The notes below the pieces were generated by a model, which had not been told where the DNA came from, did no database searches, and worked only from the letters and a program-made list of their open reading frames with translations. This document shows positions 1 to 64,000 of a stretch of DNA of 64,000 nt, piece by piece (the first letter of the stretch is position 1; each line of letters starts with the position of its first letter). The position numbers and the translations under genes are program-made. The stretch is taken from the NCBI RefSeq assembly GCF_001298525.1, contig NZ_CP012678.1:2604001-2668000 (forward strand), given 5' to 3'. Source of the stretch: Psychrobacter urativorans. GTDB lineage: Bacteria; Pseudomonadota; Gammaproteobacteria; Pseudomonadales; Moraxellaceae.

Positions 1-45
1 AATACCATGTATATAAATCTAGGGCGTCACATCAAGAGGTCTATA

Positions 46-738
46 ATGAGCGACAATAAAGACGATAAAATAGAAGATGTACTAGTAGACTCAGAATTGG
101 CGAGAAAACTAGTACCCAATAAGTTTAAATTTACCAGTCAGCAAGGTCGTATCCGCCGTCAGAAATTATTGATGGGTGCCAAAAAGCTGAGTGAAACTCA
201 TGCGATTAACGATATTACCTTAGCGGCAGTATGTGAAGAAGCGGGCATTCCACGTGCTTCTGCGTACCATTTCTTTCCTAATATCGAAGCAATCTTTTTA
301 GCATTACGTTTTTTAAATGCGATTGAAATATTAGAGATATTGGCAACGGTAGAGACTGTTGATTACGACAGATGGCAAGCGTACTTAACGGCTCTCGTTG
401 AGTGTTGTGTGAAAATATTTCATAGTGATCATACTAAAGCTAAGCTGATTTATGATACCAATACGCCAGACTTTGAAGGCGATAGCTTCGGTGAAGCCAT
501 TGATCATCAAATCGTGCAGTTGGTCTATAAGCGTTTATCAGAGCGTTATGAGATGCCAAACTATGAAGATATTGAAGACGTTTTATTAGTCACTTATAGC
601 ATTATTAATGGTATATTTACTTTGTCTTATCGCCGTCATGAGAGTATCACAGACAGCTATCTACAAGAAGCCACAACTGCTTCTATCGCTTATCTACGTT
701 GCTACTTGCCAGAAAAATTACCACGTAAAAGCCGATAA
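46..738 (+). CDS. TetR/AcrR-family transcriptional regulator
   Basis: A 230-aa one-component regulator. The N-terminal DNA-binding domain includes a helix-turn-helix at about residues 57-79 (ITLAAVCEEAGIPRASAYHF), the classic TetR signature of a Y-H-F recognition helix followed by a core helix. The rest is a helical ligand-binding domain with no recognisable ligand. I start it at the ATG at 46 rather than the in-frame ATG at 7, because AAGAGG lies 6 bases before 46. A strong terminator follows directly, so it is probably a single-gene unit or the last gene of a unit that begins outside the window. The converging surface-protein locus lies downstream, but nothing in the sequence shows that this regulator controls it. 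The family call is firm; the target and inducer are unknown. Confidence 0.9.
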   Translation: MSDNKDDKIEDVLVDSELARKLVPNKFKFTSQQGRIRRQKLLMGAKKLSETHAINDITLAAVCEEAGIPRASAYHFFPNIEAIFLALRFLNAIEILEILATVETVDYDRWQAYLTALVECCVKIFHSDHTKAKLIYDTNTPDFEGDSFGEAIDHQIVQLVYKRLSERYEMPNYEDIEDVLLVTYSIINGIFTLSYRRHESITDSYLQEATTASIAYLRCYLPEKLPRKSR

Positions 739-774
739 AAACTTCAAGGTATTTCGATAGATAATATAAAAAAT

Positions 775-798
775 AAGCCGGATTTAGTCCGGCTTTTT
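775..798 (+). terminator. Bidirectional intrinsic terminator
   Basis: Perfect 8-bp stem (AAGCCGGA pairing with TCCGGCTT) around a 5-base loop, followed by a T run on the plus strand. An A run precedes it, so it also works for the minus strand. It separates the TetR gene from the converging surface-protein locus. Confidence 0.9.
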
Positions 799-815
799 AA
801 TGTCAGTTTTTTATT

Positions 816-862
816 AATAACTATATTTTTATGAATAACTATATTTTTATCAATAATTATAT
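816..862. repeat. 18-bp AT-rich tandem repeat, about 2.6 copies
   Basis: Units AATAACTATATTTTTATG (816-833) and AATAACTATATTTTTATC (834-851) differ only in the last base. A partial third copy follows (AATAATTATAT, 852-862). It sits between the terminator and the stop codon of the exported protein on the minus strand. No function can be read from it. It resembles a slippage-generated duplication like those noted elsewhere in the window. Confidence 0.85.
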
Positions 863-873
863 GGTTGGTTTTT

Positions 874-1749
874 TTAATAAACAACGTTATAAGTAGCGGT
901 AGGAACGGGCATCGGAATGGTTATTGTTTGTGATATATATAACTTATGACTGTCCATTTTTTGACCACGACAAATATCGTCTCCTGTATCTAAAGGTGTG
1001 TACTGTTTAAAGTAACGGTTAATCAGACTTTCAAGTTCCACATTAGTCTCTGAATCATGAGCGTTGACGTAAGCTTCACGCGCCTGTTCAAGCCAGCGAT
1101 CAGCCATGCGAAAATGCGTTCCCGATTGTCTCCAGCCGTGCTCGCATTGGTCAGCCGCTGCCCAAACGAGAGCGACTTCACTAAATGCCAATTCGCGTGG
1201 TGCTGCGCTGATACCACCACTATCCTTTAATGCATTCAGCGTTGCCCAAAGGTCGGGGCGCATCAACGCTGACGTCGTTGGAATATCCGTGGTGATACTT
1301 AATTGTTCATCTGTGCCGTTTTGTAGCGCTGCTAATAAAAGGCTGCCTGCTTGTAAGGCTTGGCTGCCCGCTGCGCTTCTACTTTTGATGCTGTCTTTAT
1401 GATAAGCATAGTTCAGCCACGCTTGTGCCTTATAGGCAAGATAGTGCTGACGTGCGGATTTGTCGTCTTGCTGATAGACCTGTAACTGCATGAGCATACA
1501 GTCTATGGTGCGCTGTTGTGAGCTTTGCTGCGGTGAGAGAGTCTTGACATCTCTAACGCCATCACTAGGGCAGTGAGCAGCCGCACGAATAGAGCGGACA
1601 ACTAAAATATCACTAGCGTTACTCTTATTAACGCTGGCAGCGTGTGTCACTGGCACAGCAGCTATTAACAACAACGCTGAATATACAGCTCTAGACGGTA
1701 GCCGCTGCAAAATATATTTTGTCGCTAGAGTGGTAAGGTTAAATATCAT
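874..1749 (-). CDS. Exported hypothetical protein, last gene of the surface locus
   Basis: A 291-aa protein that I do not recognise. Residues 1-38 form a long signal peptide: basic positions, a hydrophobic stretch SALLLIAAVPV, then an Ala-rich cleavage site near THAASV. The mature part is mostly helical by composition. It has four cysteines in the contexts AAHCPS, TIDCML, DQCEHG and DDICRG, which could form two disulfides in the periplasm. It follows the 1764-aa barrel gene by 121 bases on the same strand, so it may be its periplasmic or outer-membrane partner. That is an inference from position only. The start has AGG five bases upstream. Confidence 0.8.
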   Translation of the reverse strand: MIFNLTTLATKYILQRLPSRAVYSALLLIAAVPVTHAASVNKSNASDILVVRSIRAAAHCPSDGVRDVKTLSPQQSSQQRTIDCMLMQLQVYQQDDKSARQHYLAYKAQAWLNYAYHKDSIKSRSAAGSQALQAGSLLLAALQNGTDEQLSITTDIPTTSALMRPDLWATLNALKDSGGISAAPRELAFSEVALVWAAADQCEHGWRQSGTHFRMADRWLEQAREAYVNAHDSETNVELESLINRYFKQYTPLDTGDDICRGQKMDSHKLYISQTITIPMPVPTATYNVVY

Positions 1750-1870
1750 ACAAACCTGCTTTTATAATGAGCCATGTAATAGCTAGTATCAAAGATGATA
1801 CTGATGATATGGTCTATAATCTATAGTGTTTTGTAAGACAAAATCAACCATGTCGCATCAAGAATAAACG

Positions 1871-4800
1871 CTATAGCGTGGTCTTAGTGGTGAGTCGATT
1901 GTTTTTTTGGCTGTCGTGGCGCTTAAATAAATCTTCATCAAACTTAAAGCGTAGTCTAAAATAATACCCTTGTTGCGTACTGTCGTCATAGGCGATATCT
2001 TCATCTTCAAAGCCCATAAAGTTGTAGCCAAGTGATAGCCATAGATTGGTCATCGGACTATAGCCAACTTCGGCACCAAGCAGATAGGATAAGTCAGCTG
2101 CTTGCTTATTCCAATACGTACCTGCTTGCAGCCCCACATCCCAACGCTCACTAATGTCATAGACACTACGAGCAGAAATAGCATGGGCAGTGTTATCACT
2201 CGTCATACCGTCAGCAGCATACTTAGTATATTTACCGTTATAGTGTCCAGATAAGGTGAGTGGGCGGGTTGGATGGTAGTTGCCGCTCCATGACCAAATC
2301 ACCGCATCTTTTTGGTAGGGATCATCACCGGTTGCATTGTCATCTAGACGATACTCAAGTTTAGCCAGCATATCGAGCTTGGTGCTATCCTGCTCGCGGT
2401 AAGCCGCACCTAGCTGAAAGCGGTTAATGGCACGATGACCATCATCATAATCGACGCGTGAATAAATATCTTTTGCCAATAAGGTAACGTTATCCGTATA
2501 ACGATAGGCAATGCCTGCACTACCCAGTACCGTGTCACTGGTTTCCCCCCAACGCTGCTCAAAACGTCCGGAGGCTTTGTAGTTTTCTTTAGCAAGATAC
2601 TCAATCCCAAAACCAGCAGCGGTGGCGGTAGTATCTTTTTCACCTTCAAGCGATTCGACGCGCTCAAATAAGGTGTTTAAGGTTAAGCCTTTTTGCACAT
2701 ACCATTTATTTTTAAGACCAATGGCAGCTTCAGCTTCGCGGGCGCTAATGGCATCACGGGCGCGGTATTCACTGTAGACTTTACCGTCTTTCATATAAGT
2801 GGCATCAAAGCCAAATACAGTACGTTGGCGCTCATCAGTATCATCCAAACCATAACTGCCAGATAAGCTATTGATTAAATCATGGCGGGCATACAGACGA
2901 CCTAAATTACCAAGAGACGTTTCACCACCAATAGAGGTGGCATTGCGGGCGCTTTGGTCAATATCTTGCTCATATTCTGCAAACAGTAGAGCATTATTTA
3001 GCTTGGGCAGACGGGTCGTGAGGCGGGCGCGAACAGTCGTGCCTTCAATGTCTTTGTCTGAGTTATTAACGCCGTTAAGAGGAGATTGATTAATAATATC
3101 GTTGTTGATTATGGTGTCATTGGTGATATCGACTACATCGGTTGCTGCTTGGGTATTACGTGAGGCAGCCGTCGCGTCTTGCTTATAATAACGCAACCCA
3201 ATTTCACCAGTGATATTTTTGCTAAGGCGTTGTTCAATACTGGCTTGGATGCCCTCAACACTGGCTTCAGTGGTATGGTCTTTGGTGCGAATACCTTCAA
3301 GCTTTAGTGCTGTTTTCTTATTCGTGAGGGCGTGAGTAACTTCTATACCTGATTCTGTACGCCCAGCCGTTAAAGGCGATGCGCCGGTAACAAAGCCTTT
3401 ATCAGCATCGTTATAGTAGGCTTTGGCACGGGTATTTTTCTTATTATCATAATTCAGCTCAATGCGTAAAGCATCACCCTCCACATTATTGTCTGCTAAT
3501 GGTGTGGCATTGATTTGATTGCTTGCTTGGTAATTTGGATTCTCAGCCTTATTTTTGGCATATTCAGCTACCAATTTCAATTTATTATTAAAGTGAATCA
3601 CGCTGTTAATGCTGGCAAGTTGTTCTTTATTGAGTGGGTCATCACTATGAATGTAGCTACCACCAATCGCCAATTTATTAGTCACTTGTTGTTTGGCTGC
3701 CACACCACCAACCCAATAGTTGTCACCGCCTTGATCTACTTCAACGGTGACACGTAGGTAAATAGGATTACCATCAAAGTCCTGACTGGCAATCGGCGCT
3801 TTTAGGTATAAGCTACGGCTGATAGGATCGATTTCATAATCGGCAAAGCGTGTTAGGGTCTCGCGGCGAATAATCAATCCGGGGTTGTTGGCATCACGAG
3901 TGATGACTTCAATAGTTTCTGAATTTTCAAGGACGGCATCGAAATTTTCAGCAAGCGGATAAGGTCCTGAAATACCAAGCCCACGAGTCTCGTTAACCCG
4001 TTGCGATGAGCTGGTCTCAGCGACGAATGCGGTAATACGAGTATTAGTGTCTTCATATTGGGCTTTGATACCCGTTAGAGTACGATTGTATTGCCCAAGT
4101 TTAATGCCATCATCATTATCAATTTGTGTTTTTAAATCGCCATACATCGCAAATGAGCGACCTTTATCCAGACGCACATAGAGCTTGCTAGTCGATTGCG
4201 CATCAAAGCCTTTGGCTGAGGAATCACCATATACCGGATAGTATTCGCCCGGCTCGATATCGCGGAACAGACGTTCACCTTTTTTATCACTGTCATAAGC
4301 TAAGGTGAGAAGATAATCGCCGCGCACCTTACCTTTTAAGAACATCGCCGCACGACCTGTAGCGGCATAGTCATCATTACCCGCAAACTCGTGCAGCTCT
4401 TTTTCAAACGCTCCTTGAGCGTCAGTGATATTGTTACCATCAAAGTCTTTGAGCGCTATCACGCCTTCAACGATACCAACGGCAATAAGGGGGCGCAATT
4501 TGGCAGTAAACTGTAGCGGAATAATTTGCTTGCTGCTGCCAGTATCGATGATTAGTTCGCCTTTACCGGGTACGCTTGGCGCTATGATAGGAATGAGTAG
4601 TTCACCACCATTAACCGTTATTTGCGTGCCCGCTTGGTCTTTATTACTGTCTTGTAGGTTGATACGCCCAATATTGGTATCGATGGTCATTGGCGTTGAT
4701 GAAATATAAGGACGGTTATCACGGTCTTTTAGGCTAATGACAACTTGGTATTCGCTGATGCCATCGGCTTCTACTAACGTTTGCTGGGTACGGTAGTCAA

Positions 4801-7165
4801 TAGCTTGTAAGCTATCTGGCGCTATCACTTCGATAGTTTGTTCAGAGATGACCTTACCATTGATATCTGTTGCCACACCGCGTAACGTATTGCTACCGCG
4901 CTTTAGCTCGACAGCATAATAGTCAAATGCGGTGACGTTTTGCTTTTCTTGTTCAGCGGTTTTACCAATTTGTTGTTCAGATACCATTTTGCCATTGGCA
5001 TATAAAGTGAATTCTGAGCCTAGCGGTGCTTGGACTTGTACCAGTTGCTTATATGATGCCAGTTGTTGACCTGTACTTAAATTAATAAAATGGACGTTAT
5101 TATTTACGATCTCTTTGAGGTATTCTTCCAACTTTTCTGCTTTTGGTGGGGCAATGAGGGCAACGCTCATATCTGCACGTCTGCTGTTAGCATTTGCCAT
5201 ATCTGCAACAATGGCTGAATCACAGGTAATGCCTTGGTCTAAATGATCGTTCGACTTACAGCCGCTAGCATCGATATTGTCATTGCGATTACCATTATAA
5301 TCTGGCTCTAATATCAGCTCGCTTTTGACCGCTTGCTCTAGCGTATCATTTTTGGCATTGACACTTTTGCTACGTGCAATAAGCTGTTCGTTCAGGCTGG
5401 CAGTGCTGTCTGCCATACCGCCCACCAAAGCAAAGTCGGCGCGATGAAGCTCACCATATTTTAAATCGACAAATCGGCTACCCGCATCACCCGCATTACG
5501 GCTACTTTGGGTGATCAGTTCTGTGCCAGTCGGTAGCGTCGTGCGGTCGACTTTCAAGACGTGAGTCTTAGCATTGATACCATAGAAGTTATATTTACCT
5601 TCAGGATCGGTAACGACAAAGTTGCCGTTTTCCATATAAATACGCACACCTGCGACACCAAGCTCGCCATTCTCTTTTTGCTGAATGCCATCACGGTTAA
5701 TATCGTGGTAGATTTTACCGACAATAATCCCATCAGTATTCATAACGCCACGGCTGACATCAATTGCCCATTGCGCTTCTCTGGACACGAATACTTGATT
5801 GCGCTCATCGCGAGCGTATGCGGTCGCACGGTTGATACCATCACCGCCTAATGAGGATGACCCAACTAATACGCGGTAAGTGATTTCTTGACTCGTGCCA
5901 ACATCCATATTGCCTAAGTTTAAGACTTGATATTTACCATCGGCTTTAAACTCAGTCGTTTGAGCCTTATTGATATTGATGTTGCCTTTATTATAGCGTA
6001 CGGTGCCTTTGACATAGTCGAAACCACGCGGTAGTGCGTCTTTTAACTGCACGTTATGGGCAGTCGCTGCGCCATCATTAGTGACTTTGATGGTGTAGTT
6101 GACATAGTCACCAAGCTCAGCACTTCTAACATCACTTTCTTTGATAATCTGTAGGCTAGAGTTTTTATTAACGATATCGATTTGAGTGCTATAACCGTTG
6201 ATATAAGTCAGGTCAGATTGGATTGGTTGTTCATCAATACCAACAGATGGCGCAATACAAGCGACTAACTGAGCGGATAATTTGTCGCCCCGTAACGTTT
6301 GAATGGTTTTATCGTTAATTTTATTAGCATTATTTTGTGTTGGTGCTGATAGACGATACTTGCCCGTATTATTGCCTGATTCGATGGCTTTGAGCGAATA
6401 AGTGTCACCCGTCATTGGTGAGGTAATAGTCAGCCATACTTGGTCAGGCTTATTCGGTTGTACGTTACATTGTACGTAACTAGCTTCAATAAAAACATCC
6501 TCACCAACCTGTGAGCTATTTCTACGTTCATTAAAATCAAAACTAGTGAAGTGAATACTGGGTGCAACAATAACCAGTTTATTGGTTATAGCCGCCATTA
6601 CTGATTTATCTTCAACTACCACCGCCCTGATTTTGATATCAGCGGTATCGCCGTCGCGAGCATTGCTATCAGTAAGCGCTTGAATAATAAGTTGGATGCT
6701 CTCGCCTTGAGCAATTTTAAGTAGATTGGGATTGATGAGTAATAAATCATCAGCATCAATAAGACCGTTTTTATTGATGTCTTGATAGACTTTTAAATTG
6801 GATAAGCTGCTTGGGTAGTTATAGCTTAAAGCAAGGGTTTGGTCGAAAGTGCCATTATTGGTTAGAACGTTTACCCATTCTGCCGTACTGCCAAGCCCAA
6901 TAGTTTGTAATGGGGATTGCGTAATGCTGATGTCATATATTGGCAGCGTATAGGCTTTAAGGTTAACCTTGTTTGATAGGGCATATTGTTGAATATCAGT
7001 GTCAACCATATAGCTGACACTAGCGATATTGTTCACATCTATAACGCCTTTACCATTTTCGGCATGGGCGATATTTGCTTGCGTAAGTAGAATCGATGTG
7101 GCTAACGTAGTAAGCGCGCCAATACGGCAACGTGGGTTACAAGACGAAGACACAGCGTGGTGCAT
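1871..7165 (-). CDS. Giant outer-membrane beta-barrel protein with DUF11 and SdrD-B-like domains
   Basis: 1764 aa. Domains in order: signal peptide (1-36, cleavage near AHAENG); an N-terminal module with the signature ASVSYMV; a DUF11 (conserved repeat) domain at about 340-450 containing LGDYVNYTIKVTNDGAATAH; an SdrD-B-like Cna-type domain at about 485-580 (GKIYHDINRDGIQQKENG, then TDPEGKYNF); an Ig/invasin-like linker to about 930; and then roughly 800 residues of alternating aromatic/polar beta strands. The last strand, GYYFRLRFKFDEDLF, looks like an outer-membrane insertion signal, though a short polar tail follows it. I infer surface display of adhesin-like domains from an outer-membrane barrel. 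AGGA lies 9 bases before the start. Neighbouring genes encode other DUF11/SdrD-B proteins. No plug or TonB box was recognised, so it is probably not a classic TonB receptor. Confidence 0.85.
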   Translation of the reverse strand: MHHAVSSSCNPRCRIGALTTLATSILLTQANIAHAENGKGVIDVNNIASVSYMVDTDIQQYALSNKVNLKAYTLPIYDISITQSPLQTIGLGSTAEWVNVLTNNGTFDQTLALSYNYPSSLSNLKVYQDINKNGLIDADDLLLINPNLLKIAQGESIQLIIQALTDSNARDGDTADIKIRAVVVEDKSVMAAITNKLVIVAPSIHFTSFDFNERRNSSQVGEDVFIEASYVQCNVQPNKPDQVWLTITSPMTGDTYSLKAIESGNNTGKYRLSAPTQNNANKINDKTIQTLRGDKLSAQLVACIAPSVGIDEQPIQSDLTYINGYSTQIDIVNKNSSLQIIKESDVRSAELGDYVNYTIKVTNDGAATAHNVQLKDALPRGFDYVKGTVRYNKGNININKAQTTEFKADGKYQVLNLGNMDVGTSQEITYRVLVGSSSLGGDGINRATAYARDERNQVFVSREAQWAIDVSRGVMNTDGIIVGKIYHDINRDGIQQKENGELGVAGVRIYMENGNFVVTDPEGKYNFYGINAKTHVLKVDRTTLPTGTELITQSSRNAGDAGSRFVDLKYGELHRADFALVGGMADSTASLNEQLIARSKSVNAKNDTLEQAVKSELILEPDYNGNRNDNIDASGCKSNDHLDQGITCDSAIVADMANANSRRADMSVALIAPPKAEKLEEYLKEIVNNNVHFINLSTGQQLASYKQLVQVQAPLGSEFTLYANGKMVSEQQIGKTAEQEKQNVTAFDYYAVELKRGSNTLRGVATDINGKVISEQTIEVIAPDSLQAIDYRTQQTLVEADGISEYQVVISLKDRDNRPYISSTPMTIDTNIGRINLQDSNKDQAGTQITVNGGELLIPIIAPSVPGKGELIIDTGSSKQIIPLQFTAKLRPLIAVGIVEGVIALKDFDGNNITDAQGAFEKELHEFAGNDDYAATGRAAMFLKGKVRGDYLLTLAYDSDKKGERLFRDIEPGEYYPVYGDSSAKGFDAQSTSKLYVRLDKGRSFAMYGDLKTQIDNDDGIKLGQYNRTLTGIKAQYEDTNTRITAFVAETSSSQRVNETRGLGISGPYPLAENFDAVLENSETIEVITRDANNPGLIIRRETLTRFADYEIDPISRSLYLKAPIASQDFDGNPIYLRVTVEVDQGGDNYWVGGVAAKQQVTNKLAIGGSYIHSDDPLNKEQLASINSVIHFNNKLKLVAEYAKNKAENPNYQASNQINATPLADNNVEGDALRIELNYDNKKNTRAKAYYNDADKGFVTGASPLTAGRTESGIEVTHALTNKKTALKLEGIRTKDHTTEASVEGIQASIEQRLSKNITGEIGLRYYKQDATAASRNTQAATDVVDITNDTIINNDIINQSPLNGVNNSDKDIEGTTVRARLTTRLPKLNNALLFAEYEQDIDQSARNATSIGGETSLGNLGRLYARHDLINSLSGSYGLDDTDERQRTVFGFDATYMKDGKVYSEYRARDAISAREAEAAIGLKNKWYVQKGLTLNTLFERVESLEGEKDTTATAAGFGIEYLAKENYKASGRFEQRWGETSDTVLGSAGIAYRYTDNVTLLAKDIYSRVDYDDGHRAINRFQLGAAYREQDSTKLDMLAKLEYRLDDNATGDDPYQKDAVIWSWSGNYHPTRPLTLSGHYNGKYTKYAADGMTSDNTAHAISARSVYDISERWDVGLQAGTYWNKQAADLSYLLGAEVGYSPMTNLWLSLGYNFMGFEDEDIAYDDSTQQGYYFRLRFKFDEDLFKRHDSQKNNRLTTKTTL

Positions 7166-7295
7166 AATTAGTAATCCTACTTATGAAAGAAAATAGTAAA
7201 TGAAAACTGAAGGTAGAGTTTCCCTAACGAGTATTAGGAAATACTCTCTAAATTATCAGGTTAAATAAAGTGGCAAATAATATATAAAGATATGA

Positions 7296-9340
7296 TTACT
7301 TTGTGCCTGCTTGAGATATTTTAGTAGAAAATAACAGTGTACCTGCCTCTTGACCTTTTAACGTAGCAAATGTACCCACAAGATTAGGGCTAGTAAAGTT
7401 TATAGATGCACCTAGAGAGCCTTTACTAGTTTCAGATTCTGCACCGCTTGTGTACGTTACTTTAGCTGGTATCTCATCTCGGATAGCAATAGTATTGAGA
7501 TCGGTACCAGTAAAGGTATTGGTGGCGACCAGTTTATAGTAGATACAGTTACCAGGCTTCGCGATGCTGCTATCAGTGATGTCAGTTTTCACCCAGCTAG
7601 CAGGCGCGATAGTCGTTAGTGCTGTTCCACAGGTGTTAGCATATTGGTACTTTTCTAATTTAATACCTTGCATCGTAATTGTGGTAGATTTTTCACCCGC
7701 TATCGGTGCTGCTGTACCTTGTAATGCACCTTGGGCTGTGACAACCACTTTCATGGTTTCGGATTTACCAAGATCACTAGCGGTAGGAGTTGCATTGTCA
7801 GCACCAGTAGTGTTCACTTTTACTAGTATTTTTACTGCCTCAGTAGGGGCAGGGGCTAAGCCTGTCTTGCCTAATGCTACTAAAACATCATGTAAATCAT
7901 AATTCTCAGTACCACCTACTTTAGTTAACTCTACATCGCCACCGCTAAAGACGCCGTTACCGTCTACATCTACATATACCTTCTCAATAGCCACTTTAAG
8001 GTTATCTACGGTAGGCGCAACAGTAAAGTACACTTCTCCGGCTGTTTTTGCTTCTGTCAGATCTATGCCGTTATTTGTTATCGTATAGCTGTAATAACTC
8101 TCACTTGCTAAACCTACTTCTTTATTATCGCCGCCAGTGAGGTCGATTTTGCGACTTTGATTGGAAGCAGTGACGTTGGCAGCTGTATTGTCATCTTTAC
8201 CTTTATCTTTAAAGAGTGAGCCAGCTTTAACCGTCTCGTAGTTATTCTCTGTTAGAGCACCATGCGCTTGGTCATCAGAGTGGTCGATAAGATCAAAGGT
8301 AGCGTCATTGTTAGTACTGTCTTTGACGGTTGCATAGTTGTTGAACTCACTTGATTTATCCGCACCTTCCGCTTTTTTAGCACGGAAGGTAATAGTAATG
8401 ACTTCATTAGCTGCTATATCTAAACCAGATACAGTAATGGTTTTTCCTGCTGCTGTTATGATAGGAGCTGCTTTAGAGCCAGTTATAGATGACTTAGTAG
8501 TGGGTGCTTTATAGTTGGCGTCTGGTGATAGTATCGCTACTAAACCGCTTGGTAGCTCATCTACAACGGTGACCTCACTGCCTGTAGCGTTACCTTCGTT
8601 TTTGACTGTAATCGTATAATCAACGAATGCACCTGAATTATTTAAATCTAGGTTTCTATTATTAAGACCTAAATTAGTAGATGCTGATTTGTTAATGGCG
8701 TAGATAGGAGTTGCGGTCGTAGCAGTGTCAGTATTAACCGCAGTATATTTTTCTGGTGTAGTATTTGTAGACTGTGCTCTTAAATAGGCACTGGCTGCGC
8801 TAACCGTAAGTTTACCAATATCATCAATACGACTCTTAGTTGCAGATGTCTCTTTTTTAGCGACAATCTCAATATCGGCATATTGTCCTGCTTCTAGTGT
8901 GATCTGTTTGTTAGCAGGAAGATCAATTGCTGCACCTGCACTATTTATTTTATAGGTAATCTTACTGGTTGTAAGATCGTAATCGAAGTCATCGCCTGTA
9001 GCGATATTGGCAATATCAATGGTATAGGTATCTGTAACGTTACCGGCATTCGTAAGTTTATGCGTAAAGGTCACGTTCGACTGTGCTTGTGGATTAATAG
9101 TACCCGTACGATCAGTGTCTAAAGTAAATGAGCCGGTTTCAGATACTGTGACTTTTACTATATTTGAAACAGCAGTCTGTGGAACACCGGCAACCATATA
9201 GCTAGCGGTTGCTTGGTTGTCACGTTAAAACTTGCAGAGCCCCCGCCAGAAGGACCCGCTGAATTAGCGATACTCGCTAGGCCCATAGCAGTAACAATAC
9301 CAACGGTTAATACTGAATATTTAAATAAGCCTGACTGCAT
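7296..9340 (-). pseudogene. DUF11-repeat exported protein, split by a one-base frameshift
   Basis: Two overlapping reading frames form one protein of about 680 aa. The first, from the ATG at 9340 (GAGGA 8 bases upstream), encodes a signal peptide (LTVGIVTAMGLASIANSAGP) and stops being sensible after SASFNVT. The second continues with NQATASYMVAGVPQTAVSN and runs to 7296. Joining them at about 9218 restores the motif shared with the giant barrel protein, and needs one extra A in the ACAACC context. The body has several DUF11-like domains (for example VDYTITVKNEGNATGSEVTV). The C-terminal module has two cysteines (ANTC and GNCIYYK) and is also found in the 615-aa protein. It could be a true frameshift mutation, a phase-variable state or a sequencing error; no -1 slippery heptamer is seen. 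Confidence 0.8.
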
Positions 9341-9384
9341 TCGGTGATTCCTCAAAAGTATACAACGTAGAATAGTAATTAAAT

Positions 9385-9849
9385 TTAGTTAACAATAGTA
9401 TTTAGGGAAACGTCTGCTGATTTTTTTGCTGGTAACAATTTGATATTCCAGCGCAGCGCCTTGTATTCTGATAATGGGATTTTGACTACTTTGCCATTTA
9501 CTTTACGCATGAGTGGCATATCGGCATAGTTCTTCCCATCGACAGTCGCTTGCGCACTATTAGGTTTCGCTTCACCCGTAAATGTCATATTGGCAGGGAT
9601 GGGTAAAGTGACAGCAACGTCACTAATAGGCTGCTCGATAACATTGGTATAGACGGCGCGATATTGTACCGTTTCGCCTGTTTTAGCGTCGGAGGCGGCA
9701 ACATAGATTGCTTTACCGTTAGCGGCTTTAGTGATTTTACTGGCTTGAAGCTCCATTTTTAGAGCATCTGCCGCTTGGGCGCTACCGAAAACAGCAGTAA
9801 ATATCAAGACCGTTAAAAATAATCTTTTCAAAGCGTATGTGGTTTTCAT
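9385..9849 (-). CDS. Small exported DUF11-like protein
   Basis: A 154-aa protein starting at the ATG at 9849. AGGA lies 8 bases upstream, and the longer frame reaching 9900 has no better signal. The signal peptide spans residues 1-27 (FLTVLIFTAVFGSAQAAD). The mature part is essentially a single DUF11-type beta-sandwich: GETVQYRAVYTNVIEQPISD is the characteristic 'conditions of concern with others' strand pair, followed by VTLPIPANMTFTGEA. No membrane anchor, barrel or cysteine is present, so it should be a soluble periplasmic or secreted protein. It sits 45 bases before the split DUF11 gene. I infer a subunit or chaperone-like accessory role; no enzyme function is indicated. Confidence 0.85.
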   Translation of the reverse strand: MKTTYALKRLFLTVLIFTAVFGSAQAADALKMELQASKITKAANGKAIYVAASDAKTGETVQYRAVYTNVIEQPISDVAVTLPIPANMTFTGEAKPNSAQATVDGKNYADMPLMRKVNGKVVKIPLSEYKALRWNIKLLPAKKSADVSLNTIVN

Positions 9850-10133
9850 AGTAAATTCCTGGTCATATAAAAGGTTTGTAAGAATACAAGCCTTATTCAA
9901 CCGAGCAAAGAGAGGTAGTAAATTTACATTATAATCAACAGATAAATTACGTATACTTGGTGTATATTAATGTATTGTTAATGTAATTTTTTGATTATAT
10001 ATAAATTATTGAAAATACGAAGAGAAACCTCTATTTGCTAGGTAAAAATCAGATAAGTGGGGGATAAAGTAGATTTAGCGGTAATACATACGAAAAGTTT
10101 CTTGTAGAACTATAATCGAGTACTAACTGGTTT

Positions 10134-11981
10134 TTAGTTCGATTGAGTCGAACCATATTGAGCGTTGAAATAAAAGGAACGGTTAGCCTGAGCTAATAAA
10201 GGAAAGGCAACGGTTTTAACAGTACCATTTTGTCCTACCACGAGAGTATCTGTAAAATCCGTAGATACACGCTCAGGAAGGGCTAGCAATGAGGTAACAT
10301 TAGCGTTTTTTACGCCTTTTTCCTGTAGTGTATCCTGTACAATAATGTCGCTAATATTAATATTAGCGCGATTATGTGCCGTTATTTTGTATGCAATACA
10401 TTGACCGAGTTTAATGTCTGCTCCTACGCCTATATCAGAGCTAGTAAGCGCATTTTTACTATAAGTTAGAGCAGTAAAGTTAGTAAATGTGCAGGTGTTA
10501 GCTGATTGCTCTTTGACCAATACAAGCGCGCCATTTTTATCGATGACACGCCCGAAGTCCTGCTTAGGATAGTCTTTGGTAGTACCATTTAGCACGACTG
10601 TTCTGGTACTTGATGATGTTGCATTAGGATAATTTACTGGGCGGACAGTTTCTGTAATACAGACATCTCCTGTGATACTAGTAGTTGGTAGAATAAATTT
10701 ATAAAATCCTACAGCATCGGTAGTGGTTATCGCGTAAACAGTTTTTGAGGGGCTAGCGCAATTATTTAGCTCAATGGTGCTACCAGTGATACCATTTTCC
10801 CCAGTATCTAAAATTCCATTAAAAAATTTATTGTTAGCATAAATGCCTCCTACCAGCAGTGGATCAGCTTGGGTATCATTAATACCGCCATTATCATTGA
10901 ATACTTTGCCTGAGAAAGTATAATTTGGCGTACCTTCTACGCCAAAGCTGATCCACTCACTATAGGTTTCACCGAATACGTCAGATGTTGAGCCGGTATG
11001 ACCATTCATGATACCTTCATAAGTCAAAGTTACCGATTTTGCATTTTCGACGGCTATAACATAGGTGCTATTTATATTTGAAACCCCATAACTGACATAA
11101 CTGATGTTTTTGGCTAGGGTAGTATTTTCACTTAAAACAGCATATGTATCTTTTTGTGCTTCAGATTTTAATATATCTTTGAAAGTTGGCATAGGTGGCA
11201 GCTGACCTTTCCTAAATCCGGTCTTAAATTCTACGAATTCGTCATTCAACGTTAATTTATAAGGAGGAGGAGGAGTCGTTCCAGCCTCTTTTAAATTTGG
11301 TATAGCAAAGTAATAAAGTTTATTAATAGGGATTGTGCCAGCAGGACCACTATCATTTTGACGGAGCTGAGGTGCACTGGTGCTTTGATTGGCAAGGAAA
11401 GTATCTATTTTACCTTCGAACTTTGCTCCCATGAAGTAGTCGCCCATGGCATCATAATAATAATCAGCACTAGAGTTTTGTTTAACAAAAGCCCTTACTG
11501 GTATAGCAGTGTTGTCACTTTGTGCAAAATCTAGAGTCTGACGAGCAACCTCTGAGTTACCCGTTGTTGCATAGCTTGCTTGACCAATTTTAATCGTATG
11601 TATGGATTTTGGATCATCGGGAGTAATGGTAAAAGTATATGTAAATTTATCTTGTGAGACGGTGGTAGTGACCTCATTTTTAATTTCAATACCGTTCATA
11701 CCTTGCATACCGTCGGTAGTAGGTGTGAAAGTCATGGCGTTATAACCACGGGTTTCATTACGTATAATTGTAAAGCTACCAGTCGCTCCTTGTGAAGTTA
11801 TATAAGTGCCGTTAGCAGTCCCATTTGTTACATTTCGACTGGTTATTTTAAATTGTCCCATGTTTTGAGGGGTAGCATGAGATATAAGCGGCGACAACAT
11901 CATTGCGAATACGACTGTATATTTTGCCCATGCTAAATAATTGGCTAAACTATTAGCTGTAAATACAAAGCAACCAGTCAT
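10134..11981 (-). CDS. Exported SdrD-B/DUF11 surface protein, first gene of the locus
   Basis: 615 aa. The signal peptide spans about residues 1-36 (VVFAMMLSPLISHATP). Residues 37-340 are a beta-rich region that I cannot assign. An SdrD-B/Cna-B-like domain lies at about 355-455 (FSGKVFNDNGG, then DAVGFYKFILP). The C-terminal DUF11 module at about 485-610 carries paired cysteines (SANTC and GQCIAYKITAHN) and matches the C-terminal module of the split protein at 7296-9340. There is no barrel, sortase motif or C-terminal anchor. AGGATGATTT precedes the ATG. It is likely secreted or held at the surface with its neighbours. It is 284 bases upstream of the small DUF11-like gene, so the two may be separate transcripts. 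Confidence 0.85.
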   Translation of the reverse strand: MTGCFVFTANSLANYLAWAKYTVVFAMMLSPLISHATPQNMGQFKITSRNVTNGTANGTYITSQGATGSFTIIRNETRGYNAMTFTPTTDGMQGMNGIEIKNEVTTTVSQDKFTYTFTITPDDPKSIHTIKIGQASYATTGNSEVARQTLDFAQSDNTAIPVRAFVKQNSSADYYYDAMGDYFMGAKFEGKIDTFLANQSTSAPQLRQNDSGPAGTIPINKLYYFAIPNLKEAGTTPPPPYKLTLNDEFVEFKTGFRKGQLPPMPTFKDILKSEAQKDTYAVLSENTTLAKNISYVSYGVSNINSTYVIAVENAKSVTLTYEGIMNGHTGSTSDVFGETYSEWISFGVEGTPNYTFSGKVFNDNGGINDTQADPLLVGGIYANNKFFNGILDTGENGITGSTIELNNCASPSKTVYAITTTDAVGFYKFILPTTSITGDVCITETVRPVNYPNATSSSTRTVVLNGTTKDYPKQDFGRVIDKNGALVLVKEQSANTCTFTNFTALTYSKNALTSSDIGVGADIKLGQCIAYKITAHNRANINISDIIVQDTLQEKGVKNANVTSLLALPERVSTDFTDTLVVGQNGTVKTVAFPLLAQANRSFYFNAQYGSTQSN

Positions 11982-12692
11982 AAATCATCCTATAGAGATA
12001 GCAAAATCAAACATTTTTTAATCAAGAAAATGTTTTTATAATAAACAGAAAATAGTAATAAAGAGTTACTTATTATAACGATATCTATACGTAATTATAC
12101 ATAGTATTTAGATAAGCGGTTTAGAAAGTGGTGTGGGAGGGTTTAAGGAAATTTTTGCTAACGTTATGATGTCTAATAAGTTATATGATTTTTCATCAAG
12201 CATTATTTATTTGAGAAATGCCTGTCATATTGTCATGTATTAATCACCATAAACATTGCAGCAATAAAAGATTATAATAAGATGCCATACTCTATTAAGT
12301 GACTTGTAATAACAAGACGGTTATGATTAAGATGCTTTGTATCTAATTTTGATATACTTATTATGGATAGCACTTTTCACCTATGGTGTCTTGTTTGGTA
12401 TGCAGTAGGGTAGTTGATATTATCTTTTTGTACCTAACTCGCCATATTATGGTAACTTATGTCGCTGGATTAAGGGCTAGTGCTTTAGCTCATATATTGA
12501 ACATAGCTTGTATCTAGTAGATTGCTAGTTAGGTATCGTTCGAATCTAACAGTGTGGTATCGCTGCGTTAGACAATGGACTGCTTTAATGGATCAAGGAA
12601 GTCGTTAAGTAAGCCGTTGCATTATCACTCTATTCCATTCAATAACGCCCTGCCTCGTTGCAGGGGTGACTTATATAAAAGGATTAACACAG
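11982..12692. other. Long AT-rich divergent intergenic region between surface locus and aceE
   Basis: About 710 bases with no convincing coding frame. The left part contains a TATAAT for the minus strand at 12072-12077 and a low-GC hairpin at 12009-12035. The right part (about 12350-12680) would form a long aceE leader. It includes a TATACT at 12353-12358 without a matching -35, and AAGGA before the aceE start. I see no homopolymer terminator or known riboswitch consensus here. Pyruvate dehydrogenase genes are often controlled by a PdhR-type repressor, but I cannot point to an operator. Confidence 0.5.
12072..12077 (-). promoter_or_regulatory. Candidate -10 element for the surface-protein locus
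   Basis: On the minus strand these bases read TATAAT, about 90 bases before the start codon of the 615-aa protein. No good -35 hexamer is found at 16-18 bases spacing, so the promoter call is tentative. The leader would contain the 9-bp hairpin at 12009-12035 (AAACATTTT with AAAATGTTT). Confidence 0.3.
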
Positions 12693-15506
12693 ATGAACTA
12701 TTATAAGGATGCTGATAGCACCGAAACGCAGGAATGGCTACAGGCTTTTGAGTCGGTCATTAAGCATGCGGATAAAGATCGCGCTCAGTTCTTATTAAAA
12801 GCCCTCTATAACATGGGTGTGCAAGAAGGTCTGCCATTCAATCGTTTGGATACTGCTTATATCAATACTATTGCGGTTGAAGATGAGCCAATGTATCCCG
12901 GCGATTTGGCGATTGAGCGTAAGATTCGCGCTTTGATTCGCTACAATGCCTTGGCAATGGTGATGCGTGCCAATAAAAATGATGATGATTTGGGTGGTCA
13001 CTTAGCCTCATTTGCCTCTAGTGCAACCCTTTATGAAACGGGTTTTAACCATTTTTTCCGTGCTGCCAGTGATCATTTCGGCGGTGATATGATTTATTAC
13101 CAAGGTCACTCTGCGCCTGGTATGTATGCGCGTTCTTATTTAGAAGGTCGTCTGACTGAAGATCAGCTGGATAACTTCCGCCGTGAAGTGGGTGGTAAAG
13201 GACTATCAAGCTATCCGCATCCTTATTTGATGCCGGACTATTGGCAGTTCCCAACGGTATCAATGGGTTTGGGTCCTATCATGTCGATTTACCATGCGCA
13301 TGTGCATCGCTATATGGAAAACCGCAAATTATTAGAGAAAGAAGATCGCAAGATTTGGGCGTTCTTGGGTGATGGTGAAACCGATGAGCCAGAAAGCTTA
13401 GGTGCGATTTCACTTGCCGGTCGTGAGAAACTTGATAACCTAATTTGGGTCGTTAACTGTAACTTACAGCGTCTTGATGGTCCTGTTCGTGGTAACGGTA
13501 AAATTATTCAAGAACTTGAGTCAGTATTCCGTGGTGCTGGCTGGCGAGTGATTAAAGTCGTTTGGGGCGGTAATTGGGATTCGCTACTTGCTAAAGATGA
13601 AACAGGTGTTCTCAAATACCGTATGGAAGAAGCGGTTGACGGTGAGTATCAGCTGTACGAAGCGCGTAGTGCTGAATTCACTCGTGAACACTTCTTTAAT
13701 AAGTATCCTGAGCTAAAAGAGATGGCAGATGCGTTAACGGATGATGATATCTCACGTTTAAATCGTGGTGGTCATGATCCAATGAAGGTTTATGCTGCAT
13801 TTAGTGAAGCGATGAAAACCAAAGGTCAGCCAACCGTTGTATTGGTTAAGACAGTTAAAGGCTATGGTCTATCTACTACCCAAGCAGTTAACAAATCGCA
13901 TCAAGTCAAGAAGCTCGATCAAGAAGCATTGGTGTATTTCCGCGATCGCTTTGACCTGCCATTTACTGATGAGCAATTAGAGACGCTACCCTTCTATCGT
14001 CCGGCTGAAGATTCAGCGGAAATGAAATATCTAAAAGGTCGCCGTGAAGCGTTGGGTGGTCATTTGCCCAATCGTCGCAGCGGTCATATTCCTTTGAATA
14101 TCCCTGAATTGTCTATCTTTGATCGTGTTTTAGAAGGCAGTAACGGTAAAGAGCAATCGACCACTATGGTGTTTGTGCGTCTACTTGCTGCGATGCTGAA
14201 AAATAAAGACATCCAAGATCGCGTTGTGCCTATCGTTCCTGACGAAGCGCGCACTTTTGGTCTAGAGGGAATGTTCCGTCAGTTGGGTATTTACTCTGCT
14301 GTTGGTCAAAAATATACCCCTGAAGACAGTGAAGCCTTGATGGGTTATAAAGAAGCCATCGATGGTCATATGTTAGAAGAAGGTATCAACGAAGCGGGCG
14401 CAATGAGTGCATGGATTGCCTTAGCAACCAGCTATTCTGTGAATGCGTTACCGATGATTCCGATGTACATTTACTACTCGATGTTTGGTTTCCAGCGCGT
14501 TGGTGACTTGGCGTGGGCAGCGGGTGATTGTCAAGCACAAGGCTTCTTGTTGGGTGCAACAGCAGGTCGCACCACGCTCAATGGTGAAGGTCTACAGCAT
14601 CAAGATGGTCATTCACAAATTCTATTCAACGTTGTTCCTAACTGCGTGAGCTATGATCCTTGCTTTGGTTATGAGTTGGCAGTGGTGATGCATGACGGTT
14701 TGCGCCGGATGTATGCGGAAGGCGAGCGTGTTTATTACTATCTCACCTTGATGAATGAGAACTATGAGCACCATGCCATGCCAGAAGGTGTTGAAGAAGG
14801 CATCAAACGTGGTATGTATCTGTTAGAAGATAATGGTTCAACACAAGTTCAGCTATTGGGTTCTGGTGTTATTTTACGTGAAGTGCAAAAAGCGGCGCGT
14901 ATCTTAAAAGACGAATTTAATATCACCTCCAACGTGTGGAGCGTAACCAGCTTTAATGAGTTGACGCGTGATGGTATGGCGTGTGATGACTATAACCGTC
15001 TGCATCCAATGGATGAAGAGCGTGTGCCTTGGGTTACTGAGCAGCTTGCACCGCACGAAGGTGTGGTAGTCGCAGCAACCGATTATATGCGCAATTATTC
15101 AGAACAAATCCGTGCTTGGTTACCTGACAGCCGTCCATATACCACATTAGGTACTGATGGTTATGGTCGCTCTGATACCCGTGAAAATCTACGTAGCTTC
15201 TTTAACGTTGATGCCGCACATATCGTTGTCGCTACTCTAAAACGCTTGGCTGATGAAGGCGAAGTAGAAATGCGTTTGGTGAAAGATGCGATTTCAAGCT
15301 TGAATATTGATATCGATCATCCACCTGCGTGGCAACAGCAGCCTTATTATGACCATTCTCCAGATGCACCAGCACCTGGCAATGTAAATCCGATTCCTGT
15401 ACCTGAGTTTGTTGCTGAAGATGATGATGAAATCAGCAGTGAAGGTCGCGCTGAAGATAAAGCCGATGCCAATTTACTCAATGATGATGACGTCAAAGAA
15501 TCATAA
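12693..15506 (+). CDS. aceE: Pyruvate dehydrogenase E1 component (homodimeric type)
   Basis: 937 aa. It decarboxylates pyruvate with thiamine diphosphate and transfers the acetyl group to the lipoyl arms of E2. The length and layout match the single-chain gammaproteobacterial E1. The thiamine-diphosphate motif GDGETDEPES is followed about 25 residues later by NCNLQRLDGPVRGN. The pyrimidine-domain and C-terminal transketolase-like domains follow (GEGLQHQDGHS, then TDGYGRSDTRENLR). I choose the ATG at 12693 (AAGGA 9 bases upstream) over the GTG at 12666. The last 40 residues are acidic (EDDDEISSEG). aceF starts 22 bases downstream, so the two are co-transcribed. Lipoamide dehydrogenase is not adjacent. 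Confidence 0.97.
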   Translation: MNYYKDADSTETQEWLQAFESVIKHADKDRAQFLLKALYNMGVQEGLPFNRLDTAYINTIAVEDEPMYPGDLAIERKIRALIRYNALAMVMRANKNDDDLGGHLASFASSATLYETGFNHFFRAASDHFGGDMIYYQGHSAPGMYARSYLEGRLTEDQLDNFRREVGGKGLSSYPHPYLMPDYWQFPTVSMGLGPIMSIYHAHVHRYMENRKLLEKEDRKIWAFLGDGETDEPESLGAISLAGREKLDNLIWVVNCNLQRLDGPVRGNGKIIQELESVFRGAGWRVIKVVWGGNWDSLLAKDETGVLKYRMEEAVDGEYQLYEARSAEFTREHFFNKYPELKEMADALTDDDISRLNRGGHDPMKVYAAFSEAMKTKGQPTVVLVKTVKGYGLSTTQAVNKSHQVKKLDQEALVYFRDRFDLPFTDEQLETLPFYRPAEDSAEMKYLKGRREALGGHLPNRRSGHIPLNIPELSIFDRVLEGSNGKEQSTTMVFVRLLAAMLKNKDIQDRVVPIVPDEARTFGLEGMFRQLGIYSAVGQKYTPEDSEALMGYKEAIDGHMLEEGINEAGAMSAWIALATSYSVNALPMIPMYIYYSMFGFQRVGDLAWAAGDCQAQGFLLGATAGRTTLNGEGLQHQDGHSQILFNVVPNCVSYDPCFGYELAVVMHDGLRRMYAEGERVYYYLTLMNENYEHHAMPEGVEEGIKRGMYLLEDNGSTQVQLLGSGVILREVQKAARILKDEFNITSNVWSVTSFNELTRDGMACDDYNRLHPMDEERVPWVTEQLAPHEGVVVAATDYMRNYSEQIRAWLPDSRPYTTLGTDGYGRSDTRENLRSFFNVDAAHIVVATLKRLADEGEVEMRLVKDAISSLNIDIDHPPAWQQQPYYDHSPDAPAPGNVNPIPVPEFVAEDDDEISSEGRAEDKADANLLNDDDVKES

Positions 15507-15528
15507 TCACCAGACAAGGAGAACAAGG

Positions 15529-17259
15529 ATGGAAATTAAAGCCCCCGATTTGGGTGTCGATAGCGCTGAAGTCAGTGAAATTATGGTGCAAGTCGGTGAC
15601 GTTATTGCCAAAGACGATAACATTGTCCTATTAGAATCTGATAAAGCGTCAGTCGAAGTACCAAGCTCTGCTGCTGGTAAAATTACAAAGATTAATATTG
15701 CTATTGGTGACCAAGTTAGCGAAGGCATGGTGCTGATTGAGCTTGAAAGTGAAGCTGCTGAAGATACGGATGCTCAAAATGCTGATAAAGCATCTGAGCA
15801 AGCACCAGTCGAGCAATCAGTAGCTAGCGAAGAAAAAGCTGTTGAAGTCAGTCAAAGTCACAATGTTTCAAGCGAAGCTAGCACCTCAAAACCTGCTCAA
15901 GCAGCTTCAGCAACCACGTACGCCCTACCAGACTTAGGTGTTGATGAAGCGCAAGTCGCTGAGATTATGGTCAGCGAAGGTGATATGGTGACTGCTGATC
16001 AGTCCATTATCTTGATTGAATCTGATAAAGCCTCAGTTGAAGTACCTGCTCCAGTAGCAGGTAAGATTGCAAAAATACTGGTCAAAACTGGTGACATGGT
16101 CGCGAACGGTCAAGACTTTATCGTGATTGTGGGTACTGATACGGCGTCTGAAGCTGATAGCGCTAGTAACGCTGTTTCAAATGATAAAGTGTCAGATAAA
16201 CCAGCAACGACTACCGAAGCCCCGGCACCAGTAGCTCAATCTACCCAGCCGAAGCAAGCAGATACTAAGTCTGTTGCTAATAATCAAGCGGCAAGTACTG
16301 GCGGTAAGCTGACTGAAGCTCAAGTCAACGCTAAACTAACAGAAGTGTATGCAGGTCCTGCCGTGCGTAAGCTGGCGCGTCAATTGGGTGTTGATATCAC
16401 ACAAGTGATTGGTTCAGCGCTAAATGCTCGTATCTTAAAAGAAGATCTGTTTGCCTATGTTAAAACCAGCTTAACCACGCAGCAAGCAGCGCCTGTTAGT
16501 GGTAACGTCGCCAGCTCAGGTTTGCCAAAACTGCCTGATATGAGCAATGTTGAGATCTGGGGTGAGGCTGAAACGCAAGATTTAACTCGTCTGCAAAAAG
16601 TCTCGATACCGCAGCTTAATTACAATACTTACTTACCACAAGTGACGCAGTTTGATGTATCAGATATCACTGAAACAGAAAGTCTGCGTAATGAGCTTAA
16701 AGGTGGTATGAAAGCGCAAGGTATTGGTCTGACGATTTTAGCGTTTATTGTTAAAGCGACTGCTTATGCATTGACGCAACATCCGCGCTTTAACAGTCAT
16801 TTGAGCGATGACAATACCCAAGTTATTCTACGCAAAAGTGTAAATATGGGTATTGCAGTAGCAACGGATGATGGCTTAATCGTACCAGTGATTAAAAACG
16901 CTCACGAAAAAGGCATTAAGCAAATTGCCATTGAAATCGGCGAGTTAGCTATTAAAGCCCGTGATAAAAAGCTGAGCACCAAAGATTTGCAAGGTGCTAG
17001 CTTTACGATTTCAAGCCAAGGTATCTTAGGGGGTACAGCATTTACACCACTGGTTAACTGGCCACAAGTCGGTATCTTGGGCGCTTCAGAAGCAACCATG
17101 CAGCCACAGTGGAACGCTGCTAAGCAAACTTTTGAGCCGCGTTTAATGTTGCCGTTGTCATTATCGTATGACCACCGTGTGATTAACGGTGCGGATGCTG
17201 CTGTATTTACTCGTTATGTTGCAAGTTTACTTGCAGATCCGCGTCGTATCTTGCTATAA
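15529..17259 (+). CDS. aceF: Pyruvate dehydrogenase E2, dihydrolipoamide acetyltransferase
   Basis: 576 aa. Two N-terminal lipoyl domains each carry the lipoylated lysine in DKASVEVP (near residues 40 and 165). They are separated by Ala/Ser/Glu-rich flexible linkers. Next comes a peripheral-subunit-binding domain (GPAVRKLARQLGVDI) and then the catalytic acyltransferase core. The active-site motif reads DHRVINGAD, with Asn where many E2 proteins have Asp (DHRxxDG); this variant is known in the family. AAGGAGAACAAGG precedes the ATG at 15529, so the longer overlapping frame starting at 15409 is rejected. It forms the core of the pyruvate dehydrogenase complex with aceE upstream. Confidence 0.97.
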   Translation: MEIKAPDLGVDSAEVSEIMVQVGDVIAKDDNIVLLESDKASVEVPSSAAGKITKINIAIGDQVSEGMVLIELESEAAEDTDAQNADKASEQAPVEQSVASEEKAVEVSQSHNVSSEASTSKPAQAASATTYALPDLGVDEAQVAEIMVSEGDMVTADQSIILIESDKASVEVPAPVAGKIAKILVKTGDMVANGQDFIVIVGTDTASEADSASNAVSNDKVSDKPATTTEAPAPVAQSTQPKQADTKSVANNQAASTGGKLTEAQVNAKLTEVYAGPAVRKLARQLGVDITQVIGSALNARILKEDLFAYVKTSLTTQQAAPVSGNVASSGLPKLPDMSNVEIWGEAETQDLTRLQKVSIPQLNYNTYLPQVTQFDVSDITETESLRNELKGGMKAQGIGLTILAFIVKATAYALTQHPRFNSHLSDDNTQVILRKSVNMGIAVATDDGLIVPVIKNAHEKGIKQIAIEIGELAIKARDKKLSTKDLQGASFTISSQGILGGTAFTPLVNWPQVGILGASEATMQPQWNAAKQTFEPRLMLPLSLSYDHRVINGADAAVFTRYVASLLADPRRILL

Positions 17260-17300
17260 GCACTGTCGTGAACAGCGATTTGGTGCATTAATCGTGTTAA

Positions 17301-17328
17301 AAAAGACTATCTATGGATGGTCTTTTTT
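17301..17328 (+). terminator. Intrinsic terminator after aceEF
   Basis: Stem AAAAGACTATC with GATGGTCTTTT (one G-T pair) and a short loop, running into a T tract, 42 bases after the aceF stop. Confidence 0.8.
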
Positions 17329-17388
17329 ATTGGATCTTTTTAAAGTTATAACTTATGATTGATGAGACGTACTCAATGCTAGACATAA

Positions 17389-17416
17389 AAAAGCCAGCCT
17401 GAAAGCTGACTTTTTT
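17389..17416 (-). terminator. Intrinsic terminator for the OmpW-like gene, probably bidirectional
   Basis: AAAAGCCAGC pairs with GCTGACTTTT with one mismatch; A and T runs flank both sides. It lies between the convergent aceF and OmpW-like genes. Confidence 0.75.
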
Positions 17417-17448
17417 ATTCATCCTATTTAGCTTATACTATTGCTAAA

Positions 17449-18099
17449 TTAGAATTTTTTAACAAAAGCAACGCCGTAAACCCATGGGCTGATGTCGATT
17501 TCACCAATGTCAGTGCCATTCCAAGTAGCATCGGTTTTGATATCTATATAACGGGCATCAATACGGAAAGCTTCAGTTGGGGCGTATGGGATATCAAGAC
17601 CAATATGACCAGCTACACCAACGCTATCATCAAGCTTTAAGTTACCACCAGCCGAGACTCTTTCTTTAAAGAAAGTGGTGTAATTCACACCAACACCAAC
17701 AAATGGCTTCACGTTCATAGGCAGGTTATAGCCATCAAAGTGATATTGTAGTGAAAGCGTTGGTGGTAAATGTTGAGTTTTACCTGTGATTGTATTAGTC
17801 AATGGATTAGCATCGTTAGGATTTGTTAACGTAAAGTCATGATGAAATGGAATGGCTGCTAGTAGTTCAACACCAACGTTATTAGCGATAAAGTATTCGC
17901 CACTGATAGTTGGGCGTACATCGCCATCAACATCTACAGCATATTTTGTGCCACCTATAGTAACATCACCATTATCACTTTTTGGGTCAACATAGTGTGC
18001 GCCCGCGGCAACTGTCCAAGTACCTGCAGGTACAGCAAAAGCGGTGGTCATAGTAAGTGCAGTAGCAGCAGCTAAAACTAGGGATTGTAGTTTCATCAT
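17449..18099 (-). CDS. OmpW-family outer-membrane protein
   Basis: 216 aa from the ATG at 18099. AAGGA lies 5 bases upstream; a second ATG follows immediately at 18096. The signal peptide is LVLAAATALTMTTAFAVPAG. The mature part is a small eight-strand barrel with the OmpW features: an early GAHYVDPKSDNG turn, the LSLQYHF and KPFVGVGVNYTTFF strands, and a C-terminal aromatic (GVAFVKKF). OmpW proteins form narrow hydrophobic channels and respond to iron, oxygen and osmotic stress in other bacteria. The substrate here is unknown. A TATAAT on the minus strand at 18208-18213 may be the -10 of its promoter, giving a leader of about 100 bases. Confidence 0.93.
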   Translation of the reverse strand: MMKLQSLVLAAATALTMTTAFAVPAGTWTVAAGAHYVDPKSDNGDVTIGGTKYAVDVDGDVRPTISGEYFIANNVGVELLAAIPFHHDFTLTNPNDANPLTNTITGKTQHLPPTLSLQYHFDGYNLPMNVKPFVGVGVNYTTFFKERVSAGGNLKLDDSVGVAGHIGLDIPYAPTEAFRIDARYIDIKTDATWNGTDIGEIDISPWVYGVAFVKKF

Positions 18100-18453
18100 T
18101 TTGTTCCTTAAGGTAATCAATGATTATCAGTAGTATGAGATGAGGGATGACATCTATTACTGATTGGCAAAGTTACAGCCATTAATTGGCTGCTAACTGT
18201 TATGTTGATTATAATACATATTCCTTACAAACTGTAGTGAGTTAGACAGAAACGGGTAATTTACTTATGTAAATTTACAATTTTAAGATTTCATGCCTTT
18301 TAAGTTACTGTTTTTCTAGCCTTATTTTTTATGGCAGAATGGTACTAATGCAGAATGGTAGTAATAAGACATAAAAAATTGAAATAGCTATTGACGATAG
18401 CTTTAACAACCAATATTTAAAGACAATAATGACAATAAAAGTGGCAATAATTT
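18100..18453. other. Divergent intergenic region with a 16-bp tandem duplication
   Basis: 354 bases between the OmpW-like gene and the small zinc-ribbon gene. It holds a minus-strand TATAAT at 18208-18213 and an AGCCA-TTAAT-TGGCT hairpin around 18178-18192. There is also a direct tandem repeat, GCAGAATGGTACTAAT (18334-18349) followed by GCAGAATGGTAGTAAT (18350-18365), differing at one base. No coding frame is supported. Confidence 0.5.
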
Positions 18454-18681
18454 ATGATGGGCTATTGCAGTAACTCTCCATTACGTTGTCACCACGCGCG
18501 CTCTTTGATGGTATTAAATCAGGTGGATGATAACTGTCCACACTGTGAGATGTCACTGGTGCCTGATAATAATTTGAGTGGCAGCGCTCATTTTGAACAA
18601 CGATTTTTACAATTAAGCTTAGCTGTCACAGTCATTCTATTATTAGTGGTAGTTTATATCTACTATGCAATTTTAGTATAA
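18454..18681 (+). CDS. Small zinc-ribbon-like single-span membrane protein
   Basis: 75 aa. I do not recognise a named family. Residues 1-36 contain four cysteines and two histidines (YCSNSPLRCHH, then NCPHCEM), an arrangement that suggests a small zinc-binding domain. A polar linker and one C-terminal transmembrane helix follow (LSLAVTVILLLVVVYIYYAI). By the positive-inside tendency the zinc domain would be cytoplasmic, with a tail-anchored topology. It lies 124 bases before the potassium-channel gene, which itself ends in a CPHC knuckle. Co-transcription is possible but not shown. Translation and coding potential look real, but the function is unknown. Confidence 0.65.
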   Translation: MMGYCSNSPLRCHHARSLMVLNQVDDNCPHCEMSLVPDNNLSGSAHFEQRFLQLSLAVTVILLLVVVYIYYAILV

Positions 18682-18740
18682 GTGCCATTATTAAGTTTGA
18701 TAATATTGCCTCTACATTTGCTTTTTAATCGCATTGTTTT

Positions 18741-18780
18741 AGTTAAGAAAAATACTGGTTAGTTAAGCAAAATACTGGCG
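18741..18780. repeat. 20-bp tandem duplication upstream of the channel gene
   Basis: AGTTAAGAAAAATACTGGTT (18741-18760) is followed at once by AGTTAAGCAAAATACTGGCG (18761-18780), 17 of 20 identical. It ends 25 bases before the channel start codon, so it could shape the promoter or leader. Confidence 0.8.
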
Positions 18781-18805
18781 ATATGATATACCGTTAAGGG
18801 ATGGC

Positions 18806-19786
18806 ATGATATTTCAATCTATACGGCGCTTTCGTCATTTTGTTTATAATATTTTACAGAATGATGAGCATGATACGCTGTTCAGTCGTTGCGTTGATTA
18901 TTTCCTCATTTTTTTGATTATGACCAATGTGGCAGCTGTCATTGCAGAGTCTGTCGATCAGTGGTATCGCAATTATAAAACCTACTTTGTATATTTTGAG
19001 AACTTCTCTATAGCCGTGTTTTCTATTGAGTATTTGCTACGCTTATGGAGCGTGGCTGACGATAAACCGGATAATACGACGTGGCGGCAGCGTTGGCAGT
19101 GGTTAAAAAGTCCTTCAGCGCTGATTGATTTAGTCGCGATTGCGCCTGCATTTTTAAACCACTTCGTTAATATAGATTTGCGTTTCTTACGCATATTGCG
19201 TTTGTTTAGGATTTTAAAACTCACGCGTTATTTTGCTTCCTTACGTATTTTACTGGTGGTTATCAATAAAGAAAAAGGCTCGTTTCAAGCGGTTATTTTC
19301 ATTTTGTTCATTATGATTGTGATGGCAGCAAGTGGTATTTACTTGGTGGAAAAGACTGCCCAACCACAGGTGTTTGAGTCGATACCAAAAGCTATGTGGT
19401 GGGCAGTAGTCACGCTTACGACTGTGGGCTATGGCGATGTGGTACCGATAACAAACGCAGGTAAAATATTAGGGGCGATTATTACGATATTGGGTGTGGG
19501 TCTAGCCGCATTGCCCGCTGGTATCTTAGCAACAGGTTTGGCAAATGAGCTGGCGCAGCGTCGTGAAGATATTGAGCAGCAATTTCGTGAGCTTCTAGTC
19601 GATGGTGATTTTGACTTGATACAAAATCAGCGCATTATTGATAAAATACGTCGCGAGTTGGGATTGGATAAAGAGCAGGCGCAAGATATCGTGTTGCAGG
19701 TATTGCGTGAGCAGGAGCTTGAGCGCCGTGAAGAAGAAGTGCGTCAAAAGAACTTCTGTCCACATTGCGGTGAAACTTTAGATTAA
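18806..19786 (+). CDS. Voltage-gated potassium channel (six-helix Kv type)
   Basis: 326 aa. It is an inner-membrane channel with S1-S4 voltage-sensor helices and a pore domain. S4 at about 124-142 has regularly spaced arginines (RFLRILRLFRILKLTRY). The potassium selectivity filter is TTVGYGD at 205-211, followed by S6 (GAIITILGVGLAALPAGIL). The cytoplasmic tail is a charged, probably coiled-coil helix (about 250-315). It ends in the knuckle NFCPHCGETLD with only two cysteines (318 and 321), so four subunits together could hold shared zinc. A strong terminator follows. The channel call is certain; the physiological role is not shown by the context. Confidence 0.95.
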   Translation: MIFQSIRRFRHFVYNILQNDEHDTLFSRCVDYFLIFLIMTNVAAVIAESVDQWYRNYKTYFVYFENFSIAVFSIEYLLRLWSVADDKPDNTTWRQRWQWLKSPSALIDLVAIAPAFLNHFVNIDLRFLRILRLFRILKLTRYFASLRILLVVINKEKGSFQAVIFILFIMIVMAASGIYLVEKTAQPQVFESIPKAMWWAVVTLTTVGYGDVVPITNAGKILGAIITILGVGLAALPAGILATGLANELAQRREDIEQQFRELLVDGDFDLIQNQRIIDKIRRELGLDKEQAQDIVLQVLREQELERREEEVRQKNFCPHCGETLD

Positions 19787-19856
19787 GTGGACATTAGTGA
19801 CAACATAAGTTATAAGTCATAATTATTAACATAAGTCATAAGGCTATTTAAAAATG

Positions 19857-19894
19857 GGCGATAAACTGCTGATGGGTTTATCGCCTATTTTTTA
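19857..19894 (+). terminator. Intrinsic terminator after the channel gene
   Basis: Perfect 10-bp stem GGCGATAAAC with GTTTATCGCC around a 9-base loop, followed by TATTTTTTAT. Confidence 0.9.
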
Positions 19895-19917
19895 TAGCTG
19901 TTTTGCATGGTTTATAC

Positions 19918-20586
19918 CTACACAGCATGGTGTGAGCTGCTCATTCCTTGTGGTGTAGGTAGGGCGCGGGCGAGTTCATGTGCCACTTGTTGCGCTGCTT
20001 TTGGCAGATTGTTATCAGTTAATGGCAGGTTTTGCAGGGTTAAATGCCAGTCATCCACTTCACGACGCAGGGCAGCGACCCAAATAGCATTGCAGTTGCG
20101 CGGTAGTTGCTTTAAGTTTACTGCAAAAGCACGGTTACCTTCATCATCACTGAGATGGATTTCACCTTCATCAATGGCGCTGAAAGGTTGTCCAAAGTAA
20201 GAGCTGGCAATAAAGGCAATATGGGTGATATGTGCCGGAATTTTGCGTAAATACAGGCGGATTTGTTCTTGATCTAACGGCGCACGATACATGGTTTGCG
20301 CGCCGCGATCTTTACCGTCTAGGCTATCGCCTTGATGACATACTGACTCTGTGTTATCGCGTAATTGCTTAAACCATACAAGGTCACTCATTGTACATTT
20401 AGCATCATATAATACGCACGCCAAATCAATATCAATCGCCCCTTGATTTTCTTTAAAGCGCTTCAGCATACCTTTCGGTTTGGTCGGCGTAAAATCATAA
20501 TTTAGGGCAAAAAATAGTGTATCAGAGGTTAAACCAAGCGCGGTCAGGCTGTCTGAGAGTAGCGATGATGGAGCGGTAATCGACAT
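19918..20586 (-). CDS. TerD-family stress/tellurite-resistance-type protein
   Basis: 222 aa. The fold markers of the TerD/TerA/CABP family are visible: DIDLACVLYD (the conserved acidic calcium-binding strand, usually D-L-D), HQGDSLDGKDRG in place of the usual HSGDN-acidic loop, and LRKIPAHITHIAFIASSY, matching the DLSKVP-type strand. The acidic residues are consistent with calcium binding. It probably acts in the cytoplasm in stress or membrane surveillance. The other ter genes (terZABCDEF) are absent, so it is a lone copy. It is the last gene of an apparent lon-like, WYL, terD-like unit, 45 bases after the WYL gene. The short C-terminal tail (ARALPTPQGMSSSHHAV) is not conserved in the family. 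Confidence 0.8.
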   Translation of the reverse strand: MSITAPSSLLSDSLTALGLTSDTLFFALNYDFTPTKPKGMLKRFKENQGAIDIDLACVLYDAKCTMSDLVWFKQLRDNTESVCHQGDSLDGKDRGAQTMYRAPLDQEQIRLYLRKIPAHITHIAFIASSYFGQPFSAIDEGEIHLSDDEGNRAFAVNLKQLPRNCNAIWVAALRREVDDWHLTLQNLPLTDNNLPKAAQQVAHELARALPTPQGMSSSHHAV

Positions 20587-20630
20587 AATAAGCCTTTATA
20601 GTATTCAGTTTTTATAATGGATTGCGATCT

Positions 20631-21713
20631 TTATTCCAGTGAGTGGTTCAATACGGCTTGATACAGTAGCTTTGGTTTGGCATCTAATAAACCGTTGCTG
20701 AAGCCGCGCAGCCACCAAACCAGTTGAGAGGTTAAGTTGACCGTGGCATGAATCGTTAGGGTGTCATCGGCATGAATCGTTACCGTCTGGTCATGACTCA
20801 GTTTGCTTTCGGTGAGACTTTTGCCAGCCGTTTTCGTAAAGTGTAATTCGATAGCGGTATTTTTACCATGATCAGGCATTTGGCTTAATAGCGGATGGGT
20901 AAAGCCCATGCCGCCAGCATCTAAGTAGGTATCTAAGTGGAAGTCATTAGGTGTTTGGGCAATACTTTCAAGTATCTCGACACTGGCAAATCGATGTAGT
21001 GCAAACGTGCGAATAATCGCGTCAGCATCATCGGTACGCGTGGCAAGCAAATAAATAATCACGCCTCGCTGAATAATGGCTATCGGATTGAGGGTATATT
21101 CGCTGGCATCCGCTTTGTCACTGCGGGTATAGCAGGCTTTGATTTGTAATTGATAAAACAGCGCATGATAAATATGGTCTTTACTGTCTAAGTCGATGTG
21201 CGGGGCGATAAGCGGCTGGGTTGCAGGCTCAATGCGTACTCTGTCAATCCATGAGTGCGTCACTTTACTATTTTTAAGTTGCCGACGTGCCAAATCAAAC
21301 CAAGGAAACAGCTCGTCCAAGATAACGGGCGGTAGCAGCTGCGTTAAGTTTGCTTCAACCATATTAAAGGCGACCGCTTGTGATAGGTTCATGTGCGGTA
21401 AACTTTGTAGCGGTGCATCATCGCACCAGCGCCAACCTTGTGGATTGGCATTGTTTTTTTCAATAGGAAAGCGCTTGGCTAAGGCGTTTAAATCGCGTTG
21501 CACAGTGCGCAAGCTGATATCGAAGCCTGCAAGCGTGAGCTGCTCATAAATATGACTGGTGCCAACCCAGCGATTACGCTGCAATTGTGACAGCACTTGC
21601 CATTGGCGAGCGGTGGTTGCCGCGCCATGACGACTTGCCGCGGTTTCGCTTGCGCTGTCATCATTATTAATGAGCGTGGCTGTTTTTTGAGCGTTTGGTT
21701 TTTGCGCAGTCAT
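20631..21713 (-). CDS. WYL-domain transcriptional regulator
   Basis: 360 aa. The N-terminal winged helix-turn-helix of DeoR/YafY type spans about residues 35-100 (GTSHIYEQLTLAGFDISLRT, then VQRDLNALAKRFPI). It is followed by a WYL sensor domain (KDHIYHALFYQLQIKACY, NPIAIIQRGVIIYLLATR, and RTFALHRFASVEIL) and a C-terminal WCX-like domain ending in VWWLRGFSNGLLDAKPKLL. WYL domains bind nucleotide-like ligands and often control DNA-damage or defence genes. Here the likely targets are the adjacent TerD and Lon-like genes, by proximity only. It lies 52 bases after the lon-like stop. Confidence 0.88.
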   Translation of the reverse strand: MTAQKPNAQKTATLINNDDSASETAASRHGAATTARQWQVLSQLQRNRWVGTSHIYEQLTLAGFDISLRTVQRDLNALAKRFPIEKNNANPQGWRWCDDAPLQSLPHMNLSQAVAFNMVEANLTQLLPPVILDELFPWFDLARRQLKNSKVTHSWIDRVRIEPATQPLIAPHIDLDSKDHIYHALFYQLQIKACYTRSDKADASEYTLNPIAIIQRGVIIYLLATRTDDADAIIRTFALHRFASVEILESIAQTPNDFHLDTYLDAGGMGFTHPLLSQMPDHGKNTAIELHFTKTAGKSLTESKLSHDQTVTIHADDTLTIHATVNLTSQLVWWLRGFSNGLLDAKPKLLYQAVLNHSLE

Positions 21714-21765
21714 TAAGAGTTAACCTGTATGCAGTCGCTTTAGTATTGGGTTTATTAAAATTTAT

Positions 21766-24567
21766 CTAACTCAATATCATCTTGTTGTTGCTGACGTTTC
21801 TTTTTTTCTTTACGTTTTTTCTCTTTTTGTTTTTCTTAGATTTTTTATCCGTTACCTCCTCAAGCTGTGTATCTCCGGTATCTTGGTTATTATCCCATAG
21901 CATCAGCCGCTGTAATACCTTGCCAAATAAGGTCTCTTTGCGATAGCGTTTCTTTTTATTAAGCGTATCAATCGGCAGTCCTGTCATTAAGGTTAACGCT
22001 TCGCTCAGTGTATTCACGCCATAAATATGGAAGCTGCCAGATTTCACGGCTTCAATGATGTCATCACGCAGCATTAACTGCTTAACATTTGCCATGGGAA
22101 TGACCACACCTTGTTGACCCGTCAAGGCTTGTTCGCGGCAGGCATCAAAGAATCCGGCTATTTTGGCATTAATACCGCCAACCGCTTGTACTTCACCCAG
22201 CTGATTCATTGAGCCAGTGATGGCATAAGCCTGATTAATCGGGATATTGGCTAAGGCGGATAATAGCGCACAGGCTTCGCTCACTGTGGCACTATCACCA
22301 TCAATATGGGCGTAGCTTTGCTCAAATGCCAATGACGCACTAAAGTTTAAGGCATGATGTTGGCTAAAGAGAGCGCGTAAATAACTGGTCATAATGAGCA
22401 TGCCTTTCGCGTGCAAGCTGCCGCCCAAATCAACATCGCGCTCGATATCAAGAATATCACCGGCGCCAATATTAGGCTGAATAACGGCAGTTAAGCGCGC
22501 AGGCATACCAAATTCACTATCGGCATAACTGACTACCGTTAAGGCGTTGACCTGACCAACGGCTTGACCTTGGGTGTTAATTAATTGCTGACCATTTTTC
22601 AGCTCTTCCCAATAGAGGTCGCGTAAGTATCCTGAACGCTCGTCCATATCGGCAATTGCTTGGGTGACATGATGGACATCAACGATACGTTGATTTTCAA
22701 GGCGGGCATGACGATTGGATTCGTGTAGCAGTTTAATCAACAAGTCGCTGTGCAAACTTAAGCGGTCTTGGTCTTCAGCTTGCAGGCTTAAATGTTCTAG
22801 CAAGGCGGCTTGCGCGCTATTATCAAAGGGGTATAGCTTGGCAAAATCAATGATATCCGCCATTTTAGCTACCAATGCCAATTCGTGCTCATTGGTACGA
22901 ATCACATCATCATGAAAGTCAGCGCGTACTTTAAATACCGCATCAAACTCAGGCTCAAGTTCTAACAGCTCATAATATAAGTCTGCTTCCCCCAATAAGA
23001 TGACTTTTACATTCAGATCAACAGGCGCAGGGGATAGTGACAAACTACCCGTTAAAGTGAGCATTTGCTCAAGGCTAGACAATTTAATTTTGCGCGATTG
23101 TAGCGCCCGTTTGAGCCCTTGCCATGCATAAGGATGTTCAAGTACGTGACTGGCTTCTAATAACAAGTAGCCGCCATTAGCACGGTGTAGCGCTCCGGCA
23201 CGAATCATGCTGACATCAGTGGTTACAGTGCCAAGTTGGGTGATTTGCTCAACATGACCAAGTAAATTCAGATGGGTTGGCAGGTCTTCAAAAATAACGG
23301 GTGCGCCACTGTCAGGCTTATGGCTGACCATGACATTGACCGCATAACGACTTGGCGTGGTTGCCAAAACTGCTGCGATAAATTCTTCATCATCACCATT
23401 CACAATACGCTCGACATGGGTCACCATATCAGCAAACATTGCTTCTAAATAGTCGAGAACGGATTGATTTTCGGTAAATAATTCACGAATAGGCGTGAAT
23501 AAAGGCTGTAGCGCCCGTTTGGCGATATTGTGATGCAGCTCTTCTATGGCATCATTGGCTTCGTCTTCTAACTGTTCTAAGGCAATGGTGAGCTGATTGA
23601 GCCGTTTTTGCATATGGTTCTTTTGTGCAAAATTACTGAGTTCCGCTTCATAACCATTATCATCATGCTTATTTTCAATGTCTTTACTGGTTGTTTTAGT
23701 CTTAGCAGAGGTTGATTTATTATTATTATTTAAATGGCTGGTTGCTACTTTTACCTCACCATCATCATTATTATCAGCGGTATTACTGTTAGCAGCATCA
23801 CTAATACTATCACTGACACTGGTATCTTCTGTGGGCAGCTGGCTTGGGTGTACAAAGACGGCTTTATTATCAAAGGGACGAAAGGTCAATGCTAAGTCGT
23901 ACTGCTTGCCTTCAGCATTTAGCGCATCATAAGCATGGGTTTCTTGTTGATGGGTGGCATTTTTGATGGCTTCAATTTTGCTTTGATAGTGATCGCTACG
24001 AAAGCGTTGGTTCAGCCGTTTTTTGGCTTGTTGCCATAAGTTGTTGACCTGCTGCTGCAATAGGATTGATTGTCCGGCAGGTAGATGTAATGCCATCGGT
24101 GTACGCGGGTCAGTGAAATTATGCACATACACCCAATCATCAGGCGTTGGCTGCTCTACAGCAATGCGCTGCAATAAGCGACTGATGACTGTACGTTTAC
24201 CCAATCCATTTTCACCAGCCGCAAAGACATGATAACCGCTCGCATGGATATCCAAAGCCGTCTGTAATGCTTTAAGTGCACGTTGTTGCCCAAAGCCGAT
24301 GTTTAAATCTGGAGCGGTACGGGTGTCAGCAGGCAGCTGACTGACATCGCTATAGCGTTTTAATTGCTCAGCAGCGATGCGACAGCGTCGGTTAACTTCC
24401 GTTAAAATCGGGTCTGGTAACGGATTTTTTTGACTGTTCTTTATTACCTTTGACTGATGCGTTGAGAGGTCAGTTTTTGCGGCATTAGGAATGGTCGTTG
24501 TCGAAGTCGTTGTGATATCGGCATTGGCTACAGGTTGAGTCATATGGGCATTCTGCTGTTGAGTCAT
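21766..24567 (-). CDS. Lon-like AAA protease (YcbZ/LonB-type, S16 peptidase)
   Basis: 933 aa. An N-terminal AAA module has the Walker A variant AAGENGLGKRT at about residue 117. A helical region is interrupted by an Asn/Ser/Thr-rich insertion (about 255-300). A second AAA portion follows (ANGGYLLLEASHVL), then a C-terminal Lon protease domain with the catalytic Ser in IDGDSATVSEA and the Lys in GGINAKIAGFF. It probably degrades damaged or regulatory proteins with ATP. The lysine-rich tail looks frame-shifted: one extra A in the run at 21815-21820 would replace the last residues with KEKKKRQQQQDDIELDKF, ending at 21755. It is the first gene of the lon-like, WYL, terD-like unit. Confidence 0.9.
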   Translation of the reverse strand: MTQQQNAHMTQPVANADITTTSTTTIPNAAKTDLSTHQSKVIKNSQKNPLPDPILTEVNRRCRIAAEQLKRYSDVSQLPADTRTAPDLNIGFGQQRALKALQTALDIHASGYHVFAAGENGLGKRTVISRLLQRIAVEQPTPDDWVYVHNFTDPRTPMALHLPAGQSILLQQQVNNLWQQAKKRLNQRFRSDHYQSKIEAIKNATHQQETHAYDALNAEGKQYDLALTFRPFDNKAVFVHPSQLPTEDTSVSDSISDAANSNTADNNDDGEVKVATSHLNNNNKSTSAKTKTTSKDIENKHDDNGYEAELSNFAQKNHMQKRLNQLTIALEQLEDEANDAIEELHHNIAKRALQPLFTPIRELFTENQSVLDYLEAMFADMVTHVERIVNGDDEEFIAAVLATTPSRYAVNVMVSHKPDSGAPVIFEDLPTHLNLLGHVEQITQLGTVTTDVSMIRAGALHRANGGYLLLEASHVLEHPYAWQGLKRALQSRKIKLSSLEQMLTLTGSLSLSPAPVDLNVKVILLGEADLYYELLELEPEFDAVFKVRADFHDDVIRTNEHELALVAKMADIIDFAKLYPFDNSAQAALLEHLSLQAEDQDRLSLHSDLLIKLLHESNRHARLENQRIVDVHHVTQAIADMDERSGYLRDLYWEELKNGQQLINTQGQAVGQVNALTVVSYADSEFGMPARLTAVIQPNIGAGDILDIERDVDLGGSLHAKGMLIMTSYLRALFSQHHALNFSASLAFEQSYAHIDGDSATVSEACALLSALANIPINQAYAITGSMNQLGEVQAVGGINAKIAGFFDACREQALTGQQGVVIPMANVKQLMLRDDIIEAVKSGSFHIYGVNTLSEALTLMTGLPIDTLNKKKRYRKETLFGKVLQRLMLWDNNQDTGDTQLEEVTDKKSKKNKKRKNVKKKRNVSNNKMILS

Positions 24568-24848
24568 AAGCGTTAGGGTGATCGTCTCAAAAAATAGGGA
24601 GTTAAGGTGTATGAGTATGTCGGTGTATGCGCCTGATTATCAAGCACAATATTTGTACCATTCGTTAATTATTGTCCGCTCTTGGTGACCAGTTTAAGGT
24701 TTTATTCTTATTGTCTAGGCAGAATAAGGCTTTAATACCCGCGAAGATAGTATAAGATGGCGGACATTGACGCAATCTGCAACTATTCAACACGCAGAGC
24801 GCATGATAAAATAGATGATTCACCTATCAAAATGGGATAACGTGTTGT

Positions 24849-25571
24849 ATGTCAGATTCTGCTAAGAGCGCTACCGTATCATCCTCTGCTGGTACAGGAC
24901 TTGCTATTACTGACCCGACTGGGTTTACAAAAATTGGGGCACAGTTGCCAACGCTGGCTAGTATTTTGGCACAATCCGTTCAAACATTAGCCTTACCGTT
25001 AAGCGATAGTCAGCAGCGCACGTTATTATTGTACTTAGACCAGCTTTTATTATGGAATAAAGCGTATAATCTCACCGCCATCACCGATCCGGTTGAAGCA
25101 TTGATTAAGCATGTGATTGATTGCTTGGCTATTATAGCGCATTTACCGGCTGGGTCTTTGTTGGATATCGGTACGGGTGCAGGGTTACCCGCCGTCATTA
25201 TTGCGATTTGTCAGCCTGAGCGCCATTGCACCGCGCTCGATAGTAATAAGAAAAAAATCCGCTTTATTAAGCAAGTCAGCAGTGAGCTTGGACTGAGTAA
25301 TATGACTCCGATTGCGGCACGTATTGAGGCGCATGATGGACAATATGACGTGGTGACCTCTAGAGCCTTTGCTAGCCTGATTGATTTTGTCGATGCTGCA
25401 CAGCCGCGTTTGGCGAGTGGCGGTCGCTTGTGTGCGATGAAAGGCAAAGCACCAACGGCAGAAGAGCTACAGGAATTATTACCACAATGGCAGATTGACA
25501 CCATTAAACTGAACGTGCCGCGTTTAGATGACAGCCGTCATTTGATTGAATTATCTTATAAAAATGTCTAA
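24849..25571 (+). CDS. rsmG: 16S rRNA (guanine527-N7)-methyltransferase
   Basis: 240 aa. A class I SAM-dependent methyltransferase that modifies G527 of 16S rRNA. The SAM-binding loop is LLDIGTGAGLPAVI, followed by ALDSNKKKIRFIKQ and DVVTSRAFASLIDF, all typical of RsmG/GidB. A short Ser/Thr/Ala-rich N-terminal extension of about 30 residues precedes the conserved core (SQQRTLLLYLDQLLLWNKAY). parA follows 44 bases downstream. The rsmG-parA-parB order is common and in many bacteria lies near the replication origin, but no DnaA-box cluster was seen here. Confidence 0.97.
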   Translation: MSDSAKSATVSSSAGTGLAITDPTGFTKIGAQLPTLASILAQSVQTLALPLSDSQQRTLLLYLDQLLLWNKAYNLTAITDPVEALIKHVIDCLAIIAHLPAGSLLDIGTGAGLPAVIIAICQPERHCTALDSNKKKIRFIKQVSSELGLSNMTPIAARIEAHDGQYDVVTSRAFASLIDFVDAAQPRLASGGRLCAMKGKAPTAEELQELLPQWQIDTIKLNVPRLDDSRHLIELSYKNV

Positions 25572-25615
25572 GCTAGCTTTATAGTCAAGCGATATTAATT
25601 AAATTGAGTGAGTGT

Positions 25616-26398
25616 ATGGAAATCATAGCCATTGCGAATCAAAAAGGCGGTGTTGGTAAAACCACGACGGCAGTGAATTTGACGGCAAGCTTGGCGGCTA
25701 AACGCAAGCGCGTACTGCTAATTGACTTAGATCCACAGGGCAACGCCACCACAGGCACAGGTCTGGATAAAAATGATTTGGCATTAACCATGGCGGATGT
25801 GCTCCTCGATGGCGTGTCTCTACAAGAAGCCATCGTTACCAGTCCAGCAGGTTTTGATGTTATTGGTGCCAATCGTGAGCTTGCCGGTATGGATATCACC
25901 TTGATGGGTCAGACCAATAGCCATGAGCTACTAAAGACGGCAATGAGTGACTTAGTCACAGACCAAGTCACTGGGCAAAAACAGCCTTATGATTATATTA
26001 TTATGGATTGTGCGCCCAGTTTAAATCTACTGACCATCAATGCCTTAGTAGCAACTGATGGGGTGATTATTCCGATGCAGTGTGAGTATTATGCACTTGA
26101 AGGCTTGGCAGATTTGTCACAAACGATTGATCGTTTAAAAGAGCTGAATGCTAAGCTTTATATTCGTGGTGTGGTAAGAACCTTATTTGATGCGCGTAAT
26201 ACCTTAGCCAATGATGTGTCGGCTGAACTGCAAACGCATTTTGGCGATATCATGTACGACACCCATATTCCAAGGAACGTGCGCTTAGCGGAAGCGCCAG
26301 CACATGGTATGCCCGTGTTGACTTATGATAGATGGTCTAAAGGGTCACGCGCCTATCAAAAGCTTGCAGCTGAAGTGATTGAGCAAAGTCGTAAATAG
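25616..26398 (+). CDS. parA: Chromosome-partitioning ATPase ParA (Soj)
   Basis: 260 aa. A deviant Walker A motif (NQKGGVGKTTTAVN) sits at the extreme N-terminus. This marks the small Soj-type ParA that dimerises on ATP and binds DNA without an N-terminal helix-turn-helix. Other ParA motifs are LIDLDPQGNATTG and DYIIMDCAPSLNLL. I take the ATG at 25616 rather than the upstream TTG at 25604, since the Walker motif should begin within about 10 residues of the start. It is paired with parB 160 bases downstream and segregates chromosome origins. Confidence 0.97.
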   Translation: MEIIAIANQKGGVGKTTTAVNLTASLAAKRKRVLLIDLDPQGNATTGTGLDKNDLALTMADVLLDGVSLQEAIVTSPAGFDVIGANRELAGMDITLMGQTNSHELLKTAMSDLVTDQVTGQKQPYDYIIMDCAPSLNLLTINALVATDGVIIPMQCEYYALEGLADLSQTIDRLKELNAKLYIRGVVRTLFDARNTLANDVSAELQTHFGDIMYDTHIPRNVRLAEAPAHGMPVLTYDRWSKGSRAYQKLAAEVIEQSRK

Positions 26399-26558
26399 CA
26401 GGCTAGTCATTTAAAGTGTAAAATTAATGATGAACGGTTTTTTATAAACTCTTCATTATTAAAGATATTAAAACCACGTTTAGCAATTGTTGTCTGTAAC
26501 AGTAAGCTATTATTAATAAAAATTTGGCTTTTATTTTAGCGTTAGAGGATAGGTAATC

Positions 26559-27671
26559 ATGGCGAAAAAACGAGGATTGGCAGCCAATCGAGGTTTAGAT
26601 GCCTTATTGGGGTCAATCAAAAAAGAAAAGCAAATTACCGCCTCTGCCTTGCAAGATGATATGGTCGCGCGTGATGCTATTCTGCCAGATACCGAATTGG
26701 ACAACCTAGCCGAACCTGTTTTAGATGCGTCTGCTAACAGCAGTCGCACTAAAGGACGGGTAAAAGCAAACCAAGATGCTGCGGGTACGAACCGTATGCG
26801 TGCGATACGCAATAATTCTAAGGCGCTCAGTAGTATCGATAGCACTGTGGCTGAAGACCAAATCAGTCTGATACAAATTAATGTGATGCGCTTGCAAGCT
26901 GGTAAATATCAACCGCGCCGTGATATGAGTGAAACGGCATTGAGAGAGTTGGCGTCCTCTATTGAACAGCATGGCATTATGCAGCCTATCGTTATTCGTC
27001 CACTGCTGGCGCGTGAAGATAAAAGTACCGCTGATGTCACTCATGAAATCATCGCTGGTGAACGACGCTGGCGTGCGGCAAAAATGGCGGGTAAATCGGT
27101 TATTCCTGCGATTGAGCGTGCCTTGTCCGATGAATTAGCCATCGCTTTGGCACTGATTGAAAATATTCAACGCGAAGATTTATCAGTGATTGAGCAAGCC
27201 GCTGCATTGCAACGTTTTCATACTGAATTTGGTATGAGTCATGCCATGATAGCCGAAGTGGTCGGTAAAGCACGTACCACTGTCTCGAATTTGCTCCGTC
27301 TTAACCAACTTCACGATACGGTTAAAGATCATTTAGCGACCAGTGCTCTTGATATGGGGCATGCGCGTACATTGTTAGCGCTATCGTCTGAGCAGCAGCC
27401 TATCATCGCGCAAAAAATCATTGATGGTGGCATGACAGTACGAGAAGCTGAAAAGCTGGTGAAATCTATCTTAAATCCAGCACCTAAAGCCAGTCGTGTT
27501 GAAGTGTTGCAGACACCTGATATCGAGCGTTTAACCCAACGATTAAGTGATGCATTAGGTGCAGAAGTTAAGCTTAAACATAAAAAAGAGGGTCAAGGTA
27601 GTGTGGAAATATTCTTTCATAATCAAGACCAGTTTACGGCTTTAATGAAGCATCTAGACGTGCAGGGATAA
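26559..27671 (+). CDS. parB: Chromosome-partitioning protein ParB (Spo0J)
   Basis: 370 aa. The N-terminal segment MAKKRGLAANRGLDALLG is the ParA-interacting peptide. After an unusually long, low-complexity linker (about 25-105) comes the CTP-binding ParB/Srx domain (QPRRDMSETALRELA, then IIAGERRWRAAKMAG). The helix-turn-helix that recognises parS (MIAEVVGKARTTVSNLLRL) follows, and then a C-terminal dimerisation domain. AGAGGATAGG precedes the ATG. The linker is longer than in typical Spo0J of about 290 aa. No consensus parS site (TGTTTCACGTGAAACA) was found in the window. Confidence 0.96.
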   Translation: MAKKRGLAANRGLDALLGSIKKEKQITASALQDDMVARDAILPDTELDNLAEPVLDASANSSRTKGRVKANQDAAGTNRMRAIRNNSKALSSIDSTVAEDQISLIQINVMRLQAGKYQPRRDMSETALRELASSIEQHGIMQPIVIRPLLAREDKSTADVTHEIIAGERRWRAAKMAGKSVIPAIERALSDELAIALALIENIQREDLSVIEQAAALQRFHTEFGMSHAMIAEVVGKARTTVSNLLRLNQLHDTVKDHLATSALDMGHARTLLALSSEQQPIIAQKIIDGGMTVREAEKLVKSILNPAPKASRVEVLQTPDIERLTQRLSDALGAEVKLKHKKEGQGSVEIFFHNQDQFTALMKHLDVQG

Positions 27672-27900
27672 TAATAGAAGTGAGGCTGATTGGGCTTGTT
27701 AAATTGGTACTGAGATGTTGCTTGGTAAACCTTTGTTGTAATAGCCCTAAGCAGATATTTTAGAAAATGCTATACTTTAGCGTTTACTATTAGTACTGAC
27801 TTTTTATTATTATTGTCTGTATCCTCATGGTTTTACCAATTTGTCAATGTTGAAAACCTGCATTGCAAATCCACGTATTCACATCACATTTGAGGCTTTT

Positions 27901-29679
27901 ATGAGCCAATCTCATCACCCTGACTCTACAAAGACTTCTGCTAAAAGCATGCCGATAAGCCCGCTTAAACGCAAAACTTTATTGCGTCTGTTAAGCTATC
28001 TTAAGCCATATTGGTGGGCGCTGTTACTCACGGTTATCGGCTTTGCTATTAATGCCGCCACTGAAATTTGGATTGCCAAGTTATTACAATATATCACTGA
28101 TGCCATTAATCAAAATGACCAAAGCAAACAAGATTGGTTTCCTGCGTTAATTATCATGCTGTTTTTTGTGCGTGGTGTTGGTAGCTTTTTGGGTAATTAT
28201 TATTCGGCTTTGGTGTCGCGCAATTTGGTCTATGAGCTGCGGGTTCAGGTTTTTAACAAGCTATTACGCTTGCCAAGCTCGTTTTATTTAGCGAATCCAG
28301 CCGGTACGATTTCATCAAAGCTTATTTTTGATGTTGAGCAAGTGACTGCAGCCAGCACAGACTCAATGAAAACCCTATTACGTGACGGTTTGACGGTAGT
28401 AGCGTTGCTTGGGTTTTTGCTGTATAGCAATTGGCGTTTGACCTTGATTTTATTTTTAGTGCTGCCGCCTATCTTGTGGTTGATTCGTCTGGCTTCCAAG
28501 CGCTATTTAAAGTTGTCCAAAGGTATTCAGCAGACTATGGGCGATGTCAGTCATGTTACTAATGAGGTGATTGGTGGTTATCAAGTGGTCAAAAACTATG
28601 GCGGACAAGCCTACGAATCTCAGCGTTTTGATGTCATCTCAAAAAAGAACTTGCGCCAAGGTATGAAAGTAGTGGTTACCAATAGTATCAATACGCCAGC
28701 CGTGCAGCTATTGATGGCGATTGCAATGGCGGTGGTGGTATGGCTTGCGCTACGTCCTGCGGTGATTGATAATATTTCAGCCGGTGAATTTATTTCTTAC
28801 ATTGCGGCTGCTGGATTACTCAGTAAGCCGGTACGCTCACTGACCGATGTGAATCAAAAGCTACAAAAAGGTATCGCGGCGGGTGAATCTATTTTTGCGC
28901 TTCTGGATGAGCCTGAAGAACAAGATAGCGGGGTCCTGAACCCAACGTTGGCAGGCGATATTCATTTGAATAATGTCAGTTTGATTTATCCAGACTCGAC
29001 CGTGGCACTGCGAGATTTTAATTTAAATGTGCATGCGGGCGAGACCGTGGCATTGGTCGGTCGTAGTGGGGCAGGTAAGTCGTCACTGGTTAATTTGTTG
29101 ACGCGAACCCTTACCGCAACATCTGGACAAATCACGATAGACGGGCTACCGATTGAGGATATTACTCTAGAGAGTCTGCGGGCGCAGATTGCGATGGTGA
29201 ATCAACAAGTGGTATTATTTAATACGACCGTGTTTAATAATATCGCCTATGGTGGTTTAGCAGATAAGACTCAAGCGGAAGTGGAACGTGCCGCGAAAGA
29301 TGCTTTTGCGCATGACTTTATTATGAAAATGCCAAACGGCTATCAAAGTCAGATTGGTGCAGAGGGCTTGCAGCTATCGGGCGGACAACGTCAGCGCTTG
29401 TCCATTGCTAGAGCGCTTTTAAAAGACGCGCCTATTTTAATATTAGACGAAGCGACCAGTGCGCTTGATAATGAGTCAGAATATTATATTCAGCAGGCGC
29501 TTGATAATGTCATGAAAGACCGCACGACAATCGTTATTGCGCATCGTCTCACGACGATTGAATCTGCTGACCGGATTGGGGTGTTGGATAATGGTCGGAT
29601 TGTCGAGCTGGGTACACATGACGAGTTGATGCAAAAACAAGGTCATTACGCGCAAATGTATGCCCGTGATTTTAAGTAG
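27901..29679 (+). CDS. msbA: Lipid A export ATP-binding/permease protein MsbA
   Basis: 592 aa. A half-size ABC exporter that flips core-lipid A across the inner membrane. Six transmembrane helices span residues 30-310. The nucleotide-binding domain carries Walker A (GRSGAGKSS), the Q-loop (MVNQQVVLF), the signature LSGGQRQRLSIARALL, Walker B (ILILDEATSALD) and the H-switch (VIAHRLTTI). The start is the ATG at 27901 with GAGG at optimal distance, not the TTG/ATG at 27841-27847. lpxK follows 71 bases later and then kdsB, the usual lipid A/KDO neighbourhood. Confidence 0.96.
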   Translation: MSQSHHPDSTKTSAKSMPISPLKRKTLLRLLSYLKPYWWALLLTVIGFAINAATEIWIAKLLQYITDAINQNDQSKQDWFPALIIMLFFVRGVGSFLGNYYSALVSRNLVYELRVQVFNKLLRLPSSFYLANPAGTISSKLIFDVEQVTAASTDSMKTLLRDGLTVVALLGFLLYSNWRLTLILFLVLPPILWLIRLASKRYLKLSKGIQQTMGDVSHVTNEVIGGYQVVKNYGGQAYESQRFDVISKKNLRQGMKVVVTNSINTPAVQLLMAIAMAVVVWLALRPAVIDNISAGEFISYIAAAGLLSKPVRSLTDVNQKLQKGIAAGESIFALLDEPEEQDSGVLNPTLAGDIHLNNVSLIYPDSTVALRDFNLNVHAGETVALVGRSGAGKSSLVNLLTRTLTATSGQITIDGLPIEDITLESLRAQIAMVNQQVVLFNTTVFNNIAYGGLADKTQAEVERAAKDAFAHDFIMKMPNGYQSQIGAEGLQLSGGQRQRLSIARALLKDAPILILDEATSALDNESEYYIQQALDNVMKDRTTIVIAHRLTTIESADRIGVLDNGRIVELGTHDELMQKQGHYAQMYARDFK

Positions 29680-29750
29680 TTTGCGCAAGATTGTAGTTTT
29701 TGAGTTTCATAGATATTAATAAATAAGCAGCGATATATGAGCGTGCATTG

Positions 29751-30845
29751 ATGAGTATGGAGACGGCAGTTACCCGCGCATGGCAGCGCCAAGCTGCTTG
29801 GTTATGGCTATTGCTGCCTATCAGTTGGTTATATGGTCTGGTCACAATGCTGCGCCGACAAGCTTATAAAGCGGGTCTATTTTCAAGTTATCGCGCGCCC
29901 ATTCCAGTGATGGTGATTGGTAATATCACAGTTGGCGGTAGTGGTAAAACCCCATTGATTATGGCTTTGGTCAGTCATTTGCAGCAACACGGTGTACAGG
30001 TTGGTGTGATTAGCCGTGGCTACGGTGGTGATAGTCGTCAAATGCCTGCGTTAGTGACGAGCGCTAGCTTGCCAAGCGTCGTTGGGGATGAGCCTTATTT
30101 AATGGTCATGAATACGGGCGTGCCGATGGCAGTATGCCCCAATCGTCAGCAAGCTATTGAGGTTTTATTGCACGCACATCCTGAGCTGCAATTGATTATT
30201 GCGGATGATGGCTTACAGCATTATGCGTTGCAGCGTGATATTGAATGGATTGTGGTAGATGCGGCACGCGGTTTTGGTAGTCATCAGTTGTTACCGACAG
30301 GGTTCTTACGGGAGCCGATGTCACGGTTAAACAATGCAACGGTCATTTATCATGAAAAGCCAAATGCGCAGCCAATCGCCTATAACGTTAAGCAACCAAC
30401 CAAGCGCTTAACCATGCAACTGCAACCCGATACTTTGCTGCCTTTATTACCTGAATTTCAAGTCAATAATATGGTGTCGCCTGTATCTGTTGGGAGCCAA
30501 GTTCATGCGGTCAGTGGCATTGGTTATCCGCAGCGTTTTTTTGACACGCTCAGCACACTAGGCTTTGCTGTTATTGAACATGCTTATCCAGACCACTATA
30601 ATTTTAATGTGCCAGAACTGCTGCAATATACTCATTATCCCATTATTGTTACCAGTAAAGATGCGGTAAAAATCCGTGCATTATTTTTGCAAGCAGAAAA
30701 CCGTCAGGAACTCAGTAGAGATGAGCAGGAAATCGCAAGTCGGTTATGGGTATTGCCAGTGACCGCTATACTTTCTGAAGCTTGCTATCAGACGTTGGAG
30801 CAGCAATTAATAGCATTGGGTATCGGGTTAGATGCTGTCCATTGA
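29751..30845 (+). CDS. lpxK: Tetraacyldisaccharide 4'-kinase
   Basis: 364 aa. It phosphorylates the 4' position of the lipid A precursor at the inner membrane. An N-terminal membrane-associated helix (WLWLLLPISWLYGLVTML) is followed by the P-loop NITVGGSGKTPL and by ISRGYGGDS, both LpxK hallmarks; later motifs are LIIADDGLQHYALQRD and TSKDAVKIRAL. ATG codons at 29751 and 29757 are both possible, with no clear ribosome-binding site. A four-codon frame (29737-29751, MSVH stop) ends on the A of the first ATG and could couple translation. Confidence 0.96.
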   Translation: MSMETAVTRAWQRQAAWLWLLLPISWLYGLVTMLRRQAYKAGLFSSYRAPIPVMVIGNITVGGSGKTPLIMALVSHLQQHGVQVGVISRGYGGDSRQMPALVTSASLPSVVGDEPYLMVMNTGVPMAVCPNRQQAIEVLLHAHPELQLIIADDGLQHYALQRDIEWIVVDAARGFGSHQLLPTGFLREPMSRLNNATVIYHEKPNAQPIAYNVKQPTKRLTMQLQPDTLLPLLPEFQVNNMVSPVSVGSQVHAVSGIGYPQRFFDTLSTLGFAVIEHAYPDHYNFNVPELLQYTHYPIIVTSKDAVKIRALFLQAENRQELSRDEQEIASRLWVLPVTAILSEACYQTLEQQLIALGIGLDAVH

Positions 30846-30942
30846 TTGTGAATTTAGTGCCGTATTTATTATAATAAATAATTGTCTTATTGATAAATGC
30901 AGTCAGTGATTATTAAAGTATTACCTATTCTAGGAATAATTT

Positions 30943-31767
30943 ATGCCAAATATATTAATGCCTATCAAAACTCATATTGTTATTCCGGCACGTTTTAAAA
31001 GCACGCGTTTGCCCGGTAAGCCGTTATTAACTATTCATGGTAAGCCGATGATACTTTGGGTCGCTGAAAAGGCGCAGGCTGCTCACTTTGCTGATGATAT
31101 GTGTATTGCGACCGATGATGCGTGTATTGCCAAAGTTTGCATGGATGCCGGTTATGATGTGGTAATGACGCGTGCTGACCATATGTCAGGAACTGACCGC
31201 TTGGCGGAAGTTGCTGCCATCAAAGGCTGGGCAGATGATGATATTGTTATTAATATGCAAGGCGACGAGCCGTTAGTACCGCCATTATTGCTAGAGCAGG
31301 TAAAAATGCTATTGGTGCAAGACAGCGCTAGTGTGATGGCAACATTATATGAACCGATTGATGATTATCATACCTTTATGCGCCCGTCAGTGGTCAAAGT
31401 GGTCAGTGCTATGGTTGCTGATACGCAACGGGCGCTATATTTTAGTCGTGCGCCCATTCCTTGTGATCGCGATGTGGCGCTTGCCATAGAGTCTGATATG
31501 CAACCATCTTCAGTGTTGCCTGCGCCAAAAAACGCCTATCGTCATTTAGGTCTCTATGCGTATCGAGTTAGCTTATTGCAGCAATTTGTGCATTGGGCAC
31601 AAACGCCACTTGAGATACTTGAGAGCTTAGAGCAGCTGCGTATTTTAGAAAATGGTGGCAACATCGCGATTGCAGCGGCAGCTTTGCAGTTGCCGGCAGG
31701 GGTAGATACTCAAGAGGATTTAGAGCGTTTAAATGCTATGAGCTTAACTGACTTTCAGAGCTTTTAG
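30943..31767 (+). CDS. kdsB: 3-deoxy-manno-octulosonate cytidylyltransferase
   Basis: 274 aa. It activates KDO as CMP-KDO for the lipopolysaccharide inner core in the cytoplasm. The nucleotidyltransferase fold begins with HIVIPARFKSTRLPGKPL. It continues with MTRADHMSGTDRLAEV, VINMQGDEPLVPP and ALYFSRAPIPCDRD, all conserved in KdsB. AGGA lies 8 bases before the ATG. It follows msbA and lpxK, so three genes of lipid A/KDO synthesis and export lie together. An A/T-rich inverted repeat (TTAGTAGT with ACTACTAA) lies after the stop at about 31778-31815 and may be a weak terminator. Confidence 0.96.
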   Translation: MPNILMPIKTHIVIPARFKSTRLPGKPLLTIHGKPMILWVAEKAQAAHFADDMCIATDDACIAKVCMDAGYDVVMTRADHMSGTDRLAEVAAIKGWADDDIVINMQGDEPLVPPLLLEQVKMLLVQDSASVMATLYEPIDDYHTFMRPSVVKVVSAMVADTQRALYFSRAPIPCDRDVALAIESDMQPSSVLPAPKNAYRHLGLYAYRVSLLQQFVHWAQTPLEILESLEQLRILENGGNIAIAAAALQLPAGVDTQEDLERLNAMSLTDFQSF

Positions 31768-31914
31768 TAATCGATAATATTAGTAGTGAGTATTATTTAT
31801 AGCATTTACTACTAAAAATTAGCCTAAGTAAAAAATAATAGCACTCTTAAATTAAGTATTGATATTATTAACTAAGAGCTCTTAAAAGTTACATCAAATC
31901 ATAAGGCAATAGAC

Positions 31915-33042
31915 GTGGAAAATATGACAGATAGTATTTATTTTGCGCCACTATTGCCTTGGCAGCAAACATTATGGACACAACTGACCGCGCGAGTATT
32001 AACCCCGCAGCAGTCGTTACCACATGCGCTTCTCGCTGCTGGCATGCAAGGTATGGGCAAGCGTGCGTTTGTGTGGCGTTTGGTAGCGTGGTTATTGTGC
32101 CGCGAGCGTGAAAATCATCCCCTTGGTGCCTGTGGCAGTTGTGAGAGTTGTCAATGGCTGAAATCGGGTACGCACCCAAGTTTGCAAGTATTACCCGCAA
32201 TCAGCAAGCCGATTAGCGCGGCAAGTAGCGAGAGCTATGAGGCATTAAAAAGTACTAGCAAAAAAACAAAAGCTGATAGTAAGGCTACGGCTACCAAGGC
32301 GATTGATAATGCGGCACTGACGACAAAGGTAGATGATATCCGCGCCCTACAACCTTTTATTTATCAAGGTGGACAAGGGATGCGCATTTGCGTCTTGGAT
32401 CATGCTGAGCAAATGACGATTGCCGCTGCCAATGCCTTGCTCAAAACGTTAGAAGAACCACAAGCGCAAGTTTATTTATTTTTAATTAGTGACACACCGG
32501 CAAAACTACTACCGACGATTAAGAGCCGCGTGCAGCAATTGCCTTTACAAATTATCGCTGCATCGACAGCACAGGATTATGTGACTCATGCCCTCGGCAG
32601 CACTATTAATCGTGAAGTGGTCAGCCCCACGCAAATAGAACAATTACTACAATTAGCCAATGGTGCGCCTTTAACCGCGATAGATTTGGCGCAAGCATCT
32701 TGGTATAGCAAGCGTGCGTTGTGGCTGACCACATGGCAAGCGCTGCAGCAAGGTAAGCGCAGTAGCGTAGCTGCCAGTGATTATTGGCAAACTCAACTTG
32801 GCATTAGCGATTTTATTCAGTTAACTGAGATGATGCTGCTCGATATTCAGCGCGTGAGTCTTGGTCTTGCCAGTAATCAACAAGATATTGATTTGGTCAC
32901 TGCCATACAAAACTATCAACCGAGTGATAATGCCCTAGCAGCCCTCGCAAGCAATTTACAGCAAACAAAAATAGCCTTACAACAAAATGTGCAAGAAAAA
33001 TTTGCCTATGATAAGCTGATGCAACAATTAGCGCAGTTATAA
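31915..33042 (+). CDS. holB: DNA polymerase III delta' subunit
   Basis: 375 aa from a GTG start at 31915, which has AAGG 8 bases upstream; the in-frame ATG at 31924 is an alternative. It is a clamp-loader subunit. The AAA+-like N-terminal domain has a degenerate P-loop (AAGMQGMGKRAFVW) and a four-cysteine zinc module (LLCRERENHPLGACGSCESC). After a Lys/Ala-rich insertion come IRALQPFIYQGGQGMRICVL, DHAEQMTIAAANALLKTLEE (sensor region) and LFLISDTPAKLLPTIKSR, with the SRC-like arginine SRVQQ. pilZ follows, the usual gammaproteobacterial order, but the tatD gene often found next is missing. Confidence 0.93.
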   Translation: MENMTDSIYFAPLLPWQQTLWTQLTARVLTPQQSLPHALLAAGMQGMGKRAFVWRLVAWLLCRERENHPLGACGSCESCQWLKSGTHPSLQVLPAISKPISAASSESYEALKSTSKKTKADSKATATKAIDNAALTTKVDDIRALQPFIYQGGQGMRICVLDHAEQMTIAAANALLKTLEEPQAQVYLFLISDTPAKLLPTIKSRVQQLPLQIIAASTAQDYVTHALGSTINREVVSPTQIEQLLQLANGAPLTAIDLAQASWYSKRALWLTTWQALQQGKRSSVAASDYWQTQLGISDFIQLTEMMLLDIQRVSLGLASNQQDIDLVTAIQNYQPSDNALAALASNLQQTKIALQQNVQEKFAYDKLMQQLAQL

Positions 33043-33120
33043 GTTTACAGCGAGAATTTTGTCGCCTTTAAGGCACGTATTTATATCTCTAGATCATCGC
33101 GATATTATTTACTGAGGCTT

Positions 33121-33144
33121 TTTATTTAACCCTTTATTTAACCC
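33121..33144. repeat. Perfect 12-bp tandem repeat upstream of pilZ
   Basis: TTTATTTAACCC occurs twice head to tail (33121-33132, 33133-33144), followed by a decayed third copy (TCTATTTCAC). It ends 24 bases before the pilZ start, just ahead of its ribosome-binding site. Confidence 0.85.
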
Positions 33145-33168
33145 TCTATTTCACATAAGGAATGGCTC

Positions 33169-33516
33169 ATGGCAATGCCCGGACGTGGCGGGATTCTCAC
33201 CTGTCATATTGAAGATGTCGCAACCCTATACGCCAGCTATTTGTCCTTTGTGGAAAATGGTGCATTATTCGTACCCAGTACGCTTGCGCAACAGCTAGGA
33301 GACGAAGTATTTATTGCCGTCACTTTACCCAATTCTAGTGAACGTTTACCGATGAATGGTAAAATAGTATGGATTAATCATACCGCTCAAGCCAACCGAC
33401 CAGCAGGGTTTGCGGTGCAGATTGGGACGGATGCCGCAGGACAAAAAATAAAAAATGAAATAGAACGTTTATTGGCGGGTAAAATTGATAGCCAGCTAGC
33501 CACTTATACGATGTAG
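33169..33516 (+). CDS. pilZ: Type IV pilus assembly protein PilZ
   Basis: 115 aa. A stand-alone PilZ domain beginning RGGILTCHIEDVATLYASYL. It contains ENGALFVPS and RLPMNGKIVWINH, plus PAGFAVQIG, the pattern of the type IV pilus protein PilZ beside holB. The RxxxR/DxSxxG diguanylate-binding residues are not evident. This agrees with PilZ proper, which acts through the pilus ATPase and FimX rather than by binding c-di-GMP itself. AAGGA lies 7 bases upstream of the ATG. Confidence 0.92.
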   Translation: MAMPGRGGILTCHIEDVATLYASYLSFVENGALFVPSTLAQQLGDEVFIAVTLPNSSERLPMNGKIVWINHTAQANRPAGFAVQIGTDAAGQKIKNEIERLLAGKIDSQLATYTM

Positions 33517-33583
33517 TTATTTTTAATAAAAATAAGTAAATAAAAACAACCTAGCAACGCCGTATAAAGAATAAAAGCCAAAT

Positions 33584-33619
33584 AAAAGCCCTCTCATTAA
33601 TAAATGAAAGGGCTTTTTT
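33584..33619 (+). terminator. Bidirectional terminator between pilZ and the thiolase gene
   Basis: AAAAGCCCTCTCATT pairs with AATGAAAGGGCTTTT (one mismatch), followed by TTTTTT on the plus strand. A-rich sequence upstream allows it to serve the convergent thiolase gene too. Confidence 0.85.
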
Positions 33620-33665
33620 AGTTCATACGATCTTGATTAACTAACCAGCGGTTAATTAAAAATTA

Positions 33666-35609
33666 TTATTTTTCTAAGATACAAGTCACGCCTTGACCGC
33701 CCGCCGCACAAATAGAAATCAGTGCGCGTCCTGCCCCTTTTTGGTCAAGCAGTTTTGCAGCAGTGGCTAAAATGCGACCACCCGTGGCGGCAAAAGGATG
33801 TCCAGCCGCCAGTGATGAACCATTAACGTTCAGTTTGTCACGGTCAATAGAGCCTAATGGCGCATCAAGACCCAAGCGCTCTTGGCAGAAGGTTTCATCT
33901 TCCCATGCACTTAAAGTCGATAGCACTTGTGACGCAAATGCTTCATGAATCTCATAAAAATCAAAGTCTTGTAAGCTCAATCCAGCACGTTCAAGCATAC
34001 GCGGTACGGCATACGCTGGCGCCATGAGCAGACCTTCTTTATTACCAGATTTACCGATGAAGTCTACCGCTGCCGTTTCTTGATGGACGATATAAGCTAG
34101 TGGTTTTAATCCGTGCGCTTCCGCCCAGTCATCATTACCCAATAACAGGCAAGATGCACCATCGGTCAATGGCGTTGAGTTCGCTGCTGTCATGGTTGGA
34201 TTGGCATTATGCTTACCAAATACCGGTTTAAGCGTACCCAGTTTTTCAAGAGTAGAGTCAGGACGTAAGTTGTCATCACGCGTTAACCCTTTATAAGGGG
34301 TAATCAAATCATCAAAGAAGCCATCATCATAAGCACGGGCTAGGTTTTTGTGGCTATTGAATGCCAGCTTATCTTGGTCTTCACGGCTGATGTTCCACTC
34401 AAGCGCGGTAATAGCTTGATGATCGCCCATTGATAAACCAGTACGCGGCTCGCCGTTTTGCGGTGAATCGATTAAATCTGTTGGATTCAAACTCAGCAAT
34501 GCTTGTAGACGTTGCTTGTTATTCTTCGCAGCGCCCAGTTTAATGATGACTTTACGCAGACCGTCACCAATAGCAATAGGCGCATCTGAGGTCGTGTCAA
34601 CACCGCCAGTAATGGCTGAATCAATGATACCAAGCGCAATTTTATTGGCAGAAGCGAACGTGGCTTGTAGACCAGTGCCACAAGCTTGCGCGATATCATA
34701 AGTAGGGGTATGTGGGTCGAGCGCGGTATTAAAGGCGGCTTCACGCGTTAGGTTGATATCGCGGCTTAGCTTCATGACTGCACCAGCAACGACTTCGCCA
34801 ACTTTCTCATCTTGTAAATTATAGCGCTCAATCAGACCATTCAGCGCCGCGGTCAGCATATCAATGTTACTGGCATCCGCATAAGCACCGTTCGAGCGAG
34901 CAAATGGAATACGATTACCACCTAAGATGGCTACACGATGTTGACCGGCAACAGGCTTAGTCTTGCTGGCTTTTTTAGCGACAGTGCTTGGTTTCTTGGC
35001 TGCGGTGTCGTCAGAATTTGCATCATTTTTTTCTGTGGTTTTCTTATCTTCTGTTTTGGTGCTGTCATTCTTACTGTCTTTGCTGTCCTTACTCTCTAAG
35101 TCATTAGATTTTGACACGCTGTTGTCTTTCGCTGGTTTTTTTGTCGTCTTTTCCTCAGTAGCGGTGTCGTTAGATTTTTTATTGTCCGCTTTTTTATCTT
35201 GAGTGTTCTCTTTTTTCTGACTGGTTTGTTGCTTACTATCTTCTTTCTGACTGTCTTTTTGATCACTATTGGTTTGTTCTGCTTTGTCTGTCTCAGTTTT
35301 AGTTGTTTTTGAGGTTACCGTTTTTTCAGAACTAGTAGGCTCGTCAGATGCTTCAAGCTCAGCTTCAGCCAGCAGATCGGCTTTAATTTTAGCTTTTTTC
35401 TGCGCTTGTTCGTTCTCAGCGCTATTGTCTACAGGTTTACCATCCGCATCGACAATATCAGTGGCTTTTTTAAGCTTGGCAAAAGAATCACTGGTGGTAT
35501 CGGCTTTGGTTTTAGCACTAGGAATGTTTTTGCTATTATCCGTATCACTGGTTTTAACCACAACGCTGTCAACGACTGGGCTTGTAGAGTTAGTGTTTTC
35601 GTTACTCAT
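33666..35609 (-). CDS. Thiolase (acetyl-CoA C-acyltransferase, FadI-like) with a 222-residue disordered N-terminal extension
   Basis: 647 aa. Residues 223-647 are a complete degradative-type thiolase. The nucleophilic Cys is at about 310 (DIAQACGTGLQA), followed by EIHEAFASQVLS, SSLAAGHPFAATGGR with the catalytic His, and SICAAGGQGVT with the second Cys. Residues 1-222 are low complexity, almost entirely Lys, Asp, Ser, Thr, Glu, Gln and Asn (for example KDSKDSKNDSTKTEDKK), with no predicted fold. Ordinary thiolases have 390-440 residues. AAGGA lies 8 bases before the start, so the extension is probably translated. It is divergent from the FabG/MaoC genes. Its role may be beta-oxidation or acetoacetyl-CoA metabolism. 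Confidence 0.93.
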   Translation of the reverse strand: MSNENTNSTSPVVDSVVVKTSDTDNSKNIPSAKTKADTTSDSFAKLKKATDIVDADGKPVDNSAENEQAQKKAKIKADLLAEAELEASDEPTSSEKTVTSKTTKTETDKAEQTNSDQKDSQKEDSKQQTSQKKENTQDKKADNKKSNDTATEEKTTKKPAKDNSVSKSNDLESKDSKDSKNDSTKTEDKKTTEKNDANSDDTAAKKPSTVAKKASKTKPVAGQHRVAILGGNRIPFARSNGAYADASNIDMLTAALNGLIERYNLQDEKVGEVVAGAVMKLSRDINLTREAAFNTALDPHTPTYDIAQACGTGLQATFASANKIALGIIDSAITGGVDTTSDAPIAIGDGLRKVIIKLGAAKNNKQRLQALLSLNPTDLIDSPQNGEPRTGLSMGDHQAITALEWNISREDQDKLAFNSHKNLARAYDDGFFDDLITPYKGLTRDDNLRPDSTLEKLGTLKPVFGKHNANPTMTAANSTPLTDGASCLLLGNDDWAEAHGLKPLAYIVHQETAAVDFIGKSGNKEGLLMAPAYAVPRMLERAGLSLQDFDFYEIHEAFASQVLSTLSAWEDETFCQERLGLDAPLGSIDRDKLNVNGSSLAAGHPFAATGGRILATAAKLLDQKGAGRALISICAAGGQGVTCILEK

Positions 35610-36281
35610 AACATTATCCTTAAAACGAGTCTATAAAAAGACGAAAGGTAAAAGTGGCGCGAAATATGCAAATGCCTAATGTAGCGATAAAAAATAATGA
35701 TAAAAAGGCATCACAAATAAAAGGTGGTATTAATATATAGCAAATCAGTGGCTTATCATAATTGCTTTGTACGACAGTATTGTATGTCTTTAGCAAATCA
35801 GGTAACGAATGTAATCTTTCAAGTAAAATCTAAATAAAACCTAAGTAAAACGTTTACTATAACTTAATGGCAAGTGTTAAAAATCTCAACATAATACTGG
35901 TCAGTCTTATTTATATGAATTATAAAAAAGCATATTTGATAATATATGGTTATTATTAAGCGTATAAGTCATAACCTATATATTTGATTCTACCATACGC
36001 CTTAGAGATTGAAGTATGCGGAAAGTTATTAAGTTGTAGACTGGCTGTTTACGAATTTGTATGGACTTTATTAGATTTTGGACATATTTACCGTGTCCGT
36101 GTATAGTTAAGTGTCGTTTTAAAGGTATTTATGAACCAATCGCCATTTACTAAATTCTAATAATAGTGTAGCTGATTCGCCTTTATAAGCAGTACATTAA
36201 AATATCGTATTATAATAATAAAGCGCCTCAAATTCTTTTATTGTTAATAAACCTTTTAATTTTTAACCACAGGATTATATT
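35610..36281. other. Long AT-rich divergent region between thiolase and FabG-like genes
   Basis: 672 bases with no supported coding frame. Visible elements are an inverted repeat GGACA-TATTTACCG-TGTCC at about 36078-36096 and a TATAAT at 36211-36216, about 65 bases before the FabG-like start. The TATAAT has no clear -35. The region would hold the promoters of both divergent units, and an operator for a fatty-acid regulator may be here. I cannot assign one by eye. Confidence 0.5.
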
Positions 36282-37682
36282 ATGTCAGACCGTTACGGTA
36301 ATTTTGTTCAGTCTTCTATTGGTAAAAAAGTCGCGAAAAATCTAGGTTTGCCACTGCCGGTAAATCTTGATCGCTTTGAAAGTGGTCAGCGTTTGGTACG
36401 TGGTAGCGTTTTGATTGGTTCAGCCATCGGTGAAGATAAGCGCGTTAGTCAGTCAGTCGCTCGTATTTTATCTGAGCTGCATGCCGAGGTGTTTGTCAAT
36501 AGTGATGACGGTATCACAGCTACGCTTGCTGACGCGGGTATTGAAGCCAAAACCAACACAGAGGATGAAGATAAATTCAAAATATTAGTGTTCGATGCCA
36601 GTAATATTAGTAACGTGTCCGAGCTCAAGCAAGTGTATGCGTTTTTTCACGTGGTTGCGAGTCATGTAGAAAATTCAGGTCGCGTCATTATTATTGGTCG
36701 TCCGCCAGAAGCGATTGAAGATATCGAGACCGCATTGGCGCAGCGTGCGCTTGAAGGGTTTGTAAAGTCGGTTGGTAAAGAATTTAAACGTGGCATTACT
36801 GCCCAATTGATTTATGTTGGCGCAGGCGCGGAGCAAAATCTTGATTCAACGTTGCGTTTTTTCACCTCAGCTCGTTCAGCTTATGTTTCAGGTCAAGTAG
36901 TCCGTGTCGATAAAGGCAATGCTGTTGCTGTCGACTGGTCACAACCGTTAGGTGGTAAAACTATGCTGGTTACGGGTGCAAGTCGCGGTATTGGCGAGGC
37001 GATTGCGCGCGTGTTAGCTCGCGAAGGCGCGCATGTGATTTGTTTAGATGTGCCGCAGCAGCAAGTAGATTTACAAAAAGTGGCGAGTGAGATTAGCGGT
37101 GCAACATTGATGGTTGATATCACCAGTGATGATGCTGGCAAGCAGATTGCGGAAGCCGCTGAAAAGCGTGGTGGTTTAGATGCCGTTATCCATAATGCTG
37201 GGGTGACACGTGATAAAACCTTAGCAAAAATGGATGAGCAAAAATGGGACATGGTACTGAATATCAATTTAGCCAGTATCGCTAAGCTGAATCGTTATAT
37301 GTTTGATAACGAAGTGCTAAAAGATAACGCGCGTATCGTTTGCGTCTCATCAATTTCAGGTATCGCAGGCAACTTGGGTCAAACTAACTATGCTACGTCG
37401 AAAGCGGGTGTCATTGGACTGGTTGATGCTACCGCCAAGCAGTTAGCCGATAACGATAAAGGCATGACTATTAATGCTGTTGCCCCAGGATTTATCGAAA
37501 CGCAAATGACGGAAGCGATTCCATTTGCCATTCGTGAAGCGGGACGTCGTATGAATTCCATGAGTCAAGGCGGCTTACCTGTTGACGTTGCTGAAACTAT
37601 TGCATGGTTGGCGTCACCAGCATCTGGTGGACTAAATGGTAATACGGTACGCGTTTGTGGTCAAAGTTTACTTGGTGCATAA
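36282..37682 (+). CDS. Two-domain 3-oxoacyl-ACP/CoA reductase (HMwFabG, FabG4 type)
   Basis: 466 aa, about twice the length of classic FabG. The N-terminal ~210 residues form a degenerate flavodoxin/Rossmann-like domain that lacks the glycine motif. The C-terminal half is a full short-chain dehydrogenase: MLVTGASRGIGEAIARVLAR (NADH/NADPH loop), the NAG motif VIHNAGVTRDK, and the catalytic Ser and YxxxK (VCVSSISG, then NYATSKAG). High-molecular-weight FabG enzymes reduce 3-oxoacyl-CoA as well as ACP thioesters. AGGA precedes the ATG. With the divergent thiolase and the downstream MaoC hydratase it supplies the reductase step of a thiolase-reductase-hydratase set. Confidence 0.93.
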   Translation: MSDRYGNFVQSSIGKKVAKNLGLPLPVNLDRFESGQRLVRGSVLIGSAIGEDKRVSQSVARILSELHAEVFVNSDDGITATLADAGIEAKTNTEDEDKFKILVFDASNISNVSELKQVYAFFHVVASHVENSGRVIIIGRPPEAIEDIETALAQRALEGFVKSVGKEFKRGITAQLIYVGAGAEQNLDSTLRFFTSARSAYVSGQVVRVDKGNAVAVDWSQPLGGKTMLVTGASRGIGEAIARVLAREGAHVICLDVPQQQVDLQKVASEISGATLMVDITSDDAGKQIAEAAEKRGGLDAVIHNAGVTRDKTLAKMDEQKWDMVLNINLASIAKLNRYMFDNEVLKDNARIVCVSSISGIAGNLGQTNYATSKAGVIGLVDATAKQLADNDKGMTINAVAPGFIETQMTEAIPFAIREAGRRMNSMSQGGLPVDVAETIAWLASPASGGLNGNTVRVCGQSLLGA

Positions 37683-38043
37683 ATAGTCAAAACTTAGTCA
37701 GTTAATGGCTAGGCTAATGAATCAATGATAACCACTGATAGCTAATGGTAATGACTAAAATCATAACTATTTACGAAAGAATTGATATTAAAGTGTAAAA
37801 AAGCTGCCTACGGGCGGCTTTTTCATGATAAAAATATACGATTGATGAAATAAGCTGCTTTTCTAAATGGTTAATTTGTTTAAATAACTTTTTTCAATGA
37901 TTTATTTAGTAACGTGTTTAATGCAGCATTTCAGCAAATACTCAACAAAGTACTGTAAAATAAAAGTACTGTAAAACAACTGTCAATAAGAAATTAGCTC
38001 ATACTTAAAGAAAACTCGCCAAAGCCCCACTTAGGATTGATTT
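37683..38043. other. Intergenic region between FabG-like and MaoC genes
   Basis: 361 bases. It contains the UACG-loop terminator (37797-37823) and a 16-bp tandem duplication, AAGTACTGTAAAATAA (37948-37963) then AAGTACTGTAAAACAA (37964-37979). The terminator implies that the MaoC gene has its own promoter downstream; none stands out. No coding frame is supported. Confidence 0.55.
37797..37823 (+). terminator. Intrinsic terminator with UACG tetraloop after the FabG-like gene
   Basis: AAAAAAGCTGCC, loop TACG, GGCGGCTTTTT. The C(UACG)G loop is an especially stable RNA tetraloop. It lies about 115 bases after the stop. Confidence 0.9.
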
Positions 38044-38958
38044 ATGTCAGATAAACACTATGATGCGTTGCCGAAAGCGCATACTACCTACGCCAATATC
38101 ATCAAAAGCTTATTGCCTATCGGTGATCACTCAAAAGTCGGTAAAGATGCGTTGCCGCAAGCGACCTATTTTGTGGATGATCTACACATTGATCAGGGCA
38201 ACCTTAACGACTATCGTAAGATTTGCGGTTTTGCGGATAATGGTAAAATACCCATTACTTACTTTGCCGTACTCTCGCAAGCCTTACAAATGAATATGAT
38301 GGTCAAAGAAGCCTTCCCCTTTACCATGCTAGGTTTGGTACATGTAGACAATAGTGTGACCCAATATCGTCCTATCGGCGAGCGTGAAACGGTGAATATG
38401 TCCGTGACTTTTGCCAATTTACGTGACCACACGCAAGGTCAGCAGTTTGACTTTGTGACTACGGTTAAGTCGCAAGACGATATTATTTGGGAAGGAGTAT
38501 CAACCTATCTAGCGCGTGGCAAAAAACCGGAAAGCACTGGCGATAAAAGTAAACCACGTCCGGTAAACGTAAAACCGATGGTAGATGAAAAGGGCGTGCA
38601 TAATATTTTTGAAGTGCCCGAGGATATTGGTCGTCGTTATGCCTTTGTTTCTGGTGATTTCAACCTAATTCATTTGCATCCTTTATCAGCGCGTGCCTTT
38701 GGTTTTCCAAAAGCGATTGCGCATGGCATGTGGTCTAAAGCCAAATGTTTGGGCATGATGGGCGTATTACCAGATGCTTGCACAGTTAATGTCTCTTTTA
38801 AATTACCAATATTTTTGCCGTCAGAAGTAGAGCTGATTGCTGAGCCAATCTCTAAACTCAAAACTGCAGAGGACAGCTGTCATTTTGGTTTATATAGTGC
38901 CAAAAATGATAAACCGCATCTTGCGGGTTTGGTTAAATTGCTGAGCGACGATAAGTAA
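38044..38958 (+). CDS. MaoC-family enoyl-CoA hydratase/dehydratase
   Basis: 304 aa. A double hot-dog protein. The C-terminal MaoC domain has the catalytic Asp/His signature in SGDFNLIHLHPLSARAFGF followed by IAHGMWSKA. This matches the (R)-specific hydratase motif D-x4-H-x8-G-F with HG. The N-terminal hot-dog repeat (about 25-165) lacks catalytic residues. It would hydrate trans-2-enoyl-CoA to 3-hydroxyacyl-CoA or run the reverse, pairing with the ketoacyl reductase upstream. AGGATTGATTT precedes the ATG. Proteins of this form also appear in fatty-acid and polyhydroxyalkanoate metabolism; no PHA synthase is in the window. Confidence 0.9.
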   Translation: MSDKHYDALPKAHTTYANIIKSLLPIGDHSKVGKDALPQATYFVDDLHIDQGNLNDYRKICGFADNGKIPITYFAVLSQALQMNMMVKEAFPFTMLGLVHVDNSVTQYRPIGERETVNMSVTFANLRDHTQGQQFDFVTTVKSQDDIIWEGVSTYLARGKKPESTGDKSKPRPVNVKPMVDEKGVHNIFEVPEDIGRRYAFVSGDFNLIHLHPLSARAFGFPKAIAHGMWSKAKCLGMMGVLPDACTVNVSFKLPIFLPSEVELIAEPISKLKTAEDSCHFGLYSAKNDKPHLAGLVKLLSDDK

Positions 38959-39000
38959 GCTAAACACTTCCAATTCCAACATCCGTATTTAAATATCAGA

Positions 39001-39501
39001 ATGATGACTATGACTCAAACTATCCAAGAATTAACCAATACCGATAACGATAACGGCATTGCGCTTGCAGACGCGCTCGTCCCTTATTTTCGCCCTGATG
39101 CACAAACTATTGTATGCGGGGCGCTTGATAAGGATAAAGTGGCAGCATTAGCAGCAGCCGGTGTTGAGCTTGTTATTAATTTACAACCCGATGAGGAGCT
39201 GAGCTTTGATGAGGCGACCGCTGTTAAAAAAACTGGCATGCAGTATGAGCAACTGTCTATAAGCGGTGCTGACGACTTAAAACAGCTGAAAATTTTGGCA
39301 TTTGATAATTTATTGCGGCAGTATCATGGTAAAAAAATAGCCATGCATTGCAAGTCTGGCAATCGGGTGGGGGCAGCGTCAGCCCTGCGTGCCGGTTGGT
39401 TGCGTGGGCGTAAGATAGAAACTGCGATGGAGCGTGGATATAGCCATGGTTTGACAGGGCTTGAACAAGAGGTGCACAATCGCTTATTAGTGCCACGTTA
39501 A
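39001..39501 (+). CDS. DUF442-type CX4R phosphatase/sulfurtransferase-like protein
   Basis: 166 aa. The fold resembles dual-specificity phosphatases: VELVINLQPDEELSF is the D-loop region and AMHCKSGNRVGAA the active-site loop. The loop is CX4R (Cys117, Arg122), as in the DUF442 'beta-lactamase-hydrolase-like' and rhodanese-type families, rather than the CX5R of classic tyrosine phosphatases. So the substrate may be a phosphate or a sulfane sulfur; the sequence does not decide. It lies 42 bases after the MaoC stop and has no clear ribosome-binding site; ATG codons at 39001, 39004 and 39010 compete. A terminator follows. Confidence 0.82.
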   Translation: MMTMTQTIQELTNTDNDNGIALADALVPYFRPDAQTIVCGALDKDKVAALAAAGVELVINLQPDEELSFDEATAVKKTGMQYEQLSISGADDLKQLKILAFDNLLRQYHGKKIAMHCKSGNRVGAASALRAGWLRGRKIETAMERGYSHGLTGLEQEVHNRLLVPR

Positions 39502-39549
39502 AATTTAAACCAAATGTGCCTACTAATAAATGCGGCTTATTAAAAAAAC

Positions 39550-39574
39550 AGGCGACCACTAGGTTGCCTTTTTT
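39550..39574 (+). terminator. Intrinsic terminator after the DUF442-type gene
   Basis: AGGCGACC, loop ACTA, GGTTGCCT (one G-T pair), followed by TTTTT and preceded by an A7 run. Confidence 0.85.
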
Positions 39575-39612
39575 AATGCTGACCTTAATGAACCAATAAT
39601 AACGAGGTAACA

Positions 39613-41049
39613 ATGACAGAAAGTCATAATAACAACAATTATTCTCATAACAGTAGTCACTGTCATATTAATCAACAACTTGAACAACGACTACAGCAGA
39701 TATTGACTGACTTGCAATTGGATGATGCGCCAGCAGGTGGCGCATTGGTCGTTTATCAGGCTGGCAAGTGTATCGCACAGGCAAGCGTTGGGATGGCTCA
39801 ATTAGAAATGCCATGGCAGCCTGATACGTTATCCCTGAATTTTTCTACGGGTAAAGGGGTGCTGGCAACCTTAGTACATGTCCTAGTATCACAGCAATTA
39901 CTTGACTATGACGCACCGATTGCGAGCTATTGGTCGGCATTTTCTGCCAATGGCAAAGAAGATATCACCTTACGTGCTGTGATGTCGCATCAAGCCAATC
40001 TCTTTGCGATTACTACGATAGATACTGATAGTGAAGCGCTCCTTGATTGGCATGGGATGTTGGAAAAAGTGGCTGCGATGCCAACAACCAAGCCCGATAA
40101 TGCCCAGCACTATGACAGCGCTTATAGTGCACTGGTTTATGGTTGGGTGCTAGGCGGGTTGATAGAAGCCGCTACTGATATGTCGTTGGCTGATGCGCTA
40201 CGTCATTATTTAACGGAGCCGTTAGGTATTGCAGATAGCTGTTATTACGGTGTGCCTGCTGATAAAGCAAACCGTGTGGCTACCTTAGTAAAAAACTTTA
40301 CCAGTAGTCAGCCTGAAAGTGTAAATCCCAATAGCTCAGACAGTAGCCAAAAGCGCAGTAAACGACATAAGCCCGTGCTAAAAGTAGACTCTGAAGCGAC
40401 ACTGAATACTTATGCTAGTTTGCCCAGTTACTCTTGTTGGCAACAGATTGCTAATGATGGAAATCTTGCATCAATACAGAATAAATTGACAGCAACCCAA
40501 ATCAATCGTTTGTATTTTGACCATAGTCAGCTTAATTTAAAAAATTATAAAGCCGCATTATTGCCCAACAGTCCAACGCCTATTGATTATTATGATGAAC
40601 GCACGCTACAAGCAGTAATGCCTGCAGTTAATGGGGTTGCCTCAGCGCAAGCGTTGGCGACTATTTATGCCATGCTCGCAAATGGTGGCGTGTGGCAAGG
40701 TAAAATTTTGATTAATCAGGCAACGTTTATCCAATTATCTACACCACAAATTTCGGGTATTGATGCAGTGATGCCAACTAATATGGACTGGCGTTTGGGT
40801 TATCATCGTTTAGTTCACCTGTGCCAAAATGATAATCAAAGCCTTATTCAGGCTCAAAATGAAAGCGTAGCAGCCCAAGGTTTTGGGCATATGGGCTATA
40901 ACGGCTCGGTTGCTTGGTGTTCTCCTGCGCGGCAATTATCCTTTGCCTTTGTTCATAATTTTGATGTGACCATGCTGAATGATATCCGCCAATTTGCACT
41001 GACTGAAGCGCTATTAAGTATGATTGATAGTGACGTTTTAGATAAATAA
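39613..41049 (+). CDS. Serine hydrolase of the class C beta-lactamase/esterase family
   Basis: 478 aa. The beta-lactamase-like fold has the nucleophile motif SxxK as FSTGK (Ser78, Lys81). A tyrosine motif YSA at about 171 (HYDSAYSALVYGW) replaces YxN, and a late GHMGYNG corresponds to the third (K/H-x-G) motif. This pattern fits EstB-type esterases and penicillin-binding-like hydrolases rather than true AmpC. No signal peptide is seen: the N-terminus is His/Asn/Ser rich (SHNNNNYSHNSSHCH), so it should be cytoplasmic. A Ser/Lys-rich insertion lies at about 240-262. GAGG precedes the ATG. The natural substrate is unknown. Confidence 0.9.
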   Translation: MTESHNNNNYSHNSSHCHINQQLEQRLQQILTDLQLDDAPAGGALVVYQAGKCIAQASVGMAQLEMPWQPDTLSLNFSTGKGVLATLVHVLVSQQLLDYDAPIASYWSAFSANGKEDITLRAVMSHQANLFAITTIDTDSEALLDWHGMLEKVAAMPTTKPDNAQHYDSAYSALVYGWVLGGLIEAATDMSLADALRHYLTEPLGIADSCYYGVPADKANRVATLVKNFTSSQPESVNPNSSDSSQKRSKRHKPVLKVDSEATLNTYASLPSYSCWQQIANDGNLASIQNKLTATQINRLYFDHSQLNLKNYKAALLPNSPTPIDYYDERTLQAVMPAVNGVASAQALATIYAMLANGGVWQGKILINQATFIQLSTPQISGIDAVMPTNMDWRLGYHRLVHLCQNDNQSLIQAQNESVAAQGFGHMGYNGSVAWCSPARQLSFAFVHNFDVTMLNDIRQFALTEALLSMIDSDVLDK

Positions 41050-41236
41050 TGAGGACGTTAAAATCGGCAGATATGAGGCTAATCTCAATGTTATACATAA
41101 CTATAAAGTTAGGAAATAGCTGCCATTTTAGAGTAAAAATAACAACTTCATAAATGTTAAAGCCTCATAATCTGCTAGTATGCGGTATTCATTTGCACCC
41201 ATTTATTTTATATTCATTACCGTCAGGACTCCTTCA

Positions 41237-42295
41237 TTGAACACATTTACAGCGCCCACTATAGCTAATATAGAAAGTAATGATTTACGCCTACAGCTAC
41301 AGCAAATAATAGATTCAAAAACCAAACCGCTGGGTGCACTCGGGAAACTTGAAACCTTAGCATTGCAAATTGGTCTGATTCTAGGAACGACTTCTCCACA
41401 AATTAAGCAGCCACAGATTCGAGTGTTTGCTGCCGATCATGGCTTGGCAGTGCATGGTACGTCGGCATTTCCTAGTGCCGTTACTGCGCAGATGGTGCTG
41501 AATTTCTTACAAGGCGGTGCTGCAATTAATGTCTTGGCACGTCAGCATAATATTGAATTAAAGGTAGTTGATGCAGGTGTAGCGACAGATTTTGACAGTG
41601 CTGCTTTTAAAAATCAGCCGCAATTGCTTGATTATAAAGTGCGCCATGGCAGCCGTGATGCGCTCAATGAGCAAGCGATGACAGATGAAGAGTGCGTGAT
41701 CGCCCTTAATAACGGTATGGAAGTTGCCAAGCAATTAACAGGTAATTTACTCATTGTTGGTGAAATGGGTATTGGTAATACCTCTGCTGCCAGTTTGTTG
41801 CTGGCTAGATTAGGGAACTTACCCATTGCTGATTGTATCGGTCGCGGCACTGGGCTAGATGATGCTGGACTACTGCGAAAAGAGCAGATTTTAACGCAAG
41901 TCTTGCAACGTCATGAAGATGCTATAACGCCATTTGCCGCACTGGCGGCATTAGGCGGTCTTGAAATTGCAATGATGGTTGGGGCGTTGATACAAGCCGC
42001 TAGCCAACGCCAGATTTTATTAATTGATGGCTTTATTGCCAGTATTGCTTTGTTGGTTGCAGAGCATTTAGCACCGGGTGTTCGTCAATATGCCATCTTT
42101 GCCCATCATTCCGCAGAGCCAGGGCATGAAATTTTACTGCAATTATTACATGCCACGCCACTATTGAATCTGCATATGAGACTAGGGGAAGGTAGTGGCG
42201 CGGCGCTAGCCTATCCGTTATTACAATCGGCTTGTGCCATTATGAATGAGATGGCAAGTTTTAGTGATGCGGGCATCAGTGAGCAAAACAGCTGA
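41237..42295 (+). CDS. cobT: Nicotinate-nucleotide:dimethylbenzimidazole phosphoribosyltransferase
   Basis: 352 aa if started at the TTG at 41237, which has AGGA 8 bases upstream and gives the usual family length. An ATG at 41180 would add 19 hydrophobic residues without a ribosome-binding site. It makes alpha-ribazole phosphate for the lower ligand of cobalamin. Motifs: SKTKPLGALGKLE at the start, FAADHGLAVHGTSAFP, GEMGIGNTSAAS, GRGTGLDDAGL, and MRLGEGSGAALAYPLL with the catalytic Glu. Its stop overlaps the cobS start by one base (TGATG), so translation is coupled. No cobalamin riboswitch is recognised upstream. Confidence 0.95.
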   Translation: MNTFTAPTIANIESNDLRLQLQQIIDSKTKPLGALGKLETLALQIGLILGTTSPQIKQPQIRVFAADHGLAVHGTSAFPSAVTAQMVLNFLQGGAAINVLARQHNIELKVVDAGVATDFDSAAFKNQPQLLDYKVRHGSRDALNEQAMTDEECVIALNNGMEVAKQLTGNLLIVGEMGIGNTSAASLLLARLGNLPIADCIGRGTGLDDAGLLRKEQILTQVLQRHEDAITPFAALAALGGLEIAMMVGALIQAASQRQILLIDGFIASIALLVAEHLAPGVRQYAIFAHHSAEPGHEILLQLLHATPLLNLHMRLGEGSGAALAYPLLQSACAIMNEMASFSDAGISEQNS

Positions 42296-43131
42296 TGTCA
42301 TATCCTCATTCATCAGGGCAGCGATTATTGCAAAGGATAAAACATGAGTGTCGGCTGCTGTTGGTTGCCACGCAGTTTTTAACGCGCATCCCAGTACCTG
42401 AGTTTACAAACTACCAACCGCAGTGGCTACACCAAAGTAGTCGGCATTTTCCGGCAGTTGGCTTGTTGATAGGACTACTTTGTGCGCTGGTCTTTTGGCT
42501 GAGTAGTAGTTTATTTAATCCTTTGGTAGCTGCGGTTATCAGTACGGCTTTTAGCATTAAGCTGACTGGCGCGTTTCACGAAGACGGTCTAGCTGATACT
42601 TGTGATGGTCTGGGTGGCGGTCTGACGCGCGAGCGTACCTTGACGATTATGAAAGACTCGCGCCTAGGTACTTATGGGACGTTGGGATTAGTCAGTGCGT
42701 TATTGCTTAAAGTTACCTTGTTAGCGTCAATGCCGTTATCAGTGGCTTTGGTGGCACTTATTATCGGGCATAGCGCGTCGCGTTTATTCTCTATCAGTTT
42801 GATTACATTCTTACCTTACGGTGGTGAAATTGAACATGCCAAAGCCAAACCGATGGCGCAGCAATTGACGCCATTGCAAGGATTGATGGCAAGTGGTTGG
42901 CTGCTAGTAGGCATCGCTGTAGTGATTGCGATGTTTCCTAATACGATGCGCCAAATTAGTATTTGGCATTGGTTATTGGCATTAGTGCTTGCGTTAATCG
43001 CCACTGATTATATGCGGCGGTTACTACGTCGACGCTTAGGCGGCTATACGGGTGACGGTTTGGGAGCGACTCAGCAGTTGAGCGAAGTTGCGATTTATGC
43101 AGGGCTTGCCGCTTCTCTACCTTTTATCTAA
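42295..43131 (+). CDS. cobS: Adenosylcobinamide-GDP ribazoletransferase (cobalamin synthase)
   Basis: 278 aa. A polytopic inner-membrane protein that joins adenosylcobinamide-GDP with alpha-ribazole (phosphate). The early FLTRIPVPEF and the acidic metal-binding motif AFHEDGLADTCDGLGGG are diagnostic. ERTLTIMKDSRLGTYGTLGL and YTGDGLGATQQLSEVA complete the family pattern. There are several hydrophobic spans. It overlaps cobT by one base and is followed by the cobC-like phosphatase after 29 bases. Confidence 0.96.
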   Translation: MSYPHSSGQRLLQRIKHECRLLLVATQFLTRIPVPEFTNYQPQWLHQSSRHFPAVGLLIGLLCALVFWLSSSLFNPLVAAVISTAFSIKLTGAFHEDGLADTCDGLGGGLTRERTLTIMKDSRLGTYGTLGLVSALLLKVTLLASMPLSVALVALIIGHSASRLFSISLITFLPYGGEIEHAKAKPMAQQLTPLQGLMASGWLLVGIAVVIAMFPNTMRQISIWHWLLALVLALIATDYMRRLLRRRLGGYTGDGLGATQQLSEVAIYAGLAASLPFI

Positions 43132-43160
43132 ATGCACTATTATCAAGAGTAGTTCGATTT

Positions 43161-43745
43161 ATGATGACTTTATATATCTGGCGGCATCCTCAGCCTGTTG
43201 CCGCAAAAGGTATTTGTCTTGGACATACCGATATGAGTGTTGATAGGCGCAAGCTAAAGCGCCTTGCCAATCAGATTCAGCATTTTGCGCGCCTGCATCA
43301 TCTACCCAAAGTGATTTGGGTTAGTCCTTTACAACGCTCATTGAAAGTGGGTCAACTGCTAGCAAAGCGTGGCTTTCAGTGTCATATTTCGCCTGACCTG
43401 ACTGAGCTTAATTTTGGCGCTTGGGATGGTCGCCCTTGGGTACGGATTACTAAAGAAGAAATTGATGAGTGGTGTGCTAATTTTGCGCACTTTGCACCGG
43501 AAAATGGGGAAAGCCTGCAACAGTTGTTTCATCGTATTGAAGATTGGTTAAATGCGCGTATGCTTGAGCAAAGTGCTATCTCTACGTCTATAGATATGTC
43601 CGTATTAGCAGTGGGTCATGCAGGTTGGATTAATGCGGCTAAGATGATTACGGCTGGCAAGGACGTACCGCAACTTGCAATAGAATGGTCTGCTCCTGTA
43701 GTTTATAATCAGTTGAGTATCCTTAAATACGCAAAAAAGGTTTAA
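43161..43745 (+). CDS. cobC: Histidine phosphatase, probable alpha-ribazole phosphatase
   Basis: 194 aa. A phosphoglycerate-mutase-like histidine phosphatase. The catalytic His is in IWRHPQPV (RHP instead of the common RHG). LGHTDMSV, WVSPLQRSLKVGQLLA, ELNFGAWDGRPW and AVGHAGWINAA follow, the last holding the second His. Position after cobT-cobS argues for dephosphorylation of alpha-ribazole phosphate or cobalamin phosphate. The function assignment rests mainly on this context, because the fold family is broad. Confidence 0.85.
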   Translation: MMTLYIWRHPQPVAAKGICLGHTDMSVDRRKLKRLANQIQHFARLHHLPKVIWVSPLQRSLKVGQLLAKRGFQCHISPDLTELNFGAWDGRPWVRITKEEIDEWCANFAHFAPENGESLQQLFHRIEDWLNARMLEQSAISTSIDMSVLAVGHAGWINAAKMITAGKDVPQLAIEWSAPVVYNQLSILKYAKKV

Positions 43746-43777
43746 AAATCCAAAATCCAAACGCTAATGCCTGCATT

Positions 43778-44122
43778 CTAATGAGCCACCGTTTGCGAAA
43801 ATATATTAATCACGATAACCCCGCTGACAATCAAAGTAATACCCGCCACTGCTCCGGCATCAATCGTTTGCTTAAAGACGACGATGCCGATAATCGCCGT
43901 CAGTACGATACCAATACCGCCCCAAATCGCATAGGCAATGCCTAAAGGAATGGTTTTAAGCGTTTGTGACAAAAAGTAAAACGAGACTATATATAGTACC
44001 GCCATCAACAGTGTGGGTAGCAGACGTGTGAACTGCTCGGACTTTACCAATAACGTCGTCGCCATGATTTCACAAATAATAGCCAACATTAAAAATCCAT
44101 AGCCAATAAAAACAGGGTTCAT
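43778..44122 (-). CDS. Small multidrug resistance (SMR) family efflux protein
   Basis: 114 aa with four transmembrane helices. It resembles EmrE/QacE-type proton-coupled exporters of quaternary cations. The essential membrane Glu is in MLAIICEIMATTLL (EmrE E14 position). Other motifs are IPLGIAYAIWGGIGIVLTA and ITLIVSGVIVINIFS, typical of SMR proteins. GGAG lies 8 bases upstream. It is a single gene converging on cobC and divergent from the DadA-like gene, so it is probably transcribed alone. Guanidinium versus drug transport cannot be decided by eye, though AIWGGIG favours the EmrE (Qac) branch over Gdx/SugE. Confidence 0.93.
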   Translation of the reverse strand: MNPVFIGYGFLMLAIICEIMATTLLVKSEQFTRLLPTLLMAVLYIVSFYFLSQTLKTIPLGIAYAIWGGIGIVLTAIIGIVVFKQTIDAGAVAGITLIVSGVIVINIFSQTVAH

Positions 44123-44370
44123 ACATCAAGCTCCAAAGCCAAACTATTTTTAAAAGTAATCAGTAGAATCTATTCACAAACAACACTATACAGAGGCAAT
44201 TCGTCTCGCCTTATTCTCTCATAGCAATCATAAATAAAAGTAGCCCTTAACAAAAAAAATGGTTCGATAGTGGTTTTATATTTTTCTGAATAGCGTTACC
44301 ATGACCTGTTAAATATTTAAGCTCCTAATTTTTTAAGTTCCTATATTTCCATCACAGAAAAGGATAGGTT

Positions 44371-45621
44371 ATGCGCTACGACGTTATTGTTATTGGTGCC
44401 GGTATGGTTGGCACATCGACTGCTTGGCATTTACAAAAAAACGGTTCAAAAGTTTTATTGTTGGATAAAAAATTACCAGGGTCAGAGACTTCCTACGGTA
44501 ATGCAGGACTGATTCAGCGTGAAGCCATTCATACTCATCCTTTTCCCCGCCAAATCTCTGAGATGGTCAGAGTATTACCCAATCAGGGCACCGATATTCG
44601 CTATCGCATACCGGCTATTCTACGTTATCATCAAGCGCTGCTGCAGTATTGGAAATATTCTTCACCCGCTTCTGTTAAAAAAATAGAAGCAGAATGGCAG
44701 ACGCTGATTGAGCATTGTACCAATGAGCATCAGACCATGATTACCGCCTCTGGCGCTGAAAATCTAATCAGCCGCGAAGGCTGGTTGCAACTGCATCGCT
44801 CTGAAGAGACGCTTAAAAGCGCAATTGCAGCGGCAGACAAAGATCGCGAGCAGGGTGTTGAACATAATGTATTGACCATTGAAGAATTAAAAGCGATGGA
44901 GCCTAATGCTAATTTCGATGGTTTTGTTGGTGCGATTCATTGGTTAAACTCTTGGCAGGTTTCTAACCCAAGTGCCCTTGTTAAAGCCTATGCTAAAAGC
45001 TTTCAAGAGATGCAAGGCGAGATAAGAGAGAATGACGTAAAAGAAATTACTCCGGAAGCGGATGGCTGGAAAGTTTTTACTGATAACGGCACTTTTTATA
45101 GTGATGATTTGGTAATTGCCGCTGGTCCGTGGTCGAATGAATTAATCAAACCACTAGGTTATGATTTGCCACTATTCCCTATGCGTGGTTATCATCAGCA
45201 TTTTAAAATCACGGGAAAAAATACCATCAAGCACAGTATGTTTGATATGGATAAAGGCTTTGTCATGGGTCCGATGCAGCAAGGTATTCGTATTACTACC
45301 GGCGCTGAGATGACCACCATGGATGCACCAAAGAACTTTGGACAGCTCAATACCGTGCTAAAATTGGCGCGTAAGATACTACCATTAGATGAAGCGGTTG
45401 AGTCTGAGGCGTGGGCAGGCTCACGTCCATGTATGCCAGATATGAAGCCCGTTATTGGTCCAGCTGGCAAGCATGAACATCTTTGGTTTGCCTTTGGTCA
45501 TAGCCATCAAGGCTTTACTTTAGGACCCATTACTGGACGTCTCGTTGAAGAGCTGATTCATGACAAGCCATTGACCGTCAATGTCGAACCGTTTAATGCG
45601 CAGCGTTTTTCTAAGTCATAG
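44371..45621 (+). CDS. DadA-like FAD-dependent amino-acid oxidoreductase
   Basis: 416 aa. The FAD-binding dinucleotide fold is at the N-terminus (DVIVIGAGMVGTSTAWHL, then LLLDKKLPGSETSYGNAG). A DAO-type substrate domain and the C-terminal GPAGKHEHLWFAFGHSHQGF complete it. It resembles D-amino-acid dehydrogenases that oxidise amino acids to imines and feed the quinone pool from the inner-membrane face. A RidA-like gene, which clears reactive imines, follows 129 bases later and supports this. AAGGATAGG precedes the ATG. The substrate is not known; D-lysine or another D-amino acid would fit the lysine-catabolic genes 4 kb downstream, but this is inference. Confidence 0.9.
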   Translation: MRYDVIVIGAGMVGTSTAWHLQKNGSKVLLLDKKLPGSETSYGNAGLIQREAIHTHPFPRQISEMVRVLPNQGTDIRYRIPAILRYHQALLQYWKYSSPASVKKIEAEWQTLIEHCTNEHQTMITASGAENLISREGWLQLHRSEETLKSAIAAADKDREQGVEHNVLTIEELKAMEPNANFDGFVGAIHWLNSWQVSNPSALVKAYAKSFQEMQGEIRENDVKEITPEADGWKVFTDNGTFYSDDLVIAAGPWSNELIKPLGYDLPLFPMRGYHQHFKITGKNTIKHSMFDMDKGFVMGPMQQGIRITTGAEMTTMDAPKNFGQLNTVLKLARKILPLDEAVESEAWAGSRPCMPDMKPVIGPAGKHEHLWFAFGHSHQGFTLGPITGRLVEELIHDKPLTVNVEPFNAQRFSKS

Positions 45622-45749
45622 TGTTTCTAACTTATAATTCACAAATATAAGTATGTTAAGATATTGCCTCAAAATTATCAGTTAGCGCTATCAGTTACAT
45701 ATAGTTAAGTTAGCTAAAAATAGTTAGTAAACACACAAGGATGAACAGC

Positions 45750-46088
45750 ATGCAAAAACTGCAAAGTAACCAACGTATGAGTAAAATTGTCATTCATAAT
45801 CAGACTGTTTATCTGTCTGGTCAAACCGGCAATGCCGAGGATGATATCGCCACCCAAACGCTAACCTGTTTAGAAAAAGTTGAAGCGTTGCTCGAAGAAG
45901 CAGGTAGCGATAAGTCAAAAATGCTATCCGCCACTGTCTGGTTAAAAAGCATGTCAGATTATGCCGCAATGAATGAAGTATGGGATAAATGGTTTGAAGG
46001 TGTACAACCACCAGCCCGCGCTTGTGGCGAATCGGCGCTTGCACGTCCTGAATTACTGGTAGAAGTAACGGTTATTGCTGCTGAATAA
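45750..46088 (+). CDS. RidA/YjgF-family enamine/imine deaminase
   Basis: 112 aa from the ATG at 45750, which has AAGGA 8 bases upstream; the ATG at 45741 overlaps that site and is rejected. Family motifs: TVYLSGQTGNAEDDIATQT at the start, LLEEAGSDKSKMLSATVWL, and PPARACGESALARPELLVEV with the conserved arginine and glutamate. It hydrolyses reactive 2-imino acids. Placement after a DadA-like oxidase suggests it clears that enzyme's imine product. A strong terminator follows. Confidence 0.92.
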   Translation: MQKLQSNQRMSKIVIHNQTVYLSGQTGNAEDDIATQTLTCLEKVEALLEEAGSDKSKMLSATVWLKSMSDYAAMNEVWDKWFEGVQPPARACGESALARPELLVEVTVIAAE

Positions 46089-46520
46089 TTATCTTATTAT
46101 CAAAGCGGCTATAACTTATTAAAGCTAAAGTGGTTGCACTTATAAGTAATCATAAAAAGGACATGGTAATCATTATCATGTCCTTTTTTTATTGATAAAT
46201 ACAGACATAAAGTAACCGCTGTGCAGCGTTATTATTGAATAAGGGGTTGAGTAAACCCTGAGCGCTATATACTATTCAAGGAGTGCCTTTTTTAACAAAG
46301 GTCATCGCGGACAGCAGAATATGATAGTCACCGTCACGAGACGGATAAAAATAGCGGATGGGAGGTCAGGGAGGGCATCGCATTTGGCATTAGCAAAATT
46401 AAAATGTAGGTTATTCTATCTGTCGTTCTTCAATATAGTCAAAATCCATAGACTTGGGCATTTGGTTACCGCAAGCGTTATTAACTCATAGCGTTATTAA
46501 ATAATAGGGTTTATAAAAAA
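46089..46520. other. Intergenic region with terminator, G-rich patch and possible 56-codon frame
   Basis: 432 bases. After the terminator (46154-46190) come small hairpins (GGGTT-GAGTA-AACCC near 46243, CCGT-CACGAG-ACGG near 46331). At 46356-46375 lies an unusually G-rich patch, GGATGGGAGGTCAGGGAGGG. A direct repeat AGCGTTATTAA occurs twice near 46474-46500. An ATG frame at 46321-46491 encodes 56 residues starting MIVTVTRRIK, with a weak ribosome-binding site. I do not call it a gene. Confidence 0.5.
46154..46190 (+). terminator. Intrinsic terminator after the RidA-like gene
   Basis: AAAAAGGACATGGTA pairs with TATCATGTCCTTTTT (one G-T pair), with a T7 tail. Confidence 0.9.
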
Positions 46521-48311
46521 ATGGATACCTTGAATATCCTATATCTCGTAGGGGCATTGTTAATTTTCGCCAGTATCATGGCAAGTACGTTATCTGCGCG
46601 TTTAGGCGTACCGTTGTTATTGCTATTTTTGGTCGTCGGAATGTTGGCGGGTGAAGATGGTATTTTGGGTATTGAGTTTTCACAGTACGGTATTGCAAAT
46701 TTTATTGGACAAGCCGCGCTTGCCTGTATTTTGCTCGATGGTGGACTACGCACCTCTTTTCAATCTTTTCGGGTAGGTCTCAAGCCTGCGGTCGTGTTAG
46801 CGACTTGGGGTGTACTATGTACCGTATTGGTATTAGGCATCTTTGTCACGTGGCTATTGGATGTGGACTGGCGCATTGGCTTATTGATGGCGGCGATTGT
46901 CGGTTCAACCGATGCGGCGGCAGTGTTTTCACTATTGCGTAATGGGGGCGTGAAATTGAACGACCGCGTACAAGCCACGCTAGAGCTAGAGTCTGGAGCG
47001 AATGACCCTTTAGCTATTCTGTTGGTTACGGGTCTAATTGCGCTCAATGTGGATCCAGAAGGGCAGACCATATTTGGTTTTATAGGCTTGTTATTACAGC
47101 AACTTGGCTTTGGGCTAGGTATGGGCTTACTTGCCGGTTACTTATTATCTAGATTGCTACCGAAGATTCATTTAGCTGAAGGCATGTATGCGATTTTAAT
47201 ATTATCGGCGGGCTTGTCTGTTTTTGCTGCGACCAATTTAATTGGCGGTAGTGGTTTTTTAGCAGTGTATTTAACCGGTGTGCTGATTGGCAATCGTAAG
47301 GGACGCGCCACTGAGCATGTGCTGCGCGTGATGGATAGCTTTGCTTGGTTATCGCAAGCGGTTCTTTTTGTGGTATTGGGGTTATTGGTCACCCCATCAA
47401 ACGTGATTAACGTTTGGTACTATTCGGTCGCCATTGCCGCCTTTATGATTTTGGTGGCCCGTCCTATTGCCGTTTATACCAGTGTTAAACCCTTTAAATT
47501 TAAAGATCGAGAAATAGGCTTTATTTCGTGGGTCGGTTTGCGTGGTGCAGTGCCGATTACCCTTGCGATTCTGCCAGTGATATCAGCGGTAGACGGCGCA
47601 TTTATGTTGTTTGATATTGCGTTTGGCGTCGTGGTGTTGTCTTTAGTATTGCAAGGGATGACCATTCCTATTATGGCGGACTTTTTTAAAGTGCGTATTC
47701 CTGCCAACGATGAACCAAAAGAAGAGCATGAAGTTTGGGTGTCCGACAATACCAGCATTACTCTCTATGAGTTTGAAGTAAAGGCAGGTGCATTTGCAAC
47801 GGGTCGGCATCCAAAAGCCGTTTCAACCCGTATCAGTCCTAATGAAATTAACCTTTTTGCTTTAATTCGTCGGCAAAAATTAATACTGGTGGATAAAGAC
47901 ACGCAGCTACAGTTTGGCGACAATGTTTGGTATGCCATGCGCGGCAATCATGCCAACCAAATTGCCCAAATTTTTAATGATACGAAATTAGATCGTAGAG
48001 CCATTGATGATTTTTATGGGGATTGGTTGTTATCTCCAAGCGTTAAACTGGGAGATTTACCGTTCTTTACGGGTGTTATGGAATCTGAATCTCTAGTGAC
48101 CAAGCTGAAGTCTAAAACGGACGATACGTCAACCAATATGTGGCAACAAACCGTGGCTGAATATATCGTTTCAAGCTTAGATACAGCCCCTGTTTCAGGA
48201 GATACGGTGGCTATTAATGATGAATGGTCGTTAGTGATTAAAGAGGTCGATGCGAAAGGTACGCTGAGAACCATTGGTCTCAAACAAGAAAAATTACCAG
48301 TGGTGGTTTGA
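46521..48311 (+). CDS. nhaP2: CPA1-family K+/H+ (Na+/H+) antiporter, NhaP2/CvrA type
   Basis: 596 aa. Residues 1-400 hold about 12 transmembrane helices with the CPA1 motifs VGMLAGEDGILGI, ILLDGGLRTSF, GSTDAAAVFSLLRNGG (ion-binding region) and LESGANDPLAILLV (the ND motif). The C-terminal 200 residues are cytoplasmic: a TrkA-C/RCK-like domain (LYEFEVKAGAFATGRHP) followed by a CorC/HlyC-type domain (LSPSVKLGDLPFF, then EWSLVIKEVDAKGTLRTIGL). This architecture is typical of NhaP2/CvrA, which mainly exchanges K+ for H+ and protects at low osmolarity. The ribosome-binding site is weak. Confidence 0.93.
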   Translation: MDTLNILYLVGALLIFASIMASTLSARLGVPLLLLFLVVGMLAGEDGILGIEFSQYGIANFIGQAALACILLDGGLRTSFQSFRVGLKPAVVLATWGVLCTVLVLGIFVTWLLDVDWRIGLLMAAIVGSTDAAAVFSLLRNGGVKLNDRVQATLELESGANDPLAILLVTGLIALNVDPEGQTIFGFIGLLLQQLGFGLGMGLLAGYLLSRLLPKIHLAEGMYAILILSAGLSVFAATNLIGGSGFLAVYLTGVLIGNRKGRATEHVLRVMDSFAWLSQAVLFVVLGLLVTPSNVINVWYYSVAIAAFMILVARPIAVYTSVKPFKFKDREIGFISWVGLRGAVPITLAILPVISAVDGAFMLFDIAFGVVVLSLVLQGMTIPIMADFFKVRIPANDEPKEEHEVWVSDNTSITLYEFEVKAGAFATGRHPKAVSTRISPNEINLFALIRRQKLILVDKDTQLQFGDNVWYAMRGNHANQIAQIFNDTKLDRRAIDDFYGDWLLSPSVKLGDLPFFTGVMESESLVTKLKSKTDDTSTNMWQQTVAEYIVSSLDTAPVSGDTVAINDEWSLVIKEVDAKGTLRTIGLKQEKLPVVV

Positions 48312-48570
48312 TAAATGATATTAAGTTTTAAAGATATTATTGAATGTTGTCAAAACGCTTTAAACCGCTCAGTGACTAGATATGGGTGCTAATAATGATT
48401 TATTATTTTTCTACTTTTCAATACAGAAATAGTGTTATCGGCATGGCATATTAGGCAGTTCAAAAAATACTTTAAGCTAACAAGCTTTATAAGTATAAAG
48501 GACGCTAAACAGTTTAAAATAGAGTCTATTGGCTTTACTTTTACTGATATGGGCGAACAGAAACCACACT

Positions 48571-49518
48571 ATGAACACTGACACTAGTAAACCCTTGGCT
48601 TTTAGAAGGTATCCTTCGACCACCGCGCTGCAATGTTTTGAGACTGCGGCTAGACATTTAAGCTTTACCAATGCTGCACAAGAGATGCACATGACTCAAA
48701 GCGCTGTGAGCAAGCAGGTGGCGCAATTAGAGGAGATGCTGAACCTTTCTCTGTTTCATCGTACGCCGCAGCGTATTTCATTGACGCCTGCTGGCAAAAC
48801 GTATTATTTGGAAGTATTGGGGATACTTAAGCATATTGAGATTGCGACTACTAATTTAATGTCGCACAGCACCAACACCGAAGTGCTTACCATCGTGGCG
48901 CATCCAACATTCTGCTCGCGTTGGTTATTACCAGCGTTAAATGGGTTTGGACAACAGTTTCCGTTAATAAACCTTCATATCAATGAGCAGGTCGGTCCAT
49001 TTTTTTCTGAAGACCAAAATGTAGATATCGCCTTTCTTTATGGCGATGGCATTTGGAGCGGCATGCAATCGGTAAAGCTATTTGATGAATATTGCATTGC
49101 TGTTTGTAGTCCTGAATATTTGCAGGATAAAACGCTTGATACTCATACGCTACAAGGCTGCGTATTATTGCAACTGAGCTCGCGTTTAAGCGCTTGGTAT
49201 GATTATTTTAAGCAGCAAGACATTAGTATCGACGGTACTTTTGTAGGGCCGAGATTTGATACGTTTCAAGCGTGTATTATTGCAGCGATGCTCGGTTATG
49301 GCATTGCCTTGGTGCCTCTACGTCTGGTGGCGCAAGAGTTACAGTCAGGGGCGTTGGTAATGGCGTGGGATTATGCGGCAAAGAGTCGTGGTAGCTATTA
49401 TCTGACGTATCCTATATCGCTTGGACAATCTCATAAGGTCAAAGCTATCTTGGAGTGGGTAACGACTTATCTTGAAACATCTAACCAATGTCAGAAGATA
49501 TTGGCATTAGTTGAGTGA
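48571..49518 (+). CDS. LysR-family regulator (GcvA-like)
   Basis: 315 aa from the ATG at 48571; the upstream TTG at 48529 is less likely. The winged helix-turn-helix (ALQCFETAARHLSFTNAAQE, then SAVSKQVAQLE) is close to the GcvA branch. A LysR substrate-binding domain follows (VAHPTFCSRWLLPAL, FDEYCIAVCSPEYL, GYGIALVPLRLVAQEL). It lies immediately upstream of the aminotransferase-HglS-ALDH genes and is transcribed the same way, so it is the natural candidate regulator of that operon. The effector is unknown. A terminator separates it from the operon. Confidence 0.92.
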   Translation: MNTDTSKPLAFRRYPSTTALQCFETAARHLSFTNAAQEMHMTQSAVSKQVAQLEEMLNLSLFHRTPQRISLTPAGKTYYLEVLGILKHIEIATTNLMSHSTNTEVLTIVAHPTFCSRWLLPALNGFGQQFPLINLHINEQVGPFFSEDQNVDIAFLYGDGIWSGMQSVKLFDEYCIAVCSPEYLQDKTLDTHTLQGCVLLQLSSRLSAWYDYFKQQDISIDGTFVGPRFDTFQACIIAAMLGYGIALVPLRLVAQELQSGALVMAWDYAAKSRGSYYLTYPISLGQSHKVKAILEWVTTYLETSNQCQKILALVE

Positions 49519-49584
49519 TGCTCTTATGGCTATGTCTTGTTATTAGGTCTTTCTTATCGCTAATAAAGAATAACGCCATCAAAA

Positions 49585-49610
49585 GCTGAGTATATACTCA
49601 GCCTTTTTTA
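49585..49610 (+). terminator. Terminator on an 18-bp palindrome after the LysR gene
   Basis: GCTGAGTATATACTCAGC is a perfect palindrome followed by CTTTTTTA and preceded by AAAA. Because it is palindromic it could also act as an operator upstream of the aminotransferase gene. Confidence 0.8.
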
Positions 49611-49777
49611 TGTTTAATGATAAGTAATTCACGTTAATAATTAATGTTTGTGACTAACTAATGCCCTCAATGAGTAACACTGACGAAAAGGAATGGAAGC
49701 ACAACTATTATTCGTTTGCTGACATCAGCGCGTTTTGTTGAAATGAGTCTCTAACTCAAGGAAGAGGAGCGAGGCAC

Positions 49778-51049
49778 ATGGATAAGCACTATAACGTTAC
49801 TGATGCATTTACGATGGTACATCCTTTAACGCTCGTCAAAGGGGAAAACGCAAAAGTTTGGGACGATAACGACCAATGCTACATTGATTTTGTTGGTGGT
49901 ATTGGCGTACTAAACTTTGGACATTGTCACCCTCATATTGTCAATGCCATTGTCAATCAAGCCCAGTCTCTTATTCATTACGCCTACAATGCGGCGGCTC
50001 ATAAGCCTTATCAGACGTTTATGACCCGATTATGCGCACTTGTGCCAATGATTGGTGAACTGGCAGGTATGCTGACCAATTGCGGTGCGGAAGCCACCGA
50101 AAATGCCATAAAAATTGCTCGCCTAAAGACCAAACGCGCTGGCGTGATTGCCTTTGACGGCGGATTTCATGGACGCACACTGGCTGCGGTTAATCTAAAC
50201 GGTAAGGTTGCGCCTTATAAGCGTGGGTTAGGGACGCTGGCAGGTGGTGTCTATCATATTCCATTTCCGAGTGCCGATAATGGCATTAGTGATCAGCAGG
50301 CAATAGATGCGCTTGAGCGTCTATTTTTGGTAGAAACTGACGTCGATAATATCGGTGCTGTCATTGTGGAGCCTGTACAAGGCGAGGGTGGGTTTCAGCT
50401 GATGTCACCAACGTTTGCTCAATATCTACGCGCATTTTGTGATGAGCATGGCATCTTACTGATCATGGATGAAATTCAATCCGGCTATGGTCGTACGGGC
50501 ACACCGTTTGCGTTTACCCATTTGGGGATTGAGCCCGACTTATTGTTATTGGGTAAAAGCATCGCAGGTGGTCTGCCGTTAGGCGCGGTTATTGGTAAAG
50601 CTGAAGTGATAAACGGCTTACCTAAAGGCAGTCTAGGCGGTACGTATTCTGGTAATCCTGTGGCGTGTGCTGCGGCAAATGCGACGCTCGATATCATGCA
50701 AGAAGATGAAATTTGGCAATCCGCAAAGCATTACGCTGAAACTATCGAGCAGACGATAGCACAATGGCAAGAAGAGGGCGTCTCGCCTTGGTTATTTGGA
50801 CTGACAGGTATCGGCGCCATGCGCGGTATCGAGTTGCGCCATCCCAAATATGGCGTGCATCCCAGTGTGATGACGCGTGTCTTATCCGAAGCCCGCGCTC
50901 GCGGATTATTGCTCATGCCAAGTGGGCAACATCGACATATTATTCGCTTGCTACCACCATTGACGATTGAGCCGGAAACCCTGCAAGAAGGTCTTACTAT
51001 TTTAAAAGAAGTGCTCAAAGCGTTGCCAAATGAAGACCTTGTTGCTTAA
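49778..51049 (+). CDS. Class III PLP-dependent aminotransferase (GabT-like)
   Basis: 423 aa. An omega- or alpha-aminotransferase of the GABA/ornithine subgroup. Motifs: LTNCGAEATENAIKIARL, AFDGGFHGRTLAAVN, EPVQGEGGFQLM, LIMDEIQSGYGRTG (the PLP-binding Asp) and LLLLGKSIAGGLPLGAV with the PLP lysine. GAGGAGCGAGG precedes the ATG. It stands between the LysR gene and hglS. In this context it could transaminate 2-aminoadipate to 2-oxoadipate, or act on lysine or 5-aminovalerate. The sequence alone does not fix the substrate. Confidence 0.93.
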   Translation: MDKHYNVTDAFTMVHPLTLVKGENAKVWDDNDQCYIDFVGGIGVLNFGHCHPHIVNAIVNQAQSLIHYAYNAAAHKPYQTFMTRLCALVPMIGELAGMLTNCGAEATENAIKIARLKTKRAGVIAFDGGFHGRTLAAVNLNGKVAPYKRGLGTLAGGVYHIPFPSADNGISDQQAIDALERLFLVETDVDNIGAVIVEPVQGEGGFQLMSPTFAQYLRAFCDEHGILLIMDEIQSGYGRTGTPFAFTHLGIEPDLLLLGKSIAGGLPLGAVIGKAEVINGLPKGSLGGTYSGNPVACAAANATLDIMQEDEIWQSAKHYAETIEQTIAQWQEEGVSPWLFGLTGIGAMRGIELRHPKYGVHPSVMTRVLSEARARGLLLMPSGQHRHIIRLLPPLTIEPETLQEGLTILKEVLKALPNEDLVA

Positions 51050-51126
51050 TGATTAATTCTCAAGACTTATAAAAATTAACCATATCATCTATAACTTATT
51101 GACTCTTTTTAAAAGGATGCTTTCTT

Positions 51127-52596
51127 ATGAAAAATACCAGTGACGTTATCAGTAACAGCAACATGATGAATAGCGACGATATTCGCCATAGCTTTTCAGT
51201 GGCTATGTCAGCGATGTATCAAAACGAAGTACCACTTTACGGTGATCTGATTGAGCTCGTGACCGAAGTGAATAACGATGTACTGAATACGCAGCCTGAT
51301 ATCAAAGCTCAGCTTGAGCATACTGGCGAGATTGACCGCTTAAATCTAGAACGTCATGGGGCGATTAGATTGGGCACCGCAGCGGAGCTAAGCATGATGC
51401 GTCGCCTGTTTGCGGTGATGGGCATGTACCCTGTTGGCTACTATGATTTAGCACCTGCTGGTGTTCCTGTCCACTCTACTGCGTTTCGCGCTATTGATAC
51501 AGAGTCGTTAAATAACAGCCCATTTCGGGTATTTACCTCGTTATTACGTTTAGATTTGATAGCAGATGAATCTTTAAAACAAGCAGCAATAGAAACGTTG
51601 GCAAATCGGAAAATATTTACTGATGCTGCCATTAAACTTATTGAACGTTTTGAAAATGCTGGGGGATTAACAGATGCAGAAGCGCAGACATTTATCACGG
51701 AAGCCTTAGAGACCTTTCGCTGGCATGATAAAACACCCGTTTCAAAAGAGTTGTACGAGCGCTTATTAAAACAGCATCCGCTTATTGCTGACGTGGTGGG
51801 TTTTAAGGGGCCGCATATTAATCATCTGACACCCAGAACATTGGATATCGATACCGTACAACAAGGCATGCAAGCACGCGGCATTCCGCCAAAGGCAATC
51901 ATTGAAGGACCACCAAGACGAGCATGTCCGATTTTACTCAGACAAACCAGCTTTAAGGCACTACAAGAGCCGGTAAGTTTTAAATGCCAATATGATGCTA
52001 CAGACAACGCTAATAACAATACTGCAGAGCAGTACGAACAAGGTCAACATACCGCCCGATTTGGTGAAATTGAACAGCGCGGAGTGTCGTTAACACCTAA
52101 AGGCAGGGCGCTATATGATACTTTATTAAATAAAGCGCGTGACCAGCTAGGAGCAACGCCAAACGAGAGTAATGCCGCAGAATATTATCGTATATTAGAA
52201 CAAGTATTTGCTGAGTTTCCTGATAATTATCAGACGTTACACGCAGATAAGCTGGCTTATTTTTATTATCAACCGGTTGCTGAAGCCGAAATGGCGGAGA
52301 TTGGTGACATTAATTTAACAGTGCCAGATGATAAAGAAACGCTTATCCATTTAATTGACAAAGGTGTTATCCGTATTGAGCCCATTGTTTATGAGGATTT
52401 TTTACCGGTCAGTGCGGCTGGTATTTTCCAATCCAATCTTCAACAAGACCAGCAAAGTCACTATGATGGCAATTCGAATCAACAAGAATTCGAGCGTGAT
52501 TTAGGAGTAAACGTTTATGACGAGCTGGCACTGTATGAATCGATGCAAGCTGAAAGTTTGCAAAATTGTCTAAAGATTCTACAAAAAGTAGCATGA
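51127..52596 (+). CDS. hglS: 2-oxoadipate dioxygenase/decarboxylase (HglS/YdcJ, DUF1338)
   Basis: 489 aa. It is recognised as the DUF1338/YdcJ family: MGMYPVGYYDLAPAGVPVHS begins the core, with the metal-ligand His in PVHSTAFRAI. A second His lies in FKGPHINHLTPRTLD and a Glu in FGEIEQRGVSLTPKGR. EDFLPVSAAGIFQSNL is near the C-terminus. HglS is an iron-dependent enzyme of the vicinal-oxygen-chelate type that converts 2-oxoadipate to D-2-hydroxyglutarate in bacterial lysine degradation. The neighbours, an aminotransferase upstream and an ALDH7 plus a D-2-hydroxyglutarate dehydrogenase-like enzyme downstream, supply the flanking steps. AAGGA lies 9 bases upstream. Confidence 0.9.
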   Translation: MKNTSDVISNSNMMNSDDIRHSFSVAMSAMYQNEVPLYGDLIELVTEVNNDVLNTQPDIKAQLEHTGEIDRLNLERHGAIRLGTAAELSMMRRLFAVMGMYPVGYYDLAPAGVPVHSTAFRAIDTESLNNSPFRVFTSLLRLDLIADESLKQAAIETLANRKIFTDAAIKLIERFENAGGLTDAEAQTFITEALETFRWHDKTPVSKELYERLLKQHPLIADVVGFKGPHINHLTPRTLDIDTVQQGMQARGIPPKAIIEGPPRRACPILLRQTSFKALQEPVSFKCQYDATDNANNNTAEQYEQGQHTARFGEIEQRGVSLTPKGRALYDTLLNKARDQLGATPNESNAAEYYRILEQVFAEFPDNYQTLHADKLAYFYYQPVAEAEMAEIGDINLTVPDDKETLIHLIDKGVIRIEPIVYEDFLPVSAAGIFQSNLQQDQQSHYDGNSNQQEFERDLGVNVYDELALYESMQAESLQNCLKILQKVA

Positions 52597-52728
52597 ATAG
52601 CCAGATGATTTGTATGGCATTCCAAAAAGGAATGAGCGCAAGAACTTTATTATTTTGCAAGTTAGCGTGTTGCAGGGTAGTTTTATAAGTCTCAAGGACG
52701 TAATAAACCAATAGGAAAGGGATTGATT

Positions 52729-54219
52729 ATGATTAAGCAATATATGTCTGCCATGGGCGTCAAAGAAGAACAATACAGCAATGGCGATTTTGAGGTTCAT
52801 ACCCCAATTGATGGGGCAATTATTGGTAAAGTTACTTTAGACACAGTGGCTGACGTCAATACCAAAATACAAAATGCCAAAGCTGCCTTTCAAGAGTGGC
52901 GTACGGTTCCTGCACCAAAGCGTGGCGAGTTGGTTCGTCTGTTAGGTGAAGTGCTGCGTGAGCATAAAGAAGACTTGGGTATCTTAGTATCATTTGAGGC
53001 AGGAAAAATAAAAGAAGAAGGTCTGGGTGAAGTCCAAGAAATGATTGATATCTGTGACTTTGCCGTTGGTCTATCTCGTCAAATTTATGGCTTAACCATC
53101 GCATCAGAACGTCCAGGTCACCACATGCGTGAAACATGGCATCCGCTTGGCGTTATCGGTGTAATTTCAGCCTTTAACTTCCCTGTTGCCGTTTGGGCTT
53201 GGAACACCGCACTTGCTATCGTGTGTGGCAACCCTGTGATTTGGAAGCCTTCAGAAAAAACCCCCTTGGTTGCCATAGCTTGTCAATCATTGTTCGAAAA
53301 AGCAGTTGCAAAATTCGGTGACGCTCCAGCTCATTTATCGCAAGTATTATTGGGTGAAGTAGATGTCGGAAATGCATTGGTTGAAAACCGCGATATCGCT
53401 TTGGTTAGCGCAACCGGCAGCACACGCATGGGTAAAACCGTCGGACCTAAAGTCGCTGAACGCTTTGGCAAATGCTTACTTGAGCTGGGTGGTAACAACG
53501 CCATGATTTTAGCCCCTAGTGCGGATTTAGATTTGGCACTACGCGGTATTTTATTCTCAGCAGTAGGCACAGCTGGGCAGCGCTGTACCACGCTACGCCG
53601 CCTATTCGTTCATACCTCTGTTAAAGATGACATCTTGCCACGCGTAAAAGCTGCTTATGAGACGGTTAGTATTGGACATCCACTGGAAGGCAATCTTGTT
53701 GGTCCACTGATTGATGAAGACAGCTTTAACAACATGCAAGCTGCGCTAGAAAATGCTAAAAAAGCAGGCGGCAAAGTCACTGGCGGTGAGCGCGTATTGA
53801 TGGATAAATATCCTGATGCTTATTATGTGAAGCCTGCTATTGTAGAATTTGACGCGCAAAACGATGTGGTCAGAACTGAGACCTTTGCGCCTATTTTATA
53901 CGTCATGACTTATAACCACTTTGACGATGCCTTAGCTATGCAAAATGATGTACCTCAAGGCTTATCATCGTGCGTATTTACCAATGATTTGCGTGAAGCT
54001 GAAATTTTCTTAAGTGATCGCGGTAGTGATTGTGGTATTGCTAACGTCAATATCGGCACCAGTGGCGCTGAAATCGGTGGGGCGTTCGGTGGTGAAAAAG
54101 AAACCGGCGGCGGTCGCGAGTCAGGTTCAGATGCGTGGAAAAATTATATGCGTCGTCAGACCAATACAGTCAACTATTCAACAGAGTTGCCACTCGCGCA
54201 GGGCATTAGTTTCGGTTAA
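52729..54219 (+). CDS. amaB: ALDH7-type aldehyde dehydrogenase (piperideine-6-carboxylate/aminoadipate semialdehyde dehydrogenase)
   Basis: 496 aa from the ATG at 52729 (GGAAAGGG upstream). It is close to the ALDH7A1/AmaB subfamily: VSFEAGKIKEEGLGEVQEMI, YGLTIASERPGHHMRETWHP, VISAFNFPVAVWAWN, LELGGNNAMILAPSADL (catalytic Glu) and GTAGQRCTTLRRLF with the nucleophilic Cys. The C-terminal GGAFGGEKETGGGRESGSD is also typical. It oxidises L-2-aminoadipate-6-semialdehyde, in equilibrium with piperideine-6-carboxylate, to L-2-aminoadipate with NAD+. That places it one step after the AmaA-like oxidase and upstream of the transaminase/HglS steps. Confidence 0.93.
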   Translation: MIKQYMSAMGVKEEQYSNGDFEVHTPIDGAIIGKVTLDTVADVNTKIQNAKAAFQEWRTVPAPKRGELVRLLGEVLREHKEDLGILVSFEAGKIKEEGLGEVQEMIDICDFAVGLSRQIYGLTIASERPGHHMRETWHPLGVIGVISAFNFPVAVWAWNTALAIVCGNPVIWKPSEKTPLVAIACQSLFEKAVAKFGDAPAHLSQVLLGEVDVGNALVENRDIALVSATGSTRMGKTVGPKVAERFGKCLLELGGNNAMILAPSADLDLALRGILFSAVGTAGQRCTTLRRLFVHTSVKDDILPRVKAAYETVSIGHPLEGNLVGPLIDEDSFNNMQAALENAKKAGGKVTGGERVLMDKYPDAYYVKPAIVEFDAQNDVVRTETFAPILYVMTYNHFDDALAMQNDVPQGLSSCVFTNDLREAEIFLSDRGSDCGIANVNIGTSGAEIGGAFGGEKETGGGRESGSDAWKNYMRRQTNTVNYSTELPLAQGISFG

Positions 54220-54414
54220 TGCTAAGCAGTTAGATGCTTTATCGTTAAACTAAGAATAGACAATTATCAATAGACAAAGTGCTGAGTCTGCCATGGTCTG
54301 GCTGAGCACGATTTTAACTGCTAGGTAGTACTTTATGAGCAACCACGGATAGGTTGTTACGATGATTGATAGCCACGGCTGTTGATTTCCACTACTAAGG
54401 AAGGTAGGTGTCTA

Positions 54415-55947
54415 ATGTTAGATAAAAAATCACAGGATTCTGCTAAACAGGCTTCTATTGAACAAGATACTATAGAAAATGGTTCTGCTCAAAATGGCTA
54501 TGAGCCATCTAGCAGCTTTTTACTTGATATTGCTCCTTTATTATTAACTGCCATGATTCTGATGGTGCAGTTCTTTGTCTTTAAAGATTTTACCCCTCAT
54601 ATCCCTCTCGCTTGTGGCATCTTAATCACAGGCTTATTCATGAAACTGCGTCGGCGTAGCTGGGCAGGCATGGAAGAGAACTTTTTAAAGGTCGTTAAAA
54701 TCGGTTTGCCTGCCATGATTATTCTAATGGGTGTGGGTATGCTCATTGGCTCGTGGATTATTGCTGGTACGGTGCCGACCATTCTTTATTACGGCTTTAG
54801 TATTTTTTCACCTTCTTCATTTTTGTTCTCTGTATGTCTTATCTGTGCTGTTATTTCACTTGCTACGGGTACATCGTGGGGCACGGTCGGTACCGTTGGG
54901 CTTGCGATGATGGGTATTGGTTTGGGGCTAGGCATTCCGGCTCACTTTACCGGTGGCGCTATTGTTTCAGGTGCATTCTTTGGTGACAAAATGTCGCCGC
55001 TTTCAGATACCACTAACCTTACGCCTGCTGCCGCTGATGTGGATCTTTGGGAGCATATTAGAGGAATGTTGCCGACTACCGTTCCGGCAATGATTACTGC
55101 TTTGGCACTCTATGCGTGGATTGGTATGAGCTACGGCAATGATAACGTTAATATGTCTACGATTCAGGCATTACAGTCAACTTTAGCCAGTAATTATAAT
55201 ATTAGCCTCATTACGTTGCTGCCTGCTGTAGTGGTGGTTGGCGCTGCGGTTTTCAAAATGCCTGCGATACCAACCGTATTGGGCGGTGTCGTGGTTGCGT
55301 CATTGGTCGCGTTTTTCTTACAAGGCGTTGGCGTCAGCGATATCTTTAATGTATTGCAAAATGGCTTTAAAAGCGAAACTGGGTTTGATGTGGTCGATCA
55401 ACTACTGTCAAAAGGTGGTGTCATGTCTATGACTTGGGTCGTGACTTTAACCATTTTCGCCTTAGCATTTATTGGTTCAATCGAGCATTACGGCACGCTC
55501 AGAGCCATCATGACAAAAATTAATAATATCGTAAAAACGCGTTTTGGATTGGTGACGACCACTTATGCCAGCGTCATTGGTGTGGGTACGATTATTGGCG
55601 ATGTTTATACCACTTTAGTATTGCCGGGACGATTATTAAAAGATAAATATAAAGAGATGGGCTATAAGCGCACCACATTGACCCGTTCTATCGAAGATAG
55701 CGGTACGCTGTTGTCACCACTTATTCCTTGGAATATGGGCGGTAGTTTCGTCGCAGCAACACTGGGTATCGCTACATTAACCTACGCACCCTTTGCTTTT
55801 GCTTGCTGGTTATCGCCTTTGTTTGGTTTGTTATGGGCAGCACTTGGTAAATTTACCCCTCGTGAAGATGAGCCAACTAAAGAGATAGTTCTCACCAAAA
55901 CGTCTAACTCAACTGAGCCTGCCAACACGGCATCTATTAATAACTAA
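54415..55947 (+). CDS. NhaC-family Na+/H+ antiporter or amino-acid transporter
   Basis: 510 aa from the ATG at 54415 with AAGGAAGGTAGG upstream. About 11-12 transmembrane helices follow a polar N-terminal tail of 40 residues. NhaC family features: ISLATGTSWGTVGTVGLAMM, GAIVSGAFFGDKMSPLSDTT, NLTPAAADVDLWEHIRGM and SRSIEDSGTLLSPLIPWNMGG-like segments. NhaC relatives include Na+/H+ antiporters and organic-acid or amino-acid carriers. Because it lies between amaB and the AmaA-like gene, I infer that it imports a lysine-pathway substrate or exchanges it for Na+ or H+. That role is not shown directly. Confidence 0.9.
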   Translation: MLDKKSQDSAKQASIEQDTIENGSAQNGYEPSSSFLLDIAPLLLTAMILMVQFFVFKDFTPHIPLACGILITGLFMKLRRRSWAGMEENFLKVVKIGLPAMIILMGVGMLIGSWIIAGTVPTILYYGFSIFSPSSFLFSVCLICAVISLATGTSWGTVGTVGLAMMGIGLGLGIPAHFTGGAIVSGAFFGDKMSPLSDTTNLTPAAADVDLWEHIRGMLPTTVPAMITALALYAWIGMSYGNDNVNMSTIQALQSTLASNYNISLITLLPAVVVVGAAVFKMPAIPTVLGGVVVASLVAFFLQGVGVSDIFNVLQNGFKSETGFDVVDQLLSKGGVMSMTWVVTLTIFALAFIGSIEHYGTLRAIMTKINNIVKTRFGLVTTTYASVIGVGTIIGDVYTTLVLPGRLLKDKYKEMGYKRTTLTRSIEDSGTLLSPLIPWNMGGSFVAATLGIATLTYAPFAFACWLSPLFGLLWAALGKFTPREDEPTKEIVLTKTSNSTEPANTASINN

Positions 55948-55993
55948 TATTAACAACTAACATCAATAACTGATGAGATAAATGGAGTATAAG

Positions 55994-57280
55994 ATGTTGC
56001 AAGAGCAATGCTTATGGAACGTGACTGCGCCCAAAATTCATCACTATGATGCGCTCACTCAAGATACCCAAACCAGTGTTTGTATTATTGGCGGCGGCTA
56101 CACCGGGTTATCAGCGGCTATTCACTTAGCAGAAAAAGGCGTTAAAGTTATCGTATTAGAAAGCCAAACCATCGGTGGTGGCGGTTCAGGAAAAAGCGTA
56201 GGGCTGGTCAATGCCGGAACGTGGGCGCGTCCTGATGATTTAAATGTAGCCCTAGGAGAGACAGAAGGCGAGCGTTTAACTGAAGCACTTGGAGAAGCGC
56301 CAAGCCTCGTGTTTGATTTAATTAAACGCTACGGTATCGATGCGCAAGCCACACAAACTGGTAATTTACATATGGCACATAATGCCAAAGGTGAAGCCGA
56401 TGTTGATATTCGATATGAGCAGCTGAGCCGACGCGGCGTGAATGTCGAGGTGCTCACCGGTAGTCGCTGCCATGAATATACGGGTACGACCAGTATTAAT
56501 AAAGCCTTATTAGACCACCGAACTGGCACTATAAATCCGCTGGCTTATGTCAATGGTTTAGCAGAAGTAGCGGCTAAATTGGGCGTGACGATTCACGAAC
56601 ACTCGGCAGTACATAGCTTGGAAAAAGAGAATAGCCACTGGTATGTAAGAACGGCTGATGCAAACGTTAAAGCTGAGCGCGTCATTATCGCCACCAATGC
56701 CTATACCGAAGGCGAATGGACAGAAGTAACCAAAACTTTTTATCAGGTGTTTTATTATCAAATTGCCTCTGAGCCGTTAAGCGGTGAGCTGGCAGACCGC
56801 ATCTTACCGTATAGAAATGGCGCATGGGACACCCGTTTGGCACTGTCCAGCTTTCGTCGTGATAAAGATGATCGGTTATTACTGGGTACGGTAGGTGGTC
56901 GCAATTGTAAGCCAAAAGAGTTTTATCAGTCATGGGCGAATTATGTCCAAAAGAGCTATTATCCTTATTTGCCTGCATTTAATTGGCAGTACGAATGGTA
57001 TGGTAAATTTGGCTTTACTCAGGATCATATCTTTCGAGTGTTAGAGCCAGATGAAGGTATCTTGACTGCCACTGCTTATAACGGTCGCGGTATCACGACT
57101 GGCACATTGATGGGTAAATGCTTTGCGGACTATATTTTAACCGGAGATAGAGCCAGTATTCCATTACCATTTAAAACTATAGAAGAATCCAAAATTCCTC
57201 TATCAGGTATGAAATCTGGATTTACGGAGCTTGGCATCAGCTTGTATCACATGGGGCAATGTCTCAAAATAATTAGATAA
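55994..57280 (+). CDS. amaA: FAD-dependent oxidase, AmaA-like (L-pipecolate oxidase candidate)
   Basis: 428 aa from the ATG at 55994 (GGAG 6 bases upstream); the ATG at 55982 overlaps that site. It has an N-terminal FAD-binding fold (VCIIGGGYTGLSAAIHLAEK, then LESQTIGGGGSGKSVGLVN) and a glycine-oxidase/DAO-like body with TATAYNGRGITTGTLMGKCF near the end. It is similar in plan to gamma-glutamylputrescine oxidase (PuuB) and to AmaA, which turns L-pipecolate into piperideine-6-carboxylate. The location beside the ALDH7-type gene, which uses that product, favours AmaA. PuuB or sarcosine-oxidase-like function is the main alternative. Confidence 0.75.
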   Translation: MLQEQCLWNVTAPKIHHYDALTQDTQTSVCIIGGGYTGLSAAIHLAEKGVKVIVLESQTIGGGGSGKSVGLVNAGTWARPDDLNVALGETEGERLTEALGEAPSLVFDLIKRYGIDAQATQTGNLHMAHNAKGEADVDIRYEQLSRRGVNVEVLTGSRCHEYTGTTSINKALLDHRTGTINPLAYVNGLAEVAAKLGVTIHEHSAVHSLEKENSHWYVRTADANVKAERVIIATNAYTEGEWTEVTKTFYQVFYYQIASEPLSGELADRILPYRNGAWDTRLALSSFRRDKDDRLLLGTVGGRNCKPKEFYQSWANYVQKSYYPYLPAFNWQYEWYGKFGFTQDHIFRVLEPDEGILTATAYNGRGITTGTLMGKCFADYILTGDRASIPLPFKTIEESKIPLSGMKSGFTELGISLYHMGQCLKIIR

Positions 57281-57390
57281 GCATCATGAAAAATATATAG
57301 AGCGTATAAATGCTTTCATAAGTGCAATGTTCTATCGGAATCAGTTTGAATAAATGATGTGTGATTTTTATTTAATAGGAGAGGTTTTCG

Positions 57391-58818
57391 GTGAGTGATA
57401 TTTTAAATAGAAAAATGACAGCGGTGGCGACAATTATACAATCGCTAAAAGGCAGTTATGGCTTTGACCGCGCCCAAATCCGCACCGACCTAGAAAGTTT
57501 AGAGCATTGGGGTAAGGACTGGACCAAACACTTTGCGCCTGCACCAAGCGCCATCGTCTTTCCTAAAACCACCGAACAAGTTCAAGCCTTAGTCCTCTTG
57601 GCAAATGAACACCACATCGTCTTAACGCCTAGTGGCGGTCGTACCGGGCTCTCTGCCGGTGCCGTTGCCGCCAATGGCGAGATTGTCGTCAGCATGGATA
57701 AAATGAATCAAATCGGCACCTTTTATCCTGCTGACAGACTGGTTGAGATTGAAGCCGGTGTGGTCACTGAACAATTGCAACAGTTTGCGGAATCTCACGA
57801 CCTCTACTATCCCGTCGACTTTGCCTCAGCAGGTTCCAGTCAAATGGGCGGCAACATCGGCACCAATGCGGGCGGTATTAAAGTCATCCGTTATGGCATG
57901 ACCCGTCAATGGATTATGGGCTTAACCGTGGTGACAGGGAAAGGCGATATCTTACATCTTAATCGGGGTATGGTGAAAAATGCCACGGGTTATGATTTGC
58001 GTCACTTGTTTATCGGTAGTGAAGGCACCTTAGGTTTAGTCACCCATGCCCAAATTAAGCTTGAGCGTCCACCACAAGACTTAACCGTCATGGTGCTCGG
58101 TATGGATAACTTCTCTGATGTGATGAATATCTTATCGGCGTTTCAAGCGAAGATTGACCTCACCGCCTTTGAATTCTTTGACAGTGTGGCGATTGATAAA
58201 CTGATGGCACATGGGCAAGTACAAGAACCGTTTGAGTCACGCACCAAGTTTTATACCTTGTTAGAGTTTGAAGCACCGTATGAGCCAATCATGGATAAAG
58301 CCATGGCTATCTTTGAAGACTGTATGGAGCAAGGTTGGGTGGTCGATGGGGTGATGAGCCAAAGCATTGCCCAAGCACAGGAGTTATGGAAGCTACGTGA
58401 ATATATCTCGGAAACTATTTCGGTATTTACGCCTTATAAGAATGATGTGTCGGTGTTAATTACTCACGTCCCTGCATTTATCAATGACATTGACCATATT
58501 GTCAGCAGTAATTATCCTGACTTTGAAGTGTGTTGGTTTGGGCATATCGGGGATGGGAATTTGCATTTAAATATTCTCAAACCTGAAGCCATGAGCAAGG
58601 ATGATTTCTTTGCCGCTTGTCAGGTGGTGAATCAGTATGTGTTTGAGACGGTGCAGAAGTATGGCGGCTCGGTGTCGGCAGAACATGGAGTTGGGATGAC
58701 GAAGAAGCCGTATTTGCACTATAGTCGCAGCGAGACGGAGATTGAGTATCTTAAAGAGATTAAGAAGGTGTTTGATCCAAATAATATTATGAATCGCGGG
58801 AAGATTTTTGATATGTAA
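57391..58818 (+). CDS. FAD-linked oxidase, probable D-2-hydroxyglutarate dehydrogenase
   Basis: 475 aa from a GTG at 57391 with AGGAGAGG upstream. It has a PCMH-type FAD-binding domain (LTPSGGRTGLSAGAVAANGE, then GNIGTNAGGIKVIRYGMTR) and a GlcD-type C-terminal FAD-oxidase domain with the metal/substrate site WFGHIGDGNLHLNI. It ends with VSAEHGVGMTKKPY and MNRGKIFDM. D-2-hydroxyglutarate, D-lactate and glycolate dehydrogenases share this fold. As the last gene after hglS, whose product is D-2-hydroxyglutarate, oxidation of that acid to 2-oxoglutarate is the most economical reading. A bidirectional terminator follows. Confidence 0.88.
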   Translation: MSDILNRKMTAVATIIQSLKGSYGFDRAQIRTDLESLEHWGKDWTKHFAPAPSAIVFPKTTEQVQALVLLANEHHIVLTPSGGRTGLSAGAVAANGEIVVSMDKMNQIGTFYPADRLVEIEAGVVTEQLQQFAESHDLYYPVDFASAGSSQMGGNIGTNAGGIKVIRYGMTRQWIMGLTVVTGKGDILHLNRGMVKNATGYDLRHLFIGSEGTLGLVTHAQIKLERPPQDLTVMVLGMDNFSDVMNILSAFQAKIDLTAFEFFDSVAIDKLMAHGQVQEPFESRTKFYTLLEFEAPYEPIMDKAMAIFEDCMEQGWVVDGVMSQSIAQAQELWKLREYISETISVFTPYKNDVSVLITHVPAFINDIDHIVSSNYPDFEVCWFGHIGDGNLHLNILKPEAMSKDDFFAACQVVNQYVFETVQKYGGSVSAEHGVGMTKKPYLHYSRSETEIEYLKEIKKVFDPNNIMNRGKIFDM

Positions 58819-58855
58819 TGTTGGTAGGTAATAAAGGTGTTTTAAAAGGTTAAAT

Positions 58856-58890
58856 AAAAAACGCTCAATCTTATTAATGGGCGTTTTTTT
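58856..58890. terminator. Bidirectional terminator between the 2-HG dehydrogenase and glycerate-kinase genes
   Basis: AAAAAACGCTC pairs with GGGCGTTTTTT (one G-T pair) across a loop of 12 bases, with A and T runs on both sides. It serves the two convergent genes. Confidence 0.85.
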
Positions 58891-58914
58891 TATTAGCGAA
58901 AATAAGATATTAGT

Positions 58915-60054
58915 TTAAAACTTTATCGTTTGTCCTAACTTAATAGCAGCTGCAATATTAACCGTTGTCGTTTCAATATTATTATAAGCACCCTTTAGCA
59001 CATTATCGATAGTATCCATCTGTTGGATACTGGGCATGACAATATCAAACTGCGTTGTTTGAGCAGGTTTTAGCCCATCGACGCTTCCACAAATTGCAAT
59101 CACAGGTTTTTGATGTGCGCGAGCAAGCTGACTCACACCGCCTGCGACTTTGCCCATTGAGGTTTGCGCATCAAGTTTACCTTCGCCCGTTATGACGAGG
59201 TCAGCGTTGGCAATATGCTGCGATAAATTCACCGCCTTTGCCACCGTATCAAAACCTGATTGCAGTTGTGCATTGCAAAACGTCATCAATGCAAACCCAA
59301 GACCACCAGCCGCACCAGCTCCTGCGATATGTTGATTATCGCCATAACCGTGCTGATGGCATACATTTGCAAAATGATGTAATGAATTATCCAGTTGAGT
59401 TACTTGTTCAGGATTAGCCCCTTTTTGTGGGGCAAAAATAGCGCTCGCTCCCAATACGCCGCATAGAAGATTGGTTACATCGCAAGCCACTTCAAACGTT
59501 GTCGTTACTATGTTTGGGTTAAATGTTGAGGCATCTATTCGTTGCAACTTATCAAGTTGACCACCGCCTTGCGCTAATGTTGTATCTTTAGCATCGTAAA
59601 AACGCATCCCTAAAGCCGTGAGCATCCCTGCACCAGCATCATTGGTCGCACTACCACCAAGACCAATGATAAGGCGCTTTGCCCCTTTATTTAACGCATC
59701 ATTGATAAGCTCGCCAACGCCAAAACTACTGGTCACTAGTGGATTTCTGTCCTCTATCGTCAATAGATGTAGACCACAAGCTTCCGCAACTTCAATAACG
59801 GCAGTGGCATTATCTAATAGCAAATAGCGCGCGGTAATTGGGCGCATGAGAGGGTCATGTACCGCCACGCGTTGCCATTCTCCGCCAAGCGCATAAGACA
59901 ATACTTCAGACGTGCCTTCGCCACCATCTGCCATTGGCAACAATGTATAGTCAGCATCTGGAAAAACCTGACTGAACCCTGATTGGATAGCTCGGCAAAC
60001 GTCAATAGCGGCTAGGCTTTCTTTAAACGAGTCGGGCACGATTAAAATATTCAT
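58915..60054 (-). CDS. Glycerate 2-kinase (GlxK/GarK family)
   Basis: 379 aa from the ATG at 60054. An upstream frame to 60105 adds 17 unrelated residues without a ribosome-binding site. Family motifs: ILIVPDSFKESLAAIDVCRA at the start, LLPMADGGEGTSEVL, KRLIIGLGGSATNDAGAGML, GAGAAGGLGFALMTF and NADLVITGEGKLDAQT. It phosphorylates D-glycerate, usually to 2-phosphoglycerate, linking glyoxylate/glycerate use to glycolysis. No tartronate-semialdehyde genes are nearby. It follows the aminotransferase by 105 bases on the same strand. Confidence 0.93.
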   Translation of the reverse strand: MNILIVPDSFKESLAAIDVCRAIQSGFSQVFPDADYTLLPMADGGEGTSEVLSYALGGEWQRVAVHDPLMRPITARYLLLDNATAVIEVAEACGLHLLTIEDRNPLVTSSFGVGELINDALNKGAKRLIIGLGGSATNDAGAGMLTALGMRFYDAKDTTLAQGGGQLDKLQRIDASTFNPNIVTTTFEVACDVTNLLCGVLGASAIFAPQKGANPEQVTQLDNSLHHFANVCHQHGYGDNQHIAGAGAAGGLGFALMTFCNAQLQSGFDTVAKAVNLSQHIANADLVITGEGKLDAQTSMGKVAGGVSQLARAHQKPVIAICGSVDGLKPAQTTQFDIVMPSIQQMDTIDNVLKGAYNNIETTTVNIAAAIKLGQTIKF

Positions 60055-60159
60055 GTAAGGCTCTGTGGTAAAAGGCTTTTTTAGTGTCAAATGAAGAACG
60101 CCCATTACAAGTAATAGGCGTCATTATGAACAAGTATTCTTAGAAGAATCAATAAAGGG

Positions 60160-61356
60160 TTAGACTTTTAGCACTTCTACCATCGCATTGGCAACATAAT
60201 CAATATTGCTGGCATTTAAGCCTGCCACGCACATACGCGAGTTGGAAATCATATAAATACCAAATTCACTTTGTAAGCGTGCCACTTGCTCAGGTGTCAA
60301 ACCGGTAAAGCTAAACATACCATTTTGACGGGTAATATAATCAAAATTGCGCTCAGGTAACTTGGCTTCTAAGACTGATTTAAGCGCTAGACGCATGGCT
60401 TTAATACGGTCACGCATGCCATAAACCTCACCCATCCATTGCTGATGTAAAGCTTCATCATTCATGACGATATCAACGACATAGCCGCCATGAGACGGTG
60501 GGCTTGAGTAGATAGAGCGTACAAGAAAGTTCAGTTGACCAAACACGCGCACGGCTTCATCAGGCGTTGGGCAAACGATAGACAGACCACCGACACGCTC
60601 GCCATATAATGACAAGTTTTTAGAAAATGAGTTGCTGACAAATACCGGTAAGCCCATATCAACGGCTTTACGAATGGCATACGCATCGCTGTCAATATCT
60701 TCACCAAACCCTTGGTAAGCAATATCCATAAACGGAATAAGCTCATGTTTTTGAATGACTTCTAGCACGGTATCCCATTGCGCTTGGGTCAAATCCATAC
60801 CGGTTGGGTTATGACAGCAAGGATGCAGCAATACCACATCATTTCTATTCAGCGTACTAAAGAAGCTGACCATCTCATCAAATTTTACACTGTTGCTGGC
60901 ACTATCGTAGTAAGGATAAGTACCTACTTCAATGTCACTGCCTGCAAAGATGGCAATATGATTGCCCCAAGTTGGGTCGCTGACATAACACTTAGACTGT
61001 GGAAACCATTGATGAATAAATTCTGCGCCGACTTTTAAAGCGCCAGAGCCACCGATGGTAGCGATAGTAGCAACGCGATTTTCTTGGACGGCTTGCGCAT
61101 TTTTACCAAACAATAATTCTTGACACGCCTGACGATGCCCGGGCAATCCTGCCATTGGCAAATAAGGGCGGGGAGCAGTAGATTCAGCAATACGCTGCTC
61201 AGCTATTTTTACACAGTCGAGTACTGGCATTTTTCCGGATGCATCATAATAAATACCAATGCCTAAATTGACCTTATTAGGATTAGGGTCTGCTAAAAAT
61301 TTATCCATTAAACCTAAAATTGGATCGCCAGCATAATAATCAATACGTTCAAACAT
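60160..61356 (-). CDS. tyrB: Aromatic/aspartate aminotransferase (class I, TyrB/AspC type)
   Basis: 398 aa. A class Ia PLP aminotransferase of full length. Motifs: NLGIGIYYDASGKMPVLDCV at the start, LPMAGLPGHRQA, SDPTWGNHIAIF, HPCCHNPTGMDLTQ, MDIAYQGFGEDIDSDA and NSFSKNLSLYGERVGG with the PLP lysine, then RMCVAGLNASNIDYVA. It transaminates aromatic amino acids, aspartate and possibly longer acidic amino acids such as 2-aminoadipate with 2-oxoglutarate. The last possibility matters here because a 2-aminoadipate step is needed in the adjacent catabolic cluster. It is divergent from the SotB-like exporter. Confidence 0.92.
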   Translation of the reverse strand: MFERIDYYAGDPILGLMDKFLADPNPNKVNLGIGIYYDASGKMPVLDCVKIAEQRIAESTAPRPYLPMAGLPGHRQACQELLFGKNAQAVQENRVATIATIGGSGALKVGAEFIHQWFPQSKCYVSDPTWGNHIAIFAGSDIEVGTYPYYDSASNSVKFDEMVSFFSTLNRNDVVLLHPCCHNPTGMDLTQAQWDTVLEVIQKHELIPFMDIAYQGFGEDIDSDAYAIRKAVDMGLPVFVSNSFSKNLSLYGERVGGLSIVCPTPDEAVRVFGQLNFLVRSIYSSPPSHGGYVVDIVMNDEALHQQWMGEVYGMRDRIKAMRLALKSVLEAKLPERNFDYITRQNGMFSFTGLTPEQVARLQSEFGIYMISNSRMCVAGLNASNIDYVANAMVEVLKV

Positions 61357-61750
61357 AGTGTTTCCCAGTTATTTTATGGCACGAAAAAAATTTAAATGAA
61401 GGGTACAAAGCATAAATCAGATTGCTGATTAACTCAATATTAAATGAATGAATAACTGATTAAGAAATAGCACGCTTTACGGTTTCTTGGGTGATAAATG
61501 ACCAAATCATAAACAGTATTATGATCTGTCGTCAGAAACCTATTTAATAATGTTGATAGCTGTTCATTCTAACGTTTTGTAAAGAATATAGAGTATCTAT
61601 TATTATCATTGTTATTGCCATTATCAAAAAACCAAGATAGCAGATACTCTAGGATTGCTATCTTGTCATGTTATTATGAGATGAACTAAGTTTTGATACC
61701 CATTTTCGGGTTAATCGTGCTGTATAAGCACCTTTTTTTGATTGAAAATT
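61357..61750. other. Divergent intergenic region with overlapping inverted repeats
   Basis: 394 bases between the TyrB-like and SotB-like genes. AAGATAGCA (61634-61642) pairs with TGCTATCTT (61656-61664). AGATACTCT (61642-61650) is also the complement of AGAGTATCT at 61590-61598. The two hairpins share base 61642, and the second uses the first one's loop, so in RNA they could not coexist. No coding frame is supported and no promoter pair is convincing. Confidence 0.55.
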
Positions 61751-62938
61751 ATGACACATACCCTCGATACGGGCTCAGTTTCTCTCCGAACTCAGTATTC
61801 TCGAATGATTCTCATGGGTGTTAGTGCCTTCGTGGTGAATACGACAGAATTTGTTCCTGTAGCGCTCTTAAGTGATATTGCCCAAGATTTCTCCATCACC
61901 ACCGCGGAGACAGGTTGGATGGTGACGCTTTATGCTTGGATTGTCGCGGCGATGTCATTACCGCTGATGCTGCTGACCAGTAAATTAGAGCGTAAGCGGT
62001 TACTAATGGCATTATTCGTCGTATTTATTATCAGTCATGTCCTGTCCGTATTTGCGTGGAGTTTTCAAGTATTACTGATTAGCAGAGTGGGCATTGCGCT
62101 ATCCCATGCCATATTTTGGTCCATTACAGCAGCGATAGCGCTACGTGTGGCGCCTGAAGGTAAAAAGGCATTGGCGCTGAGTGTTCTTGCTACCGGTACG
62201 GCATTGGCAATGGTGCTGGGTGTGCCCATAGGAAGAATAGTGGGTCAATGGTTTGGCTGGCGTACGACGTTTGGCGGTATCGGTGTGATCGCTTTTATCA
62301 TATTTGTCCTACAAGCGCGGCTATTGCCCACGCTACCCAGTATGTTTGAAGGGTCGTTCCGAAAAATTCCTGAATTGCTTAAAAATCCATTATTAGTGTG
62401 TCTATATATGTTTTGCTTTGTGGTCTTTACCGCTGATTACGCGGCTTACTCTTATATTGAACCTTTTATGCGAGAGGTCGGTTCGATCAGTGAAAATTTG
62501 GTCACCTTTGTGTTGTTACTATTCGGTGGTGCAGGACTGATAGGCAGTGTGATGTTCAGTCGTTGGGGGGATAACTCTACTACTAAGCTGATGTTAATCT
62601 CAACGATACTCATACTAATATGTATGGTGGCGCTGTTATGGTCGGTAACGTCTATGTGGTTACTCAGTATAAATACCTTGATTTGGGGTACTGCAATGAT
62701 GCTGTTGCTGCTCTGTATTCAAGTCAAAGTGATTATGATTGATGTCAATGCGCAGGACATGGTGATGTCGATGTTCTCGGGTATTATCAATTTAGGAATT
62801 GGTACGGGTGCACTGCTCGGTGGCTATGCCGTTACCCATATCTCACTGTCGAGCGTGGGCTACGTGGGGGCTGCTGTCGCTAGTATCGCGTTATTACTGA
62901 TGATATTTATGATACAAAGATTTCCTAGCTTACGCTAA
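61751..62938 (+). CDS. sotB: MFS exporter of the SotB/YdeA sugar-efflux type
   Basis: 395 aa from the ATG at 61751; a TTG at 61742 is the longer option. Twelve transmembrane helices. The start SAFVVNTTEFVPVALLSDIA is characteristic of the drug:H+ antiporter-1 branch that includes SotB and YdhP. Loop 2-3 carries TSKLERKRLLMALF, and motif C (GTALAMVLGVPIGRIVGQW) marks an exporter. SotB exports arabinose and IPTG in E. coli; the substrate here is unknown. No ribosome-binding site of note. The upstream region holds overlapping inverted repeats that may regulate it. Confidence 0.88.
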   Translation: MTHTLDTGSVSLRTQYSRMILMGVSAFVVNTTEFVPVALLSDIAQDFSITTAETGWMVTLYAWIVAAMSLPLMLLTSKLERKRLLMALFVVFIISHVLSVFAWSFQVLLISRVGIALSHAIFWSITAAIALRVAPEGKKALALSVLATGTALAMVLGVPIGRIVGQWFGWRTTFGGIGVIAFIIFVLQARLLPTLPSMFEGSFRKIPELLKNPLLVCLYMFCFVVFTADYAAYSYIEPFMREVGSISENLVTFVLLLFGGAGLIGSVMFSRWGDNSTTKLMLISTILILICMVALLWSVTSMWLLSINTLIWGTAMMLLLLCIQVKVIMIDVNAQDMVMSMFSGIINLGIGTGALLGGYAVTHISLSSVGYVGAAVASIALLLMIFMIQRFPSLR

Positions 62939-63082
62939 TGAGTAGCGTTAGATTTTGCCTCGTGATATATGAATGTTAAATGCGCTGATTTTCTATAAGC
63001 TAGAGATATTGCGTGTAGTCGCATATCTAATAATGGTTTATGATAATAAGCATATTTTGATTATTTTACAAAAAAGTAGACC

Positions 63083-63496
63083 ATGATTTTTATAAGTAAT
63101 AACATCAGCCTGAACGACTACGAGGTGGAAATACACGCCATACGCGCGCAAGGTGCGGGCGGACAAAACGTGAATAAAGTATCCTCTGCGATTCATTTAC
63201 GCTTTGATATTAATGCCTCAAGTCTGAGTGATATCCACAAACAGCGTTTATTAGACAGTAACGATAGCCGCATTAGTAAAGAAGGTGTACTCGTTATTAA
63301 AGCGCAGCAGTTTCGCACGCAAGAAAAAAACAAAAGTGATGCTTTTGAGCGGCTGCAGCAATTTATCCTTAAAGCCACCTATGTTAGCAAAACCCGACGA
63401 CCTACTAAACCGAGCAATAATGCCCGCCGCAAACGTGTCGACCAAAAAACGCAGCGTGGCAAAACAAAATTATTGCGCGGTAAAGTTGAATTTTAA
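63083..63496 (+). CDS. arfB: Alternative ribosome-rescue factor ArfB (YaeJ)
   Basis: 137 aa. A class-I release-factor-like peptidyl-tRNA hydrolase. The GGQ motif is in AQGAGGQNVNKVSSAIHLRF, followed by the helical domain and a C-terminal basic tail rich in Lys and Arg (RRPTKPSNNARRKRVDQKTQ), which in ArfB enters the empty mRNA channel of stalled ribosomes. There is no codon-recognition domain, as expected. The length matches the family. The ribosome-binding site is weak. It appears to be a single gene. Confidence 0.95.
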   Translation: MIFISNNISLNDYEVEIHAIRAQGAGGQNVNKVSSAIHLRFDINASSLSDIHKQRLLDSNDSRISKEGVLVIKAQQFRTQEKNKSDAFERLQQFILKATYVSKTRRPTKPSNNARRKRVDQKTQRGKTKLLRGKVEF

Positions 63497-63610
63497 GTCC
63501 GCTATAACGTGAATATCATCATGGACATGACCACTTATTCTTTTAAAACCAAGATAAGACAGTTTTCTTATACATTATTCGCTCGAATAAGTCTTTAGAA
63601 AGTCGGTCAG

Positions 63611-64000
63611 TTACGCTCCAAATATCTTACCCAATATTGATATTATACCTATAATTAGTAAGATATAAGCGATTATCTTAAAGCTATCCGAGCCCTTTTT
63701 GCTACTCAGTGGTATCGTATCATGCGCTGGTATGACCATGCTGTGCGCCTCCGTTGCAGTTGGGATGACATGCGCTTGCGCGTCCGATGGCTGTACAAAT
63801 ATATTTTTAAGCTTTACTGGATTGGACGGGCTTTGCTGCGATTCTTCTTCATATACAATCTCTTGGTTATCCTGAATCAGCTTTTCTTTACTGATGTTCC
63901 TTTTGGTATTTAAAATCAAATGCCACTGCTTGTTTATTTCTTCTTTTATCACCGTACAAAAATACGTAAAGTCTGAGTAGTTTACTTTTCCAATGTTCAA
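63611..64000 (-). CDS. Partial membrane-anchored hypothetical protein (runs off the window)
   Basis: At least 129 C-terminal residues are in the window; the frame is open to base 64000, so the start is probably outside. The visible part is polar and Gln/Ser/Pro-rich (QQSPSNPVKLKNIF, IPTATEAHSMVIPAH). It ends with a single transmembrane helix FKIIAYILLIIGIISILGKI followed by FGA. The tail-anchored or C-terminally anchored topology is clear, but I recognise no family. ArfB converges on it. Confidence 0.6.
   Translation of the reverse strand: MNIGKVNYSDFTYFCTVIKEEINKQWHLILNTKRNISKEKLIQDNQEIVYEEESQQSPSNPVKLKNIFVQPSDAQAHVIPTATEAHSMVIPAHDTIPLSSKKGSDSFKIIAYILLIIGIISILGKIFGA

Follow-up and report, generated by a model that had tools for sequence, protein, structure and literature searches.

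The window, a 64,000-nucleotide stretch of the Psychrobacter urativorans contig NZ_CP012678.1, contains five consecutive ORFs on the minus strand, as had been predicted from the sequence, and these are flanked by a convergent tetR gene (7-738) and by aceE (from 12666). In order of transcription they encode a head (615 aa), a small helper (154 aa), a link protein (a 633-aa ORF), a giant barrel protein (1764 aa) and a tail (291 aa). The features of the locus are as follows:

10134..11981, minus strand: head protein, 615 aa, with a leader-like start, a variable N-terminal part, an SdrD_B-like stretch at 388-429 (below cut-off) and a conserved C-module at about 485-615
9385..9849, minus strand: small helper, 154 aa, with a leader-like start and one DUF11-like domain
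about 9158..9340, minus strand: leader-like start of the link gene, recognized by eye, in a frame that differs from that of the body ORF
7296..9197, minus strand: body of the link protein, 633-aa ORF, with an N-module of the kind found in the barrel protein, DUF11 at 187-299 and a C-module in common with the head
1871..7165, minus strand: giant barrel protein, 1764 aa, with a leader-like start, N-module, DUF11, SdrD_B, Ig-like domains and a predicted C-terminal barrel
5813..6154, minus strand: DUF11 (CLIPPER) domain of the barrel protein with the isopeptide-type triad K342/D376/N445, from Pfam and alignments
1874..4528, minus strand: predicted outer-membrane barrel part, residues 880-1764, from the barrel-only model and fold matches
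874..1749, minus strand: tail protein, 291 aa, without the C-terminal OmpA domain seen in several distant relatives
775..795, both strands: terminator-like hairpin in the gap that separates the tail gene from the convergent tetR, a consensus match only

A leader-like stretch, judged by eye, starts four of the five ORFs, the exception being the 633-aa link ORF. The proposal that all five products are exported fits four of them, while the link has its leader-like stretch upstream and out of frame. In relatives, the leader and the body of the link share one frame, and the copy in the window looks broken or mis-sequenced because its leader-like start is in a different frame from the body. Terminator-like sites number 15 in the region against 9.4 expected from shuffled sequences, and promoter-like sites are at the shuffled level (32 found versus 32.8 expected).

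DUF11 (Pfam PF01345) is found in the barrel protein at residues 338-451 (E 1.1e-14; 55.1 bits against a cut-off of 24.6) and in the 633-aa link ORF (34.5 bits against the same cut-off), and the barrel protein also has SdrD_B over the cut-off at residues 485-553 (E 1.3e-7). The helper is only marginally a DUF11 protein, scoring 15.5 against 24.6 bits with Pfam and 23.9 against 24 with TIGR01451. SdrD_B in the head is below the cut-off (23.9 versus 29.7) and DUF11 is not found there at E up to 1, while the tail matches no Pfam family at all, DUF11 included, at that limit. Thus, of the three or four proteins that were thought to share DUF11 or SdrD_B-like domains, the barrel and link proteins are upheld and the helper is marginal, whereas the head falls short of the cut-off and the tail has no match. 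Both DUF11 matches in the window's genome fall within the locus and none was found outside it. Four residues of the helper (N69, P85, D104 and W134) are invariant in 16 aligned rows. A PHROGs search gave a single weak match, to the helper, and profile searches of PDB sequences gave weak matches for the helper and link and no match for the head.

An internal isopeptide bond is likely in the DUF11 domain of the barrel protein, judging from its residues. The triad K342, D376 and N445 is kept in 15/15 and 26/26 barrel rows and aligns with Lys715, Asp748 and Asn806 of PDB 9IFR (phmmer E 2.5e-7). The corresponding residues are kept in the link in 26 (K), 32 (D) and 32 (N) of 34 rows. Other heads carry domains known from Gram-positive pilins. 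A scan of 20 heads found SpaA_3 in 16, with a best E of 2.8e-48 and without the window's own head among these 16, and SpaA_4 in seven. SpaA_3 is counted as an isopeptide family in the accessible part of the CLIPPER survey (PMC12617251).

The barrel is common in the genus, with a match in 85 of 100 Psychrobacter genomes (the window's own counted), mostly at about 76% identity, although at least five of the 85 have fragments only (G007, G049, G065, G076 and G085). The surroundings of the barrel were compared by tblastn in 20 neighbourhoods, and a second set of 79 loci came from a scan of genome contigs. In the tblastn comparison the locus has aceE on one side and tetR on the other, and it shows duplications as well as losses. 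Of the 79 loci, 46 include both flanking genes, and the exact order head-helper-link-barrel-tail is present in 37 of them, the same order with broken ORFs in three (L103, L105 and L107), and a part is missing at the threshold used in six (L046, L067, L072, L082, L083 and L098). A search for the gene order in other Psychrobacter and Moraxellaceae genomes was a check named in the original prediction; order is conserved in 40 of the 46 loci, the three with broken ORFs included, and scattering was not seen. The locus is real, and Psychrobacter keeps it together as one block flanked by aceE and tetR. Variants include two head-helper-link sets ahead of one barrel (L021, L022 and L025) and, in one genome (L039 and L057), helper-link-barrel followed by head-helper-link-barrel.

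The proteins are related through their ends. All 28 segment pairs from the aligned Psychrobacter families were compared with hhalign; for this, the window's link and one cut link were kept out of two sets (link N-module and link middle), and the barrel set was built without L035-L037. The link N-module matches the N-terminus of the barrel protein (probability 98.0, E 2e-13) and the link C-module matches the C-terminus of the head (probability 98.6, E 4.7e-16). Among the remaining 26 pairs, two score 89.5 and 91.0, both involving the middle part of the link itself, and the other 24 stay below 25. A scan for a motif of the N-module, limited to link ORFs of at least 560 aa and barrel ORFs of at least 1600 aa, was positive for 72 of 77 links, 72 of 76 barrels and 2 of 75 helpers; three of the five link ORFs missing the motif are cut by the locus end. 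The same scan found the motif in none of 57 heads, 73 tails, 48 aceE genes, 62 tetR genes and 769 other ORFs. One end module is thus found in the head, the other in the barrel protein and both in the link, which gives the set the apparent anatomy of a chain. The link looks like the middle of this chain because its N-module is common to the barrel protein and its C-module is common to the head.

The segments differ widely in how much they vary. Over the 46 full-set loci, amino-acid distances average 0.146 for the barrel core, 0.24 for the helper, 0.40 for the tail, 0.41 for the barrel N-module, 0.54 and 0.61 for the link ends, 0.54 for the head C-module and 0.743 for the head N-terminus, making the barrel core the least and the head N-terminus the most variable of the eight segments measured. 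When the barrel core is allowed for in a partial Mantel test of 46 loci, the head C-module correlates with the link C-module (0.48) and the head with the helper (0.25), each with a permutation p of 0.0002. The covariation of head and link exceeds that of head and helper although the helper gene stands between head and link. It is a hint and no proof, because the loci are related and linked, and linked recombination and shared ancestry may be its source. Four of the 46 both-flank loci have a barrel without an intact link (L046, L067, L082 and L083). The Ig part of the barrel N-module is lost in three of these four (L046, L082 and L083), and in L046 a remnant of the link survives, covering its first 73 residues. 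In L067 the barrel N-module is kept although the link, head and helper are absent.

The protein encoded at 1871-7165 had been claimed to end in a barrel of about 800 residues, and in the models about 885 C-terminal residues of the 1764 do take this form. A first AlphaFold2 model (residues 589-1764) had a mean pLDDT of 60.8 and a pTM of 0.45, with the stretch before the barrel, Ig-like by fold matches, predicted at 74-88. Among the 50 fold matches listed for this model, glycosidases and proteins with Ig domains predominate and SprA accounts for four; the model's hydropathy alternation did not set the strands apart from random windows (14/35 versus 33%). Modelling the barrel alone, another check that had been named, gave a moderate model (residues 880-1752; pLDDT 64.4, pTM 0.57). 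From model residue 255 onward it shows 32 strands (mean length 12.5), and about 140 residues at its start are unresolved. By title, the best 50 of 719 Foldseek matches to this model are all outer-membrane barrels, including the 6r2q chain and 4q35, which we take to be such barrels. SprA is first among these 50 (6h3i, E 8e-7), followed by MtrB, LptD, TonB-type receptors and SlpA. The best 50 of 719 matches thus give no sign of the other refuting outcome named beforehand, a barrel that is not inserted in the membrane. The strand number and closure of the barrel are unsure because query-normalised TM-scores are at most 0.31 among the best 50 of 719. No barrel name from Pfam or NCBIfam comes over a cut-off for this large family, and PDB sequences gave no match to the barrel profile at E up to 1, so that homology to SprA is not seen by sequence; the fold match to it is weak.

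The position of the barrel protein's N-terminal arm is suggested by its relatives. Pfam scans of seven tail homologues showed a C-terminal OmpA domain in five, although the window's tail has no PF00691 match, and an OmpA domain precedes the barrel in 3 of 11 distant barrel ORFs scanned (L158, L164 and L167). An OmpA profile built from seven tails and three barrels and run over 33 loci placed the domain in the tail gene of nine loci and in the barrel ORF of five different ones, so that no locus has it in both; the calls in the L159 and L169 barrels come from this custom profile only. The profile found no OmpA domain in L160-L166, L164 excepted. At the level of sequence, this exclusion ties tail and barrel together. 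Because OmpA occurs in the tail gene or inside the barrel ORF and never in both, the segment just before the barrel is suggested to face the peptidoglycan, i.e., to be a periplasmic arm.

The system is not confined to Psychrobacter. The barrel profile matches 51 of 398 sampled Pseudomonadota genomes in 30 of 212 genera (the window's own counted), and the helper profile matches 60 of the 398, many of these being weak matches within large proteins. With thresholds of at least 100 bits for the barrel (41 genomes) and E 1e-20 or better for the helper (38 genomes), 31 of the 398 genomes have both, 10 the barrel alone and 7 the helper alone. The small helper is thus present in 31 of 41 strong-barrel genomes versus 7 of 357 others (Fisher p 8e-31, a value that ignores relatedness, two families supplying many of the genomes). 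Helper paralogs also occur alone elsewhere. In Acinetobacter, helper-link-barrel is present in 11 of 11 loci and the tail is above threshold in 6 of 11; the gene upstream, truncated where the locus begins, has SpaA_4 and DUF11 in both of the two loci scanned and SdrD_B over the cut-off in one. Among more distant loci, L151, L154 and L157 have a helper, a link-type protein and a barrel, and several more have helper and barrel. In L150, L155 and L156, a separate barrel ORF overlaps an upstream ORF that matches the N-terminal part of the barrel protein and that carries DUF11 and SdrD_B in L150. A tree of 31 barrel cores places the window among Psychrobacter, with a deep part that is unsure and has long branches.

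The chances appear about even that the locus specifies a surface chain or fibre spanning the envelope, in which a giant barrel tethered to peptidoglycan anchors a variable-tipped DUF11 chain and perhaps exports it too. This barrel would sit in the outer membrane as the anchor and probably the export pore, and its arm of roughly 850 residues (N-module, DUF11, SdrD_B and Ig-like domains) would lie in the periplasm, where the tail protein may tie it to peptidoglycan (via OmpA in relatives). The link would dock to the barrel arm and to the head by its two end modules, the head would be the variable, outward-facing tip, and the small single-domain protein may be a periplasmic helper, either chaperone-like or a connector. 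Conserved order, shared end modules, fusion and exclusion of OmpA, the barrel-type fold match and the gradient of divergence are computed results. Surface exposure, export through the barrel, the order of the chain, docking by end modules and the role of the helper are what we infer. The original prediction was of a system complete in itself, whose barrel anchors or exports the smaller DUF11 proteins. This reading fits because of the shared end modules, the co-occurrence of barrel and helper and the OmpA fusions, and it is revised here to a head-link-anchor chain plus a helper and an OmpA-type tail. In this version the variability belongs to the 615-aa head, and the arm preceding the barrel is probably in the periplasm rather than on display. 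Speaking against such a chain are the moderate models with their low TM-scores, the fold matches listed for the first model, the lack of signal in the hydropathy test, L067, the lone helper paralogs and loci without OmpA.

A purely periplasmic scaffold, in which the barrel, DUF11 proteins and tail join the outer membrane to the peptidoglycan with neither export nor a surface fibre, is consistent with an OmpA domain in the tail or barrel ORF of 14 of 33 loci and with the presence of Deinococcus SlpA, a tethered giant barrel, among the best 50 of 719 fold matches. It is unlikely, since head N-termini diverge strongly (0.743) while the barrel core is conserved and since heads contain the pilin domains SpaA_3 (16/20) and SpaA_4 (7/20). 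The occurrence of adhesin-type domains and a C-terminal barrel within one chain could instead mean an autotransporter-like display, in which the barrel carries only its own N-terminal DUF11/SdrD_B half outward and the other genes encode separate adhesins. However, OmpA lies before the barrel in the same ORF in five relatives, suggesting a periplasmic arm, no autotransporter family matches at E up to 1 in Pfam, and the model has about 32 strands whereas autotransporter barrels have 12, making this explanation rather improbable. There is similarly little likelihood that the genes encode independent surface antigens at a shared hot spot beside aceE, with common modules that reflect DUF11 gene duplication only. 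Cassette duplications and losses and helper paralogs standing alone are in keeping with such antigens, but the same genes are found together at sites other than aceE in Acinetobacter and in distant Pseudomonadota, barrel and helper co-occur, and OmpA is exclusive to either tail or barrel.

The anchored chain was compared with described systems. As predicted, there is no sortase: PF04203 has no match anywhere in the window's genome (3 of 14 control genomes were positive), and the sortase-anchored class was rejected. The predicted lack of an usher/chaperone pair also holds, as no usher or PapD-type chaperone family was found among the five proteins at E up to 1 (Pfam) and usher matches in the genome are confined to two pieces where another contig (C3) begins; the chaperone-usher class was rejected accordingly. 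The autotransporter class does not fit, since the type V autotransporter barrel domain has no match at E up to 1. The T11SS was rejected because the five proteins contain no T11SS Pfam family and the accessible part of the T11SS paper concerns DUF1194, with one mention of DUF11 (PMC12282271). Anchors of F-ENA contain DUF11, according to the accessible text (PMC11952670), yet F-ENA are a separate system.

Several systems resemble parts of the locus. The CLIPPER adhesin B9T28_05395 of Acinetobacter silvestris (PDB 9IFR) is described, in the part of the source available, as one 2129-aa chain ending in an OmpA-like domain (PMC12617251). This fibrillar adhesin has DUF11 with a Lys-Asp-Asn triad, but here the domains are spread over several genes alongside a giant barrel. 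Chaperone-usher pili are alike by analogy, with a tip, a link, an outer-membrane barrel and a small Ig-like helper, but no usher is among the best 50 of 719 fold matches of the barrel. The archaeal thread filament, in the accessible text (PMC9715654), is a chain whose putative cap has a single joining end, as head and barrel seem to have here; threads have no barrel, however, and donor-strand joining is shown for threads whereas the present locus is known by sequence modules. SprA of the type 9 translocon is likewise a giant single-chain barrel, although with a TM-score of 0.21 and 8% identity to the barrel described here. The Deinococcus SlpA/S-layer deinoxanthin-binding complex is a giant barrel tethered to peptidoglycan and has the highest query TM-score (0.31) among the best 50 of 719, but like SprA it lacks a sequence match to the barrel profile, and we know of no DUF11 partner genes for SlpA.

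The claim that no described system has this composition agrees with the open-licence literature in PubMed Central, where no description of this gene set was found and where most subscription papers are missing. The domains are already known, and we regard the gene set as a new variant among Gram-negative surface-fibre/adhesin systems, with a fair chance of being a class of its own. Less likely than not is a new class of Gram-negative fibre machine, widespread in Pseudomonadota, in which a tethered, SprA-sized barrel with a periplasmic DUF11 arm would take up links and variable heads by paired end modules and extrude an isopeptide-stabilised chain with the aid of a single-domain, DUF11-like chaperone and no sortase or usher. 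If the proposed chain is real, it would be a route in Pseudomonadota for exporting and anchoring proteins with pilin/adhesin modules of Gram-positive type without a sortase or usher, and an unnamed large barrel family would gain a function. Isopeptide-type DUF11 proteins are widely distributed in Gram-negative bacteria, according to the accessible part of the CLIPPER survey (PMC12617251), and how they reach and stay on the Gram-negative surface would become testable.

The barrel ORF, which in the window encodes a predicted giant outer-membrane barrel protein, contains an OmpA domain in the distant barrel loci L158, L159, L164, L167 and L169 (assigned only by a profile of the domain in L159 and L169), and L164 has two such domains. 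The link proteins fall into two classes, one with about 39-47% and the other with about 25-33% identity to the link protein of the window. Duplicated head-helper-link sets, either preceding one barrel or accompanied by a second barrel, are found in L021, L022, L025, L039 and L057. In the window, the leader-like start of the link gene (9158-9340) and its body (7296-9197) are in different frames; in the link genes of relatives, the leader and body share one frame. The split frame in the window reflects either a broken gene or a sequence error.

Two usher-family pieces lie at the start of another contig of the window's genome (C3:35-1364) and apparently belong to a system separate from the locus. 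Outside the window, this genome also carries two stand-alone helper paralogs (L170, 9339-9920; L171, 8775-9662), and no barrel or link matches were found near them. In a genome of the same genus that has no barrel match, a lone helper gene (L172, 8238-8780) adjoins aceE and is perhaps a relic of a lost locus.
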